Assembly (NCBI RefSeq): GCF_040499845.1
Contig: NZ_CP159342.1
Span: forward strand, 5,952,001 to 6,016,000
DNA length: 64,000 bases
Reading direction: 5' to 3'
Origin: Micromonospora sp. CCTCC AA 2012012
GTDB lineage: Bacteria > Actinomycetota > Actinomycetes > Mycobacteriales > Micromonosporaceae
Positions 1 through 64,000 of this stretch are shown in pieces. The notes under the pieces were generated by a model. That model saw nothing but the letters and a program-made list of their open reading frames with translations, ran no database searches and had not been told where the DNA came from. Positions within the stretch are counted from its first letter, which is position 1; each line of letters starts with the position of its first letter. The translations under genes and the position numbers were made by a program.

Positions 1-533
1 CACGGGGTGTCCGAGGGCAGCCCGACCGCCCCGAGCAGCCGGTTGACCAGACCCAGGTTGGCGTCGAGCAGGAACCGCCAGAGCAGGCCGATCACCGCGA
101 CGCCGAGGACGTACGGGGCGAAGAAGGCCGCCCGGAAGAAGGTCCGCCCGGGGAACGAGCGGTTCAACAGCAGGGCCAACCCCAGCGGTACGACCACCAG
201 CAGCGGGGTCGCGAAGAGGGTGAAGATCCCGGTGGCCCGGACGCTGGACCACCAGTCGCCGTAGATCGCCGAGTCGCTGGAGAAGAGGTCCCGGTAGTTG
301 CCCAGCCCGACGAAGGGCCGGTTCGGGAGCTGGAGGTCCCACTGGTGCAGGCTGATCCAGACCCCGAACAGGATCGGCGCCAGCCCGAACGCCAGGAACA
401 GGACCAGGTACGGCGCGAGGAAGAGGTACGGGGTGGCCCGGTGCCCCCGCTGCGTGGCACTCCGACGGCGGGTACGCCCCGCCCGGGGCGGCGCGTCTCC
501 ACGCGCCGCCCCGACCTCGATCACGTCCGCCAC
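1..533 (-). CDS. ABC sugar transporter permease, MalF/UgpA type (3' end outside window)
   Basis: Inner-membrane permease subunit of a carbohydrate ABC importer; only the N-terminal 177 residues lie in the window. A basic N-terminal tail of about 35 residues is followed by membrane segments near residues 36-60, 100-125 and 135-155; the stretch around 'FFAPYVLGVAVIGLLWRFLL' is typical of binding-protein-dependent sugar permeases. I chose the GTG at 533, 6 bases after the stop of the binding-protein gene; a second in-frame GTG at 524 is also possible. The tight spacing implies one operon with the binding protein and the arabinofuranosidase. A second permease probably follows outside the window. 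The ATPase is not visible here; such importers often share a MsiK-like ATPase encoded elsewhere. Confidence 0.85.
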   Translation of the reverse strand, partial: MADVIEVGAARGDAPPRAGRTRRRSATQRGHRATPYLFLAPYLVLFLAFGLAPILFGVWISLHQWDLQLPNRPFVGLGNYRDLFSSDSAIYGDWWSSVRATGIFTLFATPLLVVVPLGLALLLNRSFPGRTFFRAAFFAPYVLGVAVIGLLWRFLLDANLGLVNRLLGAVGLPSDTP

Positions 534-539
534 GACGGA

Positions 540-1874
540 TCAGCTCCCGTACTTCTTGCGGTTGTCCGCGAGCTGCTTGTCGGCCTTGGCCGCGCCGTCG
601 TCGAGCGCCTGCTTCGGCGTCTTCTTGCCCAGCGCCGCCTCGTTGAAGGCGTTGTAGAAGGTGATCATGACCTCGCCCAGGCCGGGTACGGCCGGCGGGA
701 AGGCCGCGTACTCCAGCTCCGGGGCGAGCGCGTTGACCTCGGTGAGGGCCTTGAAGTCGGCGCTCTCCCGGACCGTCTTGCGGGCCGGCACCTGGCCGCC
801 CTTGGCCCAGTCGAGGGAGTGCTCGCTGAGCCAGTTGATGAAGACCTTCGCCCCGGAGACCTTGTTGGCGTCGGCGCCGCGCTGCTTGACGATGGTGAAG
901 TTGTGCGAGTTCGCCCAGACGGCCTGCTTAGTGCCGAGCTGCGGCAGCGGCGCGACGCCCCACTGCACGTCCGCGCTCTTCTTCAGGTCGTTGATCTGCC
1001 AGATGCCGTTGAAGTTGAACGCGTTCTTGCCGCTCTTGAGCGCCAGGTAGTCGGCGTCCTGGCCGACGTTCGCCGGCGAGTAGCCCTGCTTGATCATGTC
1101 CACCAGCCAGGTGCACGCCTCGACGCCCTGGTCCGAGTTGAAGGTGGCCTTGGCGACGTCGCCGTCGAAGAGCGTGCCGCCCCACTGGTGCAGCAGCGAA
1201 TAGAACGTCATCCCGCCGGTGAACTGGAACGGGCTGACCCAGAAGCCCTGCACGCCGGACTTCTTCAGCTCCGCCAGCGCGGCGGTGAACTCGTCCTTGG
1301 TGGTCGGCGGCTTGTTCGGGTCGAGGCCGGCCTTCTGCATGACGGCCTTGTTGTAGTAGAAGCCGAGCGGGTGCATGTCCAGCGGGATGCCGTACCGCTT
1401 GTCGTTGTAGAGGCCGCCCTTCCACACCGTGGGGGCGAAGTCGCCCTCGCTCAGTTGCAGCGCCTTGGCCACGTCGTCCAGCTCGGTGATCACGCCGCGC
1501 GCGGCGAAGGTGGCGAGCTGGTCCATGTGCATGACCGCGATGTCCGGCCCGTTGCCGCTGGAGACCGCGCCGGGCAGCTTGCTGTAGTAGTCCTGCCACT
1601 CGTACGTGACGACGCTGACCGCGATGTTCTTGTGCTCGCCGTTGAACTGCTCGACCAGCTTCTTGAAGATGTCGCCGTCGCCGCCCGTGAAGCCGTTCCA
1701 CAGCTTCAGGTCGACCTTGGGACCGGTGTAGTCCTTGCCGCCGTTGCCGCCGGCGGCGGAACCGCCGGGGCTGCTGCTGCCGCCGCCGCAGCCGGCCAGG
1801 GTGAGCGTGGCCGCCGCGCCGAGCCCGACGCCGTAGCCGAGCAGGCGCCGCCGGCTCATCTCGTTGCTGATCAT
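540..1874 (-). CDS. Sugar ABC transporter substrate-binding lipoprotein
   Basis: Extracellular solute-binding protein, family 1 (MalE/AraN-like), 444 residues. The N-terminus has a twin-arginine-like 'MSRRRLL' followed by a hydrophobic stretch and the lipobox 'LTLAGC', so it is predicted to be exported and lipid-anchored. The body has the usual features of bacterial sugar-binding proteins, such as 'LKLWNGFTGGDGD' near the mature N-terminus. The ATG start at 1874 is preceded by AAGGAG at a spacing of 6. It lies 37 bases downstream of the GH51 arabinofuranosidase gene and just upstream of a permease, so arabino-oligosaccharides are the likely ligand; this is inference from context. It should be controlled by the operators at 3486-3507. 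Confidence 0.9.
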   Translation of the reverse strand: MISNEMSRRRLLGYGVGLGAAATLTLAGCGGGSSSPGGSAAGGNGGKDYTGPKVDLKLWNGFTGGDGDIFKKLVEQFNGEHKNIAVSVVTYEWQDYYSKLPGAVSSGNGPDIAVMHMDQLATFAARGVITELDDVAKALQLSEGDFAPTVWKGGLYNDKRYGIPLDMHPLGFYYNKAVMQKAGLDPNKPPTTKDEFTAALAELKKSGVQGFWVSPFQFTGGMTFYSLLHQWGGTLFDGDVAKATFNSDQGVEACTWLVDMIKQGYSPANVGQDADYLALKSGKNAFNFNGIWQINDLKKSADVQWGVAPLPQLGTKQAVWANSHNFTIVKQRGADANKVSGAKVFINWLSEHSLDWAKGGQVPARKTVRESADFKALTEVNALAPELEYAAFPPAVPGLGEVMITFYNAFNEAALGKKTPKQALDDGAAKADKQLADNRKKYGS

Positions 1875-1911
1875 GCGGTTCTCCTTGGGGGACGGAATGA
1901 AGTGTGCCTGG

Positions 1912-3423
1912 TCACGGCTGGGGGACGAAGCGCAGCAGGTTCCAGGAGCAGGCGGGCAGCACCACGGAGCACCGGCCGCCGTCTGAGGTGGGGGTGGTGA
2001 GCAACCGCGGCGTCACCCGGTCGGGCTCCGCCTCGGTGTTCGTGGCCGACGGGTCGGACCCGGCGGCGATGGTGTGGTGTTCCGTGGGCCGCAGGCCGGG
2101 CAGGCCCCGCAGGTCCAGGTCGAGGGGGAGGTCGTCGGTGCCGCGGTTGACCGCGAAGACGGCCAGCTCACCGGTCTCCTCGGCGTGCACGGCGACGGTG
2201 TCCAGCACCGGCACCTCCCCGTACCGGGCGGTCTCATAGCTGGGGGAGACCGGCTCGGTGCGCAGCACGGTGCCCCGGGCGTACCGGGCGGTCAGCGCGA
2301 ACGGGTGGAAGATGCTCTGCCGCCAGGCCGGGCCGCCGGTCCGGGTCCGGATCGGGGCGATCACGTTGGCGAGCTGCGCCTGGCAGGCGACGCCCACCCG
2401 GTCGGCGTGCCGGAGCAGGGTGATCAGCAGATCGCCGACCACCACCGCGTCGACGGCGGTGAAGTCGTCCTCGATCAGCGCGGGGGCCTCCACCCAGCCG
2501 CGCCGGTCCAGGTCGGCCTGGAGGCGGGACTCGTACCAGATGTTCCACTCGTCGAAGGAGAGCTTGAGCTTGCGCTTGTGCCGCTGCTTCGCGGCGACGT
2601 GGTCGGCGGTGGCGATGACCTCGGTGATGAAGTTGTCCATGTCGACGGCCGAGGCCAGGATGCTGGCCTGGTCGCCGTCGGAGGGGTCGTAGTAGGTGTG
2701 CGCGGAGATGTAGTCGACGTGTTCGTAGGTGTGCTCCAGGACGGTGGCCTCCCACGACGCGTAGGTGGGCATCCGCCGGTTGGAGCTGCCGCAGGCGATC
2801 AGGCTGATCGACGGGTCGATCAGCTTCATCGCCCGGGCGGTCTCGGCGGCGAGCCGGCCGTACTCGTCGGCGGTCTTGTGGCCGACCTGCCACGGGCCGT
2901 CCAGCTCGTTGCCGAGGCACCACAGCCGCACCCCGTACGGGTTCTCCGCGCCGTGCTTGCGGCGCAGGTCGGACAGCTGGGTGCCGCCCGGGTGGTTGGC
3001 GTACTCCAACAGGTCGCAGGCCTCCTGCACGCCCCGGGTGCCGAGGTTGACGGCCATCATCGGCTCGACGCCCGCCTCGTCGGCCCAGGTCATGAACTCG
3101 TCCAGCCCGAACGCGTTGGTCTCGATCGTCTTCCAGGCCAGGTCGAGCCGGCGCGGCCGGTCGCCGACGGGGCCGACGCCGTCCTCCCAGCGGTAGCCGG
3201 AGACGAAGTTGCCGCCGGGGTAGCGGACCACGGAGACGCCCAGCTCACGGGTCAGGTCGAGCACGTCGCGGCGGAGTCCCCGCGGGTCCGCGCTCGGGTG
3301 GCCGGGCTCGTAGATCCCGCCGTAGACGCAGCGCCCCATGTGCTCGACGAAGGAACCGAAGATCCGGCGGTCGGCCGGTCCGATCGCGAACGCCGGGTCG
3401 ATCGTCAGCTGTGCGCTCCGCAA
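1912..3423 (-). CDS. abfA: GH51 alpha-L-arabinofuranosidase
   Basis: Retaining glycoside hydrolase family 51 enzyme that removes terminal alpha-L-arabinofuranosyl residues from arabinan and arabinoxylan fragments. 503 residues, the usual family length. The acid/base Glu lies in 'CLGNELDGPW' (about residue 173) and the nucleophile Glu in 'LSFDEWNIWY' (about residue 291). No signal peptide, so it is probably cytoplasmic and acts on imported oligosaccharides. The open frame runs much further upstream, but similarity begins at 'LRSAQLTIDPAFAIG'. I therefore chose the TTG at 3423, which has a GAGGAGAGG ribosome-binding site about 9 bases upstream. It is first in the minus-strand operon with the binding protein and permease and is divergent from a LacI regulator. 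Confidence 0.92.
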   Translation of the reverse strand: MRSAQLTIDPAFAIGPADRRIFGSFVEHMGRCVYGGIYEPGHPSADPRGLRRDVLDLTRELGVSVVRYPGGNFVSGYRWEDGVGPVGDRPRRLDLAWKTIETNAFGLDEFMTWADEAGVEPMMAVNLGTRGVQEACDLLEYANHPGGTQLSDLRRKHGAENPYGVRLWCLGNELDGPWQVGHKTADEYGRLAAETARAMKLIDPSISLIACGSSNRRMPTYASWEATVLEHTYEHVDYISAHTYYDPSDGDQASILASAVDMDNFITEVIATADHVAAKQRHKRKLKLSFDEWNIWYESRLQADLDRRGWVEAPALIEDDFTAVDAVVVGDLLITLLRHADRVGVACQAQLANVIAPIRTRTGGPAWRQSIFHPFALTARYARGTVLRTEPVSPSYETARYGEVPVLDTVAVHAEETGELAVFAVNRGTDDLPLDLDLRGLPGLRPTEHHTIAAGSDPSATNTEAEPDRVTPRLLTTPTSDGGRCSVVLPACSWNLLRFVPQP

Positions 3424-3485
3424 GGGGGGCCACCTCTCCTCGTGCCGGTGCCGGGTGACCGCGGTCACGCCGTACCCCAGGTTTC

Positions 3486-3507
3486 TACAACGTTGTAACC
3501 AACGTTG
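3486..3507. promoter_or_regulatory. Twin LacI-type operators
   Basis: Two palindromes with a central CG lie between the divergent arabinofuranosidase and LacI genes: TACAACGTTGTA (3486-3497, perfect 12-mer) and CAACGTTG (3500-3507, inside ACCAACGTTGTAA). Their centres are 12 bases apart. CG-centred palindromes are typical LacI-family operators, and the position allows control of both directions. Assignment to the adjacent LacI protein is inference. Confidence 0.8.
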
Positions 3508-3570
3508 TAAAGAGGTCGTGACATGGTCGTGACACGGTAGGGTGCGGACAACAGAGCGGGGAGGAAGGCA

Positions 3571-4575
3571 GTGCGACACAGGCTCAAGGACGTCGCCGAA
3601 CGGGCCGGCGTCTCGGTGAAGACCGTCTCGAACGTGGTCAACGGCTACCTCCACGTCCGGCCGGACACCCGGGCCCGGGTCGAGGAGGCGATCGCCGAGC
3701 TGAACTACCGGCCCAACCTCTCCGCCCGCAACCTCCGCAAGGGCCGCACCGGCGTGATCGCGCTCGCCGTCCCCGAGCTGGACATCCCGTACTTCGCCGA
3801 GCTGGCCCGGCACGTGGTCGCCGCGGCTGCCGCGCACGGCTGGACGGTCCTGATCGACCAGACCGGCGGCGGCTCCGAGCAGGAGCGCAAGGCCGCCTCC
3901 GGGATCGGCGACCACATGATCGACGGTCTGATCCTCAGCCCGCTGGCGCTCAGCGCCGACGACCTGGCCGGCCTCGACGGCCTGCCCATGGTGCTGCTCG
4001 GGGAGCGGGTCGACCACGGCCCGGCCGACCACGTGGTGATCGACAACGTGGCCGCCGCCCGCGAGGTCACCACCCATCTGGTGGGGCTCGGCCGCCGCCG
4101 GATCGCCGCCATCGGCTCGCAGCGCACCCCGGAGGGGGCCAGCGCCCGGCTCCGCCTGGCCGGCTACACCGCCGCCCTGGCCGAGGCCGGCATCGGGTAC
4201 GACGAGAAGCTCGTCGCCCCCGCGCCGGCCTGGCACCGCGCGGACGGCGCGGCCGCCATCCGCGACCTGCTCGCCGCCGGCGTACGCCCCGACGCGGTCT
4301 TCTGCTTCAACGACACCCTCGCCCTCGGTGCCCTGCGCGCCCTGCACGAGGCCGGCCTGCGGGTGCCCGAGGACGTCGCGGTGGCCGGCTTCGACGACAT
4401 CGAGGACGGCCGCTTCTCCGTCCCCACCCTCACCACCGTCTCCCCCGACAAGGAGCGGATCGCCAAGCTGGCCGTGGAACTCCTCGCCAACCGCATCGAC
4501 GGCGACCGCGACGCCCCCCCACGCGAACTGACGGCCCCCCACCACCTCGCCCTCCGCGAAAGCACCACCCCCTGA
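3571..4575 (+). CDS. LacI-family transcriptional regulator of the arabinosidase locus
   Basis: 334-residue LacI/GalR repressor. The N-terminal helix-turn-helix and hinge are clear ('LKDVAERAGVSVKTVSNVVN', residues 5-24; hinge near 'RPNLSARNLRKGRTGVIAL'), followed by a periplasmic-binding-protein-like effector domain containing 'VAGFDDIEDGRFSVPTLTTV'. The GTG start at 3571 has GGAGGA about 5 bases upstream. It is divergent from the arabinofuranosidase operon, with two CG-centred operators between them, so it probably represses that operon and itself until a sugar (perhaps arabinose or an arabino-oligosaccharide) binds. The effector cannot be read from sequence. Confidence 0.93.
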   Translation: MRHRLKDVAERAGVSVKTVSNVVNGYLHVRPDTRARVEEAIAELNYRPNLSARNLRKGRTGVIALAVPELDIPYFAELARHVVAAAAAHGWTVLIDQTGGGSEQERKAASGIGDHMIDGLILSPLALSADDLAGLDGLPMVLLGERVDHGPADHVVIDNVAAAREVTTHLVGLGRRRIAAIGSQRTPEGASARLRLAGYTAALAEAGIGYDEKLVAPAPAWHRADGAAAIRDLLAAGVRPDAVFCFNDTLALGALRALHEAGLRVPEDVAVAGFDDIEDGRFSVPTLTTVSPDKERIAKLAVELLANRIDGDRDAPPRELTAPHHLALRESTTP

Positions 4576-4591
4576 CCCCCTCAGGCTCCTT

Positions 4592-4655
4592 GCGTTGATC
4601 ATGAGCTTTGCGTCATCGAGCGGCCGATCCCTGACGCAGACTCCATGATCAACGC
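4592..4655. repeat. Intergenic inverted repeat, family A copy 1 (TTGATCATG type)
   Basis: Two 24-base arms (4592-4615 and 4632-4655) begin and end with GCGTTGATCATG / CATGATCAACGC and pair with four internal mismatches. It sits between the convergent 3' ends of the LacI and methyltransferase genes. Related inverted repeats occur at 35464-35526 and 39246-39302, so it is a dispersed family and possibly a bidirectional terminator. Confidence 0.8.
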
Positions 4656-4688
4656 CGTCCGGGCGGGAGTGGGCGGGAGGTAGGGGGG

Positions 4689-5414
4689 TCAGTCGAAGAA
4701 GCGGGCCAGGTGGGTGGGGGTGGGGGCGGGGGCTGTGGGAGACAGGGGGGTGAGGTCGGCGAAGATGGAGGCGCCGTCGCAGGCGACGTGCAGGGGATAC
4801 CAGCGGGGCGTGCCGGGCGGGCGTTGGCCGCAGATGCCCTTGAAGGTCTGCACGTCCAGCAGGCGTACGTGGGTGGGATCGGCGACCGCGTTCACGTGCC
4901 GCCACCAGGGGCTCATCACGTGCAGCACACCGCCCGGCCGGAGTGCCCGGTGCGCCTCGTCCAGCAGCGGCAGGAAGTCGATCAGGTGCTCCAGGATGTG
5001 CACCGCGAAGAAGACGTCCACCGAGTCGTCGGCCAGCGGCAGCGAGCCGGAGAGGTCCGCCACGGCGTCCACACCCGCCGCCGGATGGATGTCCAGCCCC
5101 AGGTTGCCCGGCCACTGCTTCTGACCCCCGCAGCCCAGGTCGACCACCACCGGGTCGCGGCCGGCGACGCGTACCCGGCACCAGACGCCGAGCACCCCGG
5201 CGAGCCGGCCCACCAGGTCCCGGACCAGCCGCAGCTCGGCCGGGTCGTCGACCTCACCGTCGACGTGGGCGACGCCCCGGTCGAAGCGCACCCGCACCGC
5301 CAGCGCGCGCAGCCGGTCGTCGTGCCGGGCCAGATCGGCCCACGCCTCGGTGAGGAAGCCGTCGACCACCGACAGCCGCTGGGCCGAGGGTGCGGTCATT
5401 CCGGTCGCCACCAT
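4689..5414 (-). CDS. BON-like domain / class I methyltransferase fusion
   Basis: 241-residue SAM-dependent methyltransferase. The SAM-binding loop is 'VVVDLGCGGQ' (about residues 89-98), followed by an acidic 'NLGLDIHPAA' and, further on, 'VFFAVHILEHLIDF' and 'ALRPGGVLHVMSPWW', typical of Methyltransf_11-type enzymes. Residues about 38-86, with 'GVAHVDGEVDDPAELRLV' ending in 'LAGVLGV', resemble a BON domain (a small phospholipid/ligand-binding fold), an uncommon partner for a methyltransferase. The ATG at 5414 has GGAGGT six bases upstream, so I preferred it to the longer open frame starting at 5471. Substrate unknown; the BON assignment is from pattern only. Confidence 0.7.
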   Translation of the reverse strand: MVATGMTAPSAQRLSVVDGFLTEAWADLARHDDRLRALAVRVRFDRGVAHVDGEVDDPAELRLVRDLVGRLAGVLGVWCRVRVAGRDPVVVDLGCGGQKQWPGNLGLDIHPAAGVDAVADLSGSLPLADDSVDVFFAVHILEHLIDFLPLLDEAHRALRPGGVLHVMSPWWRHVNAVADPTHVRLLDVQTFKGICGQRPPGTPRWYPLHVACDGASIFADLTPLSPTAPAPTPTHLARFFD

Positions 5415-5562
5415 GCGCCACCTCCGGGCCGCGCCATACCCGGATCCCCGCCCGGTATGCCTGGCTCGCACCGGTTCCCCGCCGTCGCCACGGCTTTCCG
5501 CCGGACCGCAGCCCGGCCGTCGGTCCCGCCGGTGGTCTCCGGGCGGGCGCGAGATCCGGGGG

Positions 5563-5871
5563 TCAGCCGGACAGGGTACGACGGGCGCCGCGCATCCGCT
5601 GCCGGGGCTGCGGGGCGGCCGGCTTGGGTCGCTTGAGGTGATAGCGGTGCAGCTCGTTGTTGCCGGGCAGCGACGGGTCCTCGCTCATCGCCACCAGCTC
5701 CCAGCCCTGGTCACCGGCCCGGTTCAGGTGGGCCAGCGCGGTGTCGCCGTACGGGGTGACGTCGACCATCGAACCGTCCGGGCCGTACCAGACGAAGACG
5801 ATCTCCCAGCCGATGTCCGTGGTGGCGGCCTGCCGCCGCCGGACCAGCAGCGCGTACTCCCACTTGAGCAT
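5563..5871 (-). CDS. DUF4177-like small protein
   Basis: 102-residue protein starting 'MLKWEYALLVRRRQ' and containing 'LNRAGDQGWELVAMSE', the KWEY...GWELV pattern of DUF4177-type proteins. Function unknown. The C-terminus is basic and Pro-rich. The ATG at 5871 was chosen because homology-like sequence begins exactly there; the frame continues upstream only as an antisense shadow of the ABC-F gene. It lies 38 bases downstream of the ABC-F gene on the same strand and may be cotranscribed with it. Confidence 0.7.
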   Translation of the reverse strand: MLKWEYALLVRRRQAATTDIGWEIVFVWYGPDGSMVDVTPYGDTALAHLNRAGDQGWELVAMSEDPSLPGNNELHRYHLKRPKPAAPQPRQRMRGARRTLSG

Positions 5872-5909
5872 GCCGTCATTGTCACCCGGCAAGCGGACTT
5901 CGGCAGGGA

Positions 5910-7547
5910 TCAATCCTCGGCGATCCGCCCGGCGTCCACCCGCAGCCGCCGGTTGACGCTCACCGCGTCCAGCATCCGCCGGTCGTGGGTCACCAGCAGC
6001 AGCGTGCCCGGATAGCCGTCGAGGGCCTGCTCCAACTGCTCGATGGCCGGCAGGTCCAGGTGGTTGGTCGGCTCGTCCAGCACCAGCAGGTTCACCCCGC
6101 GGCCCTGGAGCAGGGCCAGCGCCGCGCGGGTCCGCTCGCCGGGGGAGAGGGTCACCGCCGGCCGCAGCACGTGCGCCGCGCGCAGGCCGAACTTGGCCAG
6201 CAGCGTCCGCGCGTCCGCCGGGTTCAGCTCCGGTACGGCCAGCCGGAACGCGTCCAGCAGCGGCTGGTCGCCGAGGAAGAGCCCCCGCGCCTGGTCGACC
6301 TCGCCGACCACCACCCCGGGACCGAGCGCGGCGTGCCCCTCGTCGAGCGGCAGCCGGCCCAGCAGCGCGGCGAGCAGCGTGCTCTTGCCGGAGCCGTTCG
6401 CCCCGACGATCGCCACCCGGTCGGCCCAGTCGATCTGCAGGTCCACCGGGCCGAGGGTGAAGCCACCCCGGCGTACGACGGCACCGCGGAGCGCGGCCAC
6501 GACGGCGCCGGCGCGGGGCGCGGCGGCGATCTCCATCCGTAGCTCCCACTCCTTGCGCGGCTCCTCCACCACCTCCAGCCGCTCAATCAGCCGGTCGGTC
6601 TGCTTCGCCTTCGCCGCCTGCTTCTCCGAGGTCTGGCCCCGGAAGCTCTTCACGTGCTTGTCGTTGTCGGTGGCCTTGCGGCGGGCGTTGCGGACGCCCT
6701 TCTCCATCCAGGCGCGCTGGGTGCGGCCGCGCTCCTCCAGCCCGGCGCGGGTGTCGGCGTACTCCTCGTACTCCTCGCGGGCGTGCCGGCGGGCCACCTC
6801 CCGCTCCTGGAGATAGGCCGCGTAGCCGCCGCCGTAGTGCCGGGTCTGCTGCTGGGCCAGGTCCAGCTCCAGCACCCGGGTGACCGTCCGGGTCAGGAAC
6901 TCACGGTCGTGGCTGACCAGCACCGTCGGCGCGCGCAGCCCGGTGACGAAGCGCTCCAGCCGGTCCAGCCCGGCCAGGTCCAGGTCGTTGGTGGGCTCGT
7001 CGAGCAGGAAGACGTCGTACCGGCTGAGCAGCAGCGAGGCCAGCCCGGCGCGGGCCGCCTGGCCGCCGGAGAGGGCGGTCATCGGGTGGTCCAGGTCGAC
7101 GGTCAGCCCCAGCTCCGCGGCGACCTGCTCGGCGCGTTCCTCCAGGTCCGCGCCGCCGAGCGCGAGCCAGCGCTCCAGCGCCTCGGCGTACGCGTCGTCG
7201 GCGCCCGCCGCCCCGGCGGTCAGCGCCTCGGTGGCCGCGTCCAGCGCCGCCTGCGCCTCGCTGACCCCGGTACGCCGGGCCAGGAAGTCGCGGACCGTCT
7301 CGCCGGGCCGGCGCTCCGGCTCCTGCGACAGGTGGCCGACGGTGGCGGTGGGCGGGCTGAGGGAGACGTCGCCCGCCTCGACCGGCTGGAGGCCGGCGAG
7401 GATCCGCAGCAGCGTGGACTTGCCGGCGCCGTTCGCGCCGACCAGCCCCACCACGTCACCGGGGGCGACGACGAGGTCCAGGTCGGTGAAGAGCAGCCGG
7501 TCACCGTGGCCGGCGGCGAGGTCCTTGACGATCAGTGTGGCGCTCAT
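5910..7547 (-). CDS. ABC-F family ATPase (ribosome-associated)
   Basis: 545-residue soluble protein with two ABC domains and no membrane segments, the ABC-F layout. Walker A motifs are 'GANGAGKST' and 'GANGSGKST', signatures 'LSGGQAARAGLA' and 'LSPGERTRAALAL', Walker B 'FLLDEPTNDLDL' and 'LVLDEPTNHLDL'. The linker between domains is long and charged, as expected for the segment that reaches the ribosomal P-site. ABC-F proteins either modulate translation (EttA, Uup) or protect ribosomes from antibiotics; sequence alone does not decide which. The ATG at 7547 has no clear Shine-Dalgarno site but a TAGGCT box about 10 bases upstream, so transcription may begin almost at the start codon. Confidence 0.92.
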   Translation of the reverse strand: MSATLIVKDLAAGHGDRLLFTDLDLVVAPGDVVGLVGANGAGKSTLLRILAGLQPVEAGDVSLSPPTATVGHLSQEPERRPGETVRDFLARRTGVSEAQAALDAATEALTAGAAGADDAYAEALERWLALGGADLEERAEQVAAELGLTVDLDHPMTALSGGQAARAGLASLLLSRYDVFLLDEPTNDLDLAGLDRLERFVTGLRAPTVLVSHDREFLTRTVTRVLELDLAQQQTRHYGGGYAAYLQEREVARRHAREEYEEYADTRAGLEERGRTQRAWMEKGVRNARRKATDNDKHVKSFRGQTSEKQAAKAKQTDRLIERLEVVEEPRKEWELRMEIAAAPRAGAVVAALRGAVVRRGGFTLGPVDLQIDWADRVAIVGANGSGKSTLLAALLGRLPLDEGHAALGPGVVVGEVDQARGLFLGDQPLLDAFRLAVPELNPADARTLLAKFGLRAAHVLRPAVTLSPGERTRAALALLQGRGVNLLVLDEPTNHLDLPAIEQLEQALDGYPGTLLLVTHDRRMLDAVSVNRRLRVDAGRIAED

Positions 7548-7635
7548 GAGGAGGTCGAGCCTACCGGCGCGGTGCCGCGCGCCGATCGGATGACCAGCGC
7601 TCCGCGCGCGGCGGAGGTGAGGGAGACTCACTCCC

Positions 7636-8406
7636 GTGGTGACCACTCTCGCGATCGACTGTGGGGGCGGGGGGATCAAGGCGTCCGTGCTGGACGCCGC
7701 CGGGACCATGCGGGCCCGGCCGCTGCGGGTGCCGACGCCGTACCCGTTGCCTCCGTCGCTCTTCGTCAAGACCCTGCTGGACCTCGGTGGCCGGCTGCCG
7801 GCGGCGGACCGGGTGACGGTCGGCATGCCGGGGATGATCCGGCACGGCGTGGTGGTCGCCACCCCGCACTACGTGACCCGTACCGGGCCGCGCAGCCGGG
7901 TCGACCCGGACCTGCTGGCCGAGTGGTCCGGCTACGACGCCCGCAGCGCGCTCGCCGACGCGTTCGGGGTCCCCGCGCTGGTGCTCAACGACGCCGAGGT
8001 GCACGGGGCGGGCGTGGTCGCCGGCACCGGCTGCGAGCTGGTGCTGACCCTCGGCACCGGGCTGGGCAGCGCGCTCTTCGACGGTGGGGTGCTCGCCCCG
8101 CACCTGGAGCTGTCGCACGCCCCGGTCCGCTGGGGCACCACCTACGACACGTACGTCGGCGAGCCGGAGCGTCGGCGGCTCGGTGACGCCTTCTGGTCCC
8201 GGCGGATCCGGCAGGTGGTGGACGGCCTGCGGCCGGTGTTCCGCTGGGACCGGCTCTATCTGGGCGGCGGAAACTCGCGGCTGATCCGGCCGGAGCAGCT
8301 GGCCCGGATGGGCGACGACGTGGTGGTCGTGCCGAACACGGCCGGAATCGTCGGTGGTGTCCGGGCCTGGGAGCTGGTGGGCGACCGGTACGACCCGACC
8401 CACTGA
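7636..8406 (+). CDS. ROK-family sugar kinase, polyphosphate-glucokinase-like
   Basis: 256-residue ROK kinase. The N-terminal phosphate loop 'AIDCGGGGIKASVLD' corresponds to the DxGGTxxK motif with GG for GT, and 'LTLGTGLGSALFDGG' matches the second ATP-binding region. 'VLNDAEVHGAGVV' carries the catalytic Asp (ND). The size and motifs match actinobacterial polyphosphate/ATP glucokinases, but the altered loop makes donor and substrate uncertain. GTG start at 7636; a short GGGAG/CTCCC hairpin lies immediately upstream and covers the only purine-rich stretch. Divergent from the ABC-F gene. Confidence 0.8.
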   Translation: MVTTLAIDCGGGGIKASVLDAAGTMRARPLRVPTPYPLPPSLFVKTLLDLGGRLPAADRVTVGMPGMIRHGVVVATPHYVTRTGPRSRVDPDLLAEWSGYDARSALADAFGVPALVLNDAEVHGAGVVAGTGCELVLTLGTGLGSALFDGGVLAPHLELSHAPVRWGTTYDTYVGEPERRRLGDAFWSRRIRQVVDGLRPVFRWDRLYLGGGNSRLIRPEQLARMGDDVVVVPNTAGIVGGVRAWELVGDRYDPTH

Positions 8407-8496
8407 CGCCGATCGACGCCCGAGGAACACTCGCGGTTCGGCCGGTGTTGTGCCAGCGTCGACACAAGCGTGGCGCGACACGAGGAGGTGGGTCGG

Positions 8497-8865
8497 ATGG
8501 ATCTGCTGGCGGAGTACCGACGGGCGACCATGTTCTTCGAAACGGGTGACCCGGCCGGAGCGGCCCGACTGCTCGAGCCGATCGTCGAGGCGGAGCCGGG
8601 CAACTCCTCCGTGCGGCAGCTGCTGGCCCGGGCGTACTTCCAGTCGGCCCAGCTCAACCGGGCCGAGGAGCAGCTCCGGGAGCTGGTCGACCGGGACCCG
8701 AGCGACCACTACGCGCACCACGTGCTGGGCCGGACACTGGAGCGGCTGAACCGGCACGTCGACGCCCTGCGTCACCTGCGCATCGCGGCGGCCATGTACG
8801 CGACCAACACCGACTACACGACCGCGCTGCGCCGGGTGGAGGGCCGGGTGGGCGGCGGTCGCTGA
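8497..8865 (+). CDS. Tetratricopeptide-repeat protein
   Basis: 122-residue protein made of about three TPR-like helical pairs ('YRRATMFFETGDPAGAARLL', 'RQLLARAYFQSAQLNRAEEQ', 'AHHVLGRTLERLNRHVDALR'). Such proteins are protein-protein adaptors; no partner can be named. I chose the ATG at 8497 because GAGGAGGTG lies at the right distance before it; an upstream in-frame GTG at 8470 lacks such a site. Soluble and cytoplasmic by composition. A hairpin at 8875-8896 follows the gene. Confidence 0.8.
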   Translation: MDLLAEYRRATMFFETGDPAGAARLLEPIVEAEPGNSSVRQLLARAYFQSAQLNRAEEQLRELVDRDPSDHYAHHVLGRTLERLNRHVDALRHLRIAAAMYATNTDYTTALRRVEGRVGGGR

Positions 8866-8874
8866 CGAAGCGGC

Positions 8875-8896
8875 GGGCAGCCCGGGCGGGCTGCCC
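8875..8896 (+). terminator. Hairpin terminator after TPR gene
   Basis: Perfect 9-base arms GGGCAGCCC / GGGCTGCCC around a 4-base loop, 10 bases after the TPR stop codon. There is no U-tract, as is common in actinobacteria. Confidence 0.6.
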
Positions 8897-8919
8897 TCCG
8901 TCGTACCTAGGATGGTCTG

Positions 8920-9174
8920 GTGAAGCTCAAGCTCGATCTCCACGACATCTACAACAAGGGCCACGACATCGACCGCGCGCTGCGCGGGATCATGGACGAG
9001 GCGGTGGCGAAGAAGGCCACCCTGGTGGAGATCATCCCCGGCAAGGGTTCCGGCGCGCTGAAGAAGAAGGTGCTGCGCTTCCTCGACCAGAAGGACGTCA
9101 AGCAGCTCTACCACCGGGTCGAGAAGGACTCGAAGAACTTCGGCCGCCTCTTCGTCCACTTCCGCTGGAAGTAG
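8920..9174 (+). CDS. Smr-domain protein
   Basis: 84-residue protein consisting of a single Smr domain (MutS2 C-terminal type): 'LKLDLHDIYNKGHDIDRAL', then 'LVEIIPGKGSGALKKKVLRF' with the conserved IxxGKG core. Smr domains nick or bind branched DNA or act on RNA; stand-alone short forms are less well characterised. The GTG start at 8920 has no ribosome-binding site, but TAGGAT at 8908-8913 lies six bases upstream, suggesting a leaderless mRNA. Confidence 0.85.
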   Translation: MKLKLDLHDIYNKGHDIDRALRGIMDEAVAKKATLVEIIPGKGSGALKKKVLRFLDQKDVKQLYHRVEKDSKNFGRLFVHFRWK

Positions 9175-9209
9175 CGCCCGCCTGAAGAAGATCGTTCCGA
9201 GCTTCCGGC

Positions 9210-9239
9210 TTGCATGTCAACGAACATGTTCGTTACGAT
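9210..9239 (+). promoter_or_regulatory. Promoter of TetR gene with embedded operator
   Basis: TTGCAT (9210-9215) and TACGAT (9234-9239) form a -35/-10 pair with an 18-base spacer. A perfect 16-base palindrome AACGAACATGTTCGTT (9219-9234) fills that spacer. The -10 box ends 7 bases before the ATG at 9247, so the transcript is predicted to be leaderless. A repressor bound to the palindrome would block polymerase; the same core recurs at 9967-9995. Confidence 0.85.
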
Positions 9240-9246
9240 CGCGTTC

Positions 9247-9930
9247 ATGAGCCCTCGTCGTACGCCGGTCAGTCGTCGGGACCGGCCGGCCAAGTCGCCG
9301 CTGAGCCGGGGTGGCCTCGTCGCCGTGGCGCTGCGGATCATGCGGGACGAGGGCCTGGAGCGGGTCACCATGCGGCGGCTCGCGACCGAACTCGACACCG
9401 GTCCCGCCTCGCTCTACGTCTATGTCGACAACATGGCCGAGCTGCACGGCGCGCTGCTGGACGAGCTCGTCGCCGAGCTGGATCTCCCGACCGACGCGGC
9501 CGCACGGCACTGGCGCGACGAGCTGATCGGGCTGCTGGTCCGCTACACCGGGCTGCTCATGGGCTATCCGAGCCTGGCCCGCTCGGTGCTGACGCTCCGG
9601 CCGTCCGGGCCGCACTACCTGCGTCTGATCGACGCGCTGCTGGGTCTGCTGCACGTCGGCGGCGTGCCGGCGCGGCAGGCCGCCTGGGGTGTCGACCTGC
9701 TGTTGCAGCACGCCACGGCCACGGCGGCGGAGCAGGGCACCCGGGACGAGTCGGCGGTCGCCGACAGCGAGGCCGAGCAGCTCCTGGTGGCCGTACGGGA
9801 GGCCGACGAGGGTGACCACCCGAACGTCCACCGGGTCCGCGACGAGCTCTTCTCCGGCACCGGCGAGGAGCGGCTGCGCTGGTCGTTCGCCGTGCTGGTG
9901 GACGGCCTCGCCACCACTGCCACCCCCTAG
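9247..9930 (+). CDS. TetR-family repressor (TetR-type C-terminal domain)
   Basis: 227-residue repressor. The helix-turn-helix is 'MRRLATELDTGPASLYVYVD' (about residues 39-58), and the rest resembles the ligand-binding/dimerisation domain of classical TetR. The longer frame starting at 9214 would translate the operator itself, so the ATG at 9247, seven bases after the TACGAT box, is preferred. The same palindrome core (GAACATGTTC) overlaps its own promoter and lies twice before the downstream flavin monooxygenase, so it probably represses both genes and is released by a small molecule, perhaps the monooxygenase substrate. The ligand is unknown. Confidence 0.88.
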   Translation: MSPRRTPVSRRDRPAKSPLSRGGLVAVALRIMRDEGLERVTMRRLATELDTGPASLYVYVDNMAELHGALLDELVAELDLPTDAAARHWRDELIGLLVRYTGLLMGYPSLARSVLTLRPSGPHYLRLIDALLGLLHVGGVPARQAAWGVDLLLQHATATAAEQGTRDESAVADSEAEQLLVAVREADEGDHPNVHRVRDELFSGTGEERLRWSFAVLVDGLATTATP

Positions 9931-9966
9931 GCGGGTCACCGCTCGCCTCCGATCGAACTGCACCTA

Positions 9967-9995
9967 TGACGAACATGTTCGTCACGAACATGTTC
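9967..9995. promoter_or_regulatory. Two TetR operators upstream of the flavin monooxygenase
   Basis: A perfect 18-base palindrome TGACGAACATGTTCGTCA (9967-9984) is followed by GAACATGTTC (9986-9995); their centres are 15 bases apart. Both share the core of the operator at 9219-9234. The ribosome-binding site GGGAGA lies downstream at about 10004-10009, so binding here should block transcription of the monooxygenase. Confidence 0.85.
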
Positions 9996-10014
9996 ACAAC
10001 ACAGGGAGACACCG

Positions 10015-11133
10015 ATGACCACACCGTCGATCGCCATCGTGGGCGCCGGGCTGGGCGGCCTGTTGCTCGCCCGCGTCCTGCACGTCCACGGCATTCCGGC
10101 CACCGTCCACGAGCGGGACGCCGGGCAGGAGGCGCGTACCCAGGGCGGCATGCTCGACATCCACCAGGACACCGGGCAGCTCGCGCTCCGCGCCGCCGAC
10201 CTCTACGAGGGGTTCCGCCGCATCGTGCACCCCGGCGGCGAGGCGCTGCGCATCCTGGACCGGCAGGGCACGGTCCTCGTGGACGAGGCCGACGAGGGCG
10301 ACGGTGACCGGCCCGAGGTCGACCGCGGCGACCTGCGCCGGCTGCTGCTGGACTCGCTGCCCGAGGGCACGATCCGGTGGGGCGCCACGGTCACCGCGGC
10401 CCGCCCACTCGGCGACGGACGGCACGCGTTGACCCTTTCGGACGGCGACACCGTCACCACCGACCTGCTGGTCGGCGCGGACGGCGCCTGGTCCCGGATC
10501 CGGCCGCTGGTCTCGAACGCCACCCCGACCCCGGCCGGAGTGTCCTTCGTGGAGATCGAACTGGTCGACGCCGACACCCGTCATCCCGGCTGCGCCGCCG
10601 TCGTCGGCGCCGGCATGATGTTCGCCCTCGCCCCCGGCCAGGGCCTCCTGGCGCACCGGGAGACCGACGGCAGCCTGCACGTCTACGCCGCGTTCACCGG
10701 CGGGGACGTCGACATCGCCGGCCGGGACCCGGCCCGGTTGGTGGAGCGGTTCGCCGACTGGGCGCCCGAGCTGCGGGCGCTGATCACCGAGGCCGACGGC
10801 GACCTGGTGCCGCGGGCCATCCACATGCTGCCCGTCGGGCACCGGTGGGACCGGGTGCCGGGCGTCACGCTGCTCGGCGACGCCGCGCACCTGATGTCCC
10901 CGTTCGCCGGCGAGGGCGCCAACCTCGCCATGCTCGACGGGGCCGGGCTGGGCCGTGCCCTCGCCGACCACCCGGACGACGTCGAGGCGGCGCTCGCCGC
11001 GTACGAGCGGGCGCTCTTCCCGCGCAGCGCGCGGGCCGCCGCCGAGGCCGCCGCCAACCTGGCGGTCTGCTTCCGTGACGACGCCCCGCAGGGCCTCGTC
11101 GACCAGTTCGCCGCCTACGCCGAACCGCGCTGA
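10015..11133 (+). CDS. TetX-like FAD-dependent monooxygenase
   Basis: 372-residue class A flavoprotein monooxygenase. The N-terminal Rossmann motif is 'IAIVGAGLGGLLLARVL' (GxGxxG); 'GGMLDIHQDTGQLAL' and the FAD-contact motif 'LLGDAAHLMSPFAGEGANLA' resemble the TetX tetracycline-destructase branch and related antibiotic hydroxylases. It uses NAD(P)H and O2 to hydroxylate an aromatic or polyketide substrate; the substrate is not decided by sequence. The ATG at 10015 has GGGAGA upstream. It is preceded by two TetR operators and lies directly after the tetR gene, so it is probably induced by its substrate. A hairpin at 11139-11169 ends the transcript. Confidence 0.88.
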   Translation: MTTPSIAIVGAGLGGLLLARVLHVHGIPATVHERDAGQEARTQGGMLDIHQDTGQLALRAADLYEGFRRIVHPGGEALRILDRQGTVLVDEADEGDGDRPEVDRGDLRRLLLDSLPEGTIRWGATVTAARPLGDGRHALTLSDGDTVTTDLLVGADGAWSRIRPLVSNATPTPAGVSFVEIELVDADTRHPGCAAVVGAGMMFALAPGQGLLAHRETDGSLHVYAAFTGGDVDIAGRDPARLVERFADWAPELRALITEADGDLVPRAIHMLPVGHRWDRVPGVTLLGDAAHLMSPFAGEGANLAMLDGAGLGRALADHPDDVEAALAAYERALFPRSARAAAEAAANLAVCFRDDAPQGLVDQFAAYAEPR

Positions 11134-11138
11134 CCCGG

Positions 11139-11169
11139 CCCCGGGGTCAGCGGGAGGCTGACCCCGGGG
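11139..11169. terminator. Bidirectional hairpin terminator
   Basis: Perfect 13-base arms CCCCGGGGTCAGC / GCTGACCCCGGGG around a 5-base loop, between the convergent monooxygenase and M28 peptidase genes. Confidence 0.75.
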
Positions 11170-11180
11170 CACCAGGACGG

Positions 11181-13559
11181 TCAGAAGGAGTAGCTGCGGG
11201 CCACCGCAAGCATCTCCGAGGTGTGCGAGCCGACCACGCCGACGTCGGCGGGGCGGGGGCGGAAGCCGGGGACGGCGGTCAGACCGTCGCTGGCGTCCAT
11301 GGCCCGCAGCACGACCTTGTCCGCCTTCGGGGTCAGGGTCAGCGTGACCTCGATGCCCTCCGGCGGCGGGGCGTGGAAGACGATCCCGAAGCCCCACCGA
11401 CCCTCGCGGGCCTTGACCGGCACCTCGCGGCCCCCCACCACCGCCGACCGCACGGTGGCGGTGGAGGTGTCGACGTGCAGCGTGGCGAGGCGGACCGGCC
11501 GCTGCGGGACCAGCCGCAGCCGCAGCACCCGCTGGTCGCCCGCGCGGGTGTCGGCCAGCACCGTCACCGTCGGCGCGGGCAGGTTCGCCGGCTGCGCCGG
11601 CCCGGCCCGCAGCTCCGGGTCGCCCAGGCCGGGGAAGTCGTCGGCCACCGACGCCCGGTCGTCGACGAAGCCGGCGGTCCAGGGCTGCGGGTCGTCCTCC
11701 CGGCTGAGCCACTGGGCCTTCCCGGTGCCGGCGTCCAGGGCGTACATCAGGTGGGTGGGCACCGGGTGGGCGGCGTCGAAGCGGTCCACGACCAGGCCGA
11801 CCCCGGCGAGCACCACGGCCGCGAGCCCGGCGGCGACGGCCGGCAGCGCGCCCAGCCGGCGGGCCCGCAGCGCGACCAGGCCACGCTGGCCGCCGGCCTG
11901 CGGGTGCAGCAGGTCCACCACCGGCAGCGCGGCCAGCCCGAGCAGCACCGCGAAGAGCGCCGCGACGCCACCCATCGCCATCCCGAGCGCGGGGAAGAGC
12001 AGCACCACGGTCGGCAGCAGGATCAGCACGGCGACCGCGCCGGCCAGGGTCACCGCCAGCACCGGCCAGGGGCCGTCGAGCCGGGTGGCCAGGGCCGCGA
12101 GGCCGGCCAGCGCACCGGCCAGGGCCGGCAGGGTCGTCAGGTACGCCCCGCCGGGCACCAGGACGGCGAGCAGCACCCCGAACAGGGCCAGCCAGACCAG
12201 CCCACCGAACGCGAGGGCGGCCGGTCCGACCCGGCGACGGGTCGACGCGTACCAGGCGAAGAGGATCGTGGCGGCGAGCGCCACCACCGCGAGCCGGTAC
12301 CAGGTCGGGCGGTACGGGTCGAGCAGTTCCGCGTAGCCGGGGCGGGCCGTGGTGATCCCGGTCCAGAGCAGCCAGGCGCCCAGCGGCGCGGCCACCACCG
12401 GCACCAGCGCGAGCCCGACGCCGGCGGCGAGCCGGCCGGCGGTGGCCCGCCCGCGCCGTCGCAGCAGCCAGCCGAGCACGCCGACGGCGACCACCGCGAG
12501 CAGCGCCAGCGGCAGGGTCAGCCAACCCGGGTAGCGGACCAGCCCGCCGGGCACCGGGAAGTAGGTGGCGTCGTGGTCCGACCGCAGCGCGTTGAGGTCC
12601 GTACGCCCGAACTCGCGGGCCAGCCCGAGCGCGTTGTCGCCGTGCATCTGGAGGCTGCGCCGGTCCATCGCCGCCGGGGTGTCCAGCGGCGAGTGGTAGA
12701 CCGCCCCGCCGTCGATGTACGCGGAGTTCAGCCCGACGAAGTTCCGGTCCAGGAAGGCGGTGAAGTCGGTGTCGTTCGGCAGCGCCCGGTAGATCTCCAC
12801 GGCGAACGAGGTGCCGACCGGGTGCGGGGCGGCCCGACCGAAGACGTCGACCAGCTTCGCGTTGTTCCGGGACGTCTCGAACATGATCACCGGGCCGGTG
12901 GAGCCGCGCGCCTCCAGGTTGAGCACCACCCCGCCGTCGGCGGCGAGTGGATGGCTCTGCGCGAACGCGGCGGCCCCGCAGAGGCACGCCTCCTCGGCGT
13001 CGGTGAGCACCAGGACGATGTCGTTGCGGGGGCGCGGCCCGGCGGTCAGCGCCCGGCCCACCTCCAGGATCGTCGACGTGCCGGCCGCGTCGTCGTTGCC
13101 GCCCGGGCCCGACTGCACCGAGTCGTAGTGGGCGACCAGGAAGACCCGGCCGGTCGGCGCGGTCCCGGGCACCCGGGCCACCACGTTGCGGACCCGCGCG
13201 ACGGTGGCGCCGCCGGCCGCCCCGCTGAGCTGACCCGCCTCCGGCGCCACGGTGTCCTGCACCTCGGTCTCCAGGCCCAGGCCGCGCAGCACGTCGACCA
13301 GGTGCTCCCGGACCTGGTCGTTGGCGGGGCTGCCGGCCACGTGCGGCCGGGCAGCGATCACCCGCACCTGCTCGTACGCCCGGGCGGCGCTGAAGTCACC
13401 GGCCGGCGCGTCGGCCGGTCGGGGCGCCGGTGGGCGCAGGTCGAGCAGGGTGCCCGCGCCGACGGCGAGCAGCGCCGCCAGCGCGGCGAGGGCGGCGGGC
13501 AGGCGCCGCCGGGGCCGGGCCAGGGCCCGGTCGGCGGGGCGGGTGGGGGATACGCCCAC
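11181..13559 (-). CDS. Membrane-bound M28 family metallopeptidase
   Basis: 792-residue protein. A basic N-terminus and one membrane segment lead into an M28 aminopeptidase-like domain with the expected metal ligands: 'VAHYDS', 'GGNDDAAGTS', 'TDAEEACL', 'LNLEARGSTG' and 'VYHSPLDT'. This is followed by a long region of about eight hydrophobic segments and a soluble C-terminal beta-rich domain. The overall plan resembles the eukaryotic ERMP1/Fxna group. The peptidase domain probably faces outward. I chose the GTG at 13559, with GAGGAG six bases upstream, over a GTG at 13604 that lacks a good site. Convergent with the TetX-like gene. Confidence 0.85.
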   Translation of the reverse strand: MGVSPTRPADRALARPRRRLPAALAALAALLAVGAGTLLDLRPPAPRPADAPAGDFSAARAYEQVRVIAARPHVAGSPANDQVREHLVDVLRGLGLETEVQDTVAPEAGQLSGAAGGATVARVRNVVARVPGTAPTGRVFLVAHYDSVQSGPGGNDDAAGTSTILEVGRALTAGPRPRNDIVLVLTDAEEACLCGAAAFAQSHPLAADGGVVLNLEARGSTGPVIMFETSRNNAKLVDVFGRAAPHPVGTSFAVEIYRALPNDTDFTAFLDRNFVGLNSAYIDGGAVYHSPLDTPAAMDRRSLQMHGDNALGLAREFGRTDLNALRSDHDATYFPVPGGLVRYPGWLTLPLALLAVVAVGVLGWLLRRRGRATAGRLAAGVGLALVPVVAAPLGAWLLWTGITTARPGYAELLDPYRPTWYRLAVVALAATILFAWYASTRRRVGPAALAFGGLVWLALFGVLLAVLVPGGAYLTTLPALAGALAGLAALATRLDGPWPVLAVTLAGAVAVLILLPTVVLLFPALGMAMGGVAALFAVLLGLAALPVVDLLHPQAGGQRGLVALRARRLGALPAVAAGLAAVVLAGVGLVVDRFDAAHPVPTHLMYALDAGTGKAQWLSREDDPQPWTAGFVDDRASVADDFPGLGDPELRAGPAQPANLPAPTVTVLADTRAGDQRVLRLRLVPQRPVRLATLHVDTSTATVRSAVVGGREVPVKAREGRWGFGIVFHAPPPEGIEVTLTLTPKADKVVLRAMDASDGLTAVPGFRPRPADVGVVGSHTSEMLAVARSYSF

Positions 13560-13759
13560 GGGGGACTCCTCGGGGGTGGGGCCAGGGGTGGGATCATCCT
13601 GCACCCCCGGGGCGCGCGGCGGGACTCGCCGGTCGGCGGACCTTCTCGGCAGGGTGTCCCGCCTGGGGACCAGGGACCCGGCGTAACATCGGCCGTCCGT
13701 CTGGTCGCTGAGCGGGTGGGGGCGATCCCGTCCCGCCCCGTGCCGCTGCCGCTGTCGTG

Positions 13760-13786
13760 TTGTGTGCGACCGTTGTCTGATACAGG
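13760..13786 (+). promoter_or_regulatory. Possible promoter of the signalling operon
   Basis: TTGTGT (13760-13765) and TACAGG (13781-13786) could form a promoter, though the 15-base spacer is short. An AAGGAG ribosome-binding site follows at about 13803-13808, so a transcript starting near 13790 would include it. The rest of the 13560-13872 gap holds no other signal I recognise. Confidence 0.35.
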
Positions 13787-13872
13787 ATCAGCAGGGCACT
13801 CGGAAGGAGCCCGACATCACCAGCGACCTCCCGCGACTCGCGGCGGTGACCCGGCCGAACCGGGGGACCGGT

Positions 13873-15090
13873 ATGACCGGTTCCTCCCTGGTGCCGTACC
13901 CGCACGGGGGGCTCGCGCGGCACGGCAACCTGCCGCCCGGTGAACGCCTCCGGGTCCTGCTGGTCGAGGACGACGAGGGGGACGCCTTCCTCGTCGGTGA
14001 GCTGCTCGCCGAGACCAACTCGATGATCGACCTGCTGGTCGCCACCAGCCTGAGCGAGGCCCGCCAGCGGGTGATGGGCGTCGACTGCGTCCTGCTCGAC
14101 CTCGGCCTGCCCGACGCGCAGGGGCTGGACGGGCTGCGCCAGGTGCTGGAGATGTCCAGCGGCGCCGCGGTCTGCGTGCTGACCGGCCGCTCCGACGAGC
14201 ACCTGGGCATCGTCGCGGTCGCCGAGGGCGCCCAGGACTATCTGGTCAAGGGGCAGGTCGACGGGGTCCTGCTGACCCGGGCGCTGCGCTACGCCGTCGA
14301 ACGCAAACGGGCCGACGAGAACGCCCGCCGGCTCCGCGAGGTCGAGCTGCGGCAGGCCGAGTCCGCCCGCCTGGAGCGCGGCCTGCTGCCCCAGCCGCTG
14401 ATGACCACCGACCAGGTCGCGGTGCACACCTTCTACCGTCCCGGTCGGCACGCCGCCCTCATCGGCGGCGACTTCTATGACGTGGTGCAGACCCGGCCGG
14501 ACCGGATCGACCTGATCGTCGGCGACGTCTGCGGCCACGGCGTCGACGAGGCCGCCCTCGGCGTCGAACTGCGGGTCGCCTGGCGGGCGTTGATCCTGGC
14601 GGGCGTGCCCGACGACGAGGTGCTGCCCGCGCTGGAGCAGGTGCTGATGAGCGAGCGCCGCCTCCAGGAGATCTTCGCCACGGTGGCCACCGTCCGCCTC
14701 GACCTGGCCGCCCACCGGGCCACCGTACGACTCGCCGGGCATCCGCCGCCGGTGCTGCTCAGCGGGGGTGAGGTCGCGCCGGTGCCGGCCAAGGGTGGCC
14801 TGCTGCTGGGCGTACGACCGCGCCGGCCCGTTGCCTTCGACCTGGAGTTCGACACCGATGACTGGTCCCTGTTGATGTACACCGACGGCCTGATCGAAGG
14901 GCGGGTGGGCGACGGCGACGAGCGGCTCGACGTGGCGGGGCTGACCGAACTCCTCGCCGACCCGGCCAACCGGGCGGTGCCTCTGGCCGAGCTGCCGGCC
15001 TGGCTGGTCGGTCGCGCCGAGCAGATCAACGGCGGCCCGCTCGCCGACGACGTCGCCATGCTGCTGGTCACCCGCGGAGCTGGCCGATGA
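13873..15090 (+). CDS. Response-regulator / PP2C-type phosphatase (RsbU/SpoIIE class)
   Basis: About 405 residues: a receiver domain ('RVLLVEDDEGDAFLVGELL' with phospho-acceptor Asp in 'VDCVLLDLGLPD'), a short coiled-coil linker rich in Arg and Glu, then a SpoIIE/RsbU PP2C phosphatase domain ('IGGDFYDVVQ', 'GDVCGHGVDEAAL', 'MYTDGLIEGR', 'LADDVAMLLV'). These enzymes dephosphorylate anti-sigma-factor antagonists in partner switching. The ATG at 13873 is the first ordinary start with a purine-rich site (GGGGGA). However, a better AAGGAG lies before an in-frame ATC at 13816, so the protein may be 19 residues longer. Overlaps the downstream kinase by ATGA. Confidence 0.88.
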   Translation: MTGSSLVPYPHGGLARHGNLPPGERLRVLLVEDDEGDAFLVGELLAETNSMIDLLVATSLSEARQRVMGVDCVLLDLGLPDAQGLDGLRQVLEMSSGAAVCVLTGRSDEHLGIVAVAEGAQDYLVKGQVDGVLLTRALRYAVERKRADENARRLREVELRQAESARLERGLLPQPLMTTDQVAVHTFYRPGRHAALIGGDFYDVVQTRPDRIDLIVGDVCGHGVDEAALGVELRVAWRALILAGVPDDEVLPALEQVLMSERRLQEIFATVATVRLDLAAHRATVRLAGHPPPVLLSGGEVAPVPAKGGLLLGVRPRRPVAFDLEFDTDDWSLLMYTDGLIEGRVGDGDERLDVAGLTELLADPANRAVPLAELPAWLVGRAEQINGGPLADDVAMLLVTRGAGR

Positions 15091-16802
15091 AGGCGTACCA
15101 GCAGGGGTGGACCCTGCGTCGCCGGGTGGTCGCGCTGCTCAGCGTGGTCCTGGTGCTGCTGCTCGGGCTGGCCGCGGCCGAGGCGCTGGTGGCGACGAAG
15201 AACCGGCAGAACATCGACGCCGTGCTGCTCAGGACCGGCCCGCTGCGGGTGCAGGCCCAGGAGTTGCTCAGCGCGCTGCTCGACCAGGAGACCTCCGTCC
15301 GCGGGTACGCGGTGAACGGCGACCGGAAGGACCTGGCCCCGTACGAGGCCGGTCTGGTCCGGGAGCGGGACACCGTCGCCAAGATGGAGAAGCTGGCCGC
15401 CGACTATCCCGACGTGCTGCGCGAGCTGCGGGTCGTCGAGCAGCAGGCGGCGCAGTGGCGGACGAAGGTGGCCGAGCCGGTGATCGCGACGACCACCCGC
15501 AGCGGCCCGGCCGCCGGTCAGGCGCTGATCACCGACCAGACCCGGCAGCAGTTCGACGGCATCCGGGCCGCGGTCAACCAGCTCCAGGCGGAGATCCTGG
15601 TCGTCCGGCAGCAGACCGCCGACAAGGTCAACGAGACCGGCAACGTGCTGGTCGTCCTGCTGATCGTCGCCGCCCTGGTGGTCGCGGTCGCGGGCGTGGT
15701 CATGGTGCTCTCGCTGGACCGGATGCTGATCCGGCCGCTGGCCGGGCTGGTCGGCCAGGTGCGGGAGGTCGCCGCGGGCGACTACCAGCACCACATCGAG
15801 GGCTCCGGCCCGCCGGAGTTCCGGGTGCTCGCCGAGGACATCGACGGCATGCGGCAGAAGATCGCCCGCGAGCTGGCCGAGGTACGCGAGGCGCGGGAGC
15901 GGATCGAGTGGGTCAACAGCCAGCTGTCGAAGCAGGCCGAGGAACTCACCCGCTCCAACCGTGACCTGGAGCAGTTCGCGTACGTCGCCTCGCACGACCT
16001 CCAGGAGCCGCTGCGCAAGGTGGCGAGTTTCTGCCAGCTGCTCCAGCGGCGCTACGCCGGCCAGCTCGACGAGCGCGCCGACCAGTACATCGCCTTCGCG
16101 GTCGACGGCGCGCAGCGGATGCAGCGGCTGATCAACGACCTGCTGGCGTTCTCCCGGATCGGCCGGCTCACCACCGGGTTCACCGAGGTCGACCTGAACA
16201 AGGTGATGGGTGACGTGGCCGCCCAGACCGAGGCCGCCCGGCAGTACTCGGACGCCGAGCTGACCTGGGGCGAGCTGCCCACCATCCGCGGCGAGGAGCC
16301 GCTGCTGACCAACCTGCTCGCCAACCTGGTCAGCAACTCGATCAAGTTCCGCCGCCCGGACGTGCCGCCGAAGGTGCACGTCTCCGCCCGGCTGGTCGGC
16401 GACGAGTGGGAGATCAGCTGCCAGGACAACGGCATCGGGATCGAGCCGGAGTTCGCCGACAAGATCTTCGTGATCTTCCAGCGGCTGCACGCCAAGGACG
16501 CGTACCCGGGCACCGGGATCGGCCTGGCGATCGTCAAGAAGATCGTGGAATATCACGGCGGTCGGGTCTGGGTGGACACCGGCACCGCGGAGGGCACCGC
16601 GATCCGGTTCACCCTCCCGGCGCTGCCGGAGGACGTCGAGGCCGCCCGGGCCGCCGAGGCGGAGCGTACGGCTGAGGCGACCGGGACCGACGCGGAGCCG
16701 GTCGTCGCGGCCGACCCGGCGGACTCCTCGACGCGCGGCGACACGCCGGAGGCAGCGGCCGAGGGCGGTACAACGGGTGGCATGAGGGAGACGGTGGGAT
16801 GA
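15087..16802 (+). CDS. CHASE3-HAMP sensor histidine kinase
   Basis: 571-residue membrane kinase: TM1 about residues 15-36, an extracellular helical CHASE3-like domain (40-185), TM2 (190-212), HAMP, HisKA with phospho-His about 303 in '[14 protein letters not shown]', and a HATPase domain with N-box '[13 protein letters not shown]' and G-box 'DNGIGIEP'. The HDLQEPLR form is the one seen in phytochrome-like kinases that signal to Rcp1-type receivers, matching the next gene. The C-terminal 55 residues are Ala/Glu-rich and low-complexity. ATG overlaps the upstream stop (ATGA at 15087) and its own stop overlaps the next ATG, so the genes are translationally coupled. Confidence 0.93.
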
Positions 16803-17251
16803 CCGCGCCGGCAGACGGCAAGAGCCCGATCGAGGTCCTGCTGGTCGAGGACGACCCGGGCGACGTGCTGATGACCCAGGAGGCGTTCGAGGAGCACAAG
16901 CTCCGCAATCGGCTCACCGTGGTCTCCGACGGCGCCGAGGCCCTGGCCTACCTGCGCCGCGAGGGCGAGTACGCGGACGCCGTCACGCCCGACCTGATCC
17001 TGCTCGACCTCAACCTGCCCCGCCGGGACGGCCGCGAGGTGCTGGAGGAGATCAAGAACGACGAGGAGCTGCGCCGCATCCCCGTCGTGGTGCTGACCAC
17101 CTCGCAGGCCGACGAGGACATCCTGCGCAGCTACCAGCTGCACGCCAACGCCTACGTGACCAAGCCGGTGGACTTCGAGCGCTTCATCTCGGTGGTCCGC
17201 CAGATCGACGAGTTCTTCGTCAGCGTGGTCAAGCTCCCGCCGCGTGGCTGA
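16799..17251 (+). CDS. Single-domain response regulator (Rcp1-like)
   Basis: 150-residue stand-alone receiver: '[19 protein letters not shown]' at the N-terminus, phospho-acceptor Asp in '[17 protein letters not shown]', conserved Thr in '[13 protein letters not shown]' and Lys in '[13 protein letters not shown]'. There is no output domain, so it works as a phosphorelay intermediate or by protein contact. The 'DLNLPRxDG' and long beta4-alpha4 region are typical of Rcp1-type partners of HDLQEPLR kinases. Its ATG overlaps the kinase stop (ATGA). The next gene starts inside its last codons. Confidence 0.93.
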
Positions 17252-18053
17252 CACCCTGCTGGACGATGTCGGCGCGCTGCTGCGGGAGGTCGCGGCCCAG
17301 GTCGTGGTGCCGCTGTTCCGGCGGCTCGACGAGGACGACATCTCCGAGAAGGCCCCCGGTGAGGTGGTCACCGTCGCCGACCGGCGAGCCGAGGAACTGA
17401 TCTCGGCCGGGCTGCGGCGGCTGCGTCCCGGCTCCCTGGTGGTCGGCGAGGAGGGCGTCGCCGAGGACCCGGAGCTGCTCCGCCACCTGCGCGACGCCGG
17501 CGACGTCTGGCTGGTCGACCCGGTCGACGGGACCGCCAACTTCGCCGCCGGCCGCCGCCCGTTCGCGTTGATGATCGCGCTGCTGACCGACGGGCTGCCG
17601 GTGGCCTCCTGGATCTTCGACCCGCTCGCCGGTGACCTGGCCGCCTGCCGCGCCGGCGCGGGGACGCACCTGGACGGCGCGACGGTACGCACCACCGACT
17701 CGCTGCCCGCGGTCGGTGCGTTGCGCGGCACGGCGATGACCCGGTTCCTGCCGCCCGACGCGCGGGGGGCCGCCGAGGCGGGTGGCGCGCGGATCGGGGA
17801 GCTGCTGCCCGGTCAGCACTGCGCCGGCCGGGAATACCTGGACATCCTCACCGGCGCCCAGCAGTTCGTGCTGTTCTGGCGCACCCTGCCCTGGGACCAT
17901 GCCCCGGGCACCCTCCTGGTCCGGGAGGCCGGCGGGGTGGCCCGGCATTTCGACGGCACCGACTACCACCCGGCCGACGACTCCCACGGCCTGCTGGTCG
18001 CGGCGAGCGACGAGATCTGGACCGAGGTCCGCGCGGCCCTCCTCGACCGCTGA
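17244..18053 (+). CDS. Inositol-monophosphatase-family phosphatase
   Basis: 269-residue Mg-dependent, Li-sensitive phosphatase family member. Metal-binding motifs are present: '[11 protein letters not shown]' (Glu pair), '[15 protein letters not shown]' (DPxDGTxNF) and '[17 protein letters not shown]' (WDxAxG). Possible substrates are inositol phosphate, histidinol phosphate or fructose-1,6-bisphosphate; the sequence does not decide. The GTG start at 17244 overlaps the receiver gene by eight bases, so it is coupled to the signalling operon, an unusual companion for a two-component system. Confidence 0.88.
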
Positions 18054-18118
18054 CCGGGGCCTGTGCTTCTCCCGGGGCGGGCGGTATTGTGACCGGCGGT
18101 CGACGGAAGGACCCTTTC

Positions 18119-19150
18119 GTGCTCAGGAGCAGGCGCGTCCGCCACCCGTTGCTCGCCCTGCTGGTCGCCACCGCGCTGCTGCTCGGCGCCGGCCTCGCCC
18201 CCGCCGCTCCGGCGGCTGCCGCGCCCACCCCGGGCACCCCCGACGAGGGGGGCAGCAAGCAGCTCCGGGAGGCCCTCGAAGCGGCCGCGAAGGGCCACAT
18301 CGAGGCGAAGGCCAAACTGGACAACTCCAAGCGCCGGCAGGTGGCGCTGACCGGCCAGCTCAGGGAGATCGAGGGCCGACTGGTCGGGTTGACCGCGCAG
18401 GCCGGCGAGGTGGCCGTGCAGTCGTACCGGCTGGGGCGGCTGACGCCGGTGTCGATGCTGCTGGAGAGCGCCGACCCGCAGTCGTTCCTCAAGCGGGCCG
18501 CCGAGCTGGAGGTGATGGCCCAGCGGGACAGCGCTCGGCTGCGTGACCTGAACCAGGCGCGGGCGGAGGCCGCCCGGGCCAAGACCGCCATCGACGGCGA
18601 GGTGCGCGAGCAGGCCAAACAGCTCGTCGCGCTGGCCAGGAAGAAGCGGGACGCCGAGATCGCGCTCGCCAAGGTCAGCTCGGGCAGCGGCTCCGGCTTC
18701 CGCGGCGGCGGCTCCTCCTCCGCCCGTCCCGCCCCGCGCAACCCGGACGGCTCCTGGCCGTCCGAGTCCTGCTCGGTGGACGACCCGACGCCGGCCGACG
18801 GCTGCATCACCCCGCGCACCCTGCACATGCTCCAGCAGGCCCAGGCCGCCGGCTACAAGCGCTACGCGTCCTGTCACCGCAGCGGCGGCGACGGCGAGCA
18901 CCCGAAGGGGCGGGCCTGCGACTTCTCCGCCGCGGCCGGCGGCTTCGAGGACGTCACGGCCACCGGCGGCGACAAGGCGTACGGCGACAGCCTGGCGAGC
19001 TGGGCGAAGAACAACGCCGGTCGGCTCGGCATCATGTACGTGATCTGGTATCGGCAGATCTGGATGCCGAACACCGGTTGGCGGGCGTACAGCGGGGGCG
19101 GCAGTCCCGCCGCCGACCACACAAACCATGTTCACATCTCGATGTACTGA
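18119..19150 (+). CDS. Secreted coiled-coil protein with peptidase-like C-terminal domain
   Basis: 343-residue exported protein. Signal peptide about residues 1-36 ending in an Ala/Pro-rich cleavage region; a long Ala/Glu/Lys/Arg coiled coil (about 45-190); a Gly/Ser linker; and a C-terminal domain with 'GYKRYASCHRSGGDGEHPKG', 'RACDFSA' and 'DHTNHVHISMY'. The H...D...H arrangement resembles actinobacterial ARB_07466-like domains with D-Ala-D-Ala carboxypeptidase/Hedgehog-type zinc sites, suggesting a cell-wall role. The coiled coil is like those of NlpC/P60 and RipA-type hydrolases. I chose the GTG at 18119, seven bases after GGAAGGA, rather than the upstream GTG at 18089. Confidence 0.8.
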   Translation: MLRSRRVRHPLLALLVATALLLGAGLAPAAPAAAAPTPGTPDEGGSKQLREALEAAAKGHIEAKAKLDNSKRRQVALTGQLREIEGRLVGLTAQAGEVAVQSYRLGRLTPVSMLLESADPQSFLKRAAELEVMAQRDSARLRDLNQARAEAARAKTAIDGEVREQAKQLVALARKKRDAEIALAKVSSGSGSGFRGGGSSSARPAPRNPDGSWPSESCSVDDPTPADGCITPRTLHMLQQAQAAGYKRYASCHRSGGDGEHPKGRACDFSAAAGGFEDVTATGGDKAYGDSLASWAKNNAGRLGIMYVIWYRQIWMPNTGWRAYSGGGSPAADHTNHVHISMY

Positions 19151-19185
19151 CCCGGAGCGCGGCGAACGCTCGTAGCATCGCGACG

Positions 19186-20739
19186 GTGAGCAGTTCATCG
19201 TCCGACATCGTGGTGGAGTCCGCCCCGGTGGTGCCCGCCCCGCCCGGGGCCCTGCCGAACGGCCTCGCCGCGTTCCTGGTCTTCCTCTCCAGCGGGGCCG
19301 TGCTGGTGCTGGAGACCGTCTCGCTCCGGCTGGTCGGCCCGTACGTCGGGGTGACCCTCCAGGTCACCAGCGCGGTCATCGGGATGGCGCTCGCCGCCAT
19401 CGCGTACGGGGCGTGGATGGGCGGGTTCCTGGCCGACCGGCGGAACCCGCGTGCGCTGCTGGCCCCGGCGCTGGTGCTGGCCGGCATCGCCACCGCGGTC
19501 ACCCTCCCCGTGGTCCGCTACGCCGGTGAGGTGCTGCGCGGTGGTGCGGCCGGCGCGGTGCTGATGCTGACCGCGCTGGCGGTGCTGGTGCCGGCGGCGC
19601 TGCTGGCCGGGATCACCCCGCTGGTGGTCAAGCTCCAGCTCGCCGACCTGCGCCGGACCGGTCAGGTGGTCGGGCGGCTCTCCGGCATCGGCACGCTGGG
19701 CGGGATCACCGCCACCCTGGTCACCGGCTTCGTGCTGGTGGCGGCGCTGCCCAGCACGGTGATCGTGCTGGGGCTGGCGGTGCTGCTCGGGCTCACCGGG
19801 CTGGGGCTGAGGGCGTACCTGCGGCGGCGGGCGGGCACCGGGCTGCCCGGTCCGGCCCGGGTGAAGGCGGCCGTGGCGGTGCTCGGCCTGGCCGGTGCGG
19901 GGCTCTCCGCGGTCGCCCCGAACCCGTGCGACGTGGAGACCGCGTACCACTGCGCCCGGGTGGTGGCCGACCCGCACCGGGCCGGCGGGCGGGTGCTCTA
20001 CCTGAACTCGGCGCAGCACTCGTACGTCGACCTGACCGACCCGACGCACCTGGAGTACGCGTACACCCGATGGGTCGGCCTGGTCGCCGACCTGGCCGCG
20101 CCGGCCGGGCAGCGGCTGGACGCCCTGCACCTCGGCGGCGGTGGCTTCACCGTGCCGCGGTACCTGGCCGCCACCCGCCCGGGCACCGACAACCTGGTCT
20201 TCGAGATCGACGGCGGCCTGGTCGACCTGGACCGGCGGGAGCTGGGCGTGCGGACCGGCCCCGACCTGCGGGCGCGGGTGGGGGACGCCCGGGTGCTGCT
20301 CGGCGGCGAGCCGACCGACAGCCGGGACCTGATCGTCGGGGACGCCTTCGGTCACCTGGTGGTGCCCTGGCACCTGGCCACCCGGGAGATGGCCGGCGAG
20401 ATCCGCCGGGTGCTGCGGCCGGGCGGGATCTATGTGCAGAACGTCATCGACGCCCCGCCGGGCCGCTTCGTGCGCAGCGAGATGGCCACCGTGGCGGCCG
20501 AGTTCCACTACGTCGCGCTGATCGCGCCGCCGTGGGCGCTGGCCGGTGACGGGGGCGCGAACTTCCTGCTCGTCGGCTCGGACTCGCCGCTGCCGTTGGC
20601 GCGGATCATCGTCGCGCTGCGGGGCCTGCCGGAGCCGGCGGTGCTGCTGTACGGCGACGAGCTGACCTCGTACGTCGGTGACGCGCTGGTGCTCACCGAC
20701 GACTACGCCCCGGTGGACCAACTCCTCGCGACCGCCTGA
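19186..20739 (+). CDS. Membrane-fused spermidine-synthase-like protein
   Basis: 517 residues. The first half has about seven hydrophobic segments (residues 20-235). The second half is a methyltransferase-fold domain of the spermidine-synthase family: 'DALHLGGGGFTVPRYLA' (SAM/dcSAM loop), acidic 'LVFEIDGGLVDLDRREL', and 'RDLIVGDAFGHLVVPWHL'. Activity as a true aminopropyltransferase is doubtful because the GGGDG motif is GGGGF here. The GTG at 19186 lacks a ribosome-binding site but follows TAGCAT (19173-19178) by seven bases, so a leaderless mRNA is likely. The open frame extends further upstream over the previous gene but without homology. Confidence 0.85.
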   Translation: MSSSSSDIVVESAPVVPAPPGALPNGLAAFLVFLSSGAVLVLETVSLRLVGPYVGVTLQVTSAVIGMALAAIAYGAWMGGFLADRRNPRALLAPALVLAGIATAVTLPVVRYAGEVLRGGAAGAVLMLTALAVLVPAALLAGITPLVVKLQLADLRRTGQVVGRLSGIGTLGGITATLVTGFVLVAALPSTVIVLGLAVLLGLTGLGLRAYLRRRAGTGLPGPARVKAAVAVLGLAGAGLSAVAPNPCDVETAYHCARVVADPHRAGGRVLYLNSAQHSYVDLTDPTHLEYAYTRWVGLVADLAAPAGQRLDALHLGGGGFTVPRYLAATRPGTDNLVFEIDGGLVDLDRRELGVRTGPDLRARVGDARVLLGGEPTDSRDLIVGDAFGHLVVPWHLATREMAGEIRRVLRPGGIYVQNVIDAPPGRFVRSEMATVAAEFHYVALIAPPWALAGDGGANFLLVGSDSPLPLARIIVALRGLPEPAVLLYGDELTSYVGDALVLTDDYAPVDQLLATA

Positions 20740-20810
20740 TCGGGTGACTTTTCTGACCGATTCCGACCGTTGAGGTGTAGGCAGGGCGACGCCGGGCAAC
20801 AGCACCGACC

Positions 20811-22445
20811 ATGGGTGGAACGGTCAGGAACGGCGGCTCACAGCTGCTCGGGGAGCGGTACCGGCTGATCGAGCAGCTCGGTGCGGGCGGCATGTCGGTC
20901 GTGTGGCGTGGCTACGACGAGGTGCTCGGCCGCCAGGTGGCGGTCAAGGTGCTCGCCTCCCGGTTGGCCAGCGACAAGGCATTCCGGCACCGGATCCGGA
21001 TCGAGGCGCAGGCCGCCGCGCGGCTCTGCCACCCCAACATCACCAACGTGTACGACTACGGCGAGTCCGAGCAGGTCGGGCTCACCGTCCCGTACGTGGT
21101 CATGGAGCTGGTGGACGGCGGCCCGCTCAGCAGCCGACTCGGCCGGGGCGGGCAGCTGCCCTGGCGGGAGGCCGTCACGATCGGCGCGGAGGTCGCCTCG
21201 GCGCTGGCCACCGCGCACGCCCGCGGCGTGGTCCACCGGGACGTGACCCCCGGCAACGTCATGCTCACCCCGACCGGGGTGAAGGTCGTCGACTTCGGCA
21301 TCTCGGCGCTGGTGGGGGAGAGCGAGAAGGGCCCGGACGGCGCGCTGCTCGGCACCCCCGCCTATCTGGCGCCGGAGCGCCTCGACAACGGCCAGGTCTC
21401 CCCGGCCACCGACGTGTACGCGGTCGGCCTGCTGCTGTACCGGATGCTCACCGGCCGGCTGCCGTGGCAGGCGAGCACCACCACCCAGATGCTCCGCGCG
21501 CACATGTACAACGACCCGGACCCGATGCCCGAGGTGGTCGGCCTGCCCGACGCCGTCGCCGAGCTGGTCGGTCGTTGCCTGGCGAAGCGCCCCGCGGACC
21601 GGCCGGGCACCGCCGAGGTGGCCCGTACGCTGGCCGACGCGGCCGGCATCGCGGCGATCGTGCCGGTCTCCCCGGCGCTCGGGCAGTTCGACCCGGCGCT
21701 GCTGGAGAACGCCGGCACCACCATCCTGCCCTGGTCCTCGGCGACCGACGCGCTGCCCTTCTCGGCGGTACGCACCCGGGAGCGCCGGGCGGCGGCCCGC
21801 CGCCGCAAGGTGGAGGCCGGGGTGGCCGCCGTCGGTCTGGTCGCGGTCACCGCGACCATGTGGGGGCTGACCTCGCGCAGCCCGGCCAGCGGTGGCATCG
21901 AGCCGACCGAGGCGCGGATGGGGCTGGCCGAGCCCGCCCCCTGCGAGGTCGACTACGCGCTGCGCCGCGACTCGGGCCGGGACTTCGCCGCCGAGCTGAC
22001 CCTCACCAACACCGGTGGCCGGGAGCTGCGGGACTGGACGATGAGCTTCACCTTCCCGGGGCGGCAGACGGTGACGAAGGCCCAGCCGACGGTGCACCAG
22101 GAGGGGCGGACGGTGCTGGTCAAGCCGACCGCCGGGAACACCGCACTGGCCCCGGGCGCCTCCCAGAAGATGGCCCTGAGCGGCAGCTACACCGGCGGGA
22201 ACCCGCTGCCGGTGCAGTTCAAGCTGGGGGATCAGGCGTGCGACGTCCAGGTCTCCGGGGTGGCCGGCTCGACGCCCACCACCGCGCCGACCACGACCGC
22301 GCCGACGAAGGCGCCGGCCAAGGCGCCGGTGAAGGTCACCACGAAGAGCAGCGGCACCCGTTCCTCGGGGACCTCCGGCGGGGCCAGGGCCAAGCCGGAC
22401 AGGCCGCACAAGGGCAAGGACGGTGGTAAGGGAAAAGGAAAGTGA
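20811..22445 (+). CDS. Ser/Thr protein kinase with extracellular CBM2-like domain
   Basis: 544-residue PknB-type receptor kinase. Kinase domain about 17-285: glycine loop 'LGAGGMSVVWRGYD', Lys in 'VAVKVLASRL', catalytic loop 'HRDVTPGNVML' (V-T in place of the common L-K/V-K), 'VDFGIS', 'GTPAYLAPER'. One membrane segment about 336-356. The outer part (about 370-470) has a CBM2-like pattern: 'CEVDYALRRDSGRDFAAELT', 'LTNTGGRELRDWTMSFTFPG' and a closing Cys near 'DQACDVQ'. The tail is Thr/Ala/Pro then Lys/Gly-rich. The carbohydrate-binding-like domain suggests sensing of a polysaccharide. ATG at 20811. Ends in GTGA, overlapping a tiny reading frame. Confidence 0.88.
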   Translation: MGGTVRNGGSQLLGERYRLIEQLGAGGMSVVWRGYDEVLGRQVAVKVLASRLASDKAFRHRIRIEAQAAARLCHPNITNVYDYGESEQVGLTVPYVVMELVDGGPLSSRLGRGGQLPWREAVTIGAEVASALATAHARGVVHRDVTPGNVMLTPTGVKVVDFGISALVGESEKGPDGALLGTPAYLAPERLDNGQVSPATDVYAVGLLLYRMLTGRLPWQASTTTQMLRAHMYNDPDPMPEVVGLPDAVAELVGRCLAKRPADRPGTAEVARTLADAAGIAAIVPVSPALGQFDPALLENAGTTILPWSSATDALPFSAVRTRERRAAARRRKVEAGVAAVGLVAVTATMWGLTSRSPASGGIEPTEARMGLAEPAPCEVDYALRRDSGRDFAAELTLTNTGGRELRDWTMSFTFPGRQTVTKAQPTVHQEGRTVLVKPTAGNTALAPGASQKMALSGSYTGGNPLPVQFKLGDQACDVQVSGVAGSTPTTAPTTTAPTKAPAKAPVKVTTKSSGTRSSGTSGGARAKPDRPHKGKDGGKGKGK

Positions 22446-22495
22446 CCGAGAAGAAGGGGGGTGGGCACGGCAAGAAGAACAAGAAGGGCAAGTGA
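22442..22495 (+). CDS. Tiny Lys/Gly-rich reading frame overlapping the kinase stop
   Basis: A 17-codon frame starts GTG at 22442, sharing GTGA with the kinase stop, and encodes VTEKKGGGHGKKNKKGK. Its composition matches the Lys/Gly tail of the kinase, so it could be a small coupled peptide, a continuation of the kinase tail after a frameshift in the A-rich GGAAAAGGAAAG run, or chance. It ends four bases before the convergent ktrA stop. No homology recognised. Confidence 0.3.
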   Translation: MTEKKGGGHGKKNKKGK

Positions 22496-22498
22496 GCC

Positions 22499-23167
22499 TC
22501 AGCTGAGCGCGGCGAACTGCTGCACCTGCGCGATGCTGCCCTCCACGATCAGCACACTCCCCTCGGCGAGCACGGTGTCCGCGGCGGCGTAGCGGAACCG
22601 TTCGCCCGGGAGCTTCGCACCGACCACCATCACCCCGTACCGGTCCGCGGGGGCCAGCTCGCGCAGCGGCCGACCCACCATCGAGTCCGGCACCCGGACC
22701 TTCGCGATGGCGAAGTCGTCGCCGAACTCGATGAAGTCGAGCATCTTGCTGACGATCAGGTGCGCCACCCGCTCACCGGTCTCCGCCTCCGGGAAGATCA
22801 CGTGCTGCGCGCCGACCGCGCTGAGGATCTTGGCGTGCTTCTCCGAGGTGGCCCGGGCCCAGACCTGCGGAACGCCCAGCTCGGTCAGGGCCAGCACGGT
22901 GAGCACACTGGCCTCCACGGACGCGCCGATGGCCACCACCACCCGCCGGAAGTCCGCGACCCCGAGCTGGCGCAGCGCGCCCTCCTCGGTGGAGTCCGCC
23001 TGCACCACCCGTTCGAGCTGCGGCGCCCAGCGCTGCACCACCTCCCCGCTGCGGTCGATGGCGAGGACCTGGTGGCCGAGCTGGCTCAGCGAGCCGGCCA
23101 GGTGGCAGCCGAACCGGCCCATGCCGATCACCACGATGCCGCTGTCGTCCGTCTTCCTAGCCGACAA
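22499..23167 (-). CDS. ktrA: KtrA/TrkA-type potassium channel regulatory subunit
   Basis: 222-residue cytosolic RCK protein that gates a K+ translocating partner in response to nucleotides. RCK_N Rossmann region with 'IVVIGMGRFGCHLAGSLSQL' and the acidic residue in 'VLAIDRS'; RCK_C domain in the C-terminal third ('AIAKVRVPDSMVGRPLRELA'). A single RCK unit, as in KtrA/KtrC rather than the duplicated TrkA. Its start overlaps the end of the ktrB gene by 11 bases, so the two are translationally coupled. Confidence 0.93.
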   Translation of the reverse strand: MSARKTDDSGIVVIGMGRFGCHLAGSLSQLGHQVLAIDRSGEVVQRWAPQLERVVQADSTEEGALRQLGVADFRRVVVAIGASVEASVLTVLALTELGVPQVWARATSEKHAKILSAVGAQHVIFPEAETGERVAHLIVSKMLDFIEFGDDFAIAKVRVPDSMVGRPLRELAPADRYGVMVVGAKLPGERFRYAAADTVLAEGSVLIVEGSIAQVQQFAALS

Positions 23168-24491
23168 TGGGTTGCTCCTCCGGATAGCGGTACAGCCGGC
23201 GTCGGGTGTTCAACGCGATCGCCGACCCGAGGGTGAGCGGGCCGATCCGGCCGATGTACATGAGGGCGGTCAGCACGTACTCGCCGGGTTCCGGCAGGCG
23301 CGCGACGAGTCCGGTGGTGAGGCCGGTGGTGCTGAAGGCGGAGGTCACCTCGAAGAGTGCGGCGTAGTAGCGCACGTGCTCGGTCAACACGATCAGCGCG
23401 ACCGTGCCGGCGACGACCAGCGCCACGCTGAGCAGGGCCACGGTGAGGGCCTGCCGCTGGCTGGCCGTGGCGAGCCGGCGGCCGCCCACCGTGACGTCCG
23501 GCTCGCCGCGCAGTTCCGCCCAGATGACGAAGGCGAGCAGGAAGAACGTGGAGACCTTGATGCCGCCGGCCGTGCTGGCGCTGCCCCCGCCGATGAACAT
23601 CAGCACGATCAGCAGCGGGTAGCTCTCCTCACTGAGGTTGCCGACCCCGATCACGTCGAAGCCACCGGTGCGGCTCAGCGCGATCTGGGTGAACGAGGCC
23701 AGCACCTTCCCCGGGGCGTCGTAGGTGCCGATGGTGGCGGGATTGCTCCACTCGGTGAGCAGCAGGACGCCGAAGCCGAACCCGATCAGCACGAGGCTGC
23801 CCCAGATGGTGAGCTTGGTGGCGACCGTCCAACGGGCCGGTCGGCGCCAGCTCCGGACGGCCTCGAAGAGCGCCGGGAAGCCGAGCCCGCCGATGATCGC
23901 CCCGAGCCCCAACGGCAGCGCCACCCACGGGTCTCGGGCGAACGCCAGCAGACCGTCGGAGTAGAGGGTGAACCCGCCGTTGTTGAACGCCTGGATCGAG
24001 TGGAAGGTGGCCGACCAGAGGGCCCGCCTCGGCGGGTAGTCGTAGACCAGCCAGAGCCGCCCGGTGATGACGGCGGTCATCACCGCCTCGGTGACGAAGA
24101 CGGTCGCCGCGATCCGCACAAGCAGCCGGCGTACGTCGCCGATGCCGTACTCCTGGGTCTCGGCCTGCACGAGCAGCCGGTTGCGCAGGCCGAGCTGCCG
24201 GGACACCACCAGGATCACCAGGGCCGCGATCGTCAGGATCCCCAGGCCGCCGAGCTGGGTCAGCACGGTGATCATCACCAGCCCGAAGTCGTTCCAGTAG
24301 TTCGGGGTGTCGTTGATCGCCATGCCGGTCACCGAGACGGCCGAGGTGGCGGTGAAGAGCGCCACCACGAACGGCGTGTACCGGTGCTGGCTGGTCGCCC
24401 AGGGCAGCATCAACAGGCCGGTGCCGACCAGGATCGCCGCCAGGAACCCGAACGGCACCAGCCGGACGGGGTGACGGAGCAGGCGGCGCAC
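23157..24491 (-). CDS. ktrB: KtrB/TrkH-type potassium translocating subunit
   Basis: About 444-residue membrane protein of the TrkH/KtrB family with the repeated M1-P-M2 plan; selectivity-filter-like segments include 'TSAVSVTGMAI', 'IQAFNNGGFTLYSD', 'ALSRTGGFDVIG' and 'TSAFSTTGLTTG', each with the key Gly. It imports K+ (often Na+-coupled) with KtrA. The start is uncertain. I chose GTG 24491 because GGAAG lies eight bases before it and the first membrane segment begins soon after. GTG 24518 and ATG 24575 are in-frame alternatives, the latter with GAGGG too close. Divergent from the secreted phosphodiesterase gene. Confidence 0.9.
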   Translation of the reverse strand: MRRLLRHPVRLVPFGFLAAILVGTGLLMLPWATSQHRYTPFVVALFTATSAVSVTGMAINDTPNYWNDFGLVMITVLTQLGGLGILTIAALVILVVSRQLGLRNRLLVQAETQEYGIGDVRRLLVRIAATVFVTEAVMTAVITGRLWLVYDYPPRRALWSATFHSIQAFNNGGFTLYSDGLLAFARDPWVALPLGLGAIIGGLGFPALFEAVRSWRRPARWTVATKLTIWGSLVLIGFGFGVLLLTEWSNPATIGTYDAPGKVLASFTQIALSRTGGFDVIGVGNLSEESYPLLIVLMFIGGGSASTAGGIKVSTFFLLAFVIWAELRGEPDVTVGGRRLATASQRQALTVALLSVALVVAGTVALIVLTEHVRYYAALFEVTSAFSTTGLTTGLVARLPEPGEYVLTALMYIGRIGPLTLGSAIALNTRRRLYRYPEEQPIVG

Positions 24492-24597
24492 CAGGTCATC
24501 TTCCGTCCGGAGATTCACCGGCAGGTCAGGAACTGACCAACTGGTGGCCAACCGCGACCGGTCTGCTGGGCGCATCCCTCGACGACAGGAGACGGCG

Positions 24598-25716
24598 TTG
24601 CGACGTACCCTTTCCGCCCTCGGTCTGGCCGGCGCGCTGCTCGCGGCGGCCGTGGTGGTGCCGACCGTGGCCGCCCAGGCCGACCCGGAGCCCGGCGCCG
24701 ACCGGCACCGGGCCACCCAGCGGCCCATCGTGATCGGCCACCGGGGCGCCAGCGGCTACCGCCCGGAGCACACCCTGGAGTCCTACCGGCTGGCGATCCG
24801 GCTGGGCGCGGACTTCATCGAGCCGGACCTGGTCTCGACGAAGGACGGCGTGCTGGTCGCCCGGCACGAGAACGAGATCTCCGGGACCACCGACGTGGCC
24901 GCGCACCCCGAGTTCGCCGCCCGGAAGGCGACGAAGACCATCGACGGGGTCGCGGTGACCGGCTGGTTCACCGAGGACTTCACCCTCGCGGAGCTGAGGA
25001 CCCTGCGGGCCAAGGAGCGGTTGCCCCAGGTCCGGGTGGCCAACACCGCGTTCGACGGGAAGTTCCCGGTGCCGACCTTCCAGGAGGTCATCGACCTGGC
25101 CCGGGCCGAGTCGAAGGCCCGGGGGCGGACCATCGGCGTCTACCCGGAGACCAAGCACCCCAGCTACTTCGCCTCGATCGGGCTGCCGCTGGAGGAGCCG
25201 CTGGTCGCGGTCCTGGCGGCCAACAGGCTCACCCACCGCAACGACCCGGTCTTCATCCAGTCCTTCGAGACCGCCAACCTGCGCAAGCTGCGCGGCCTGA
25301 CCGACAACCGGCTGATCCAGCTGATGGACGCAACCGGCCGCCCGTACGACTTCACCGCGGCCGGTGACGGCCGCACCTATGCCGATCTGGCCACCCCCGC
25401 CGGGCTGGCCTGGGTCGCCGACTACGCCGACGGTGTGGGCGTCAACAAGAACCTGATCGTCCCGCGGGACGCCGCCGGCAAGCTGCTCGCCCCGACCACC
25501 CTGGTCCGGGACGCGCACCGGGAGAAGCTGGTCGTGCACGCCTGGACGTTCCGCGCGGAGAACCAGTTCCTGCCGGTCGACTTCCGGATCGGCGCGGACC
25601 CGAACGCCCGCGGCGACATCACCGCCGAGTACGAGCTCTTCTTCGGCCTCGGCCTGGACGGCGCCTTCGCCGACCAGCCGGACACCGCCGTCGCCGCCCG
25701 CGCCGGCCTCGCCTGA
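24598..25716 (+). CDS. Secreted glycerophosphodiester phosphodiesterase (GlpQ-type)
   Basis: 372-residue exported enzyme that hydrolyses glycerophosphodiesters or teichoic-acid-type polymers to glycerol-3-phosphate and an alcohol. Signal peptide in the first 30 residues; catalytic 'VIGHRGASGYRPEHTLESY' holds the first His and Glu, 'FIEPDLVSTKDGVLVARHEN' holds the metal-binding Glu/Asp and second His. Insertions after the HEN motif ('ISGTTDVAAHPEFAAR') are typical of periplasmic GlpQ rather than cytosolic UgpQ. The TTG at 24598 follows AGGAGA at a good spacing and starts directly at the signal peptide. A very strong hairpin follows. Confidence 0.92.
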   Translation: MRRTLSALGLAGALLAAAVVVPTVAAQADPEPGADRHRATQRPIVIGHRGASGYRPEHTLESYRLAIRLGADFIEPDLVSTKDGVLVARHENEISGTTDVAAHPEFAARKATKTIDGVAVTGWFTEDFTLAELRTLRAKERLPQVRVANTAFDGKFPVPTFQEVIDLARAESKARGRTIGVYPETKHPSYFASIGLPLEEPLVAVLAANRLTHRNDPVFIQSFETANLRKLRGLTDNRLIQLMDATGRPYDFTAAGDGRTYADLATPAGLAWVADYADGVGVNKNLIVPRDAAGKLLAPTTLVRDAHREKLVVHAWTFRAENQFLPVDFRIGADPNARGDITAEYELFFGLGLDGAFADQPDTAVAARAGLA

Positions 25717-25725
25717 CAGCAGCTC

Positions 25726-25769
25726 GCCGAGGCGGGGGTGTCCGGGTCGCCGGACACCCCCGCCTCGGC
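25726..25769 (+). terminator. Strong hairpin terminator after glpQ-like gene
   Basis: Perfect 20-base arms (25726-25745 and 25750-25769, starting GCCGAGGCGGGGG) around the loop GTCG, nine bases after the stop codon. No U-tract. Confidence 0.85.
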
Positions 25770-25835
25770 CTTCCGGCGTCGGCCGGTCGCGCGGGGGCGC
25801 CCGGCAGGGCGGGGTGAGTGTCGTGGACGCTACAG

Positions 25836-25897
25836 ACTTGATGGCATAGATGAATCACCCGCCGCGTCGGGCAAGTGATTCATCTATGCCATCAAGT
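25836..25897. repeat. Long perfect inverted repeat across the GntR stop codon
   Basis: Perfect 23-base arms (25836-25858 and 25875-25897) flank a 16-base GC-rich loop; the arms are AT-rich for this genome (ACTTGATGGCATAGATG...). The distal arm contains the TAG stop and last codons of the gntR gene. With two mismatches the pairing extends to CTAC/GTAG outside. It may be a terminator, a protein-binding site, or the footprint of a mobile repeat. Confidence 0.85.
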
Positions 25898-26186
25898 TCG
25901 TAGCAGTCGCCAGCCGCCAGTCGTCAGCATCGAGGGCGAATCGGGCCAGCCGCTTCTCACCGCGCGGGCGCTCGGCGACATACGTGCCTCGGCCGGGTTG
26001 GCCGGTGATCAGTTCGCGGTCGTGCAGCAGGGAGAGAGCCCGCGAGGCGGTGTTCATGTGGACGCCGTATGCCTCGGCGAGTTCCCTCGTGGAGGGCAAC
26101 TTGTCGCCGGGCTTGAGCTCGCCGCTTCTGATCTTGGCGGTGAGTTCGTTGGCGATCTGGCGATAGGGGGCTTCGGCGGTAGGCAT
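25884..26186 (-). CDS. Small GntR-family regulator (DNA-binding domain plus short tail)
   Basis: 100-residue winged-helix regulator: 'YRQIANELTAKIRSGELKPG', 'KLPSTRELAEAYGVHMNTAS', 'LITGQPGRGTYVAERP', the complete GntR DNA-binding domain, with only about 25 residues after it. The short tail resembles the YtrA-like or KorSA-like short GntR forms and leaves no room for a full effector domain. The ATG at 26186 starts at the homology; the frame continues upstream only nominally. It is divergent from the DivIVA-like/small-protein operon, whose promoter region it probably controls. Its stop codon lies in an unusual inverted repeat. Confidence 0.88.
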   Translation of the reverse strand: MPTAEAPYRQIANELTAKIRSGELKPGDKLPSTRELAEAYGVHMNTASRALSLLHDRELITGQPGRGTYVAERPRGEKRLARFALDADDWRLATATNLMA

Positions 26187-26281
26187 GGTGAGGACTCCGG
26201 TTGGTTCGGCAAGCCTTCGGAGCCCGGACCTCAGGTGGGCTCCGGGGTCGTACCGCCGACGAGGGCTGCGGTCGCGGGGCC

Positions 26282-26322
26282 GGCGGTCCGGTCCGCGTCC
26301 CCTTTCCGCGGACCGGACCGCC
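26282..26322 (+). promoter_or_regulatory. Hairpin in the leader of the DivIVA-like gene
   Basis: Perfect 15-base arms GGCGGTCCGGTCCGC / GCGGACCGGACCGCC with an 11-base loop end 30 bases before the ATG at 26353. Another inverted repeat (CGGAGCCC/GGGCTCCG, about 26218-26245) lies upstream. They could be an attenuator, a regulator binding site, or a terminator of an upstream transcript. Confidence 0.6.
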
Positions 26323-26352
26323 TTCCAGGGCGACTGAGGAAGGAGGATTGCC

Positions 26353-26652
26353 ATGCGCAACCTGCTCAACCTGTTCCGGCCGGCACGACAAACGGTGTCG
26401 GGGCGACCACCGAACGGTGGCTGGTACCGATCGGAGGCCTGTCGGCCGCTGAGCGTGGGGCAGGTCCGTGACCGGCACTTCCGGACCGTCCGGCACGGGC
26501 TCGACCCGGTCGAGGTGCACGCCTTCCTCTACCGGGTGGCCGGGGACCTGGCGATCGTCCGGCGCGAGTTGGCCCGTACCGCGGAGGAGAACGACCGGAT
26601 CAAGCGGGCGTTGCGGAGCTGGCAGTCGCGCTTCACGCCGGGGGTGCGCTGA
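26353..26652 (+). CDS. Small DivIVA-domain-like protein
   Basis: 99 residues. The C-terminal half carries the DivIVA-type signature 'LSVGQVRDRHFRTVRHGLDP' followed by 'VEVHAFLYRVAGDLAIVRRE', the membrane-curvature-binding N-terminal segment of DivIVA, and a short coiled coil. The first 30 residues are basic and poorly conserved. Unlike Wag31 it has no long coiled-coil tail, so it is a short accessory member of unknown role. AAGGAGGA lies six bases before the ATG at 26353. It is the first gene of a two-gene operon divergent from a small GntR regulator. Confidence 0.82.
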   Translation: MRNLLNLFRPARQTVSGRPPNGGWYRSEACRPLSVGQVRDRHFRTVRHGLDPVEVHAFLYRVAGDLAIVRRELARTAEENDRIKRALRSWQSRFTPGVR

Positions 26653-26852
26653 TGGAGCGGGCGCGGTTCGTCGTACACCTGCCGGTGCTCGCCACGGATC
26701 TGGACGGTGCCCGGGCCGAGGCGACGGTGTCCGAGGAGGATGCCCAGCGCGTACGCCATCGGGTCTACTGCGACCTGCTGCTCGACGGTGGCCGGCGGTG
26801 CCCGCATCCGGCCGACCACGACGGCGCCTGCGGCCCGGCGGGTCATCGGTAA
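26652..26852 (+). CDS. Tiny protein with Cys/His cluster, coupled to the DivIVA-like gene
   Basis: 66 residues, ATG at 26652 sharing a base with the upstream TGA stop (TGATG), a strong sign of coupled translation. The N-terminal half looks like a folded alpha/beta piece ('MERARFVVHLPVLATDLDG'); the C-terminal half has 'YCDLLLDGGRRCPHPADHDG' followed by AC, three Cys and several His that could bind a metal. No family recognised. Conserved coupling with a DivIVA-like protein and a GntR regulator suggests a common function not yet described. Confidence 0.7.
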   Translation: MERARFVVHLPVLATDLDGARAEATVSEEDAQRVRHRVYCDLLLDGGRRCPHPADHDGACGPAGHR

Positions 26853-26979
26853 GCGAGAGATCCTCCGTATCGGTGAAACAGATCATAAATGGACAAATGC
26901 CCCCATAGTGTGTGCGCGTGACCTGCGCAGAGGGCAGGTCAGGGTCGCGCCGTCCCGCACGGCGTACGGGGGTTCTTGA

Positions 26980-29900
26980 ATGTCCATTCTCAGCACGACA
27001 CGGGTGCGACGCCGCTGGAGCGCGCTCGCGGCGCTGGCGCTCGTCGCCGGCCTGCTGCCGCTGGTGGGGCCGCACAGCGCCACGCCGGCGTCGGCCGCCA
27101 GCCCGACCACTGCCACGCTCGTCGTCAACAAGGGCGGTGACCGCACCGGCGAACAGACCGTCGGCCCGCTCGCCGGGGCCACCTTCGGCTTCTACGCGGG
27201 CACCAGCGGTGCCCCGCCGAGCCCGCTGCCGGCACCGGACGCCACCTGCACCACGGACGCCACCGGCTCGTGCAGCGTGGACGTCCCCGGGCGGACCGGC
27301 ACCAACCAGGGTTACTGGATCATCGAGCAGAGCGCGCCGACCGGCTGGCGGGTCATCCCGAGCCTGGTCACCGGCAACGGAGGCAGCGCGCCGTTCCAGT
27401 CCACCCCGTACAACCGGGTCTTCACCGGTGCGGTCGCCAACGACCAGACGTACACCTTCCCGGTGCCGACCACCGGCAACAGCAACCGGACGGCGCGTGG
27501 CGCGCTCTGGGCCGACGAGCGCAACAACCCGGCGCTACCGGCCGCGTGCGGCCTGCACATCGCGCTGGTCATCGACGTCTCCGGCTCGATCTCGGGTGAC
27601 CTGCCGACGGTCAAGGCCGCCGCGAACGGCTTCGTCGACGCGCTCACCGGCACGCCGTCGGAGATCGCGCTCTACACCTTCTCGACCAACGCCAACGCGG
27701 TGCTCAACCCGACCCCGGTCTCCGACCAGGCCGGTGCGGACACCGTGAAGGCGGCGATCAACGGCCTCACCGCCGGTGGCACCACCAACTGGGACCAGGG
27801 CATCTGGCAGGTCGCCGCCTCGCCCTTCGACTACGACGCGGCGATCGTGCTCACCGACGGCAACCCCACGGTGTACGGCCCGCCGCCCGCCCAGGGCCCC
27901 GGCAACTTCACCCGGTTCCTGGAGGTGGAGAACGGCGTCTTCTCGGCCAACGCCCTCAAGGCCCGCGGCACGAAGATCATCGCGGTCGGCGTCGGCGCGG
28001 GGGTCAGCGGTGCGCCGGACAACCTGATCGCCATCTCCGGTCCGGTCGCCAACGACGACTACTACCAGACCGGGTACGAGCAGCTCGCCGCGCTCTTCCG
28101 GCAGCTCGCGCTGGAGAACTGCGCCGGCACCATCAGCGTGGTCAAGAAGGTCATCCCACCCGGCGGCACCCCGGCCGACGCGCTGCCCGCCGGCGGCTGG
28201 ACCATCTCGACCTCCACCAGCGGCGTCACCCCCGCCAGCGGGGTGACCGACACCTCGACCGGCGCGGTGAACTTCGCGGTCGACCTGGGTGGCCAGACGA
28301 GCCGTCCGGTCACCCTGGACGAGACCGTCCAGGCCGGGTTCACGCCGGTGCCGCAGGGCGACTTCAACGCGTCCTGCACGGCGAACGGAAGCCCGGCCAC
28401 GGTCACCAACGGCACCGGTACGGCCTTCACCGTGGACGCCCTGGCCAACGGGATCGTCAGCTGCGTGATCCTCAACCAGGCCGCCGACCCGGTGGCGAGC
28501 GTCGTGGTCAACAAGACCTGGGTGATCAACGGGCAGACCTTCCCGGACCCGACCCAGGCGCCCGAGTTCCAGGCGGCCCTGAGCCTGCCGGGCATCGTCG
28601 AGCCGGCCTGGGGGGTCGAATACCACGACTTCACCGCCGGTCAGGCGATCGTGGTGGACGAGACCATCAACACCCAGCTGCTGCCGCCGGGCTGCACCAA
28701 CACGGCCAGCGGTGACCTGGGCGAGCAGACCCTCGATGCCGGGCTGAACACCTTCCAGATCACCAACACGGTCACCTGCGTCACCCGGTTGCAGCTGGTC
28801 AAGGCGGTCGACAACCCGTACGGCGGCACCACGCCGCCGCCCACCGCGTGGACGCTCAACGCGTACCCGCCGGGGTCGCCGACGCCGGTGATCAGCGGAA
28901 CCACCGGGGTGGTCGACAACGTGACGCCGGACCTCGTCTACTCGCTGGGCGAGAGCAACGTCCCCGGCTTCACGCAGACCGTCGAGCAGGGCGCGGTGAT
29001 CGTGCCCCCGGCCACCGGGAGCTGGAACTGTCTGCTGGCCCAGCCCGGCGGGCCGCCCAGGGGCCCCGGCCCGACCGGCGCCGACGGCACGGTGGCCGTC
29101 CAGATCGGGCAGACCGCCGTCTGCACCGCCACCAACGTCGCGCAGGCGGCGAAGCTGACCCTGGTCAAGCGGGTGGAGAACCCGTACGGCGGCACCGCCA
29201 CCCCGCAGGACTGGGTGCTGTCGGCGACACCCCGGTCGCGGGTGGTGATCCCGACCATCACCGGGCGCAGCGGGGAACCCGCCGTCACCGACGCCCAGCT
29301 CTACCCGAACACGCCGTACGACCTGGCGGAGAGCGGCGGCCCGGCCGGGTACGAGCAGGTGGGCAGCGTCCGGTGCGTGCTGACCGGCACGGACACCGTG
29401 GTGCCGACCCCGGACAACGTGCTGACCGCCACGTTCGCACAGGACGTCACCTGCACCTTCACCAACCGGCAGCTCCAGCCGCCGCCGGGCCAGGCCAAGC
29501 TCACCCTGGTCAAGCAGGTGGAGAACAAGTTCGGCGGCACGGCGAAGCCCACGGACTGGCTGCTGAGCGCCACCCCGCCGCCGGGCTCCAGCGCGACCGC
29601 GATCAGCGGTCGTAGCGGCGAGGCCGCGGTGACCAACGCGGTGGCGGTCGCGGGAGTGGGTTACACCCTCGCGGAGAGCGGTGGACCGGCCGGATACGAG
29701 CAGCTCGGGGACGTGCGCTGCGTCTACAACGACACGGGTGAGGTCGTACCGACCCCGGACAACGTGCTCACCCCGGTGGCCGACCGGAGCTACACCTGCA
29801 CCTGGCGCAACGGCCAGCTCGACCCGGGTGGGGCGTACCTGACCCTGGTCAAGAAGCTGGTCGACGGCAAGGACGGCTGGGGCGGCAGCGGCGGCCCGAC

Positions 29901-30426
29901 CGGCGGCCCGGGTGGCAGTGGTGGCCCGGGTGGCGGCCAGGGCTGGCAGGGTGGCCCGAGCGGCGGCGGGAGCTGGGGCGGTGACGGTGGCGGCAAGGCC
30001 CAGCCCACCGACTGGCTGCTCAGCGCGACTCCGCTGAACGGCGCGACCCCGATCAGCGGCCGGACCGGCAGCCCGGCGGTCACCGACGTCCGGGTCGAGG
30101 TCGGCGTGGGTTACCGACTCGCCGAGTCCGGCGGCCCGCAGGGCTACCAGCAGGTCGGCCCGCCCGAGTGCGTGCTGACCGGTAGCGAGGAGTCGGTGCC
30201 GGTGGTGAACGGGGTGGTCACGCCGGAGCGGGGCCAGGACATCACCTGCACCTTCACCAACCGGGCGGTGAAGAAGCCCGCCCCGCCGTGGTACCACGGC
30301 GGGGGCCACCTGCCGGTCACCGGTCTCAAGCTGACCGGGCTCATCGGCGGCGGTCTGCTGGCCGTGGCCGGGGGTGTGGCGCTGCTGCTGGTCACCTGGC
30401 GTCGGAGGAGGGCGCTGACCGTCTGA
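26980..30426 (+). CDS. LPVTG-anchored surface protein with vWA and repeated domains
   Basis: 1148 residues. Signal peptide about 1-40; an N-terminal SpaA/prealbumin-like domain; a von Willebrand A domain about 187-376 with a complete MIDAS ('VIDVSGSISGD' about 197, 'TNWDQGIW', 'VLTDGNPT' about 291); Ig-like domains; then four related repeats beginning near 604, 725, 841 and 953 ('LTLVKxVENxxGGTAxPxDW'). The fourth repeat is interrupted by a Gly-rich insert (about 965-1007). The C-terminus is a sortase signal: LPVTG at 1111-1115, a membrane segment and WRRRR. It is probably a wall-anchored adhesin. The AT-rich stretch 26875-26911 may hold its promoter. Confidence 0.9.
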   Translation: MSILSTTRVRRRWSALAALALVAGLLPLVGPHSATPASAASPTTATLVVNKGGDRTGEQTVGPLAGATFGFYAGTSGAPPSPLPAPDATCTTDATGSCSVDVPGRTGTNQGYWIIEQSAPTGWRVIPSLVTGNGGSAPFQSTPYNRVFTGAVANDQTYTFPVPTTGNSNRTARGALWADERNNPALPAACGLHIALVIDVSGSISGDLPTVKAAANGFVDALTGTPSEIALYTFSTNANAVLNPTPVSDQAGADTVKAAINGLTAGGTTNWDQGIWQVAASPFDYDAAIVLTDGNPTVYGPPPAQGPGNFTRFLEVENGVFSANALKARGTKIIAVGVGAGVSGAPDNLIAISGPVANDDYYQTGYEQLAALFRQLALENCAGTISVVKKVIPPGGTPADALPAGGWTISTSTSGVTPASGVTDTSTGAVNFAVDLGGQTSRPVTLDETVQAGFTPVPQGDFNASCTANGSPATVTNGTGTAFTVDALANGIVSCVILNQAADPVASVVVNKTWVINGQTFPDPTQAPEFQAALSLPGIVEPAWGVEYHDFTAGQAIVVDETINTQLLPPGCTNTASGDLGEQTLDAGLNTFQITNTVTCVTRLQLVKAVDNPYGGTTPPPTAWTLNAYPPGSPTPVISGTTGVVDNVTPDLVYSLGESNVPGFTQTVEQGAVIVPPATGSWNCLLAQPGGPPRGPGPTGADGTVAVQIGQTAVCTATNVAQAAKLTLVKRVENPYGGTATPQDWVLSATPRSRVVIPTITGRSGEPAVTDAQLYPNTPYDLAESGGPAGYEQVGSVRCVLTGTDTVVPTPDNVLTATFAQDVTCTFTNRQLQPPPGQAKLTLVKQVENKFGGTAKPTDWLLSATPPPGSSATAISGRSGEAAVTNAVAVAGVGYTLAESGGPAGYEQLGDVRCVYNDTGEVVPTPDNVLTPVADRSYTCTWRNGQLDPGGAYLTLVKKLVDGKDGWGGSGGPTGGPGGSGGPGGGQGWQGGPSGGGSWGGDGGGKAQPTDWLLSATPLNGATPISGRTGSPAVTDVRVEVGVGYRLAESGGPQGYQQVGPPECVLTGSEESVPVVNGVVTPERGQDITCTFTNRAVKKPAPPWYHGGGHLPVTGLKLTGLIGGGLLAVAGGVALLLVTWRRRRALTV

Positions 30427-30781
30427 CCGGTCGACGGACGGCCCGGTGGGACCCGGGTCGGCGCGGCGCACCACGCCGCGTCGACCCGCCCCGCCGGGCC
30501 GCCGTCGTGTGGGTGCGGCCGTGGTCGCTCCGGCGTCGACGGACGCGCCCGGAGCCGTCGGCCGCACCGCGACGATGGCGGGGCGCGACACCTCGCCCGG
30601 GTCGCCGGTGGCGGCCGGGGCCATCCGGGGTCGGTGGGGTCACGCGGCGACGACGGCACTTGTAACGGGCGGCCACCCGTTCCCGACGACTTGTGTGTTA
30701 CGCCCACATAGCCCGTGGGTGACGTCACTTCTAGCGTGAGCCGACAACTGAGTCAGCTTCCTGTCCTCACCTGGAGTCGCG
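30427..30781. other. Intergenic region before the branched-chain ABC operon
   Basis: 355 bases with no convincing gene; a 97-codon open frame (30446-30739) is Arg/Pro/Ala-rich in the way non-coding high-GC frames are, and is rejected. The right end holds a probable promoter, TAGCGT at 30732-30737, and a GGAG ribosome-binding site just before the ATG at 30782. Confidence 0.6.
30732..30737 (+). promoter_or_regulatory. Probable -10 box of the branched-chain ABC operon
   Basis: TAGCGT matches the TANNNT pattern seen before other genes in this window and lies 44 bases before the binding-protein start. No good -35 box is evident. Confidence 0.45.
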
Positions 30782-31984
30782 ATGACGGTCCGGCACACGC
30801 GGCGGGTGTTCCTCTCCGCCGCCACGATGATGGCGGCGGCGCTCGCCACCACGGCCTGCGGCAGCCCGCAGGACACCGCCTCCGGCGGTGGTGACACCGC
30901 CCCGGTCAAGGTCGGTCTGGTCTACTCCCAGTCCGGCCCGCTGGCCAGCTACGGCAAGCAGTACATCGAGGGGTTCAAGGCCGGCCTCGACTACGCCACC
31001 AAGGGCACCGGCAAGGTCGGTGACCGGAAGGTCGAGGTCACCGAGGTCGACGACGCGGGCGACCCGGCCAAGGCGGTCTCCGCCGCCAAGGACCTGATCG
31101 GCAAGGGTACGAAGATCATCGCCGGGTCCACCTCGTCCGGCGTGGCCCTCCAGGTCGCCCCGATCGCCGCGCAGAACAAGGTCCTCTTCATCTCCGGCCC
31201 GGCCGCCACCGACGCGGTGACCGGGGCGAACAGGTACACGTTCCGCTCGGGGCGGCAGTCGTACCAGGACGTGGTGACCGCCAAGTCCTTCATCGGCGAC
31301 GCGGCCGGCAAGAAGGTCGTCGTCTTCGCCCAGGACGGCGCGTTCGGCGACGCCAACGAGGCCGCGGTCAAGAAGGTCATCGGCGGCGCCGGCGCCACCG
31401 TCAGCAGCGTCCGGGCCCCCGCCAGCGCCACCGAGTTCACCCCGTTCGCCAGCCAGATCAAGGCCGCGAAGCCCGACCTGCTCTTCGTCGCCTGGGCCGG
31501 CACCACCGCCCCGGCCATGTGGCAGACCCTGGACCAGCAGGGCGTCCTCGCCTCCACCACGGTCGTCACCGGCCTGGACATCCGCGCCTCCTGGCCCACC
31601 TTCGGCGCGGCCGGGGCCAAGATCTCCTTCCTCTCGCACTACTTCGACGGGGCCAGCGACACCGAGGCCGCCAAGGCCGCCAAGGCGAAGATCCCCGGCG
31701 GGACGCTCGACCTGTTCCACCCGGACGGCTTCGCCGCCGCCCAGATGGTCGTCCGCGCCGTGCAGGAGGGGGGCGACGACGTCGACAAGATGGTCAAGGC
31801 CCTCGAAGGGTGGAAGTTCGACGGGATCAAGGGCCCGATGACGATCCGCGCCGAGGACCACGCGCTGCTCCAGCCGATGTACCAGGCCAAGCTCACCGGC
31901 AGCGGCACCGCCTTCACCGCCACCGCGCAGAAGAGCCTGACCGCTGACGAGACCGCCCCGCCGGTCACCCAGATGAAGGGCTGA
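30782..31984 (+). CDS. livK: Branched-chain amino-acid-type ABC transporter binding lipoprotein
   Basis: 400-residue type I periplasmic-binding lipoprotein. Export signal with lipobox 'LATTACG' (Cys about residue 22), then the family core 'PVKVGLVYSQSGPLASYGKQ', 'VEVTEVDDAGDPAKAVSAAK', 'LIGKGTKIIAGSTSSGVALQ'. It captures the ligand outside the membrane; amino acids, amides or urea are all possible in this family and the sequence does not decide. First gene of a five-gene operon with two ATPases and two permeases, order binding protein, LivG, LivF, LivH, LivM. Confidence 0.92.
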   Translation: MTVRHTRRVFLSAATMMAAALATTACGSPQDTASGGGDTAPVKVGLVYSQSGPLASYGKQYIEGFKAGLDYATKGTGKVGDRKVEVTEVDDAGDPAKAVSAAKDLIGKGTKIIAGSTSSGVALQVAPIAAQNKVLFISGPAATDAVTGANRYTFRSGRQSYQDVVTAKSFIGDAAGKKVVVFAQDGAFGDANEAAVKKVIGGAGATVSSVRAPASATEFTPFASQIKAAKPDLLFVAWAGTTAPAMWQTLDQQGVLASTTVVTGLDIRASWPTFGAAGAKISFLSHYFDGASDTEAAKAAKAKIPGGTLDLFHPDGFAAAQMVVRAVQEGGDDVDKMVKALEGWKFDGIKGPMTIRAEDHALLQPMYQAKLTGSGTAFTATAQKSLTADETAPPVTQMKG

Positions 31985-31987
31985 GAA

Positions 31988-32731
31988 GTGCTCGCCACCC
32001 GCGGTCTGACCTGGCGGATCGGTGAGGTCGCCATCGTCGACTCCGTCTATCTCGACCTCGCGCCGGGGGAGTTCCTCGGCGTCATCGGGCCGAACGGCGC
32101 CGGCAAGACCTCCCTGTTCAACCTGATCACCGGCCTGCGCAGGCCCACCGAGGGGCGGCTCCTGCTGGACGGCAGGGACGTCACCGAGCTGCCGCCGCAC
32201 CGGCGGGCCCGGCTCGGGCTGGGACGTACCTTCCAGTCGTCCTCGGTCTTCGGGTCGCTCACCGTGCGGGAGAACGTCCGGCTGGCCGTACAGGCGCACC
32301 GGGGTGGCTCGATGAAGCTGTGGCGGCGGGCGGCGGCCGACCGGGAGGTGGCCGCCGCCGCCGACGCGGCGCTCGACCGGGTCGGCCTGCACCACCGGGG
32401 TACGGCGCTGGCCGGCACCCTGGCGCACGGCGAGAAGCGCAAGCTGGAGATCGCCCTGCTGCTCGCCGGGGAGCCCCGGGTGATGCTGCTCGACGAGCCG
32501 ATGGCCGGCGTCAGCACCGAGGACGTGCCCGAGCTGGTCAGCGTGATCAAGTCGCTGACCGGTGACAGCGGCCGGTCGGTGCTGATGGTCGAGCACCACA
32601 TGGACGTGATCCTGGAGCTGGCCGACCGGATCGCCGTCATGCACCACGGCGCGCTGCTGGCCTGCGACACGCCGGACACGGTGATGGCCAACGCCACCGT
32701 CCAGGAGGCGTACCTGGGGGAAGCCTTGTGA
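31988..32731 (+). CDS. livG: Branched-chain amino-acid ABC transporter ATP-binding protein (LivG type)
   Basis: 247-residue ABC ATPase: Walker A 'GPNGAGKTS', Walker B 'VMLLDEPMAGVS', signature region 'GTLAHGEKRKLEIALLL' in place of canonical LSGGQ, H-loop 'MVEHHMDVI'. The AHGEKR form is typical of LivG/UrtD. GTG start three bases after the binding-protein stop; its end overlaps the next start by four bases (GTGA), so the operon is translationally coupled. Confidence 0.92.
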   Translation: MLATRGLTWRIGEVAIVDSVYLDLAPGEFLGVIGPNGAGKTSLFNLITGLRRPTEGRLLLDGRDVTELPPHRRARLGLGRTFQSSSVFGSLTVRENVRLAVQAHRGGSMKLWRRAAADREVAAAADAALDRVGLHHRGTALAGTLAHGEKRKLEIALLLAGEPRVMLLDEPMAGVSTEDVPELVSVIKSLTGDSGRSVLMVEHHMDVILELADRIAVMHHGALLACDTPDTVMANATVQEAYLGEAL

Positions 32732-33456
32732 GTGAGTCGATTCTCAGCGTCGAGGGCCTGTCGGTGCGGATCGCCGGGCTGCACATCCTCCAGGGGGTGT
32801 CGTTCGACGTCGCGCCGACCGGGGTGACCGTGCTGCTCGGCCGCAACGGCGTCGGCAAGACCACCACGCTGCGCGCGATCGTCGGGCTCACCCCCCGCAA
32901 CGGCGAGGTGCGCGGCACCGTGCGGATGGGCGCGCAGAGCCTGCTGGCCCGCCCCACCCACCGGCTGGTCCGCGGTGGGCTCGGCTACGTGCCGGAGGAC
33001 CGCTGCGTCTTCGCCGGACTCACCGTCGCGGAGAACCTGCGGCTCGCCGAACGGCGGGGCACCACCCCGGCGTACGACAAGGTCTTCGCGCTCTTCCCGG
33101 AGCTGGACCGGCGCGGACGGCAACGGGCCGGTTCGCTCTCCGGCGGGCAGCAGCAGATGCTCGCCATCGGCCGGGTGCTGCTCAACGACAACCGGCTGCT
33201 GCTGGTCGACGAGCCGACCAAGGGGTTGGCGCCGAAGGTGGTGACCGAGGTGGCGGAGGTGCTGGAACGGGTGGCCGAGTCGGTGCCGGTGCTGCTGGTC
33301 GAGCAGAACCTGGCGGTGGTCCGCCGGCTCGCCCGGGACGCCGTGGTGCTCTCCGCCGGCCGGGTGGCCTGGGCGGGGAACGCCCGGGAGTTGCTGCTGG
33401 AGACGGCGCTGACGAAGTCCCTGCTCGGTGTCGGCGCCTCGGAGGTGCACTCATGA
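32728..33456 (+). CDS. livF: Branched-chain amino-acid ABC transporter ATP-binding protein (LivF type)
   Basis: 242-residue second ABC ATPase: Walker A 'GRNGVGKTT', signature 'LSGGQQQMLAIGR', Walker B 'LLLVDEPTKGLAP', H-loop 'LVEQNLAVVRR'. The SGGQQQMLAIGR and EPTKGLAP motifs are classical LivF/UrtE. Starts GTG at 32728, overlapping livG by four bases; ends in ATGA shared with the permease start. Confidence 0.93.
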   Translation: MSESILSVEGLSVRIAGLHILQGVSFDVAPTGVTVLLGRNGVGKTTTLRAIVGLTPRNGEVRGTVRMGAQSLLARPTHRLVRGGLGYVPEDRCVFAGLTVAENLRLAERRGTTPAYDKVFALFPELDRRGRQRAGSLSGGQQQMLAIGRVLLNDNRLLLVDEPTKGLAPKVVTEVAEVLERVAESVPVLLVEQNLAVVRRLARDAVVLSAGRVAWAGNARELLLETALTKSLLGVGASEVHS

Positions 33457-34343
33457 GCACGGTCATCCTGTTGACGCTGACCGGGCTGGGTCTGGCGGCG
33501 CTCTACTTCCTGGTCGCCTCCGGGCTCTCCCTGGTCTTCGGTCTCGCCGACGTGCTCAACTTCGCGCACGGCCTCTTCCTCGGCGTTGGCGCGTACGCGA
33601 CCTGGTGGGCGGCGGGCAACCTGCCCGGTGCCGGCCCGGACGGCTTCGGCTTCGTGCTGGCCGTCGTCTTCGGTGTGCTCGCCGGTGCGCTGGTGGCGGT
33701 GCTGGTCGAGCTGGTGCTGATCCGCCCGCTCTATTCCCGCACCATCGAGCAGGTGCTGGTCACCGTCGGGCTGTCGCTGGCCGGGGTGGCGCTGCTCCAG
33801 GCCACCTGGGGTGCCGACGCGCGGACCTTCCCGCGCCCCGCCTGGACCCGGGACGTGACCGCCGTCCTCGGCGCGAACGTGCCGAACGCCGGCCTGCTGC
33901 TGATCGTCGCCGCGGTGCTGGTGCTCGGCGCGCTGCTCGCCTTCCTCCGCTGGACCCGCTACGGCCTGGTGATCCGGGCCGGGGTGGAGAACCGGGAGAT
34001 GGTCACCGCGCTCGGCATCGACGTGCGGAAGGCGTTCACCCTGGTCTTCGCCATCGGCGGGGCGGCCGCCGCGCTGGCCGGGGCGCTCGGCGGCGTCTAT
34101 TTCGGCACCGTCTCGCCAGGGCAGGGCGGCTCACTGCTGATCTTCGCCTTCATCGTGGTGGTGATCGGCGGGATGGGCTCGGTCGTCGGGTCCGCGTACG
34201 CGGCGGTCGCGGTGGGGCTGCTGCAACAGTTCGTCAACTACTACGGCACGTCCGGCCTGGGTGACATCTGCGTGGTCGGGTTGCTCGCCGTGGTGCTGCT
34301 GCTGCGTCCGCAGGGCTTCGCCGGAAAGGTGGCAACGGCATGA
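33453..34343 (+). CDS. livH: Branched-chain amino-acid ABC transporter permease (LivH type)
   Basis: 296-residue polytopic membrane protein with about eight hydrophobic segments. Signature near the N-terminus 'GLSLVFGLADVLNFAHGLFL' and cytoplasmic loop 'VENREMVTALGIDVRKAF' that docks with the ATPase. Overlaps livF (ATGA at 33453) and livM (ATGA at 34340). Confidence 0.93.
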   Translation: MSTVILLTLTGLGLAALYFLVASGLSLVFGLADVLNFAHGLFLGVGAYATWWAAGNLPGAGPDGFGFVLAVVFGVLAGALVAVLVELVLIRPLYSRTIEQVLVTVGLSLAGVALLQATWGADARTFPRPAWTRDVTAVLGANVPNAGLLLIVAAVLVLGALLAFLRWTRYGLVIRAGVENREMVTALGIDVRKAFTLVFAIGGAAAALAGALGGVYFGTVSPGQGGSLLIFAFIVVVIGGMGSVVGSAYAAVAVGLLQQFVNYYGTSGLGDICVVGLLAVVLLLRPQGFAGKVATA

Positions 34344-35449
34344 CCGACTCCGTGGTGGAGGCGCCCCCGGCGCGGGTGCCCGACGAGCTGACCCCGGGAC
34401 GGGCCCGCTGGCACGGGCTGCGGCCGTTCCTGCCGCTGGTCGCGCTGGTGGTGGCGGCGATCGTGCCGTACTCGACGGTGAACCTGCCGGGCGTCTTCGA
34501 CGGGCCGCTCAACTCACCGGGCACCCTGCAACTGCTCGCCATCTGCCTGGTCTTCGGCGGGCTCGCCGCCGGCTACGACCTGCTCTTCGGCCGGACCGGG
34601 ATGCTCTCCTTCGGGCACGCCCTCTATTTCGCCGCCGGTGTCTACGGCACCGACGTGCTGGTCACCCGGGCCGGGTTGCCGCTGTGGCAGGCGGCGCTGC
34701 TCACCGTCGCCGGCGGGACGATCCTCGCCGCGCTGCTCGGCGCGGTGGCGCTGCGTACGGTCGGGATCGCCTTCGCCATGGTGACGTTGGCCTTCGCGCA
34801 GGTCGGGGCGATCCTGGTGGCCCGGGACTTCGGCGGGCTCACCGGGGGCGAGGAGGGGCTGCCGCTGGACGTCTCCGGGCTGCCGGCCGCCCTGGTCGGG
34901 GTGACCAACACGGTGAACCTCTACTGGCTGGCGCTGGCGTACCTGACGCTGGTGGTCTTCGTGGTGCACCGGGTCAGCGGCTCACCCACCGGGCGGGTGC
35001 TGGCGGGGCTGCGCGACGACGAGCGGCGGATCGGGGTGCTGGGGCTCGACCCGTACCGGTTCAAGCTGGTCGCGTTCACCCTCTCCGGCGGGTTGGCCAC
35101 GGCCGGCGGGGTGGTCTACTGCCTGATCGTGGGCGGCGCGAGCCCGCACGTCACGTCGTCCGAGCTGACCCTGTCCCTGCTGGTCATGGTGGTCCTCGGC
35201 GGCCCCGGCACCCGCTGGGGCCCGGTGCTCGGCGGCATCCTCTACATGTACCTCGACCACCGCCTCACCGCCTTCGGCACCAGCGACACGGTGAACAGCC
35301 TCCCGGCGATCCTCAGCCACCCCCTCAGCCAGCCCCTCTTCGTCCTCGGCACCGTCTTCATCCTCGCCGTCTACTTCTTCCCCGGCGGCCTGGCCAGCCT
35401 CAAATCCCGCCTCACCCCCCTCCTCACCTCCCTCCACCGCCGCCCCTGA
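34340..35449 (+). CDS. livM: Branched-chain amino-acid ABC transporter permease (LivM type)
   Basis: 369-residue polytopic permease with about nine hydrophobic segments; 'GRTGMLSFGHALYFAAGVYG' and the ATPase-docking loop 'LRDDERRIGVLGLDPYRFKL' are typical LivM motifs. About 30 cytoplasmic residues precede the first membrane segment. Last gene of the operon; a family A inverted repeat (35464-35526) follows and may end transcription. Confidence 0.93.
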   Translation: MTDSVVEAPPARVPDELTPGRARWHGLRPFLPLVALVVAAIVPYSTVNLPGVFDGPLNSPGTLQLLAICLVFGGLAAGYDLLFGRTGMLSFGHALYFAAGVYGTDVLVTRAGLPLWQAALLTVAGGTILAALLGAVALRTVGIAFAMVTLAFAQVGAILVARDFGGLTGGEEGLPLDVSGLPAALVGVTNTVNLYWLALAYLTLVVFVVHRVSGSPTGRVLAGLRDDERRIGVLGLDPYRFKLVAFTLSGGLATAGGVVYCLIVGGASPHVTSSELTLSLLVMVVLGGPGTRWGPVLGGILYMYLDHRLTAFGTSDTVNSLPAILSHPLSQPLFVLGTVFILAVYFFPGGLASLKSRLTPLLTSLHRRP

Positions 35450-35463
35450 CCCCCACCCCGCCT

Positions 35464-35526
35464 CGTTGATCATGGAGTTTGCGGCGCGACACGCCGGTGT
35501 CGACGCCGCTAACCTCATGATCGACG
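35464..35526. repeat. Intergenic inverted repeat, family A copy 2
   Basis: Arms 35464-35485 (CGTTGATCATGGAGTTTGCG...) and 35505-35526 (...CCTCATGATCGACG) pair with four mismatches. It lies between livM and the SDR gene and shares the TTGATCATG core with copies at 4592-4655 and 39246-39302. An apparent ATG start for the SDR inside the left arm is not real. Confidence 0.8.
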
Positions 35527-35549
35527 GAGCTGAGTGGAGGGGGCAGGGC

Positions 35550-36296
35550 GTGGGGGAGCGGTTGGCGGTTGTCAGTGGGGGTGGGACCGGGATCGGGGCG
35601 GCCGTCGTGCGGGGGCTCGTGATCGACGGGTACGACGTGATCATCGTGGGGCGGCGGGGGGAGGTGCTGCGGGAGACCGCGGAGCGGATCTCGTGGGAGA
35701 GCGGCCGGTCGTCGGCGGTTCAGGCGGTGGTCGCCGACCTCACCGATCCCGCGCAGGTGGCCGGGGTGGTGGCGGCGGTCGGCGAGCGGACCGTGGACGC
35801 GGTGGTGAACAACGCCGGTGGCTACCTGGGCGGGGACACCGACACCCTGGTCGACGTGGCCGCGTGGTGGCGGGCCAACCTCGACGCCAACGTGCTGACC
35901 GCCGTCCTGCTGACCGAGGCGCTGCTGCCGGCGCTGCGGCGGCCCGGTGGGCGGGTCGTCCTGGTCGGCTCCATCGCCGCCCAGCGCGGCGGGGCCGGGC
36001 CGTACTCGGCGGCGAAGGCGGCGCTGCACGGCTGGGCGTACGACCTGGCCGCCCGGCTCGGCAACGAGCAGATCACCGTCAACGTGGTCAGCCCCGGCTA
36101 TGTCGCCGACACCGAGTTCTTCGGCGACCGGATGACGCCGGAGGGGCACGCCGCCCGGGTGGCGGCCACCCTCGTCGGCCGGGCCGGCGAGCCGGACGAC
36201 ATCGCGGCGGCCGTCCGCTATCTGGTCGGCCCCTCCGCCGGCTACGTCACCGGGCAGGTGCTCGGCGTCAACGGCGGCTCCGTCCTCGGCCGCTGA
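35550..36296 (+). CDS. Short-chain dehydrogenase/reductase
   Basis: 248-residue classical SDR. NAD(P)-binding 'VVSGGGTGIGAAVV' (TGxxxGIG with S for T), 'VVNNAGGYLGGD' (NNAG), catalytic Ser in 'VVLVGSIAAQRGG', and 'YSAAKAALH' (YxxxK). The C-terminal 'GYVTGQVLGVNGGSVLG' is typical of FabG-like reductases. Substrate unknown. I chose the GTG at 35550, with GGAGGGGG six bases upstream, because the upstream ATG frame runs through the intergenic repeat. The stop codon lies inside a 26-base tandem duplication. Confidence 0.9.
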   Translation: MGERLAVVSGGGTGIGAAVVRGLVIDGYDVIIVGRRGEVLRETAERISWESGRSSAVQAVVADLTDPAQVAGVVAAVGERTVDAVVNNAGGYLGGDTDTLVDVAAWWRANLDANVLTAVLLTEALLPALRRPGGRVVLVGSIAAQRGGAGPYSAAKAALHGWAYDLAARLGNEQITVNVVSPGYVADTEFFGDRMTPEGHAARVAATLVGRAGEPDDIAAAVRYLVGPSAGYVTGQVLGVNGGSVLGR

Positions 36297-36345
36297 GCGC
36301 CGGACCCGTCGACGCACGCTGAGCGCCGGACCCGTCGACGCACGC
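36291..36345. repeat. 26-base tandem duplication spanning the SDR stop codon
   Basis: The unit CGCTGAGCGCCGGACCCGTC + GACGCA occurs at 36291-36316 and again at 36317-36342, identical, followed by a further CGC. The first copy contains the TGA stop of the SDR gene. Confidence 0.9.
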
Positions 36346-36397
36346 AGGAGCGGCGACCCCCCGTGTGGCCGCCGCCCCTGGTGCGCCGAGTCGTGGA

Positions 36398-37213
36398 TCA
36401 GCCGTTCAGCAGGTCGTACGCCGCCGCCGGCGCCTTCGTCGCGGTGCTGCCGCCCGGCCTGGTGATCTTCGGGGCGGTGCCGTAGTCGACGTAGCTGACC
36501 ACGTAGTCGTACGCCTTGCGCTTCCCGGCCGCCGGCATCTTCAGCGTCAACGACGTGAGGTGCCGGTCCGGGCCGACCACCGCGGTGAACGGCACCTGCC
36601 TGCCGGCCTCCCCGAGGGCCGCAGCCTCGCCGTCCTCCAACGCCTTCGCCGCCTCGCCCTCGGTCACGTCGATGACCCCGGCGTACCGCCCCGGGGCCTG
36701 CTCCTGGACGGAGGTGGCCGCCTGGATCAGCGGACCGGCGTTGCCCAGGTCCGCGCCGTCGTAGCTGGGCGCGCTGGCGGCGTCCTTCAGCCTGGACCGG
36801 TCCAGCTTCATCCACTTGTCCGGGAACTTCGGCAGGCCCGGCCGACCGGTGAACTTCGCCTTCAGCCACAGCTCGTCGTCGATCACCAGGAAGGAGAGCT
36901 TCGTGGTGACGCCGTCGGAGTCCGCCGGCATCAGCGTCACCATCTCGAACGCCTTGGCCGCCGGGTCGACCCGACCGCTGAGCGTGCTGGACGCGTCCCG
37001 GCCGGTGAACCGGAACGCCCCCTCCGTCCCCTGCGGGACGGTCGCCAGCAGCGCGTCCTTCGGCGAGGTGGCCGGCGTGGCCGGCGCGTTGGCCGTCCCG
37101 TCGGCCCCGTCGGCCGGCCCGCAGCCGCCGAGCAGGGCAGTCGCGGCCACCGCGACGGTGACCGCCCCGACCATCCGTCGGATCGTGCCGGTGCCGCCCA
37201 TTGCCTGTGTCAT
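36398..37213 (-). CDS. LppX/LprAFG-like lipoprotein
   Basis: 271 residues. Exported lipoprotein with lipobox 'LLGGCG' (Cys about residue 30) followed by a Thr/Ala/Pro linker and a body resembling the LppX_LprAFG family: 'ALLATVPQGTEGAFRFTGRD', 'LSGRVDPAAKAFEMVTLMPA', 'FLVIDDELWLKAKFTG'. Mycobacterial relatives carry lipids or glycolipids to the outer envelope; here the role is unknown. The ATG at 37213 precedes the signal peptide directly. The longer frame upstream overlaps the divergent SARP gene. Confidence 0.8.
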   Translation of the reverse strand: MTQAMGGTGTIRRMVGAVTVAVAATALLGGCGPADGADGTANAPATPATSPKDALLATVPQGTEGAFRFTGRDASSTLSGRVDPAAKAFEMVTLMPADSDGVTTKLSFLVIDDELWLKAKFTGRPGLPKFPDKWMKLDRSRLKDAASAPSYDGADLGNAGPLIQAATSVQEQAPGRYAGVIDVTEGEAAKALEDGEAAALGEAGRQVPFTAVVGPDRHLTSLTLKMPAAGKRKAYDYVVSYVDYGTAPKITRPGGSTATKAPAAAYDLLNG

Positions 37214-37356
37214 CGCAGTTCTCTTTCTTCGTTGCCTGGCTCCTGCCGATGACGATGCTGCAGCCCGGCACGGCCGATCCGCTGCCGATATGCTGCCGTC
37301 CGGCTGCCGGGCACTGCCGTCCGGCGACACCGGAGGTGTCAGGAGCGGAAACTCGC

Positions 37357-39285
37357 ATGTCAGGAACGAAGCCGCCGGAGGGACCGGCCGGTGCCGGACC
37401 ACTGCCGGCGCCGCTGCGTTTCGACCTCCTCGGGCCGCAGCGGGCCTGGTACGCCGACCGGGAACTCGATCTCGGCCCCGGCAAGCAGCGGGCCGTGCTG
37501 GCGGTGCTGCTGCTCAGCGCCGGCCGGCCGGTGCCCACCGGGCAGATCGTCGAGGCGGTCTGGCCCGAGGAACCGCCCGCCAACGGCACCAACGTGGTGC
37601 AGAAGTACGTCGCCGGGCTGCGCCGGGTCTTCGAACCGGACCGCTCCCCGCGCAGCCCCGGTCAGGTGCTGACCCTGACCGACGCCGGCTATCTGCTCCG
37701 GGCCGGGCCGGAGGCGGTGGACGCGGTCCGCTTCGAGCGGGGCGTGCACCGGGCGCGGCAGCGGCACGCCGAGGGGCGTACCGATGCGGCGCTGGGCGAG
37801 GTGAGCGCCGCGCTCCGACTGTGGCAGGGGGAGCCGTTCACCGGCTTCGCCGGGCCGTTCTTCGAGGCCGCCCGGCATCGGCTGGTCGAGCTGCGGGCCG
37901 GGGCGTTGGAGACCCGGGCCGACCTGCTGCTGGAGCTGGGACGGCACCGGGAACTGGTCGGCGAACTGGTGGAGCTGGTCGCCGAGTTCCCGGTCCGGGA
38001 GCGGCTGCGCCAGCAGCTCATGCTCGCGCTGCACCGCAGCGGCCGGCAGGCGGAGGCGCTGGCCGCGTACCGGGAGTTCGGCGAGCTGCTCCGCGAGGAG
38101 TACGGCATCGAGCCGGGCGAGGCGCTCCGGGAGCTGCACCGGCGGATCCTCCGCTCCGACCCGGCGCTGACCCCGCCGTCCCGGCCGGCCGAGCCACCCG
38201 CCCCGCCGTCCCGGCCGGCCGCGCCACCCGCCCCGCCGGCCGCCGGCCCGGCACCGGAGGACCCGCCGGAGCCGTCACCACCGGCGCCACGTACCCCGGT
38301 CGCCGTTGACCCCGGGCGGCCCGGACCGGTCGCCGTCGACCCCGGGCGGCCCGGACCGGTCGCCGCCGACCCGGTACGGCCCGGAGCTGCACCCGTCGGC
38401 CCCGTGCCGTCCGGGTCGGTCGGTGCCGTTCCCGTGCCGTACCCGCCGCCGCCCGCCGTCGCGGGCGGGTTCGCGCCCGGCCTGCCGCCGCCCTACGTCG
38501 CCCACCCCGGGCTGCCGCCGGCAGCGGTCCCGCCGCCCCACGTCGCCGGCAGGTACCAGCCACGGCCGTTGCCCTGGTGGGTGAGCGCCGGCGCGACCGT
38601 CACCGGTGCCGCCATCACCCTGCTGTCGTTCGGCTCGCTCACCTGGGCGGTGGTCCTCGCGTACGCGCTGTGGCGGCGCAGCTGGCGGCTCGCGGTGGCC
38701 GGCCTCGGCTACCTCGCCCTGGTCGCCAGCGTGCTCTTCCTCGCGATGCGGTCGACCGGGAACGACGAGGGCACGGACGCCGAGGCGTTCTACGTGGTGG
38801 GCACGCTCGGGTTCTGCTGGCTGGTGGGCACCGTTCAGGTGGTGCTGATCAGCCCGGCGGTGTGGGCGGCGGTACGCCGGCTCTTCGGGGCCGACGAGCG
38901 GCGGGTCACCGACGAGCGGCGGGTACGCCGGGAACAGGCCCGCTATCTGCTGCACCACTATCCGGCCGCCCGGTACGACCTGGGCATCGGCCGCCCCGAC
39001 CTGCCCGGCGTCTTCGACGACGGTGGGCTGGTCGACGTCAACGGCGTGCCCGACCAAGTGCTCGCGACCCTGCCCGGGCTCACCCCCGACCAGTACCAGC
39101 GGGTCGTCGCCGACCGCTGGCTGCGCGGCCCGTACGCCTCGATGGAGGACCTGGCGGGGCGCTGCCTGCTCCCGGCGGCCCTCACCGACTCCCTCCGCGA
39201 CCTCCTGCTCTTCCTCCCTCCGCCGGGTCCTCCCTCGGGCGTCGTTGATCAAGAGGTTCCGGTCCCCGGCGCCCCCGGATCGTGA
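37357..39285 (+). CDS. Membrane-tethered SARP regulator with helix-hairpin-helix-like C-terminus
   Basis: 642 residues. N-terminal OmpR-like DNA-binding domain (about 20-110, 'ELDLGPGKQRAVLAVLLLSA') and bacterial transcriptional activation domain (about 120-260, 'PFTGFAGPFFEAARHRLVEL'), the SARP/AfsR plan without NB-ARC. Then a long Pro-rich linker with a duplicated VAVDPGRPGP unit, three membrane segments (about 408-430, 445-465, 482-505), and a C-terminal domain (about 555-610) with 'LVDVNGVPDQVLATLPGLTP' and 'GPYASMEDLAG', the ComEA-type helix-hairpin-helix pattern. ATG 37357 has GGAG upstream. Its last 15 codons are inside a family A repeat. Confidence 0.82.
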   Translation: MSGTKPPEGPAGAGPLPAPLRFDLLGPQRAWYADRELDLGPGKQRAVLAVLLLSAGRPVPTGQIVEAVWPEEPPANGTNVVQKYVAGLRRVFEPDRSPRSPGQVLTLTDAGYLLRAGPEAVDAVRFERGVHRARQRHAEGRTDAALGEVSAALRLWQGEPFTGFAGPFFEAARHRLVELRAGALETRADLLLELGRHRELVGELVELVAEFPVRERLRQQLMLALHRSGRQAEALAAYREFGELLREEYGIEPGEALRELHRRILRSDPALTPPSRPAEPPAPPSRPAAPPAPPAAGPAPEDPPEPSPPAPRTPVAVDPGRPGPVAVDPGRPGPVAADPVRPGAAPVGPVPSGSVGAVPVPYPPPPAVAGGFAPGLPPPYVAHPGLPPAAVPPPHVAGRYQPRPLPWWVSAGATVTGAAITLLSFGSLTWAVVLAYALWRRSWRLAVAGLGYLALVASVLFLAMRSTGNDEGTDAEAFYVVGTLGFCWLVGTVQVVLISPAVWAAVRRLFGADERRVTDERRVRREQARYLLHHYPAARYDLGIGRPDLPGVFDDGGLVDVNGVPDQVLATLPGLTPDQYQRVVADRWLRGPYASMEDLAGRCLLPAALTDSLRDLLLFLPPPGPPSGVVDQEVPVPGAPGS

Positions 39286-39302
39286 CGCAAACCTCTTGAT
39301 CA
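39246..39302. repeat. Intergenic inverted repeat, family A copy 3, covering the SARP 3' end
   Basis: Perfect 13-base arms TGATCAAGAGGTT (39246-39258) and AACCTCTTGATCA (39290-39302). The left arm codes for 'VVDQEVPVPG' of the SARP protein and the stop at 39283-39285 is in the loop. Related copies at 4592 and 35464 carry TGATCATG in place of TGATCAAG. Confidence 0.8.
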
Positions 39303-39362
39303 CCGGGGCGGGGGCGTGCGGGAGGGCGGGGTGGGAGGGGGTGGGGGTGGTAGGAATGCCGG

Positions 39363-41486
39363 ATGGGTGAGGATCGGGCGGCCGTGCGGGAGCGGGCCGA
39401 GGGGGTGCTGCGGCGGTTGGCCGGCGAGCACGCGCGGCTCCGCGAGGACCAGTGGCGGGCGATCGAGGCCCTGGTGGTGGACCGGCGTCGGGTGCTCTGC
39501 GTCCAGCGCACCGGGTGGGGCAAGTCGGCGGTCTACTTCGTGGCGACCGCGCTGCTGCGGGAGCGCCCCGACGCCGCCGGGCCGACGGTGATCGTGTCGC
39601 CGCTGCTGGCGCTGATGCGCAACCAGGTGGAGTCGGCCGCGCGGGCCGGCATCCGCGCCCGGACGATCAACTCGGCGAACCTCGACGAGTGGGACGAGAT
39701 CACCGCGGAGATCCACGCCGGAGCGGTGGACGTGCTGCTGATCAGCCCGGAGCGCCTCAACAATCCGGACTTCCGGGACACCGTGCTGCCGAAGCTGGCC
39801 GCCACCACCGGCCTGCTGGTGGTGGACGAGGCGCACTGCGTCTCCGACTGGGGGCACGACTTCCGGCCGGACTACCGCCGGCTGCGCACCTTCCTCGGCA
39901 ACCTGCCCGAGCGCACCCCGGTGCTCGCCACCACCGCCACCGCCAACGAGCGGGTCACCGCCGACGTCGCCGAGCAACTGGGGGATGCCCTCGTGCTGCG
40001 CGGCACCCTGGACCGGGAGTCGCTGCGGCTGGGCGTGGTCGACCTGCCCAGCCCGGCGCACCGGCTGGCCTGGCTCGCCGACCACCTGGACGGGCTCCCC
40101 GGCTCGGGCATCATCTACACGTTGACCGTCGCGGCGGCCGGCGAGACCGCCGAGTTCCTGCGGGCCCGCGGCTGGTCGGTCGCGTCGTACACCGGGCAGG
40201 CCGAGGACGCCGACCGGCGGGCCGCCGAGCAGGACCTGCTCGACAACAAGATCAAGGCTTTGGTGGCCACCAGCGCGCTGGGCATGGGCTTCGACAAGCC
40301 GGACCTCGGCTTCGTGGTGCACCTCGGTGCGCCGCCCTCGCCGATCGCCTACTACCAGCAGGTCGGCCGCGCCGGCCGCGCCGTCGAGCACGCCGAGGTG
40401 CTCCTCCTGCCCGGCGTCGAGGACGCCGCCATCTGGCGCTACTTCGCCTCGCTCGCCTTCCCGCCCGAGGAGCAGGTCCGGGCGGTGCTGGCCGCGCTGC
40501 CCACCGACCGGCCGATGTCCACGCAGGCGCTGGAACCGATCGTGGACCTGCGCCGGACCCGGCTGGAGCTGATGCTCAAGGTGCTCGACGTGGACGGCGC
40601 GGTCCGCCGGGTGCGCGGCGGCTGGCTCGCCACCGGCGAGCCCTGGGTCTATGACGAGGCCCGGTTGCGCCGCGTCGCCGAGGCGCGCACCGCCGAGCAG
40701 CAGGCCATGCGGGAGTACGCCACCACGTCCCGCTGCCGGATGCGCTACCTGCGGGAATGCCTGGACGACGCCGGGGCGGTCGACTGCGGCCGGTGCGACA
40801 CCTGTGCCGGCCCGCTCTTCACCGCCGAGGTCTCCGACGCGGCCCTGAGCGCCGCGCAGACCTTCCTGGGCCGCCCCGGGGTGGCGGTGCCGCCGAAGAA
40901 GCTCTGGCCGACCGGGTTGGAGGCGGTGGGCGTACCCCTGAAGGGGCGGATTCCCCCCGACGAGCAGGCGCTGCCGGGGCGGGCCGTGGGCCGGCTGTCG
41001 GACCTGGGCTGGGGTGGGCGGCTGCGCGGCCTGGTCGGGCCGGAGGCCGCCGACGGGCCGGTCCCCGACGACGTGACGGCGGCCGTGGTGGAGGTGCTGA
41101 AGGCCTGGGCGCACGGCGACGACCCGTGGCCGCGCCGCCCGGCCGGCGTGGTCGCCGTCGGCTCCCGGACCCGACCGACGCTGGTGGGCTCGCTCGCCGA
41201 GCGGATCGCCACGGTCGGGCGGCTGCCGCTGCTCGGCCAGGTGGTCCCGACCGGTCCGGCCGGTGCCGGCGGGCCGCGCGGCAACAGCGCCCAACGGGTA
41301 CGCGCCCTGCACGACGCCTTCACCGTCCCCGCCGACCTGGCCGACGCGCTGGCCGGGCTGGACGGTCCGGTGCTGCTCGTCGACGACCTGGTCGACTCGG
41401 GCTGGACGATGACCATGGCGGCCCGGCTGCTGCGCCGGGCGGGCGCCCCCGACGTGCTGCCCCTCGCCCTCGCCGTCGCCGGCTGA
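39363..41486 (+). CDS. RecQ-like DNA helicase fused to a phosphoribosyltransferase-like domain
   Basis: 707 residues. Superfamily 2 helicase core: Walker A 'RTGWGKSAVYF', 'VIVSPLLALMRNQV', DEAH box 'LLVVDEAHCVSDWGHDF', 'LATTATANERV', motif VI 'YYQQVGRAGRA'. A RecQ-type zinc site follows ('CRMRYLRECL', 'DCGRCDTC'). The last 130 residues look like a type I phosphoribosyltransferase: 'PVLLVDDLVDSGWTMTMAAR' is the PRPP-binding loop (ComF-like). The HRDC domain is absent. The fusion links DNA unwinding and a nucleotide-type binding domain; its role is unknown. ATG 39363 with AGGAA upstream. Confidence 0.9.
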   Translation: MGEDRAAVRERAEGVLRRLAGEHARLREDQWRAIEALVVDRRRVLCVQRTGWGKSAVYFVATALLRERPDAAGPTVIVSPLLALMRNQVESAARAGIRARTINSANLDEWDEITAEIHAGAVDVLLISPERLNNPDFRDTVLPKLAATTGLLVVDEAHCVSDWGHDFRPDYRRLRTFLGNLPERTPVLATTATANERVTADVAEQLGDALVLRGTLDRESLRLGVVDLPSPAHRLAWLADHLDGLPGSGIIYTLTVAAAGETAEFLRARGWSVASYTGQAEDADRRAAEQDLLDNKIKALVATSALGMGFDKPDLGFVVHLGAPPSPIAYYQQVGRAGRAVEHAEVLLLPGVEDAAIWRYFASLAFPPEEQVRAVLAALPTDRPMSTQALEPIVDLRRTRLELMLKVLDVDGAVRRVRGGWLATGEPWVYDEARLRRVAEARTAEQQAMREYATTSRCRMRYLRECLDDAGAVDCGRCDTCAGPLFTAEVSDAALSAAQTFLGRPGVAVPPKKLWPTGLEAVGVPLKGRIPPDEQALPGRAVGRLSDLGWGGRLRGLVGPEAADGPVPDDVTAAVVEVLKAWAHGDDPWPRRPAGVVAVGSRTRPTLVGSLAERIATVGRLPLLGQVVPTGPAGAGGPRGNSAQRVRALHDAFTVPADLADALAGLDGPVLLVDDLVDSGWTMTMAARLLRRAGAPDVLPLALAVAG

Positions 41487-41638
41487 CCACGCCCGTCGCC
41501 CCTGCGGCGGTGATCGGGCGGGTCGTCGGGGGTCGTCCGGTGCGACGGGAAAGTTCCCGGGCGGCCGGGATTGCGACGACTGCCACGGTCACCCGTCGTG
41601 GGCCGGTCGGCGTCACGCCCGCCGGTACGGTGGGGCCC

Positions 41639-42607
41639 ATGACCGAGCAGCCCGCCCCCGGGCCCGAGCCGGCCGACCCGGTGACGGGGGAGCCGGCCGC
41701 CCCGCCGGACCGGAGCACGCTGCGGCTGGCGCTCGTCGTCGGCGGACTCGTGCTCGCCGTGCTGCTCGGCTTCGGCCTGGGCCGGCTGAACCCGCCCCCG
41801 CCCACCACGGGCGCCGTCCCGGCGGCGGCCACCGGCGGCCACACCCATCCGCCCGGCACGGCCCCGCACGCGCACGGCGGTGCCGCCGTCGAGCAGGCCG
41901 GCCCGGACGCCGCCGGGCTCTCGGTCAGCTCCGGCGGCTACACCCTGGCCCCGTCGACCGTGGCGTTCGCCGTCGGCCGGGCCGGCGAGTTCCGCTTCCG
42001 GATCACCGACGAGCGTCGCCGGCCGGCGACCCGGTTCGCGGTGGTCCACGACAAGCCGATGCACCTGATCGTGGTGCGCCGCGACCTCACCGGCTACCGG
42101 CACCTGCACCCGACGATGGCGGCGGACGGCACCTGGACGGTGCCGCTGACCCTGCCCGAGGCGGGTGTCTGGCGGGCGTACGCGGACTTCACGGCGGTCG
42201 CCGACGACGGCCGGCAGACGGCGGTGACGCTCGGCGTCGACCTGACCGCGTCCGGCGGGTACGCGCCCCGCCCGCTGCCCGCCCCGGCCACCTCGACCAC
42301 GGTCGACGGGTTCACCGTCGACTACCAGGGCACCCCGAAGGTCGGCGAGTCGGTGCCGTTGCGCTTCCGGGTCACCACCGCCGGCGCGGCCGCCCCGCTG
42401 GAGCCCTACCTGGGCGCGTACGGCCACCTGGTCGCGCTCCGCGAGGGCGATCTGGGCTACCTGCACGTACACCCGGAGACCCGGCGGGACGGCGACCTGG
42501 TCACGTTCGCGCTGACCGCGCCCGGGCCGGGGCGCTACCGGATGTTCCTGGACTTCCAGGTCGCCGGGGTGGTGCGGACCGCCGCGTTCACCGTGACGGT
42601 GTCCTGA
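41639..42607 (+). CDS. Membrane-anchored His-rich extracellular protein
   Basis: 322 residues. A 30-residue acidic/Pro-rich N-terminus, one membrane segment ('LALVVGGLVLAVLLGFGLG', about 31-49), a His-rich stretch ('GGHTHPPGTAPHAHGG'), then two beta-sandwich-like domains with repeated His: 'HDKPMHLIVVRRDLTGYRHL', 'LGAYGHLVALREG', 'YLHVHPE'. The His pattern and YtkA/FixH-like repeat suggest metal (possibly copper) handling outside the membrane, but no family can be named with confidence. ATG 41639. The 152 bases before it hold no signal I recognise. Convergent with the HTH gene. Confidence 0.7.
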   Translation: MTEQPAPGPEPADPVTGEPAAPPDRSTLRLALVVGGLVLAVLLGFGLGRLNPPPPTTGAVPAAATGGHTHPPGTAPHAHGGAAVEQAGPDAAGLSVSSGGYTLAPSTVAFAVGRAGEFRFRITDERRRPATRFAVVHDKPMHLIVVRRDLTGYRHLHPTMAADGTWTVPLTLPEAGVWRAYADFTAVADDGRQTAVTLGVDLTASGGYAPRPLPAPATSTTVDGFTVDYQGTPKVGESVPLRFRVTTAGAAAPLEPYLGAYGHLVALREGDLGYLHVHPETRRDGDLVTFALTAPGPGRYRMFLDFQVAGVVRTAAFTVTVS

Positions 42608-42632
42608 CCGGGCGGCCGGACGATCGGCGTGC

Positions 42633-43049
42633 TCAGCCGGCCCGGCGGACCGGACGGCGGGCCAGATAGCGCAGCAGGTCGCGGATGTGGTGCTTCTCCT
42701 CGGCGGGGACCGTGGGGTCGGCGAGCCGCTCCAGGATCACCCGCACGTCCGCCTCGACCGGGCCGTCCTCGGCGCGGCGGCGCGGGGCGGGGCCGGCGTC
42801 CGGCAGGCCGAGGGCGCGGAACGCCGCGGCGACCGGCAGGTCGAGGGCGGCGCAGAAGCCGCGCACCTTGGCCAACTCGGGATAGTCCTGCCAGTCCCCG
42901 GCGAGCCAGCGGAAGACGGTGGACCGACCGACGCCGGTGTGCGAGGCGAGGTCCGTCACGGTCCAGCCGCGTTCCTCACGGGCGTCGTCGATGGCGCGGC
43001 GGACGAAGCGCGCGAACGCCATCTGCGGAGAGACCTCTGCGGAGCCCAT
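42633..43049 (-). CDS. Helix-turn-helix (XRE-type) regulator
   Basis: 138 residues. The central part 'REERGWTVTDLASHTGVGRS' plus 'TVFRWLAGDWQDYPE' is a Cro/CI-type helix-turn-helix; the C-terminal half is a short helical region ('DVRVILERLADPTVPAEEKH'). No effector domain. The start may be the ATG at 43049 or the one at 43022. Divergent from a small membrane-protein gene, with palindromes at 43128-43161 between them. Confidence 0.82.
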   Translation of the reverse strand: MGSAEVSPQMAFARFVRRAIDDAREERGWTVTDLASHTGVGRSTVFRWLAGDWQDYPELAKVRGFCAALDLPVAAAFRALGLPDAGPAPRRRAEDGPVEADVRVILERLADPTVPAEEKHHIRDLLRYLARRPVRRAG

Positions 43050-43127
43050 CCCTGCGGAATTCCCTTTCCGGCCGGGGCACCGGACGGTGCGTTCCCGAGC
43101 CTAGTACGCCGCGCCCCCGAATCAACT

Positions 43128-43161
43128 GACCGATCGGTCCGAACGTCCCGTGGACGGGACG
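43128..43161. promoter_or_regulatory. Palindromes between HTH regulator and membrane-protein gene
   Basis: GACCGATCGGTC (43128-43139, perfect 12-mer) and CGTCCCG-TGGA-CGGGACG (43144-43161). The first looks like a repressor operator; which protein binds it is unknown. The stretch CGGTCAATTAATATCGAC just beyond (to about 43200) is AT-rich for this genome and may be a promoter. Confidence 0.5.
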
Positions 43162-43252
43162 CCACCCGGCGTTGGTTGCCTGCGGTCAATTAATATCGAC
43201 GTTCGCCGCGTGCCTGCGGCGTCACCCTCTGGAACCGCGCACGAGGAGCACC

Positions 43253-43666
43253 ATGGCCGAGCCCACCCGTCCGGCGCCGCACAGTCCCGGGGCGATCAGC
43301 CTCTTCTTCGTGGTCAAGGCCGGCGTCTTCGCCCTGGGTTTCTGGATCTGGCTGCTGGTACTGGTGCTCGGTGACGACCCGGCCAGCGGCGCGCACGTCC
43401 TCGCCGCGACCGGCGCGACCACCACCACGCTCGTCGGCGTGCTCCTCGGCGCGCGGCTGGCGGTGCAGCGCAACGCCGCCCTCCGGCACGCCGAACTCAA
43501 GCGGCTGCTGGTGGACATCTCCTGGAACGCCTTCACCGCCGCCGGGAACGCCGAGCACCCGGCCAAGGTGGTGCCCTTTCCGACGCTGCCCCCGGAGAGC
43601 GAACGGCTGACCCTCCTCGACCGGGGTGAGCGAGGTCGGGGCGGCAGCTCCGAGCGTCGCCGCTAG
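43253..43666 (+). CDS. Small membrane protein, unknown function
   Basis: 137 residues with two predicted membrane helices ('ISLFFVVKAGVFALGFWIWL' and 'VLAATGATTTTLVGVLLGAR') and a basic C-terminal tail. No family recognised. The ATG at 43253 follows GAGGAG. Its TAG stop overlaps the convergent methyltransferase stop in the shared CTAG at 43663-43666. Confidence 0.7.
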   Translation: MAEPTRPAPHSPGAISLFFVVKAGVFALGFWIWLLVLVLGDDPASGAHVLAATGATTTTLVGVLLGARLAVQRNAALRHAELKRLLVDISWNAFTAAGNAEHPAKVVPFPTLPPESERLTLLDRGERGRGGSSERRR

Positions 43667-44805
43667 TCGGCGAGCAGAGTCTCCAGGCGGGGCGTGATCC
43701 GCCACCGGTCGACGAGTTCCCGGTATTCGGCGCGCTGCGCGTCAGTCGGTGGCGTGCCGGTGCGTCGGGCCCGGATCAGCAGGTTGCGCGGCGTGTGCCG
43801 GGAGTCGACGAACTCGACCACCTCGGCCCGGTAGCCGTGCGACCGGAGCAGCCCGGCCCGCAGCGCGTCGGTCAGCACGTCCGCGAACCGCTCGCGCAGG
43901 ATGCCCTGCCGGGTGAGCAGCTCGTACGGCGCGGGCGCCGGTCGGGCCCGCAGCTGCGCCGCGACGTCGTGGTGGCAGCAGGGCGCGGCGAGCACCCAGC
44001 GGGCACCCCAGCGGACCGCCCGGGCCAGCGCCTCGTCGGTGGCGGTGTCGCAGGCGTGCAGGGCCAGCACCAGGTCCGGCGCCGGCTCGACGACCGCGTC
44101 GGCGATGGTGCCGGCCACGAAGCTGACCCGGTCGGCCCAGCCCAGTCGCTCCGCCAGCTCGGTGTTGCGTCGACGCTGGTCCTCCCGGACGTCCACGCCG
44201 ACCAGCTCCACGTCGAGCCCGCGCTGCCCGAGATAGCGGTAGGCCGCGAAGGTCAGGTAGGCGTTCCCGCAGCCCAGGTCGACCACCCGGAGCGGCCCGG
44301 TCAGATCGTCGGGGAGGGTGGCGGCCAACGCCCGCAGGAAGGCGTCCACCTGGCGGCGCTTGGCGGCCGAGCCGCCGATCTCGGCGAAGATCGGGTCGCC
44401 GGGGTCGAGCAGGTAGTCCTTGGACCGGTCGTGCCCCTCCGGCTCGGGGGCCGGGCGGCTCGCCGCCGCCCGGTGCACCTGTGCCTCGCCGGACTTCGTC
44501 ACCCGCAGTTGCAGGGTGGCGTCGGCGGTCTCCACGTGCCAGTTGCCGAACGGCTCGGCGAGCAGCGCGTCGACCGCCGTGTCGGCCTCCGCGCCGGGCG
44601 CCACGTTCCGGGTGTACGGCCGGGCGCCGTCGGAGGTGGAGATCTGGAGGCGGGGTCCCGCCTTGAGGGTGACCGGGCGCAGCTCCGCGCGGACCACCGA
44701 GGGGCGCTGTCCCTTGCGCCGTCCGGCGGCGACCGCCCGGGTCAGGGCGGGGTCGAGCAGCAGCGCCCGCACCTCGGTCAGGGCGGCGTCCAGCGGTTCC
44801 GGCAT
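43663..44805 (-). CDS. SAM-dependent methyltransferase (Methyltransf_32-like)
   Basis: 380 residues. An N-terminal region of about 150 residues ('LRPVTLKAGPRLQISTSDGA') precedes a class I methyltransferase domain: motif I 'LRVVDLGCGNAYLTFAAYRY', acidic 'VELVGVDVREDQRRRN', 'LVLALHACDTATDEALARAV' and 'LAAPCCHHDVAAQL'. The HACD and APCCHH motifs are those of the TRM13/Methyltransf_32 type, suggesting an RNA target. The ATG at 44805 has GGAAGG upstream; the longer frame runs into an intergenic repeat. Confidence 0.85.
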   Translation of the reverse strand: MPEPLDAALTEVRALLLDPALTRAVAAGRRKGQRPSVVRAELRPVTLKAGPRLQISTSDGARPYTRNVAPGAEADTAVDALLAEPFGNWHVETADATLQLRVTKSGEAQVHRAAASRPAPEPEGHDRSKDYLLDPGDPIFAEIGGSAAKRRQVDAFLRALAATLPDDLTGPLRVVDLGCGNAYLTFAAYRYLGQRGLDVELVGVDVREDQRRRNTELAERLGWADRVSFVAGTIADAVVEPAPDLVLALHACDTATDEALARAVRWGARWVLAAPCCHHDVAAQLRARPAPAPYELLTRQGILRERFADVLTDALRAGLLRSHGYRAEVVEFVDSRHTPRNLLIRARRTGTPPTDAQRAEYRELVDRWRITPRLETLLAD

Positions 44806-44917
44806 CGTTCCATCATCCTTCCGGCCTCGTCGACGGTGCCGGCGGGACCAACGGTCGGGCGGGGCTGCCACTGCCGCGTCGGCGGAACCGGCGCGGCGGG
44901 CAGGTCTCGTGCGACTC

Positions 44918-44990
44918 CCTTTGCTCTGCAGCCACCGACGCAGCACAGCGGTCCCTGCCGGGTGTTGCGTCCGTGGCTGCAGAGCAAAGG
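44918..44990. repeat. Intergenic inverted repeat, family B (CTTTGCTCTGCAG type)
   Basis: 28-base arms (44918-44945 and 44963-44990) that begin CCTTTGCTCTGCAGCCAC and pair with two mismatches around a 17-base loop. It lies in the 296-base gap (44806-45101) between the methyltransferase start and the DEAD-box stop; apart from this and the hairpin at 45052-45088 I see nothing else there. Confidence 0.85.
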
Positions 44991-45051
44991 AAGCGCGCGG
45001 GACCCGGTCGCGGCAGGGAGAAGCGGGGGAGCGGGGAGGGGCGGGACAGCG

Positions 45052-45088
45052 GACATCCCCCGGGCCGGCGGGCGGCGCGGGGGATGTC
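45052..45088 (-). terminator. Hairpin terminator after DEAD-box gene
   Basis: Perfect 11-base arms GACATCCCCCG / CGGGGGATGTC around a 15-base loop, beginning 13 bases beyond the DEAD-box stop codon. Confidence 0.65.
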
Positions 45089-45101
45089 GGGTGATGCAGC
45101 G

Positions 45102-46796
45102 TCAGTCGGCGGTCGCCTCGGCCGGCGTACCGGAGCCCGAAGCGCCACCACGGCGGCGCCGGCGGCGGCGCGGCTTGGTCGACGCCTCGCCCTCGGCGGC
45201 AGCGGCCGGCGCGGCCGACTCGGTGGTGCCCTCGGCGGAGATCACCGCGGTCGGCTCGCCGGAGACCGCCTCACCGGCCCGGCGGCGACGCCGACGGCGC
45301 GGGGTACGGGTGCCCTCCTCGCCGGCGGCCTCGGCGGGCGTCGCGTCCTCGGTCGGCGTCGTGCCGCCGGTGGGTGCGGCGCCGCTGCGGCCCCGACCCC
45401 GACCGCGCTCGCCCCGGCCGTCGCCGCGTCCCGCACCGTCACCGCGCCGGGGGCCGCGCTCGCCGCGCCGTGCCCGGCTCGTGCCGCCCAGGTCCTCCTC
45501 GACCTCGGCCGACAGCCCGGCCCGGGTCCGCTCGGCGGTCGGCAGGGTGCCGGTGACGTCGCGCGAGATGTCCAGGTCGGTGTAGAGGTGCGCGGAGGTG
45601 TGGTACGTCTCCGGCGGCTCGGGCATCTCCAGGCCGAGCGTCTTGTCGATGATCCGCCAGCGGGGCATGTCGTCCCAGTCGACGAAGGTCACCGCGACGC
45701 CGGTCGCCCCGGCCCGGCCGGTACGACCGATCCGGTGGGTGTAGGTGTCCTGGTCCTCGGGGCAGTCGTAGTTGATCACGTGGGTGACCCCGGTGACGTC
45801 GAGCCCGCGGGCCGCGACGTCGGTGGCGACCAGAATGTCGATCTTGCCGGCCCGGAACGCGCGCAGCGCCCGCTCCCGCGCGCCCTGACCCAGGTCACCG
45901 TGGACGGCGGCAACCGCGAACCCGCGGAAGTCGAGGTCCTCGGCGACCCGGTCGGCGGCCCGCTTGGTCCGGGTGAAGATCATGGTCAGGCCGCGCCCCT
46001 CCGCCTGGAGGATGCGCGCCACGATCTCGACCTTGTTCATCGAGTGGGTGCGGTAGACCAGCTGCTGGGTCTGCGGCGACGGACCGGTCTCGGCGGTGTG
46101 CCCGGCGTGGATGGTCACCGGCCGACGCAGGAAGCGCCGGGACAGGGTGACGATCGGGTCCGGCATGGTGGCCGAGAAGAGCATGGTCTGCCGGTCCTCC
46201 GGCAGCATCGCCAGGATCTTCTCGACGTCGTCGAGGAAGCCCAGGTCCAGCATCCGGTCGGCCTCGTCGAGGACCAGCGCGCGCACCCGGTCGAGCCGGA
46301 GGTGCTTCTGCTTCTGCAGGTCCATCAGTCGGCCCGGGGTGCCGACCAGGATCTCCACGCCCTTACGCAGCGCGTCGATCTGCGGCTCGTACGCGACGCC
46401 GCCGTAGATCGGCAGCACCCGGACGCCCCGGGTGCGGCCCGCGGCGGCGAGGTCCTTGGCGACCTGGATGCCCAGCTCACGGGTGGGGACGACGACCAGT
46501 GCCTGCGGCACGCCGTCGCCGCCCTCGCCAGGGGCGAAGACCCGCTCCAGCAGCGGGATGCCGAAGCCGAGGGTCTTGCCGGTGCCGGTCGGCGCCTGGC
46601 CGATCAGGTCGACGCCGCGCAGCCCGATCGGCAGCGCGTACTCCTGGATGGCGAAGGCGCGGGTGATGCCGGCGGCGGCCAGCGCCTCGACGGTCTCGGC
46701 GCGCGCGCCCAGCTCGGCGAAGGTCGGGGCCTCCGGGCGGACCGGGGCGGTAGGGGCCAGTTCCTGGCCCGTGCTGTCCTGAATCTGCTCGCTCAT
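45102..46796 (-). CDS. DEAD-box RNA helicase
   Basis: 564 residues. Q motif region 'AIQEYALPIGLRG', Walker A 'APTGTGKTLGFG', 'VVPTREL', 'GTPGRLMD', 'LVLDEADRMLD', 'LFSATMPDP', 'DVAARGLDV' and 'HRIGRTGRAG' are all present. The C-terminal 150 residues are Arg/Gly-rich and Ala-rich with two RRRRRRR runs, likely an RNA-binding tail. Such helicases unwind structured RNA during ribosome biogenesis and cold adaptation. The ATG at 46796 begins the recognised sequence. A TAAGGT box on the minus strand at about 46974-46979 would give a leader of roughly 170 bases. Confidence 0.93.
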   Translation of the reverse strand: MSEQIQDSTGQELAPTAPVRPEAPTFAELGARAETVEALAAAGITRAFAIQEYALPIGLRGVDLIGQAPTGTGKTLGFGIPLLERVFAPGEGGDGVPQALVVVPTRELGIQVAKDLAAAGRTRGVRVLPIYGGVAYEPQIDALRKGVEILVGTPGRLMDLQKQKHLRLDRVRALVLDEADRMLDLGFLDDVEKILAMLPEDRQTMLFSATMPDPIVTLSRRFLRRPVTIHAGHTAETGPSPQTQQLVYRTHSMNKVEIVARILQAEGRGLTMIFTRTKRAADRVAEDLDFRGFAVAAVHGDLGQGARERALRAFRAGKIDILVATDVAARGLDVTGVTHVINYDCPEDQDTYTHRIGRTGRAGATGVAVTFVDWDDMPRWRIIDKTLGLEMPEPPETYHTSAHLYTDLDISRDVTGTLPTAERTRAGLSAEVEEDLGGTSRARRGERGPRRGDGAGRGDGRGERGRGRGRSGAAPTGGTTPTEDATPAEAAGEEGTRTPRRRRRRRAGEAVSGEPTAVISAEGTTESAAPAAAAEGEASTKPRRRRRRRGGASGSGTPAEATAD

Positions 46797-47103
46797 ATGG
46801 ATTTGGGGGTGCCCTCTCGTGGTGCGCCCCGTCATGTCCTCAGGGCGCGAACGGTATGGCGCGGGCCACACGGTCGGGGGCGAGAGCCGAGCCGGACCGG
46901 GCCGCACGCGCTCCGTGGGTCGGCGGTCGGTCGGATCGGTCTCGATCAGATCGGCGCCCACGGCAACTGCCTCACCTTACCTGAACCGCCCCGACCTCGT
47001 CCCGATTCCGCTGACGGGGCGGCGTCCGGGGCATGCCGGGGTGAGCTGGGTCACACCGATCGCCCGCCCCCTGCGGGTCGCGCGCGGGCGGTAGCGTGCG
47101 CTG
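46797..47103. other. Divergent intergenic region, DEAD-box / ferritin-like genes
   Basis: 307 bases. On the minus strand TAAGGT (about 46974-46979) could serve the helicase and implies a long leader; on the plus strand TAGCGT (47092-47097) lies six bases before the GTG at 47104. No small gene is evident. Confidence 0.55.
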
Positions 47104-47748
47104 GTGACCGCGCCCGATCCCGCCCTCGTCGACCTGCTCGGCCTCGTCGCGTACGGCGAACTGCTCGCCTTCGACCGGCTGGCCGCCGACGCCCGACTCG
47201 CCCCCGACCTGCGGCGGCGGGCCGCGTTGAGCGAGATGGCGGCGGCCGAGATGGCCAACTACCGGCGGGTCGCCGACCGGGTCGTCGCGCTCGGCGCGCT
47301 GCCCGAGGAGGCGATGGGGCCGTACGTCGGGGCGTTGCAGGCGTTCCACGACTCGACCGAGCCGAAGGACTGGCTGGAGGCGGTGACGAAGGCGTACGTC
47401 GGGGACGCCATCACCGACGACTTCCTCGGGGAGATCGCCGGGGCGCTCGACGAGCCGGACCGTCGGCTCGTCCTCGACGTCCTGCACGAGTCCCGGTACG
47501 CCGAGTTCGCCGCCGCCGAGATCCGGGCCGCGATCGCGGCGGACGCGCGGGTGGCCGGTCGGCTCTCGATGTGGGCCCGACGCCTCGTCGGGGAGGCGCT
47601 CTCCCAGGCCGGGCGGGTCGCCGCCGCGGACCGGGGGGCGCTCACCGCGCTGATCGGCCGGCGGGAGGGGGTCGACGTGCCGGCGCTGTTCCAGCGCCTG
47701 ACCGCCGTGCACACCGAGCGGATGACCGCCGTCGGGCTGAACAACTGA
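47104..47748 (+). CDS. Ferritin-like-fold protein (MiaE-like)
   Basis: 214-residue all-helical protein. 'LVAYGELLAFDRLAADARLA', 'LSEMAAAEMANYRRVADRVV' and 'LDVLHESRYAEFAAAEIRAA' show Glu/His positions consistent with a ferritin-like di-iron fold, as in the tRNA hydroxylase MiaE group, but assignment of activity is uncertain. The GTG at 47104 has no ribosome-binding site and follows TAGCGT by six bases (leaderless). Convergent with DUF3107. Confidence 0.75.
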   Translation: MTAPDPALVDLLGLVAYGELLAFDRLAADARLAPDLRRRAALSEMAAAEMANYRRVADRVVALGALPEEAMGPYVGALQAFHDSTEPKDWLEAVTKAYVGDAITDDFLGEIAGALDEPDRRLVLDVLHESRYAEFAAAEIRAAIAADARVAGRLSMWARRLVGEALSQAGRVAAADRGALTALIGRREGVDVPALFQRLTAVHTERMTAVGLNN

Positions 47749-47763
47749 CCGCCGGGTCCGGCA

Positions 47764-47800
47764 CGCCGGGGCAGGGGACGGGCGTCACCCCGCCCCGGCG
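47764..47800. terminator. Bidirectional hairpin terminator
   Basis: Arms CGCCGGGGCAGGG (47764-47776) and CCCGCCCCGGCG (47789-47800) pair with one bulge, between the convergent ferritin-like and DUF3107 genes. Confidence 0.55.
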
Positions 47801-47814
47801 GGCCGGAACTCCGC

Positions 47815-48042
47815 TCAGCGGACGGTGAAGCCGACCGCGCGGGGCGACGCCTCGGCGATCTCGACGTACGCGACCTTGCCGACCGGCACGATGATCCGCC
47901 GGCCCTTCTCGTCGGTCAGGGAGAGCGTGCCCTCGCTCTTGGCGAAGGCGTCGGTCACGATCTGCTCGATCTCGGCCGGCGACTGCGCGCTCTCCAGAAC
48001 CAGCTCGCGGGGCGCGTACTGCACGCCGATCTTGACCTCCAC
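47815..48042 (-). CDS. DUF3107 family protein
   Basis: 75-residue protein, 'MEVKIGVQYAPRELVLESAQ' at the N-terminus and 'PVGKVAYVEIAEASPRAVGF' at the C-terminus, which I recognise as the actinobacterial DUF3107 family, typically found near a TetR gene and a DEAD-box helicase as here. Function unknown. GTG start at 48042 with GAGGAG upstream; it follows the tetR gene by 65 bases on the same strand and may be cotranscribed. Confidence 0.85.
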   Translation of the reverse strand: MEVKIGVQYAPRELVLESAQSPAEIEQIVTDAFAKSEGTLSLTDEKGRRIIVPVGKVAYVEIAEASPRAVGFTVR

Positions 48043-48107
48043 TGTGCCTCCTCAGGTGGGCGAAAGAGCCGCCGATGGGAAGGCTATCCGATCTCGCGGC
48101 CGGATGT

Positions 48108-48746
48108 TCAGGCTGACTCACCTTGCAGCGGGAAGCTGGCGATGCCCCGCCAGGAGAGGGCGGCGACCAGCGCCTCCGCCTCGGCCTTCGGCATCTGCCG
48201 GCCGCCGGCCAACCAGAACTGCGCCGCCGTCTCCGCCGCGCCGACCAGGCCGGAGGCGAGCAGCTCCGCGTGCGCCCGGCTGACCCCGGTGTCGGAGATG
48301 ATCGTGTCGGTTATCGCCGCGATGCAGCCCTGCTCGACCCGCTCCACCCGCTGCCGCACCGCCGGGTCGTTGCGCAGGTCCGACTCGAAGACCAGGCGGA
48401 ACGCCTCGCTCTCGTGGTCGACGAAGTCGAAGTACGCCTGCACCGACGCGCCGACCCGCTCCTTGTTGTCGTTGGTGCCGCGCATCGCGTCGTGCACCTT
48501 GGCGACGATCGCGTCGCAGTGCGTGTCCAGCAGCGCCAGGTAGAGCTCCATCTTGCCCGGGAAGTGCTGGTAGAGCACCGGCTTCGAGACACCCGCCCGC
48601 TCGGCGATGTCGTCCATCGCGGCGGCGTGGTAGCCCTGCGCGACGAACACCTCCTGCGCCGCGGCCAGCAACTGCTTGCGCCGCGCCGAGCGGGGCAGGC
48701 GGGTGGGCCGACCGGCGGTCTGTGGACCGTTCCCCACAGCGGTCAT
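48108..48746 (-). CDS. TetR-family regulator
   Basis: 212 residues: helix-turn-helix 'MDDIAERAGVSKPVLYQHFP' (about 44-63) and a TetR-type C-terminal domain. The N-terminal tail is basic. It lies upstream of DUF3107 and divergent from the large Pro-rich protein; the 149-base gap between them (48747-48895) contains TAGCCT at about 48864 for the plus strand and an AT-rich TAACTTATCG. Effector and targets unknown. Confidence 0.9.
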   Translation of the reverse strand: MTAVGNGPQTAGRPTRLPRSARRKQLLAAAQEVFVAQGYHAAAMDDIAERAGVSKPVLYQHFPGKMELYLALLDTHCDAIVAKVHDAMRGTNDNKERVGASVQAYFDFVDHESEAFRLVFESDLRNDPAVRQRVERVEQGCIAAITDTIISDTGVSRAHAELLASGLVGAAETAAQFWLAGGRQMPKAEAEALVAALSWRGIASFPLQGESA

Positions 48747-48895
48747 GGGAGCCTCCGAGTTCCTTCGTACGAGCCGGCACTTTTCACCCGAACCGGTCGG
48801 GGCTCGTATGCCCGTCCCGGAATTGGCCCGCCGCTGTAACTTATCGCCACTGTCACCACACGGTAGCCTCAGCGGGGGCGACCAAGGAGCGCGCG

Positions 48896-51781
48896 GTGAC
48901 TGAATCAGGGCAACCCGGAGCCGCCACCCCGGGAGAGCACGGCGACGGAACAGGTCAGCAGGACGACCTGGCCCGTTCCGTCAGCGGGTGGGCGCCGCCG
49001 GTGACCGGTTGGTCCCGCAGCGCGGAGGGCGGTCGCGACGCGCTGCCCTCCTGGCGGCAACCCGACACCGGCTGGGGCGCCTCGTCCCGTCGGCACGGCG
49101 ACCTGCCGGACCCGCTGCCCGGCCGACCGGCCGAGGAGCCCCCCGCCCGGGTCAACGGTCGACCCCACCTCAACGGTGTGCACCACGCCGACCATGAGCA
49201 GCCGATCGCCCGGCAGACCCCGGTGAGCGCCCCGCCCGGGTCCGGCGAGGAGCCGCCGCGGGAGAGCGCCGACCGGCTCGTCGTGCCGGCGCAGCGGTCC
49301 GCGCCCGTCGTGGAGCGGTCGGCCGCCGAGGCGGAGCCGGGCCCGGCCCGCCACGCCTCCGACGAGCCACCTGCCCCCCGCGCGTCCCGGCGCGCCGATC
49401 CGGGCGTGCCCTCCTCGGCGCCGCCCGCCCTCCAGGTGCCGCCCGTCGGCGCCGCCGCCTCCGGCTTCGAGGTGCCGCCCGGCTTCCACGCCCCCACCGT
49501 CGACCGGCCCGCCGCCGAGCCACCGCTCGCACGCAGCTGGGCCGACCGGTTCCCGCCGGAGCAGCCGGCCGCCGAGCCGCCGGCCGAGACCCCCCGCGCG
49601 TCCGCCGGGCCCGCCGGCCCGTCGGGTGACGCCGGGTCGGCCGAGGAACCCGAGTGGTCGGGGCCGAACTGGAACCAGCCGAGCTGGGGCGGCTGGGCGC
49701 CGCCGTGGTCCCGCGAGGAGCAGCCGGTCGGCCGCCGCGCCCGCGACGAGCGCGGCAGCGGCTGGGCCCCCGAACCGACCCCGCCCCAGGAGCCGCTCCC
49801 GGCCGAGCAGACCCGGTCGTACGAGCCGCAGCGCGCGGAGCCCACCCCGCCCTACGAGGCGTACGGGGAGGTCCGGCCCGAACCGCGTCCGGCGTACGAG
49901 CCCGAGCCGCGTCCGGCGTACGGGTCGGAACGGGGTTCGGGCTACGGGTCGGAGCCGCGTCCGGCGTACGGGCCGGTGGCGCGGGAGAGCGTCGAGCGGC
50001 CCGCGTGGGGTGGCGGAGCGCCCCTCGGCACCCCGTTCAGCGCCCCACCGACCAGCGCCTCGCCGTCCGCCCCGCCCACCAGCGCCCTGCCGCCCGCCGC
50101 GCCGACCAGCGCCCCGCCCGGGCCGCGCGGCGCACCCGCCCCGGCCCACCCGACCCCGACCGGTGCCCCGTCGGCCGTCGCCCCACCGCCCGGTCTGCTG
50201 CCGACCGGTGTCCCCCCGGTCAGCGCGCCGCCGCTGCCGGACGGGCCGCCCGTCCCGTCGTACCCCCCGCCGCCCCGCGATCCGGCGCCCGTGGCCGTGG
50301 TCCGCTCGGCGGAGGAGGACCGCCCGTTCCGGCTGCGGCCGGTGGTCGAGACGACGCCCGCCTCCGTCGACCCGTCCGGGGACGTGTCGCCCCGCGTCCC
50401 CGGGATCGCCGCTGCCGGCGACCCGGCGGCCCGGGTCGCCTCGACCGGGCCGTCCCGGGCCGACCGCTCGGCCGCCGGTGGGCCGTCCCGCGCCGACCGC
50501 TCCGCCGCCGGGCCCGCTCCGACGAGCGCCCCGCCCTACGCGGCCCGCCGGTCCGTCCCCGAGCCGGCGCCGACCGAGCCGGAGGCCGCCGGTCCGGCGG
50601 AGTCGACGCCGCCGGTGCTGCCACAGCGCGTCCCCGCCGAACCGGACGTGCCCGTCGTGCCGGAGCCGCCGGTCGTGGAGCCGTCCGCCGAGACCCCGGA
50701 GTTGGCCCGTATCGCCACCCACCTGCGCCGGGACGACGAGCCCGCGCCGCTGCGCGAGCGGCCGGAGGGGTTCGACGTCAACGCGATCCTCGACGCCGTA
50801 CGGGAGGTGGCCGGCGTCCGGGACGCCGCCCTGCGCCGTACCCCGGCCGGTGCCCACAGCCTCCGGCTCGACCTGGCCGACGGCGCCGATCCGGCCGAGG
50901 TGAGCCGGCAGGTGGCCCGCCTGCTCCAGGACCGGATGGGGCTGGCCGCCGCCCCGCAGAACCTGCCCGGCATGCCGGCCAGCGCGCCGCCCCCGGTCCG
51001 CCGTCGCTCGGCGGAGCCACGGGCGGGGGAGAACCGCGCCCGGGAGAACCGGCTCGGGGAGAACCGGGTCGGCGAGAACCGGCTCGGCGCCCTGCGGGAC
51101 ACCGAGGGCCGCCGGGCGCGGGACGCCCGGCCGGAGGTCGTGCCGTCGCCGCGGGAGAGCCCGGCGTCGTCCCGTCCGGAGTTCGAGCCGCCGCGCCGTC
51201 GCCGGCCGGCCCCCACGCACCGGGGTCGGGCCACGGTGGAGGAGAACTCGCTGGCCGCCGCCCCGACCGGCGCCGCCTCCGGCAGCCCGGCGACGCTCGG
51301 CACGTCGTACTCCGGTGGGCAGGTGACCACGACGGAGACGGCGCCCTCGCGACCGCTGGACACCGGCGGTGTGCCGGGGCCCCGGGTGGTGATCGACCAC
51401 GTCCAGGTGAGCACCTTCGGCCTGGACGCCACCGTCGAGGTACGACTGATCGCCGGCGACGAGACCGCCGAGGGGCACTCCACCGGCCCGGCCGTGGACG
51501 GGTACGTGCTGCGGCTCTGCGCGGTGGCCGCCGCGGCGGCCGTGGACGAGCTGCTGCGGGGTGCCCCGCAGGCGTCGGACCGGGGGCGGTGCTTCGTGGA
51601 GCACACCGCGGTGGTGCCGTTCGGCAACTGCGAGGTCGCCACGGTGGTGGCACTGCTGGTCTGCGACGGCTGGGTGGAGCAGCTCGCCGGTTCCGCGCTG
51701 GTGGCCGGGGATCCCCGGCAGGCGGTGGTCCGCGCCACCCTGGCGGCGGTCAACCGTCGGCTCGAGGCGTTGCTCGCCTGA
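48896..51781 (+). CDS. Large Pro-rich protein with conserved C-terminal domain, unknown function
   Basis: 961 residues. The first about 600 are low-complexity, rich in Pro, Ala, Arg and Glu, with short repeats such as RPAYEPEPRPAYG. A small folded segment follows (about 620-690, 'FDVNAILDAVREVAGVRDAA'), then more disorder with an ENRxGENR tandem (about 705-725). The last 140 residues are compact: 'VVIDHVQVSTFGLDATVEVR', 'VDGYVLRLCAVAAAAAVDEL', 'NCEVATVVALLVCDGWVEQL'. No family recognised. No signal peptide or membrane helix. The GTG at 48896 has AAGGAG seven bases upstream. Possibly cotranscribed with the hydrolase that follows 50 bases later. Confidence 0.8.
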   Translation: MTESGQPGAATPGEHGDGTGQQDDLARSVSGWAPPVTGWSRSAEGGRDALPSWRQPDTGWGASSRRHGDLPDPLPGRPAEEPPARVNGRPHLNGVHHADHEQPIARQTPVSAPPGSGEEPPRESADRLVVPAQRSAPVVERSAAEAEPGPARHASDEPPAPRASRRADPGVPSSAPPALQVPPVGAAASGFEVPPGFHAPTVDRPAAEPPLARSWADRFPPEQPAAEPPAETPRASAGPAGPSGDAGSAEEPEWSGPNWNQPSWGGWAPPWSREEQPVGRRARDERGSGWAPEPTPPQEPLPAEQTRSYEPQRAEPTPPYEAYGEVRPEPRPAYEPEPRPAYGSERGSGYGSEPRPAYGPVARESVERPAWGGGAPLGTPFSAPPTSASPSAPPTSALPPAAPTSAPPGPRGAPAPAHPTPTGAPSAVAPPPGLLPTGVPPVSAPPLPDGPPVPSYPPPPRDPAPVAVVRSAEEDRPFRLRPVVETTPASVDPSGDVSPRVPGIAAAGDPAARVASTGPSRADRSAAGGPSRADRSAAGPAPTSAPPYAARRSVPEPAPTEPEAAGPAESTPPVLPQRVPAEPDVPVVPEPPVVEPSAETPELARIATHLRRDDEPAPLRERPEGFDVNAILDAVREVAGVRDAALRRTPAGAHSLRLDLADGADPAEVSRQVARLLQDRMGLAAAPQNLPGMPASAPPPVRRRSAEPRAGENRARENRLGENRVGENRLGALRDTEGRRARDARPEVVPSPRESPASSRPEFEPPRRRRPAPTHRGRATVEENSLAAAPTGAASGSPATLGTSYSGGQVTTTETAPSRPLDTGGVPGPRVVIDHVQVSTFGLDATVEVRLIAGDETAEGHSTGPAVDGYVLRLCAVAAAAAVDELLRGAPQASDRGRCFVEHTAVVPFGNCEVATVVALLVCDGWVEQLAGSALVAGDPRQAVVRATLAAVNRRLEALLA

Positions 51782-51830
51782 GGCGGGGTCGACGGTGTCG
51801 GGGCGCGGCGGGACGGGAAACACTGGAGGC

Positions 51831-52805
51831 ATGAAGCGCGCCACCCTCGGGCCGGACGATCTCCTGCCCGCGCATCACGTGCCGTCGCCCTGGCCCGGCC
51901 GGGAGGTACGCCTCGACGGCACGGTCACGTACGTCCGGGACACCCCGGCCACTGCGTCCGGCGCGGAGCCGGCGCTCTATGTGCACGGGCTGGGCGGCTC
52001 GTCGCAGAACTGGACCGACCTGGCCGGCCTGCTCGCCCACCGGCTGGACGGGCAGGCCATCGACCTGCCCGGTTTCGGTCGCAGCGAACCGGGGCGGCGC
52101 TACACGATCCCCGCCTTCGCCGACCGGGTGGTCCGCTGGATCGAGCACAGCGACCGGGGGCCGGTGCACCTCTTCGGCAACTCCCTCGGCGGGGCCGTCT
52201 CGGTGCAGGTCGCCGCGCTGCGCCCGGACCTGGTCCGCACCCTGACACTGGTCTCGCCGGCGCTGCCGTTCCTGGACTTCCGCCGGTCGCTCCAGGGGCG
52301 GATGCTGCCCCTGCTGGCGATCCCGCGCGGTGAGCGGCTGGCCGCCTGGCGGCTGGCGCAGCTCGCGCCGGAGGTGATGGCGCAGCAGGTGATGGAGGCC
52401 TGCGTGGCGGACGTGACCCGGATCAGCGAGCAGCGGCGGCTGGAGGCGATCGAGGAGATCCGGGTGCGCTACGAGGCCAGCCACTACGCCGCGGCGTACG
52501 TGCGGACGTTCCGGGGTCTGGTCTCCAGCTTCCTGCGGTCGTACCTGCCGGGGTCGGGGTCGCTGTGGCGGCTGGCGCGGACGGTGCAGGCGCCCACCCT
52601 GGTGGTGGGGGGCCGGCAGGACCGGCTGGTCGACGTCCGGGTGGCGCCGCAGACCGCCCGGATGATCCCGGACAGCCGACTGCTGATGCTGGACGGGGTG
52701 GGGCACGTGGCCCAGTTGGAGGTGCCCCGCACGGTGGCCCGCGCCGTGCTGGGGCTGCTCGACGAGACCGAGGAGAGCGCCGGCCGGCACGACATGGCAG
52801 GCTGA
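51831..52805 (+). CDS. Alpha/beta hydrolase
   Basis: 324 residues. Oxyanion 'YVHGLGGSSQNW', nucleophile elbow 'LFGNSLGGAVSVQ' (Ser), acid in 'VVGGRQDRLVDVRVA', His in 'MLDGVGHVAQLEVP': a complete catalytic triad. The substrate is not evident; many relatives are esterases, lipases or ring-cleavage hydrolases. A GGAGG lies only one base before the ATG at 51831, too close for a classical site. It is 5 bases upstream of the first DUF3152 gene, so they may be cotranscribed. Confidence 0.9.
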   Translation: MKRATLGPDDLLPAHHVPSPWPGREVRLDGTVTYVRDTPATASGAEPALYVHGLGGSSQNWTDLAGLLAHRLDGQAIDLPGFGRSEPGRRYTIPAFADRVVRWIEHSDRGPVHLFGNSLGGAVSVQVAALRPDLVRTLTLVSPALPFLDFRRSLQGRMLPLLAIPRGERLAAWRLAQLAPEVMAQQVMEACVADVTRISEQRRLEAIEEIRVRYEASHYAAAYVRTFRGLVSSFLRSYLPGSGSLWRLARTVQAPTLVVGGRQDRLVDVRVAPQTARMIPDSRLLMLDGVGHVAQLEVPRTVARAVLGLLDETEESAGRHDMAG

Positions 52806-52810
52806 CCCGG

Positions 52811-53704
52811 ATGTCCACGTCCTCCCGCTCCTCGCGTACCGGTCCCGCGCCGGCCCCGGGCGACCGTCCGGCCTTCCGTGGCTGGCGGTCGGTGGTGGTG
52901 CTGGTCGCGTTCGTGGTGGCGCTCGGCGGCGGCGTGTTCGCGGCGGTCCGGCACCCGACGGCCGGTGCCGAGGTGCTGGTCAGCGACGGGTTGGCCACCG
53001 CGCCGATGGTCCCGCCCGCCACCGCGCCCGCCGGCGCGTCCCCGTCGCCGCCGTCCGTAGCGGATGCGCCGTCGGTCGTGCCGCCGGTCGCGCCGGTGCT
53101 GGCGCTGTCCGGGCCGGTGCCGTCGGCCGGTCGCGGCACCTTCGGGTACGACGACCGTCCCGCCCCGGTGCTGGGCCGGGCCGGCGAGCTGCGCCGGTTC
53201 CGGGTGGCGGTGGAGAACGGCTCGGGGGAGGACGTGGCGGCGTTCGGTGACGCGGTGCAGGCGGCCCTCGCTGGCCCGGGGAGCTGGGTGGACAGTGGCC
53301 GGTTGCGGTTGCAGCGGGTGCCCGGCAGCGCCCGGTACGACTTCACGGTCTTCCTGGCCACCGCCGGCACGGCGGGGCGGATGTGCCTGGCCGGGGGGAC
53401 CGACATCCGGGTGGGTGGTCGGCCGTACACCTCGTGTCGGACACCCGGCAAGGTGATCATCAATCTGGATCGCTGGCGGCTCTCGGTGCCGCACCTGGTC
53501 AGTGCCGGTCTGCCGTTGGAGCGCTACCGGCTCTATGTGATCAACCATGAGGTCGGCCACCAGTTGGGGCACCATCACGAGCGCTGCCCGGGGCCGGGTC
53601 GGCCGGCTCCGGTGATGCAGCAGCAGACGCTCTTCCTGAACGGCTGCGTCGCCAACCCGTGGCCGTACGTGGAGGGGCGGCGGTACACCGGGCCACCGGT
53701 CTGA
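52811..53704 (+). CDS. DUF3152-type metzincin-like secreted protein, copy 1
   Basis: 297 residues. One N-terminal membrane anchor/signal ('SVVVLVAFVVALGGGVFAAV'), a Pro/Ser/Ala linker, then the DUF3152 domain: 'LRRFRVAVENGSGEDVAAFG' and the zinc motif 'INHEVGHQLGHHHERCPG', which fits the metzincin consensus HExxHxxGxxH, with a Met-turn-like 'PAPVMQQQT'. Cys pairs are present outside the membrane. It is predicted to be a surface metallopeptidase; activity is unproven. ATG 52811. Followed by a paralogue. Confidence 0.85.
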   Translation: MSTSSRSSRTGPAPAPGDRPAFRGWRSVVVLVAFVVALGGGVFAAVRHPTAGAEVLVSDGLATAPMVPPATAPAGASPSPPSVADAPSVVPPVAPVLALSGPVPSAGRGTFGYDDRPAPVLGRAGELRRFRVAVENGSGEDVAAFGDAVQAALAGPGSWVDSGRLRLQRVPGSARYDFTVFLATAGTAGRMCLAGGTDIRVGGRPYTSCRTPGKVIINLDRWRLSVPHLVSAGLPLERYRLYVINHEVGHQLGHHHERCPGPGRPAPVMQQQTLFLNGCVANPWPYVEGRRYTGPPV

Positions 53705-53790
53705 TCGTCCTTCTCGTGGCGATGTCGAGTATTTCGCGGCAACAGCGGCAATCGGGAGTAAATGCCCGAATCGGATGGCACGCTGGTGGC

Positions 53791-54732
53791 ATGACGTCGT
53801 CGTCCCCTTACGACCCGCCTGCCGAGTCCCGCCGCCCACCGGACCGTCCCGGCCGGGAGCCGGTGCCGCTGGACTTCGACCGTCCGCCGGCCCCCGTCGG
53901 CCCCGTTCCGGTCCGCCCCGCGCTCCGTCGGATGCGCCGCCGTCGCCGCCGTACGCTGCTGCTCGTCCTGGTGCTGCTGGCGGCGGGTGGCGCGACGGCC
54001 ACGGTGACCGGCCTGCCGGACCGCGTCGCCGACGACGTCGCGGCGGCCTCCGGCGACCCCCGGCCGGCGTTCGTGGTGGAGGCCGATCCGACCGGGGCGG
54101 GAGCCGGCACCCGCAGCGAGCCGAGGGGAGCCGGCACCCGCAGCGAGCCGAGCGGCTATCCGACGGCGGCCTCGGGCCGGTTCGCCGCCGCCGACGGGGG
54201 GTCCCCGGTCCGGGGCGTGGACGGGCCGCTGCGCCGCTACCGGGTCGCCGTCGAGGAGGGCTCCGGGCAGGACGTGGACGCCTTCGCCGCCACCGTGGAC
54301 GAGGTGCTCGGCGACCCGCGCAGCTGGATCGCCTCCGGTGAGCTGCGGCTCCAGCGGGTGGCCGAGGAGGCCGCCGCCGACTTCACCATCTATCTGGCCA
54401 CCCCGGCCACCTCGGAGCGGATGTGCGCCGAGGGTGGGCTGACCACCGAGCGGTACACCTCGTGCCGGCTGCCCGGCCGGGTCGTGCTCAACCTGGCCCG
54501 GTGGATGGAGGCGGTGCCGGACTACGGGGCGCCGGTGGAGACCTACCGCAGCTATGTGATCAACCACGAGGTCGGGCACGAGCTGGGCGAGGAGCACCAG
54601 GCCTGTCCGGGGCCCGGCGAGCCCGCCCCGGTGATGCAGCAGCAGACGTACGGGCTGGACGGCTGCGTCGCCAACGCCTGGCCGTACGTCGACGGGAGGC
54701 GGTACTCCGGCGAGCCGGTGGCGGGGATCTGA
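53791..54732 (+). CDS. DUF3152-type metzincin-like secreted protein, copy 2
   Basis: 313 residues, paralogue of the preceding gene: basic N-terminus, one membrane segment ('TLLLVLVLLAAGGATATVT'), linker with a repeated GAGTRSEP unit (22-base direct repeat in DNA), and the same catalytic pattern 'INHEVGHELGEEHQACPG' (HExxHxxGxxH) and 'PAPVMQQQT'. All zinc ligands are retained, so both copies may be active. The 86 bases between the two genes are relatively AT-rich and may hold a promoter. ATG 53791. Confidence 0.85.
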   Translation: MTSSSPYDPPAESRRPPDRPGREPVPLDFDRPPAPVGPVPVRPALRRMRRRRRRTLLLVLVLLAAGGATATVTGLPDRVADDVAAASGDPRPAFVVEADPTGAGAGTRSEPRGAGTRSEPSGYPTAASGRFAAADGGSPVRGVDGPLRRYRVAVEEGSGQDVDAFAATVDEVLGDPRSWIASGELRLQRVAEEAAADFTIYLATPATSERMCAEGGLTTERYTSCRLPGRVVLNLARWMEAVPDYGAPVETYRSYVINHEVGHELGEEHQACPGPGEPAPVMQQQTYGLDGCVANAWPYVDGRRYSGEPVAGI

Positions 54733-54841
54733 GTTATTCCCGCTCCCGCAGTTCGGACGACGTGTCCCTCATCATGGCCGATCCCTACCCGGGCGAGCGA
54801 CAATTGCGCGGTTCACCACCGCCGACCCCGGGGAGTCCACC

Positions 54842-56023
54842 GTGTCGCTGCCCCCGCTCGTCGAACCCGCCGCCGAGCTGACCGTTGACGAGATCCGCCG
54901 CTACTCGCGCCACCTGATCATCCCGGACGTCGGGGTCGAGGGGCAGAAGCGGCTGAAGAACGCCCGGGTGCTCTGCGTCGGCGCCGGCGGCCTCGGCTCG
55001 CCGGCCCTGATGTACCTCGCCGCCGCCGGCGTGGGCACGCTCGGCATCATCGACTTCGACACCGTCGACGAGTCCAACCTCCAGCGTCAGATCATCCACG
55101 GCGTCTCCGACATCGGCCGCTCCAAGGCCGAGTCCGCCGCCGCCTCGATCCGCGAGATCAACCCGCTGGTCACGGTGGAGATCCACAACACCGCGCTGGA
55201 CCGGGAGAACGTCCGGGAGATCTTCTCCGGGTACGACCTGATCGTCGACGGCACCGACAACTTCGCCACCCGCTACATGGTGAACGACGCGGCGGTGCTG
55301 CTCGGCAAGCCGTACGTCTGGGGTTCGATCTACCGCTTCGACGGCCAGGCGTCGGTGTTCTGGGCCGAGCACGGCCCCTGCTACCGCTGCCTCTACCCGG
55401 AGCCCCCGCCGCCCGGCATGGTGCCGTCCTGCGCCGAGGGCGGCGTCCTCGGCGTGCTCTGCGCGTCGATCGGCTCGATCCAGGTCAACGAGGCGATCAA
55501 GCTGCTCGCCGGCATCGGTGAGCCGCTGGTCGGCCGGCTGATGGTCTACGACGCCCTGGAGATGGAATACCGCAAGATCAAGGTCCGCAAGGACCCGAAC
55601 TGCGTGCTTTGCGGCGAGAACCCGACGGTCACCGACCTGCTGGAGGACTACGAGGACTTCTGCGGCGCGGTCTCCGAGGAGGCCCAGGAGGCGGTGGTCG
55701 ACGCGACCATCACCGCGCTGGAGCTCAAGGAGTGGCAGGACGCCGGCAAGGACATCTTCCTGGTGGACGTCCGCGAGCCCGCGGAATACGAGATCGTCCG
55801 GATCCCCGGCTCGACCCTGATCCCCAAGGGCGAGATCATCTCCGGTGAGGCGCTGGCGAAGCTCCCGCAGGACAAGCAGATCGTGCTGCACTGCAAGTCC
55901 GGGGTCCGCTCGGCCGAGGCGCTCGCCGCGCTGAAGGCAGCCGGCTTCCGGGACGCCGTGCACGTCCAGGGCGGGGTGCTCTCCTGGATCAAGCAGATCG
56001 ACCCGTCGCTGCCCGCGTACTGA
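54842..56023 (+). CDS. moeZ: MoeZ adenylyltransferase/sulfurtransferase
   Basis: 393 residues. E1-like MoeB domain: 'VLCVGAGGLGSPALMYLAAA' (ATP-binding), 'IIDFDTVDESNLQRQIIHG', zinc Cys in 'PCYRCLYPE' and 'NCVLCGENP'; then a rhodanese domain with active-site Cys in 'VLHCKSGVRSAEA'. It adenylates the C-terminal Gly of sulfur-carrier proteins (MoaD, CysO, ThiS-like) and passes sulfur to them for molybdopterin, cysteine or thioquinolobactin-type products. GTG 54842 with GGGGAG seven bases upstream. A strong hairpin follows. Confidence 0.95.
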   Translation: MSLPPLVEPAAELTVDEIRRYSRHLIIPDVGVEGQKRLKNARVLCVGAGGLGSPALMYLAAAGVGTLGIIDFDTVDESNLQRQIIHGVSDIGRSKAESAAASIREINPLVTVEIHNTALDRENVREIFSGYDLIVDGTDNFATRYMVNDAAVLLGKPYVWGSIYRFDGQASVFWAEHGPCYRCLYPEPPPPGMVPSCAEGGVLGVLCASIGSIQVNEAIKLLAGIGEPLVGRLMVYDALEMEYRKIKVRKDPNCVLCGENPTVTDLLEDYEDFCGAVSEEAQEAVVDATITALELKEWQDAGKDIFLVDVREPAEYEIVRIPGSTLIPKGEIISGEALAKLPQDKQIVLHCKSGVRSAEALAALKAAGFRDAVHVQGGVLSWIKQIDPSLPAY

Positions 56024-56032
56024 CCCGTGCGG

Positions 56033-56072
56033 GCGAAGGGGCGGGGTGGCCACGGCCGCCCCGCCCCTTCGC
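56033..56072 (+). terminator. Hairpin terminator after moeZ
   Basis: 18-base arms (GCGAAGGGGCGGGGTGGC / GCCGCCCCGCCCCTTCGC) with one wobble pair and the loop CACG, ten bases after the stop. Confidence 0.8.
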
Positions 56073-56182
56073 GTATCGACGCACCGGGACGCACCGCCCC
56101 CGCCGACCGGAGCGACGCAGCCAGTCCCGCCTCGGCCGAATCAACGAGGCGCAACCACGTCTGCGCCGGTAGCGTTGCCGCC

Positions 56183-57130
56183 GTGGTCGACTTGGACGCC
56201 GCGACCGGCTTCGTCGTGGCTCACGGGGACGCGGTGGACCGTGCCCGGCTCTCCCGGCTGCGCAACGGCGCCCCGGTCCCCGACGAGCTGCTCGACGTCG
56301 CCGAGGCCGGGCAGACGCCCGACGGTGGCTGGCCGGCCGTCCTCGGCGGCGAGGTGGCGTCGGTCGACGCGACCTGCTTCCGGCTGGCCGAACTGGACGA
56401 CCTGGGTGCGCTCGGCCGTCCGGCGGCCCGGCACGCGCTGGACTGGCTGGCCGCCCGGCAGCTCGCCGACGGCGGCTGGGACGAGGACCCGTCGCTGGCC
56501 GGGTTCGCCCCCGAGTGGGCCCGCCCCGGGGACCCGGAGGCCCGGCTCTTCCTCACCGCCAACGCCGGCTTCTGGCTGACCGTGGCCGGTCTGGACGCCC
56601 GCGCCGCCGGCCCGCTCGACCACCGCGTCGGCGGGGCGTACGCCGGGGTGGTGCAGGCGGCGGCGCAGGCGCTCGCCGCGCAGCTCGCCCCGGACGGGAG
56701 CTGGCCGTCGTTCCTGCCGGCCGGCTGGTTGAGCGCGGCGGTGCTGCACCGTCAGCAGCTCTACTACGAGTCGGCGCGGATCCAGGCGGTGCTGGCCGAG
56801 CGGATCCCGACGATGTCCCCGGCCGACGTGGCCTGGCTGGCCGCGACGCTGCGCCGGGTCGAGGTGGGCGAGGAGCAGTGGCTGCTGGTGTCGGCGCGCA
56901 ACCGGCTCGCCGAGACGCAGCGCAGCGACGGCGGCTGGGACAGCGACGACGGCCACCAGTTCGACGTGCACACCACCCTGCGGGCGATCCGCGCCTGCCG
57001 GTCGGTGATCCCGGCGCCCCGGCCGGTCAGCCCGGCCCCGACCGGGCAGCACCCGGTCGTCCCGCCGCCCCGCGGGCGGCCGGCCGCCGATCCGGGCCGC
57101 ACCGGCCCGGAGGAGCCGACGGCCGGCTGA
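56183..57130 (+). CDS. Squalene-cyclase/prenyltransferase-repeat protein
   Basis: 315 residues of (alpha/alpha) barrel-type repeats carrying the QxxDGGW-like motif: 'GQTPDGGWPAVLGG', 'ARQLADGGWDEDPSLAG', 'AQLAPDGSWPSFLPAGW' and 'QRSDGGWDSDDGHQFDVHT'. This is half the size of a triterpene cyclase and lacks DxDD, so a true cyclase is unlikely; a protein-prenyltransferase-like or binding role is possible. The GTG at 56183 follows TAGCGT (56170-56175) by seven bases (leaderless). The longer frame from 56027 passes through the moeZ terminator and is rejected. Ends three bases from the convergent proA stop. Confidence 0.78.
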   Translation: MVDLDAATGFVVAHGDAVDRARLSRLRNGAPVPDELLDVAEAGQTPDGGWPAVLGGEVASVDATCFRLAELDDLGALGRPAARHALDWLAARQLADGGWDEDPSLAGFAPEWARPGDPEARLFLTANAGFWLTVAGLDARAAGPLDHRVGGAYAGVVQAAAQALAAQLAPDGSWPSFLPAGWLSAAVLHRQQLYYESARIQAVLAERIPTMSPADVAWLAATLRRVEVGEEQWLLVSARNRLAETQRSDGGWDSDDGHQFDVHTTLRAIRACRSVIPAPRPVSPAPTGQHPVVPPPRGRPAADPGRTGPEEPTAG

Positions 57131-57133
57131 GCC

Positions 57134-58375
57134 TCAGCGCAGGTGGCCGTCCCCGGTGACGACGTACTTGGTGCTGGTCAGCTCGGGCAGCCCCATCGGG
57201 CCGCGGGCGTGCAGCTTCTGGGTGGAGATGCCGATCTCCGCGCCGAACCCGAACTCGCCGCCGTCGGTGAACCGGGTGGAGGCGTTCACCATCACGGCCG
57301 CCGCGTCGACCCGGGCCACGAACTCGCGGGCCGACCGCTGCGAGTCGGTGATGATCGCCTCGGTGTGTCCGGTGCCGTACCGCCGGATGTGCGCGACCGC
57401 CGCGTCGAGCGAGTCGACCACGGCGACGGAGATGTCGGCGGAGAGGTATTCGGTGCCGAAGTCCTCCTCGGTGGCCGGGACGACCGCGTCGGACCAGCCG
57501 GCCACCCGCTCGTCGCCGTGCACGGTCACCCCGGCCTCGGCGAAGGCGGCCAGCATCGGGGGCAGGAACGCGTCCGCCACGTCCGCGTGCACCAGCAGCG
57601 ACTCGGCGGTGTTGCAGGTGCTCAACCGCTGGGTCTTGGCGTTCAGGGTGACCGCGACGGCCTTGCCGACGTCGGCGTCGGCGTCCACGTAGACGTGGCA
57701 GTTGCCCACCCCGGTCTCGATCACCGGCACCGTCGACTCCTCGACCACGGTCCGGATCAGCGACGCGCCGCCGCGCGGGATCAGCACGTCGACCAGGCCC
57801 CGGGCCCGCATCAGCTCCTTGACCGAGTCGCGGGAACTCGCGTCGAGCAACTGCACCGCGTCGGCCGGCAGCCCGGCCCCGGCGACCGCGTCGCGGAGCA
57901 CCGCGACCAGCGCGGCGTTGGAGTGCGCGGCCGAGGAGGAACCGCGCAGCAGCGCCGCGTTGCCGGACTTGAGGCAGATCCCGGCGGCGTCCACGGTGAC
58001 GTTCGGGCGGGCCTCGTAGATGATGCCGACCACCCCGAACGGCACCCGGACCTGCCGCAGCTCCAGGCCGTTGGGCAGGGTCGATCCGCGGACCACCTCG
58101 CCGACCGGGTCGGGCAGCGCGGCCATCTGGCGCAGCGCGTCGGCGATGCCGGCGACCCGGGCCGCGTCGAGCCCCAGCCGGTCCAGCACGGCGTCGGTCA
58201 GCCCGGCCGCCCGCCCGGCCGCCAGGTCCGTCGCGTTGGCGGCCAGGATCTCCGGGGTACGCGCCACCAGCGCGTCGGCCATCGCGACCAGCGCGGCGTC
58301 CTTGGTCGTACGGGTGGCGACGGCGAGCGCCTCCGCCGCGTCCCGGCCCCGCCGGGCCTGCTCGACGACACTCAT
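57134..58375 (-). CDS. proA: Gamma-glutamyl phosphate reductase
   Basis: 413 residues. NADPH-dependent reduction of gamma-glutamyl phosphate to glutamate semialdehyde in proline synthesis. Catalytic Cys in '[14 protein letters not shown]', upstream '[20 protein letters not shown]' and '[13 protein letters not shown]', and 'INASTRF'-type end motif '[20 protein letters not shown]'. Second gene of a proBA pair, 25 bases after proB. Confidence 0.96.
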
Positions 58376-58400
58376 CTGCCTACTCCTTCAATGCGGGGGT

Positions 58401-59510
58401 TCACAGCAGCACCAGGTCGTCACGGTGGACGACTTCGCGTTCGTACGCCGGGCCGAGGGCGGCGGCGAGTTCGCCGGTGGAACGGCCGAGCAGGCCGGGC
58501 AGTTCCACCGCGTCGTAGTTGACCAGGCCCCGGGCCACCGGGGAACCGTCGGCGTCGACCAGGTCGACCGGGTCGCCGGCGGTGAACGCGCCGTCCACGG
58601 CGGTGATCCCGGCGGGCAGCAGCGACTTGCGTCGGCCCACCACGGCCTGCACCGCGCCCGGGTCGAGGTGCAGCCGGCCGCGCGGGGTGGTGGCGTGCGC
58701 GAGCCAGAAGAGCCGGGCGGCGGGGCGCTGCCGTTCCGGGTGGAAGAGCGTGCCGACCGACTCGCCGGCCAGCGCCCGGGCGGCCAGCGGGGCCGCGGTG
58801 AGCACCACCGGGATGCCGAAGCCGGTGGCGATCCGGGCCGCCTCGACCTTGGTGACCATGCCGCCGGTGCCGACCCCGGCGCGACCCGCGCCGCCGATGT
58901 CGATGCCGGCCAGGTCCCGCTCGCAGTGCACCTCGCCGATCCGGCTGGTCTCCGGCCGGGACGGGTCGCCGGTGTAGAGGGCGTCCACATCCGACAGGAG
59001 CACCAGCAGGTCGGCGTGGACCAGGGCGGCCACCAGCGCGGCGAGCCGGTCGTTGTCGCCGAACCGGATCTCCTCGGTGGCCACCGTGTCGTTCTCGTTG
59101 ACGATCGGCACGGCCCGCAGGTCGAGCAGCTTGCGCAGGGTCCGGTAGGCGTTGCGGTAGTGCACCCGGCGGGTCACGTCGTCGACGGTGAGCAGCACCT
59201 GCCCGACGGTCAGCCGGTGCCGGGCGAAGCTGGCCGCGTACCGGCCGATCAGCAGGCCCTGCCCGACGCTGGCGGCGGCCTGCTGGGTGGCCAGGTCGCG
59301 GGGGCGGCGGGGCAGCCCGAGCGGGGCGAGGCCGGCGGCGATCGCGCCGGAGGAGACCAGCACCACCTCCCGGCCGTCGGCGGCCAGCGCGCCGAGGGTG
59401 TCGACCAGCGCGTCGACCCGGGCGTCGTCGAGCCCGCCCGTCGCCGTGGTCAGCGAGGACGAACCGATCTTGACGACGACCCGCCGGGCCGAGGTGACAG
59501 CTTCGCGCAC
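58401..59510 (-). CDS. proB: Glutamate 5-kinase
   Basis: 369 residues. First committed step of proline synthesis: phosphorylates glutamate gamma-carboxyl. Kinase domain motifs 'VVVKIGSSSLTT', 'EVVLVSSGAIAAGLAPLG', 'IVNENDTVATEEIRFGDNDR', 'GTGGMVTKVEAARIA'; a PUA domain at the C-terminus ('GVGRRKSLLPAGITAVDG' region). I chose GTG 59510, which starts just before the kinase fold; longer upstream frames overlap the divergent alkyltransferase-like gene. Proline probably inhibits it. Upstream gene of proBA. Confidence 0.95.
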   Translation of the reverse strand: MREAVTSARRVVVKIGSSSLTTATGGLDDARVDALVDTLGALAADGREVVLVSSGAIAAGLAPLGLPRRPRDLATQQAAASVGQGLLIGRYAASFARHRLTVGQVLLTVDDVTRRVHYRNAYRTLRKLLDLRAVPIVNENDTVATEEIRFGDNDRLAALVAALVHADLLVLLSDVDALYTGDPSRPETSRIGEVHCERDLAGIDIGGAGRAGVGTGGMVTKVEAARIATGFGIPVVLTAAPLAARALAGESVGTLFHPERQRPAARLFWLAHATTPRGRLHLDPGAVQAVVGRRKSLLPAGITAVDGAFTAGDPVDLVDADGSPVARGLVNYDAVELPGLLGRSTGELAAALGPAYEREVVHRDDLVLL

Positions 59511-59571
59511 GCGACCATTCTGCGCGGTCCGTCCCACCACGGCCGCCGCCGTTCCCATACTCTGGCCGGTC

Positions 59572-59886
59572 GTGACACCAGAGGAGTACGTCGAGGCGGT
59601 GCTCGACCTGGTCGAGCGGATTCCGCCGGGCCGGGTGATGTCGTACGGGGCGGTGGCCGACGCGCTCGCCGAGCGCTCCGGGCGGGCGTCGGCCCGGCTG
59701 GTCGGCGCGATCATGGCCCGGCACGGGGGCGGGGTGCCCTGGCACCGGGTGGTGAACTCGGCCGGTCGGCTGCCGCCCGGGCACGAGGTGGAGGCGCGGT
59801 CCCGGCTGCGGGCCGAAGGGTGCCCGCTGCGCGGGTCCGGGGTGGACATCCGGGCGGCGGCCTGGTCGCCGGACGAGGGGATGTGA
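59572..59886 (+). CDS. Alkyltransferase-like (ATL) DNA-damage-binding protein
   Basis: 104-residue MGMT-fold protein: 'YVEAVLDLVERIPPGRVMSY' and 'GGVPWHRVVNSAGRLPPGHE'. The methyl-acceptor Cys of the PCHRV motif is Trp, the hallmark of ATL proteins, which bind O6-alkylguanine without repairing it and flag it for nucleotide excision repair. All other fold motifs are retained. GTG 59572 with TACTCT eight bases upstream and no ribosome-binding site, so probably leaderless. Divergent from proB. Confidence 0.9.
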   Translation: MTPEEYVEAVLDLVERIPPGRVMSYGAVADALAERSGRASARLVGAIMARHGGGVPWHRVVNSAGRLPPGHEVEARSRLRAEGCPLRGSGVDIRAAAWSPDEGM

Positions 59887-59918
59887 CCGGGGCCATAACG
59901 TGAGTAACATTCGTCGCC

Positions 59919-61301
59919 ATGGAAGCGACGGGGCCGACCGGGCGCCTGCCCCGCCGGGTGCACGCCGGCTATGCGCTGGGCTCACTGGTCACCGGGGCCT
60001 TCGGCACCGTGCCCGGGCTGCTGCTCCTGCCCTACCTGACCGACACGCTGGGCGTCGCCGCGGGCGTGGCCGCCCTGCTGGTGCTCCTGCCGAAGGCGTG
60101 GGACGTGCTGGTCAACCCGGTCGCCGGGCGGATCTCCGACCGGACGCGCTCGCGCTGGGGCGCCCGCCGGCCGTATCTGCTGGCGGGTGGGCTCGCGCTG
60201 GCCGTGCTCTTCGCCGGGATCTTCGCCGCGCCGTTCGGCACCGGGCCGGGCGCCGGGGCGTACGTGGCGCTGGCGTTCCTCGCCACCGCCACCGCGTTCG
60301 CCTTCTTCCAGGTGCCGTACGTGGCGATGCCGGCCGAGTTGACCGACGACCGGCTGGAACGTACCCGGCTGATGAGCTGGCGGATCGCGGTGCTGGCGCT
60401 GGCCATCCTGGTCTCCGGGGCGGTGGCCCCGGCGGTGGTGGCCGCCGGCGGCGAGGGCGTGGCCGGGCACCGCTGGATGGGGCTCTTCGTGGCCGCGCTG
60501 ATCGTGCTCGGCGCGGTCGGCGCGTTCCTCGGCACCCGCGCCGCGCCGACCGGCACGGTGGGGGAGAGCGAGCCGAGCCTGCGCGCCCAGCTCGCGGTCG
60601 TCGCCGCGAACCGGCCGTTCCGGGCGCTGCTGGCCTGCTTCGTGGTGCAGTCCGCCGGGGTGGCGACCGTGCTGGCCGGGGTCAGCTACTTCGCCGGCCA
60701 GGTGCTGCGCGACCCGGAGACCGGGCCCACCCTGCTCTTCGTCTGCTTCGTCGGGCCGGCGCTGCTGGTCATGCCGCTCTGGACCCGGGTCGGCGCCCGG
60801 GTGGGCAAGCGCGCCGCCCTGGTCGCCGCGTCGCTGATCTTCGCGGCCGGCGCGACGGCCCTGGTCGCCGCGCCCGTGCTGCCGGCCGCCGGGGTCTACC
60901 TGCTGGTGGCGGTGATCGGCGTGGGCTACGCCGGCCAGCAGGTCTTCGCCCTGGCCATGCTGCCCGACTGCATCGCCGACGAGACCGCGCGCACCGGTCG
61001 CCGCCAGGCCGGCGTCTTCACCGGCGTGTGGACCGCCGGGGAGACCTTCGGCCTCGCCCTCGGCCCCGGCCTCTACGGCCTGGTCCTCCACCTCACCGGC
61101 TACGTCTCCTCCACCACCGGCACCCCCGCCCCCCAGTCCGCAACGGCCCGCCTCGGCGTCCTCCTCGGCTTCACCCTCCTCCCCGCCCTCCTGCTCGCCC
61201 TCCCCACCCTCCTCCTCCCCCCACCCCCACCCCCACCCCCACCCCCACCCCCGGCGCAGTTTCACGGAAAGAGTGGGCATGAGCCGAAGAATTCGCCCTG
61301 A
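59919..61301 (+). CDS. GPH-type cation:sugar symporter (MFS)
   Basis: 460 residues, about 12 membrane segments. Early 'AFGTVPGLLLLPYLTDTLGV' and the intracellular 'NPVAGRISDRTRSRWGARRP' are signatures of the glycoside-pentoside-hexuronide cation symporter branch. Substrate unknown. ATG 59919 with TAACAT eight bases upstream (leaderless likely). Oddity: the protein ends in about 12 consecutive prolines from a hexanucleotide microsatellite and then an unrelated tail 'AQFHGKSGHEPKNSP'; the normal C-terminus may have been lost or frameshifted. Confidence 0.85.
   Translation: MEATGPTGRLPRRVHAGYALGSLVTGAFGTVPGLLLLPYLTDTLGVAAGVAALLVLLPKAWDVLVNPVAGRISDRTRSRWGARRPYLLAGGLALAVLFAGIFAAPFGTGPGAGAYVALAFLATATAFAFFQVPYVAMPAELTDDRLERTRLMSWRIAVLALAILVSGAVAPAVVAAGGEGVAGHRWMGLFVAALIVLGAVGAFLGTRAAPTGTVGESEPSLRAQLAVVAANRPFRALLACFVVQSAGVATVLAGVSYFAGQVLRDPETGPTLLFVCFVGPALLVMPLWTRVGARVGKRAALVAASLIFAAGATALVAAPVLPAAGVYLLVAVIGVGYAGQQVFALAMLPDCIADETARTGRRQAGVFTGVWTAGETFGLALGPGLYGLVLHLTGYVSSTTGTPAPQSATARLGVLLGFTLLPALLLALPTLLLPPPPPPPPPPPPAQFHGKSGHEPKNSP
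61217..61252. repeat. Hexanucleotide microsatellite in the GPH transporter gene
   Basis: Five perfect ACCCCC units (61223-61252) preceded by six C's. The reading frame gives poly-Pro; any whole-unit change keeps the frame, single-base slippage would not. Confidence 0.9.
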
Positions 61302-61361
61302 TTCCCGGAAAGTGCGGGCTGCCGACGAGGTGGTGCGCGGTCGAGACGAGAGAGGCGGGTC

Positions 61362-62864
61362 ATGAGCGACGCGGAGCGGGCGGGCGGGCTGCCCGTCGAG
61401 GGGGTGCCCGCGGAGCGGGTGCTCGACGAGATCCGGGGACTGCGGGCGCTGGACCGGCCGACGCACGGGGGTCGGTTGTTCGCCTACGTGTACGACCCGG
61501 GGGTCGCCGGGCTGGACGAGTTGGCGCAGGCGGCGTACGCGGAGAGCGCGCACGTCAACGGGCTGGACCCGACGGCCTTCCCGTCCCTGCTGGCGATGGA
61601 GAACGCGCTCGTGGGGGCGGCGGCGGGGCTGCTCGGCGGTGGACCGGGCACCTCCGCGCCGGACGTGGTCGGCAGCGTCACCAGCGGCGGCACCGAGTCG
61701 CTGATCCTCGCCGTGAAGGCGGCGCGGGATGCCCGGCCGGAGCTGACCGAGCCCCGGCTCGTGGTGCCGGTGAGCGCTCATGCCGCCTTCGCCAAGGCGG
61801 CCCACTATCTGGGGGTGGCCCTCGACCCGGTGGCGGTCGACCCGGTCACCCTGCGTCCAGCGGTGCAGGACGTCGCCGCCGCGATCCGCCCGGAGACCGT
61901 GCTGGTGGCCTGCTCCGCCCCGGCGTACGCGCACGGCGTCGTCGACCCGGTCGCCCAGATCGCGGCGGTCGCCGCGGCGGCCGGGGTGCGCTGCCACGTG
62001 GACGCCTGCTTCGGCGGGTGGACCCTGCCCTGGCTGCGGCGACTCGGCGCACCGGTGCCGCCCTTCGACTTCGCCGTCGACGGGGTCACCTCGATCTCCG
62101 TCGACCTGCACAAGTACGCGTACGCGCCGAAGGGGGTGTCGGTGCTGCTGCACCGGAACGCCGCGCTGCGCGCCCCGCAGTTCTTCGCGTACGCCGACTG
62201 GCCCGGGTACACCATGGTCAACCCGGTGATCGCCTCCACCCGCTCCGGCGGCCCGATCGCCGCCGCGTACGCCACCCTGCGGCACCTCGGCGAGGACGGC
62301 TACCTGGAGCTGGCCCGGCGGACCCGGGACGCGGTGACCGGGCTGGCCGACGCGGTACGCGGGACGGACGGACTGCGGCTGATGGCCGAGCCGGAGTCCA
62401 CCGTGGTCTGCTTCACCGCCGACGACCCGGGGCTGGACCTCTTCGTGCTCGTCGACGAGCTGACCGCCCGGGGCTGGCACACCCAGCCGCAACTGTCGTA
62501 CGCCGGTCTGCCGGCCAGCGTGCACCTGACGGTCACCGCGGCGGTGGCCCCCCGGGTGGTGGAGTTCGCACCGGCGCTGGCCGAGGCGGTCGCGGCGACC
62601 CGGGCGGCCGGCCCGGTGGTGCTCCCGCCGGAGCTGCTGGCGCTCGCCGGCACGCTGACGCCGGAGGCGCTCACCCCGGAGCTGATCGCCGGGCTGGCCG
62701 CCGGCCTCGGTCTCGGCGCGGGAGCCGGTGACACCGACGGTCCCGCCGCGCCGGTGCCGGACCGGATGGCCGTGGTGAACACGCTGCTCGACGCCGCCCC
62801 GGTGCGACTGCGTGAGCGGCTGCTGACGGAGTTCGTCAGCCTGCTGCAACGACCCGCCTGGTGA
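61362..62864 (+). CDS. PLP-dependent decarboxylase / sphingosine-phosphate-lyase-like aminotransferase-fold enzyme
   Basis: 500 residues, fold type I PLP enzyme. 'HVNGLDPTAFPSLLAMENAL', 'GSVTSGGTESLILAVKAARD', 'HVDACFGGWTLPW' and the PLP-binding Lys in 'SVDLHKYAYAPKGVSVLL' match the group II decarboxylase / sphingosine-1-phosphate-lyase family. The 'SGGTES' and 'HKY.YAPKG' forms are closest to S1P-lyase-like bacterial enzymes. Substrate unknown. The C-terminal 70 residues contain an Ala/Gly/Thr-rich insertion. ATG 61362 has a GAGAGGCGGG stretch upstream. Confidence 0.88.
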   Translation: MSDAERAGGLPVEGVPAERVLDEIRGLRALDRPTHGGRLFAYVYDPGVAGLDELAQAAYAESAHVNGLDPTAFPSLLAMENALVGAAAGLLGGGPGTSAPDVVGSVTSGGTESLILAVKAARDARPELTEPRLVVPVSAHAAFAKAAHYLGVALDPVAVDPVTLRPAVQDVAAAIRPETVLVACSAPAYAHGVVDPVAQIAAVAAAAGVRCHVDACFGGWTLPWLRRLGAPVPPFDFAVDGVTSISVDLHKYAYAPKGVSVLLHRNAALRAPQFFAYADWPGYTMVNPVIASTRSGGPIAAAYATLRHLGEDGYLELARRTRDAVTGLADAVRGTDGLRLMAEPESTVVCFTADDPGLDLFVLVDELTARGWHTQPQLSYAGLPASVHLTVTAAVAPRVVEFAPALAEAVAATRAAGPVVLPPELLALAGTLTPEALTPELIAGLAAGLGLGAGAGDTDGPAAPVPDRMAVVNTLLDAAPVRLRERLLTEFVSLLQRPAW

Positions 62865-63009
62865 CCCCCGGCCGGGCAGCCCCCGGACCCCGGGGTGGTT
62901 CGGCACGTCACCTTTCGGCCCGTCCGAGTGCGGTGGACGGCGAAGGTTGCCTCCCAATTGTATGGATATTCATAAATTAATGGTGGTTCTCCGTGATCTT
63001 CCGACTGCG

Positions 63010-63044
63010 TAGCGTTCTTCCCATCGAAGGACCTACACGGGAGG
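63010..63044 (+). promoter_or_regulatory. Promoter and RBS of the tandem-repeat secreted protein
   Basis: TAGCGT (63010-63015) fits the -10 pattern used elsewhere here; GGGAGG (63039-63044) is seven bases before the ATG. An unusually AT-rich segment (62955-62985) contains the near-palindrome TATGGATATTCATA (62961-62974), a possible operator or UP-like element. Confidence 0.5.
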
Positions 63045-63051
63045 ACGCACC

Positions 63052-63498
63052 ATGGACACTCGCAAGCTCGTGATCAGCGCAGCCCTCGGTCTCGCCGGTC
63101 TGGCCGTCGCCGCCGGCGCCGGTGCCACCGCCGCCACCGCGATCGGCCCCGGCCCGGGCGTGATCGACCGGATCGGCCCCGGCCCGGGTGTCGCGTCGGC
63201 CTGGATCGGCCCGACCGTGCTGAAGGCCGCGATCGGCCCCGGCCCGGGTGTCGCGTCGGCCTGGATCGGCCCGACGGTGCTGAAGGCCGCGATCGGCCCC
63301 GGTGTCGCGTCGGCCTGGATCGGCCCGACGGTGCTGAAGGCCGCGATCGGCTCCGGCCCGGCTGTCGTCTCCGCCTGGGTGGGTCCGACGGTGCTGAAGG
63401 CCGCGATCGGCCCCGGCCCGGGTGTCGCGTCGGCCTGGATCGGCCCGACCGTGCTCACGGCGGCCATCGGCCCCGGCCCCGGTGTGGCGCAGCGCTGA
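63052..63498 (+). CDS. Secreted protein of tandem 20-residue IGPGPGVASAW repeats
   Basis: 148 residues. Signal peptide ('KLVISAALGLAGLAVAAGAG') and then almost only repeats: unit IGPGPGVASAWIGPTVLKAA, five copies (nucleotides 63172-63231, 63232-63291, 63292-63345 with a six-base deletion, 63346-63405, 63406-63465), flanked by partial IGPGPGV units. Units 1 and 2 differ at a single base, so duplication is recent. Copy 4 is the most divergent ('VVSAWVGPTVLKAA'). No Cys, no charged residues apart from one Lys per unit and terminal Arg/Asp. Each unit is hydrophobic with GPGP turns, suggesting a self-assembling surface or wall peptide. No family recognised. Confidence 0.85.
   Translation: MDTRKLVISAALGLAGLAVAAGAGATAATAIGPGPGVIDRIGPGPGVASAWIGPTVLKAAIGPGPGVASAWIGPTVLKAAIGPGVASAWIGPTVLKAAIGSGPAVVSAWVGPTVLKAAIGPGPGVASAWIGPTVLTAAIGPGPGVAQR
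63172..63489 (+). repeat. 60-base coding tandem repeat array
   Basis: Five units of 60, 60, 54, 60 and 60 bases plus a partial unit, in frame with the secreted protein. Copies 1 and 2 are 59/60 identical, and third-position changes in copies 4 and 5 show older divergence. Confidence 0.95.
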
Positions 63499-63626
63499 CC
63501 AGGTTCATCACCCGGCCGGGGAGAGACGGACCGGGACCGGGCGGCCCGGCCGGCAGCGTGCCGGCGCGGGCCGCCCCTGGCGTCGCCCCGGTGGCCCGGG
63601 GACCGGTCGGCCCGCTGGCCGACCTG

Positions 63627-63670
63627 CTGACGGAACCGCCCGCCGGTCATCCGGCGGGCGGCTCCGTCAG
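63627..63670. terminator. Hairpin terminator
   Basis: 20-base arms (CTGACGGAACCGCCCGCCGG / CCGGCGGGCGGCTCCGTCAG) with one mismatch and loop TCAT. It lies between the repeat-protein gene and the convergent partial gene. Apart from it, 63499-63770 shows nothing I recognise. Confidence 0.75.
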
Positions 63671-63770
63671 CCCCCGTTGTTCCGCCCCGAGCCGCCGAGT
63701 CGCGACCGCCTGGCGAACAGACACGCCCGGCGCGGCCTCCCGGTTGCGGGGTGGAGTGACTTTTTTCGGG

Positions 63771-64000
63771 TCAGCCGCCGAAGGAGACCGACACGTTCAC
63801 CGTGGTGGCCGTGTCCGGCACCGCCGTCCCCGTCTCGCTCCGACCGGCCTGGACGACCACCGTCAGCTCGTGGTCCGGCCCGGCGGCGACGGTGGTGAAC
63901 GGCAGCTCGACCTCGGCCTGCCCGCCCGGCTCCAGGGGTTGGGCGATGCAGGTGATCCGCCCGTCGTCACGGAAGAAGTTCCAGCAGCCCTGCGCCTCCG
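63771..64000 (-). CDS. C-terminal part of a CARDB-like/secreted-domain protein (5' end outside window)
   Basis: 75 residues before the stop codon at 63771-63773: 'CWNFFRDDGRITCIAQPLEP', 'GGQAEVELPFTTVAAGPDHE' and 'TTVNVSVSFGG' form a beta-rich extracellular-type domain like CARDB/DUF11 modules, with a Cys pair. The remainder and the start lie beyond the window. Coding frame is supported by amino-acid composition and strong third-position GC. Confidence 0.6.
   Translation of the reverse strand, partial: EAQGCWNFFRDDGRITCIAQPLEPGGQAEVELPFTTVAAGPDHELTVVVQAGRSETGTAVPDTATTVNVSVSFGG

Follow-up and report, generated by a model that had tools for sequence, protein, structure and literature searches.

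A family of small, putatively secreted IGPGP-repeat proteins in Micromonospora

Elastin and elastin-like polypeptides are made of hydrophobic Pro-Gly repeats, while the chaplins and rodlins are self-assembling surface proteins of Streptomyces aerial hyphae. The repeat protein described here, encoded near one end of a 64,000-nucleotide stretch of the Micromonospora sp. CCTCC AA 2012012 genome (the window), resembles each of these without matching any of them. As in elastin, short hydrophobic repeats with Pro-Gly turns follow a signal-like start and no fold is confidently predicted, but the unit is IGPGP-xxxxx rather than VPGXG, the protein is bacterial, and neither Pfam nor a PDB sequence search gave a tropoelastin match. 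Like the chaplins and rodlins it is a small hydrophobic protein, putatively secreted, of a filamentous actinomycete, but self-assembly is a property of theirs, the repeats here are decapeptides and no chaplin or rodlin row appeared in the Pfam and NCBIfam scans. The GPGXX repeats of spider silk also form tandem Gly-Pro turns, but silk gave no PDB-sequence match, the IGPGP protein is much shorter and Ile opens most of its units. The best NCBIfam row, to the acid-shock repeat protein Asr (NF033636), covers only residues 6-30, within the signal-like start, and Asr membership was rejected (E 0.18, 12.6 bits vs a cut-off of 50). More generally, the window protein had nothing above cut-off in Pfam or NCBIfam, members of a ten-row family alignment had no Pfam match, and searching PDB sequences with the window protein returned one unrelated row (E 0.58). 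The first-pass annotation, made from the window sequence, knew of no described family with this repeat unit, which agrees with these scans, but the protein is no orphan: it belongs to a Micromonospora family of which we found 14 members. The gene and the features around it are as follows.

61362..62864, + strand: PLP-dependent decarboxylase (Pfam PF00282), the conserved left border of a variable interval
62960..62984, + strand: AT-rich box preceding the promoter-like motif, beginning GTAT, 25 bp ahead of GGTT
62985..63015, + strand: promoter-like motif GGTT-N19-CGTA followed by GCGT, putatively ECF-like
63039..63044, + strand: predicted ribosome-binding site GGGAGG
63052..63498, + strand: repeat-protein gene, 148 aa plus stop; 13 further Micromonospora genomes have homologues
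63052..63141, + strand: putative signal peptide of 30 residues, Sec/SPase I type as read from the sequence
63142..63171, + strand: leading decapeptide IGPGPGVIDR
63172..63465, + strand: five 20-residue units
63172..63231, + strand: unit 1
63232..63291, + strand: unit 2
63292..63345, + strand: unit 3 (shortened)
63346..63405, + strand: unit 4 (diverged)
63406..63465, + strand: unit 5
63466..63495, + strand: terminal decapeptide IGPGPGVAQR
63636..63661, no strand: GC-rich perfect inverted repeat with 11 bp arms, between the repeat gene and the convergent gene
63771..64000, - strand: C-terminal part of a convergent 416-aa protein, predicted single-pass membrane protein and putative anti-sigma factor

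The reading frame at 63052-63498 on the + strand has the coordinates and translation originally given for it, opening with MDTRKLVISAALGLAGLAVAAGAGATAATA and continuing as repeats up to the stop. Its start combines a basic N-terminus and a hydrophobic core with A-x-A immediately ahead of IGPGP. Tandem Repeats Finder (TRF) places an array of period 60 at 63171-63489 (5.4 copies). Its score of 484 exceeds that of every other row among the 41 in the window, where the best array elsewhere scores 145, and the adjacent copies 63171-63230 and 63231-63290 are identical at 59 of 60 DNA positions. The 20-residue array and the lack of Cys are thus as first described, but the units are not all nearly identical, nor does each carry one Lys: unit 3 is two residues short, unit 4 has diverged to IGSGPAVVSAWVGPTVLKAA, and unit 5 has Thr in place of Lys, leaving Lys in four of the five. 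The 20-mer itself (IGPGPGVASAW-IGPTVLKAA) is an 11+9 pair, and exact IGPGP stands at 5 of the 12 unit starts of the window protein. Beyond the gene, the inverted repeat at 63636..63661 is a possible terminator without a T run; a terminator scan that requires such a run found none. The wider GC-rich hairpin at 63608-63672 gave only Rfam rows below their gathering scores (best P37, 27 bits vs 50) and is most likely just a hairpin. Elsewhere in the window, a CCCCCA hexamer run (61218-61252, 5.8 copies) encodes a polyproline stretch near the C-terminus of a GPH-type transporter (59919-61301).

Long antisense open frames are present in this high-GC genome, a 205-codon frame across the repeat gene among them, and a chance repeat or non-coding repeat DNA might be mistaken for a gene. 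Against this, the homologues lie in the same interval and keep the ribosome-binding site, the promoter-like region and the signal-like start, and pN/pS is below 1. Over all pairs of the 10 members (of 14) that have 30-residue signals, it was 0.60 for the signal, compared with 0.35 across the first two decapeptides. Sister pairs of loci point the same way: 16.0 of 45.7 synonymous vs 4.0 of 101.3 nonsynonymous sites differ between L057 and L058, 10.5 of 45.5 vs 2.5 of 101.5 between L056 and L063, and 3.0 of 46.0 vs 0 of 101.0 between L060 and L061, with L054 and L055 less clear (6.0 of 46.8 vs 5.0 of 100.2); the pair L059/L062, out of register and with different signal lengths, was left out. The chance-repeat reading is largely refuted, and we give it an almost negligible probability; judged by these comparisons, 63052-63498 looks like a real gene for a small, presumably secreted protein.

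Members of the family were sought at increasing taxonomic breadth. A first search of the genus used a single protein query against 121 genomes, and a second used a 10-row alignment against 160 Micromonospora genomes, with the loci then read. The latter matched 17 genomes, from which G096, G127, G150 and an extra row of G023 were removed, leaving at least 14 members, the window's own genome counted; no member was found in the other 146 of the 160, although members may have been missed as each genome search scored a part of its first-look candidates, 12-32 per genome. A family-level search of 300 genomes matched 21 and yielded nine accepted genomes, all Micromonospora, the discards being G096, G127 and G150 again together with nine genomes of other genera; second rows of two genomes (L050 in G226, L051 in G258) were left out of locus reading. 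Class-wide, two of 394 genomes matched at E 1e-6, both Micromonospora, and neither the family nor the class search gave a convincing member outside this genus. Scanning genome contigs with the window protein alone confirmed 0 of 107 stretches, while the 10-row alignment confirmed 5 of 218, from Micromonospora sicca, M. maritima, M. cabrerizensis, M. orduensis and M. parastrephiae, which add no members beyond the 14. Viral contigs gave 0 of 7 confirmed stretches, and plasmids, searched with the window protein only, gave no match. The repeat gene is accessory. Several weaker candidates were rejected on reading: no frame had three GPGP in the three loci behind the weak rows of G004, G034 and G075, none had two [IVL]GPGP in L031, L033, L040 and L043-L049, L032 had a long frame with two scattered motifs, and L041 and L042 had long frames, of 565 and 755 aa, that contained arrays of LGPGPGVPAQ and LGPGxGALVR but lacked a signal-like start. 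In L041 (901-2598; genome G194, another genus of the family) the LGPGPGVPAQ decapeptide array is short and lies within a 565-aa protein that has neither a signal-like start nor an all-repeat build, and it probably represents convergence.

Across the 14 members, 26-30 residues precede the first IGPGP, a feature that the search for starts itself used. The repeats then span 40-118 residues as 4-12 units per mature chain; two members (L057, L058) have short unlike tails after the repeats, and one (L064) has a single interruption. The unit in the relatives is the decapeptide IGPGP-xxxxx. Consecutive unit starts are 10 residues apart in 57 of 88 cases, 11 in 19, 9 in seven, 5 in four and 20 in one, which puts 83 of 88 at 9-11 (11 of 11 in the window protein), and IGPGP is exact at 90 of 102 unit starts. 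All 57 units that are exactly ten residues long begin with IGPGP (positions 1-5); G, S or T follows at position 6, and positions 7-10 vary, both among species and within single proteins. Cys is absent from all 14 members, none has LPxTG, and charge is not conserved, with Lys in the window protein, Glu in the APGE type and little elsewhere. The mature chains have 5-25 PG each and 35-60% Gly+Pro (at least 47% in 11 of 14), the window member being lowest in Gly+Pro; GRAVY in the family is 0.16-0.79. Two genomes (G045, G120) encode 6 vs 10 units, yet differ over 49 codons by 3 synonymous and 0 nonsynonymous changes; repeat copy number changes fast.

The region upstream of the gene is similarly conserved. 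GGTT-N19-C[GA]TA stands 37-43 bp ahead of the ATG in all 14 members (13 with CGTA, one with CATA), GTAT at 25 bp plus the promoter motif is exact in 10, and ACGGGAG or ACGGGGAG serves as the putative ribosome site in all. When the members are aligned without gaps on CGTA, columns identical in at least 12 of 14 number 1/50, 1/50 and 3/45 across -200 to -55, rise to 16/35 at -55 to -20 and 11/32 at -20 to +12, and fall to 2/33 beyond. GGTTNT-N17-CGTANSGT has a single exact match in its own genome, at the repeat gene. The stricter GTAT-N21-GGTT-N19-CGTANSGT has 10 matches in the 160 genomes, all ahead of family genes; having been derived from these genes it makes these matches by construction, and what informs is its absence elsewhere, as it precedes no other gene in the 160 genomes and has 0 matches in a reversed control. 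A sigma-70 promoter scan found nothing, and the conserved promoter-like motif is of a type other than sigma-70; its CGTA presumably fits an ECF-type promoter by known consensus types, and control of the repeat gene by an ECF-type sigma factor is plausible. Conservation in 14 genomes supports the initial proposal that the repeat protein is secreted and that its gene has a promoter of its own and a good ribosome-binding site. The palindromic upstream element that was also proposed is AT-rich as described (20% GC over 62960-62979), but it is only a near-palindrome (TATGGATATTCATA at 62961, one mismatched pair of seven). L054 alone of the 13 relatives matches this low count, the remaining 12 having 3-5 mismatches of 7, and a role as operator was rejected for an element kept in two of 14.

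The interval with the repeat gene is bounded by the PLP decarboxylase and an oxidoreductase subunit in all 14 loci, with a DUF2252 protein encoded after the latter. Because 57 of the 61 genus genomes searched gave a decarboxylase match, far more than carry the repeat gene, the enzyme was rejected as a partner. The interval may also hold a protein type with a weak DUF11 match, a C5-epimerase-like protein and an ECF sigma gene together with a protein of ~400 aa; in the window's own genome the sigma gene comes after the gene of the 416-aa protein, beyond the window edge. The sigma gene is of SigE type (TIGR02983, 134.4 bits, just under the cut-off of 141.55) and exceeds the cut-off for the sigma70-ECF superfamily. 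The ~400-aa protein has no family match, and its putative anti-sigma role is suggested by position and layout. Of the 14 loci with the repeat gene, 12 have a sigma gene in the interval, as do 12 of 20 that lack the repeat gene (the latter hand-picked among the best decarboxylase matches of the 61 genomes, hence not random); at these counts the linkage is not significant (Fisher P 0.14). None of the 20 intervals without the repeat gene has a frame with two [IVLMA]GPGP. GGTT-N19-CGTA was not found ahead of the sigma gene in any of the 14 loci, but L057 has an N17-spaced version there and L056 an N19 version within the sigma coding sequence. On a tree of the DUF2252 gene (32 of 34 loci; L116 and L118 had no match), repeat-gene presence needs six changes, or at least five by supported branches; shuffles needed 10.7, and 2 of 500 were as low. 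Presence is clustered, with one supported clade of eight in which all have the gene, and there have been several gains or losses.

The interval varies in other ways as well. L060 and L061 have three ECF sigma copies in the repeat-gene interval together with three matches of the 400-aa membrane protein type, while L057 and L058 have a second sigma copy outside it. A protein with a D-glucuronyl C5-epimerase C-terminal domain (PF06662) occurs in the interval of L054 (8082-9659) and also in L106 and L111. Where the repeat gene is absent in L104, L105, L107 and L112, two proteins of type cl15 (exemplified by L055 4854-5807; the L054 relative has the weak DUF11 match) fill the interval.

Throughout the family, then, relatives keep the reading frame, the signal-like start, the promoter-like region and a mature chain built almost entirely of IGPGP-type units in changing number. 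The reading we favour, tentatively and at slightly less than even confidence, is that of a Sec-secreted, largely disordered, elastin-like structural protein that associates with itself; secretion, assembly and role are all steps that we infer. The signal would be cleaved directly before the first IGPGP, and the mature chain would stay largely disordered, its Gly/Pro turns preventing folding. Evenly spaced hydrophobic residues could then bring chains together by elastin-like coacervation, and the associated chains might cover hyphae or spores as a coat or matrix. Unequal exchange between repeat units would alter their number, as expected where length and composition outweigh exact sequence. A coat function, if any, would not be essential, given that 146 of 160 genus genomes gave no member. 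The comparison with elastin draws on composition and on rules known for elastin, by which 2P+G above about 0.6 goes with elastomeric disorder and lower values with amyloid-like packing. 2P+G of the mature chains runs from 0.49 to 0.85 and exceeds 0.6 in 11 of 14, but the lowest value is that of the window member, which falls on the non-elastic side.

This member bears on an ordered alternative, a beta-solenoid or cross-beta (amyloid-like) fibre in which each 20-mer would supply two short strands and Gly/Pro turns. AlphaFold draws weak alternating strands across the repeats of the window protein and its 2P+G is the lowest of the 14, as such a fibre would predict; yet mean pLDDT is 45.1 overall and about 39-51 in the repeat part, a 130-aa relative (mean pLDDT 38.0) was modelled with no element after the signal helix, and 11 of 14 members have at least 47% Gly+Pro. 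The models took 10 or 6 alignment rows, and confidence this low fits disorder or an unrecognised fold alike. We consider the ordered fibre unlikely for the family, although the window member, with the lowest Gly+Pro of the 14 and with strands drawn unlike the other modelled member, may be packed in a more ordered way.

Other functions can be imagined for a repeated exported chain. Its Pro-rich units might bind a host or cell-wall protein, as a secreted ligand or decoy whose copy number sets avidity. The strongly kept IGPGP beside a variable remainder would suit such binding, as would the presence of members in M. orduensis, M. cabrerizensis and M. parastrephiae, which we take to be plant-associated, but no partner gene co-varies among the neighbours and no family or PDB-sequence match hints at a ligand; we regard this as decidedly unlikely. 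The multi-copy peptide precursor raised by the first-pass annotation, from which small peptides (a pheromone or a ribosomally made natural product) would be excised after export, found little support and seems to us highly doubtful. Short repeated units of variable number behind a signal-like start are what it predicts; but unit positions 7-10 vary across species and inside one protein, no dibasic or other regular cut site was seen by eye, and no maturation or dedicated export gene was recognised near the 14 loci (representative neighbours scanned: nine, of which three without a Pfam family, plus two more), the decarboxylase occurring far beyond the repeat gene. The other early suggestion, a self-assembling extracellular structure, is compatible with the sequences and close to the disordered, self-associating protein that we prefer.

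Micromonospora sporulates without aerial hyphae, and its surface proteins are little known compared with the chaplins of Streptomyces. It is possible, if somewhat doubtful, that the IGPGP proteins are an elastin-like material made naturally by bacteria: a decapeptide polymer, secreted in one genus only, that would phase-separate or self-assemble outside the cell, with a promoter unique to the family and a repeat number tuned by species. With its small size, clean definition, fast-changing copy number and conserved promoter-like region, this Gly/Pro repeat family would be a simple case on which to test ideas about natural surface materials of bacteria, elastin-like or disordered, and could supply protein materials with new repeat units.
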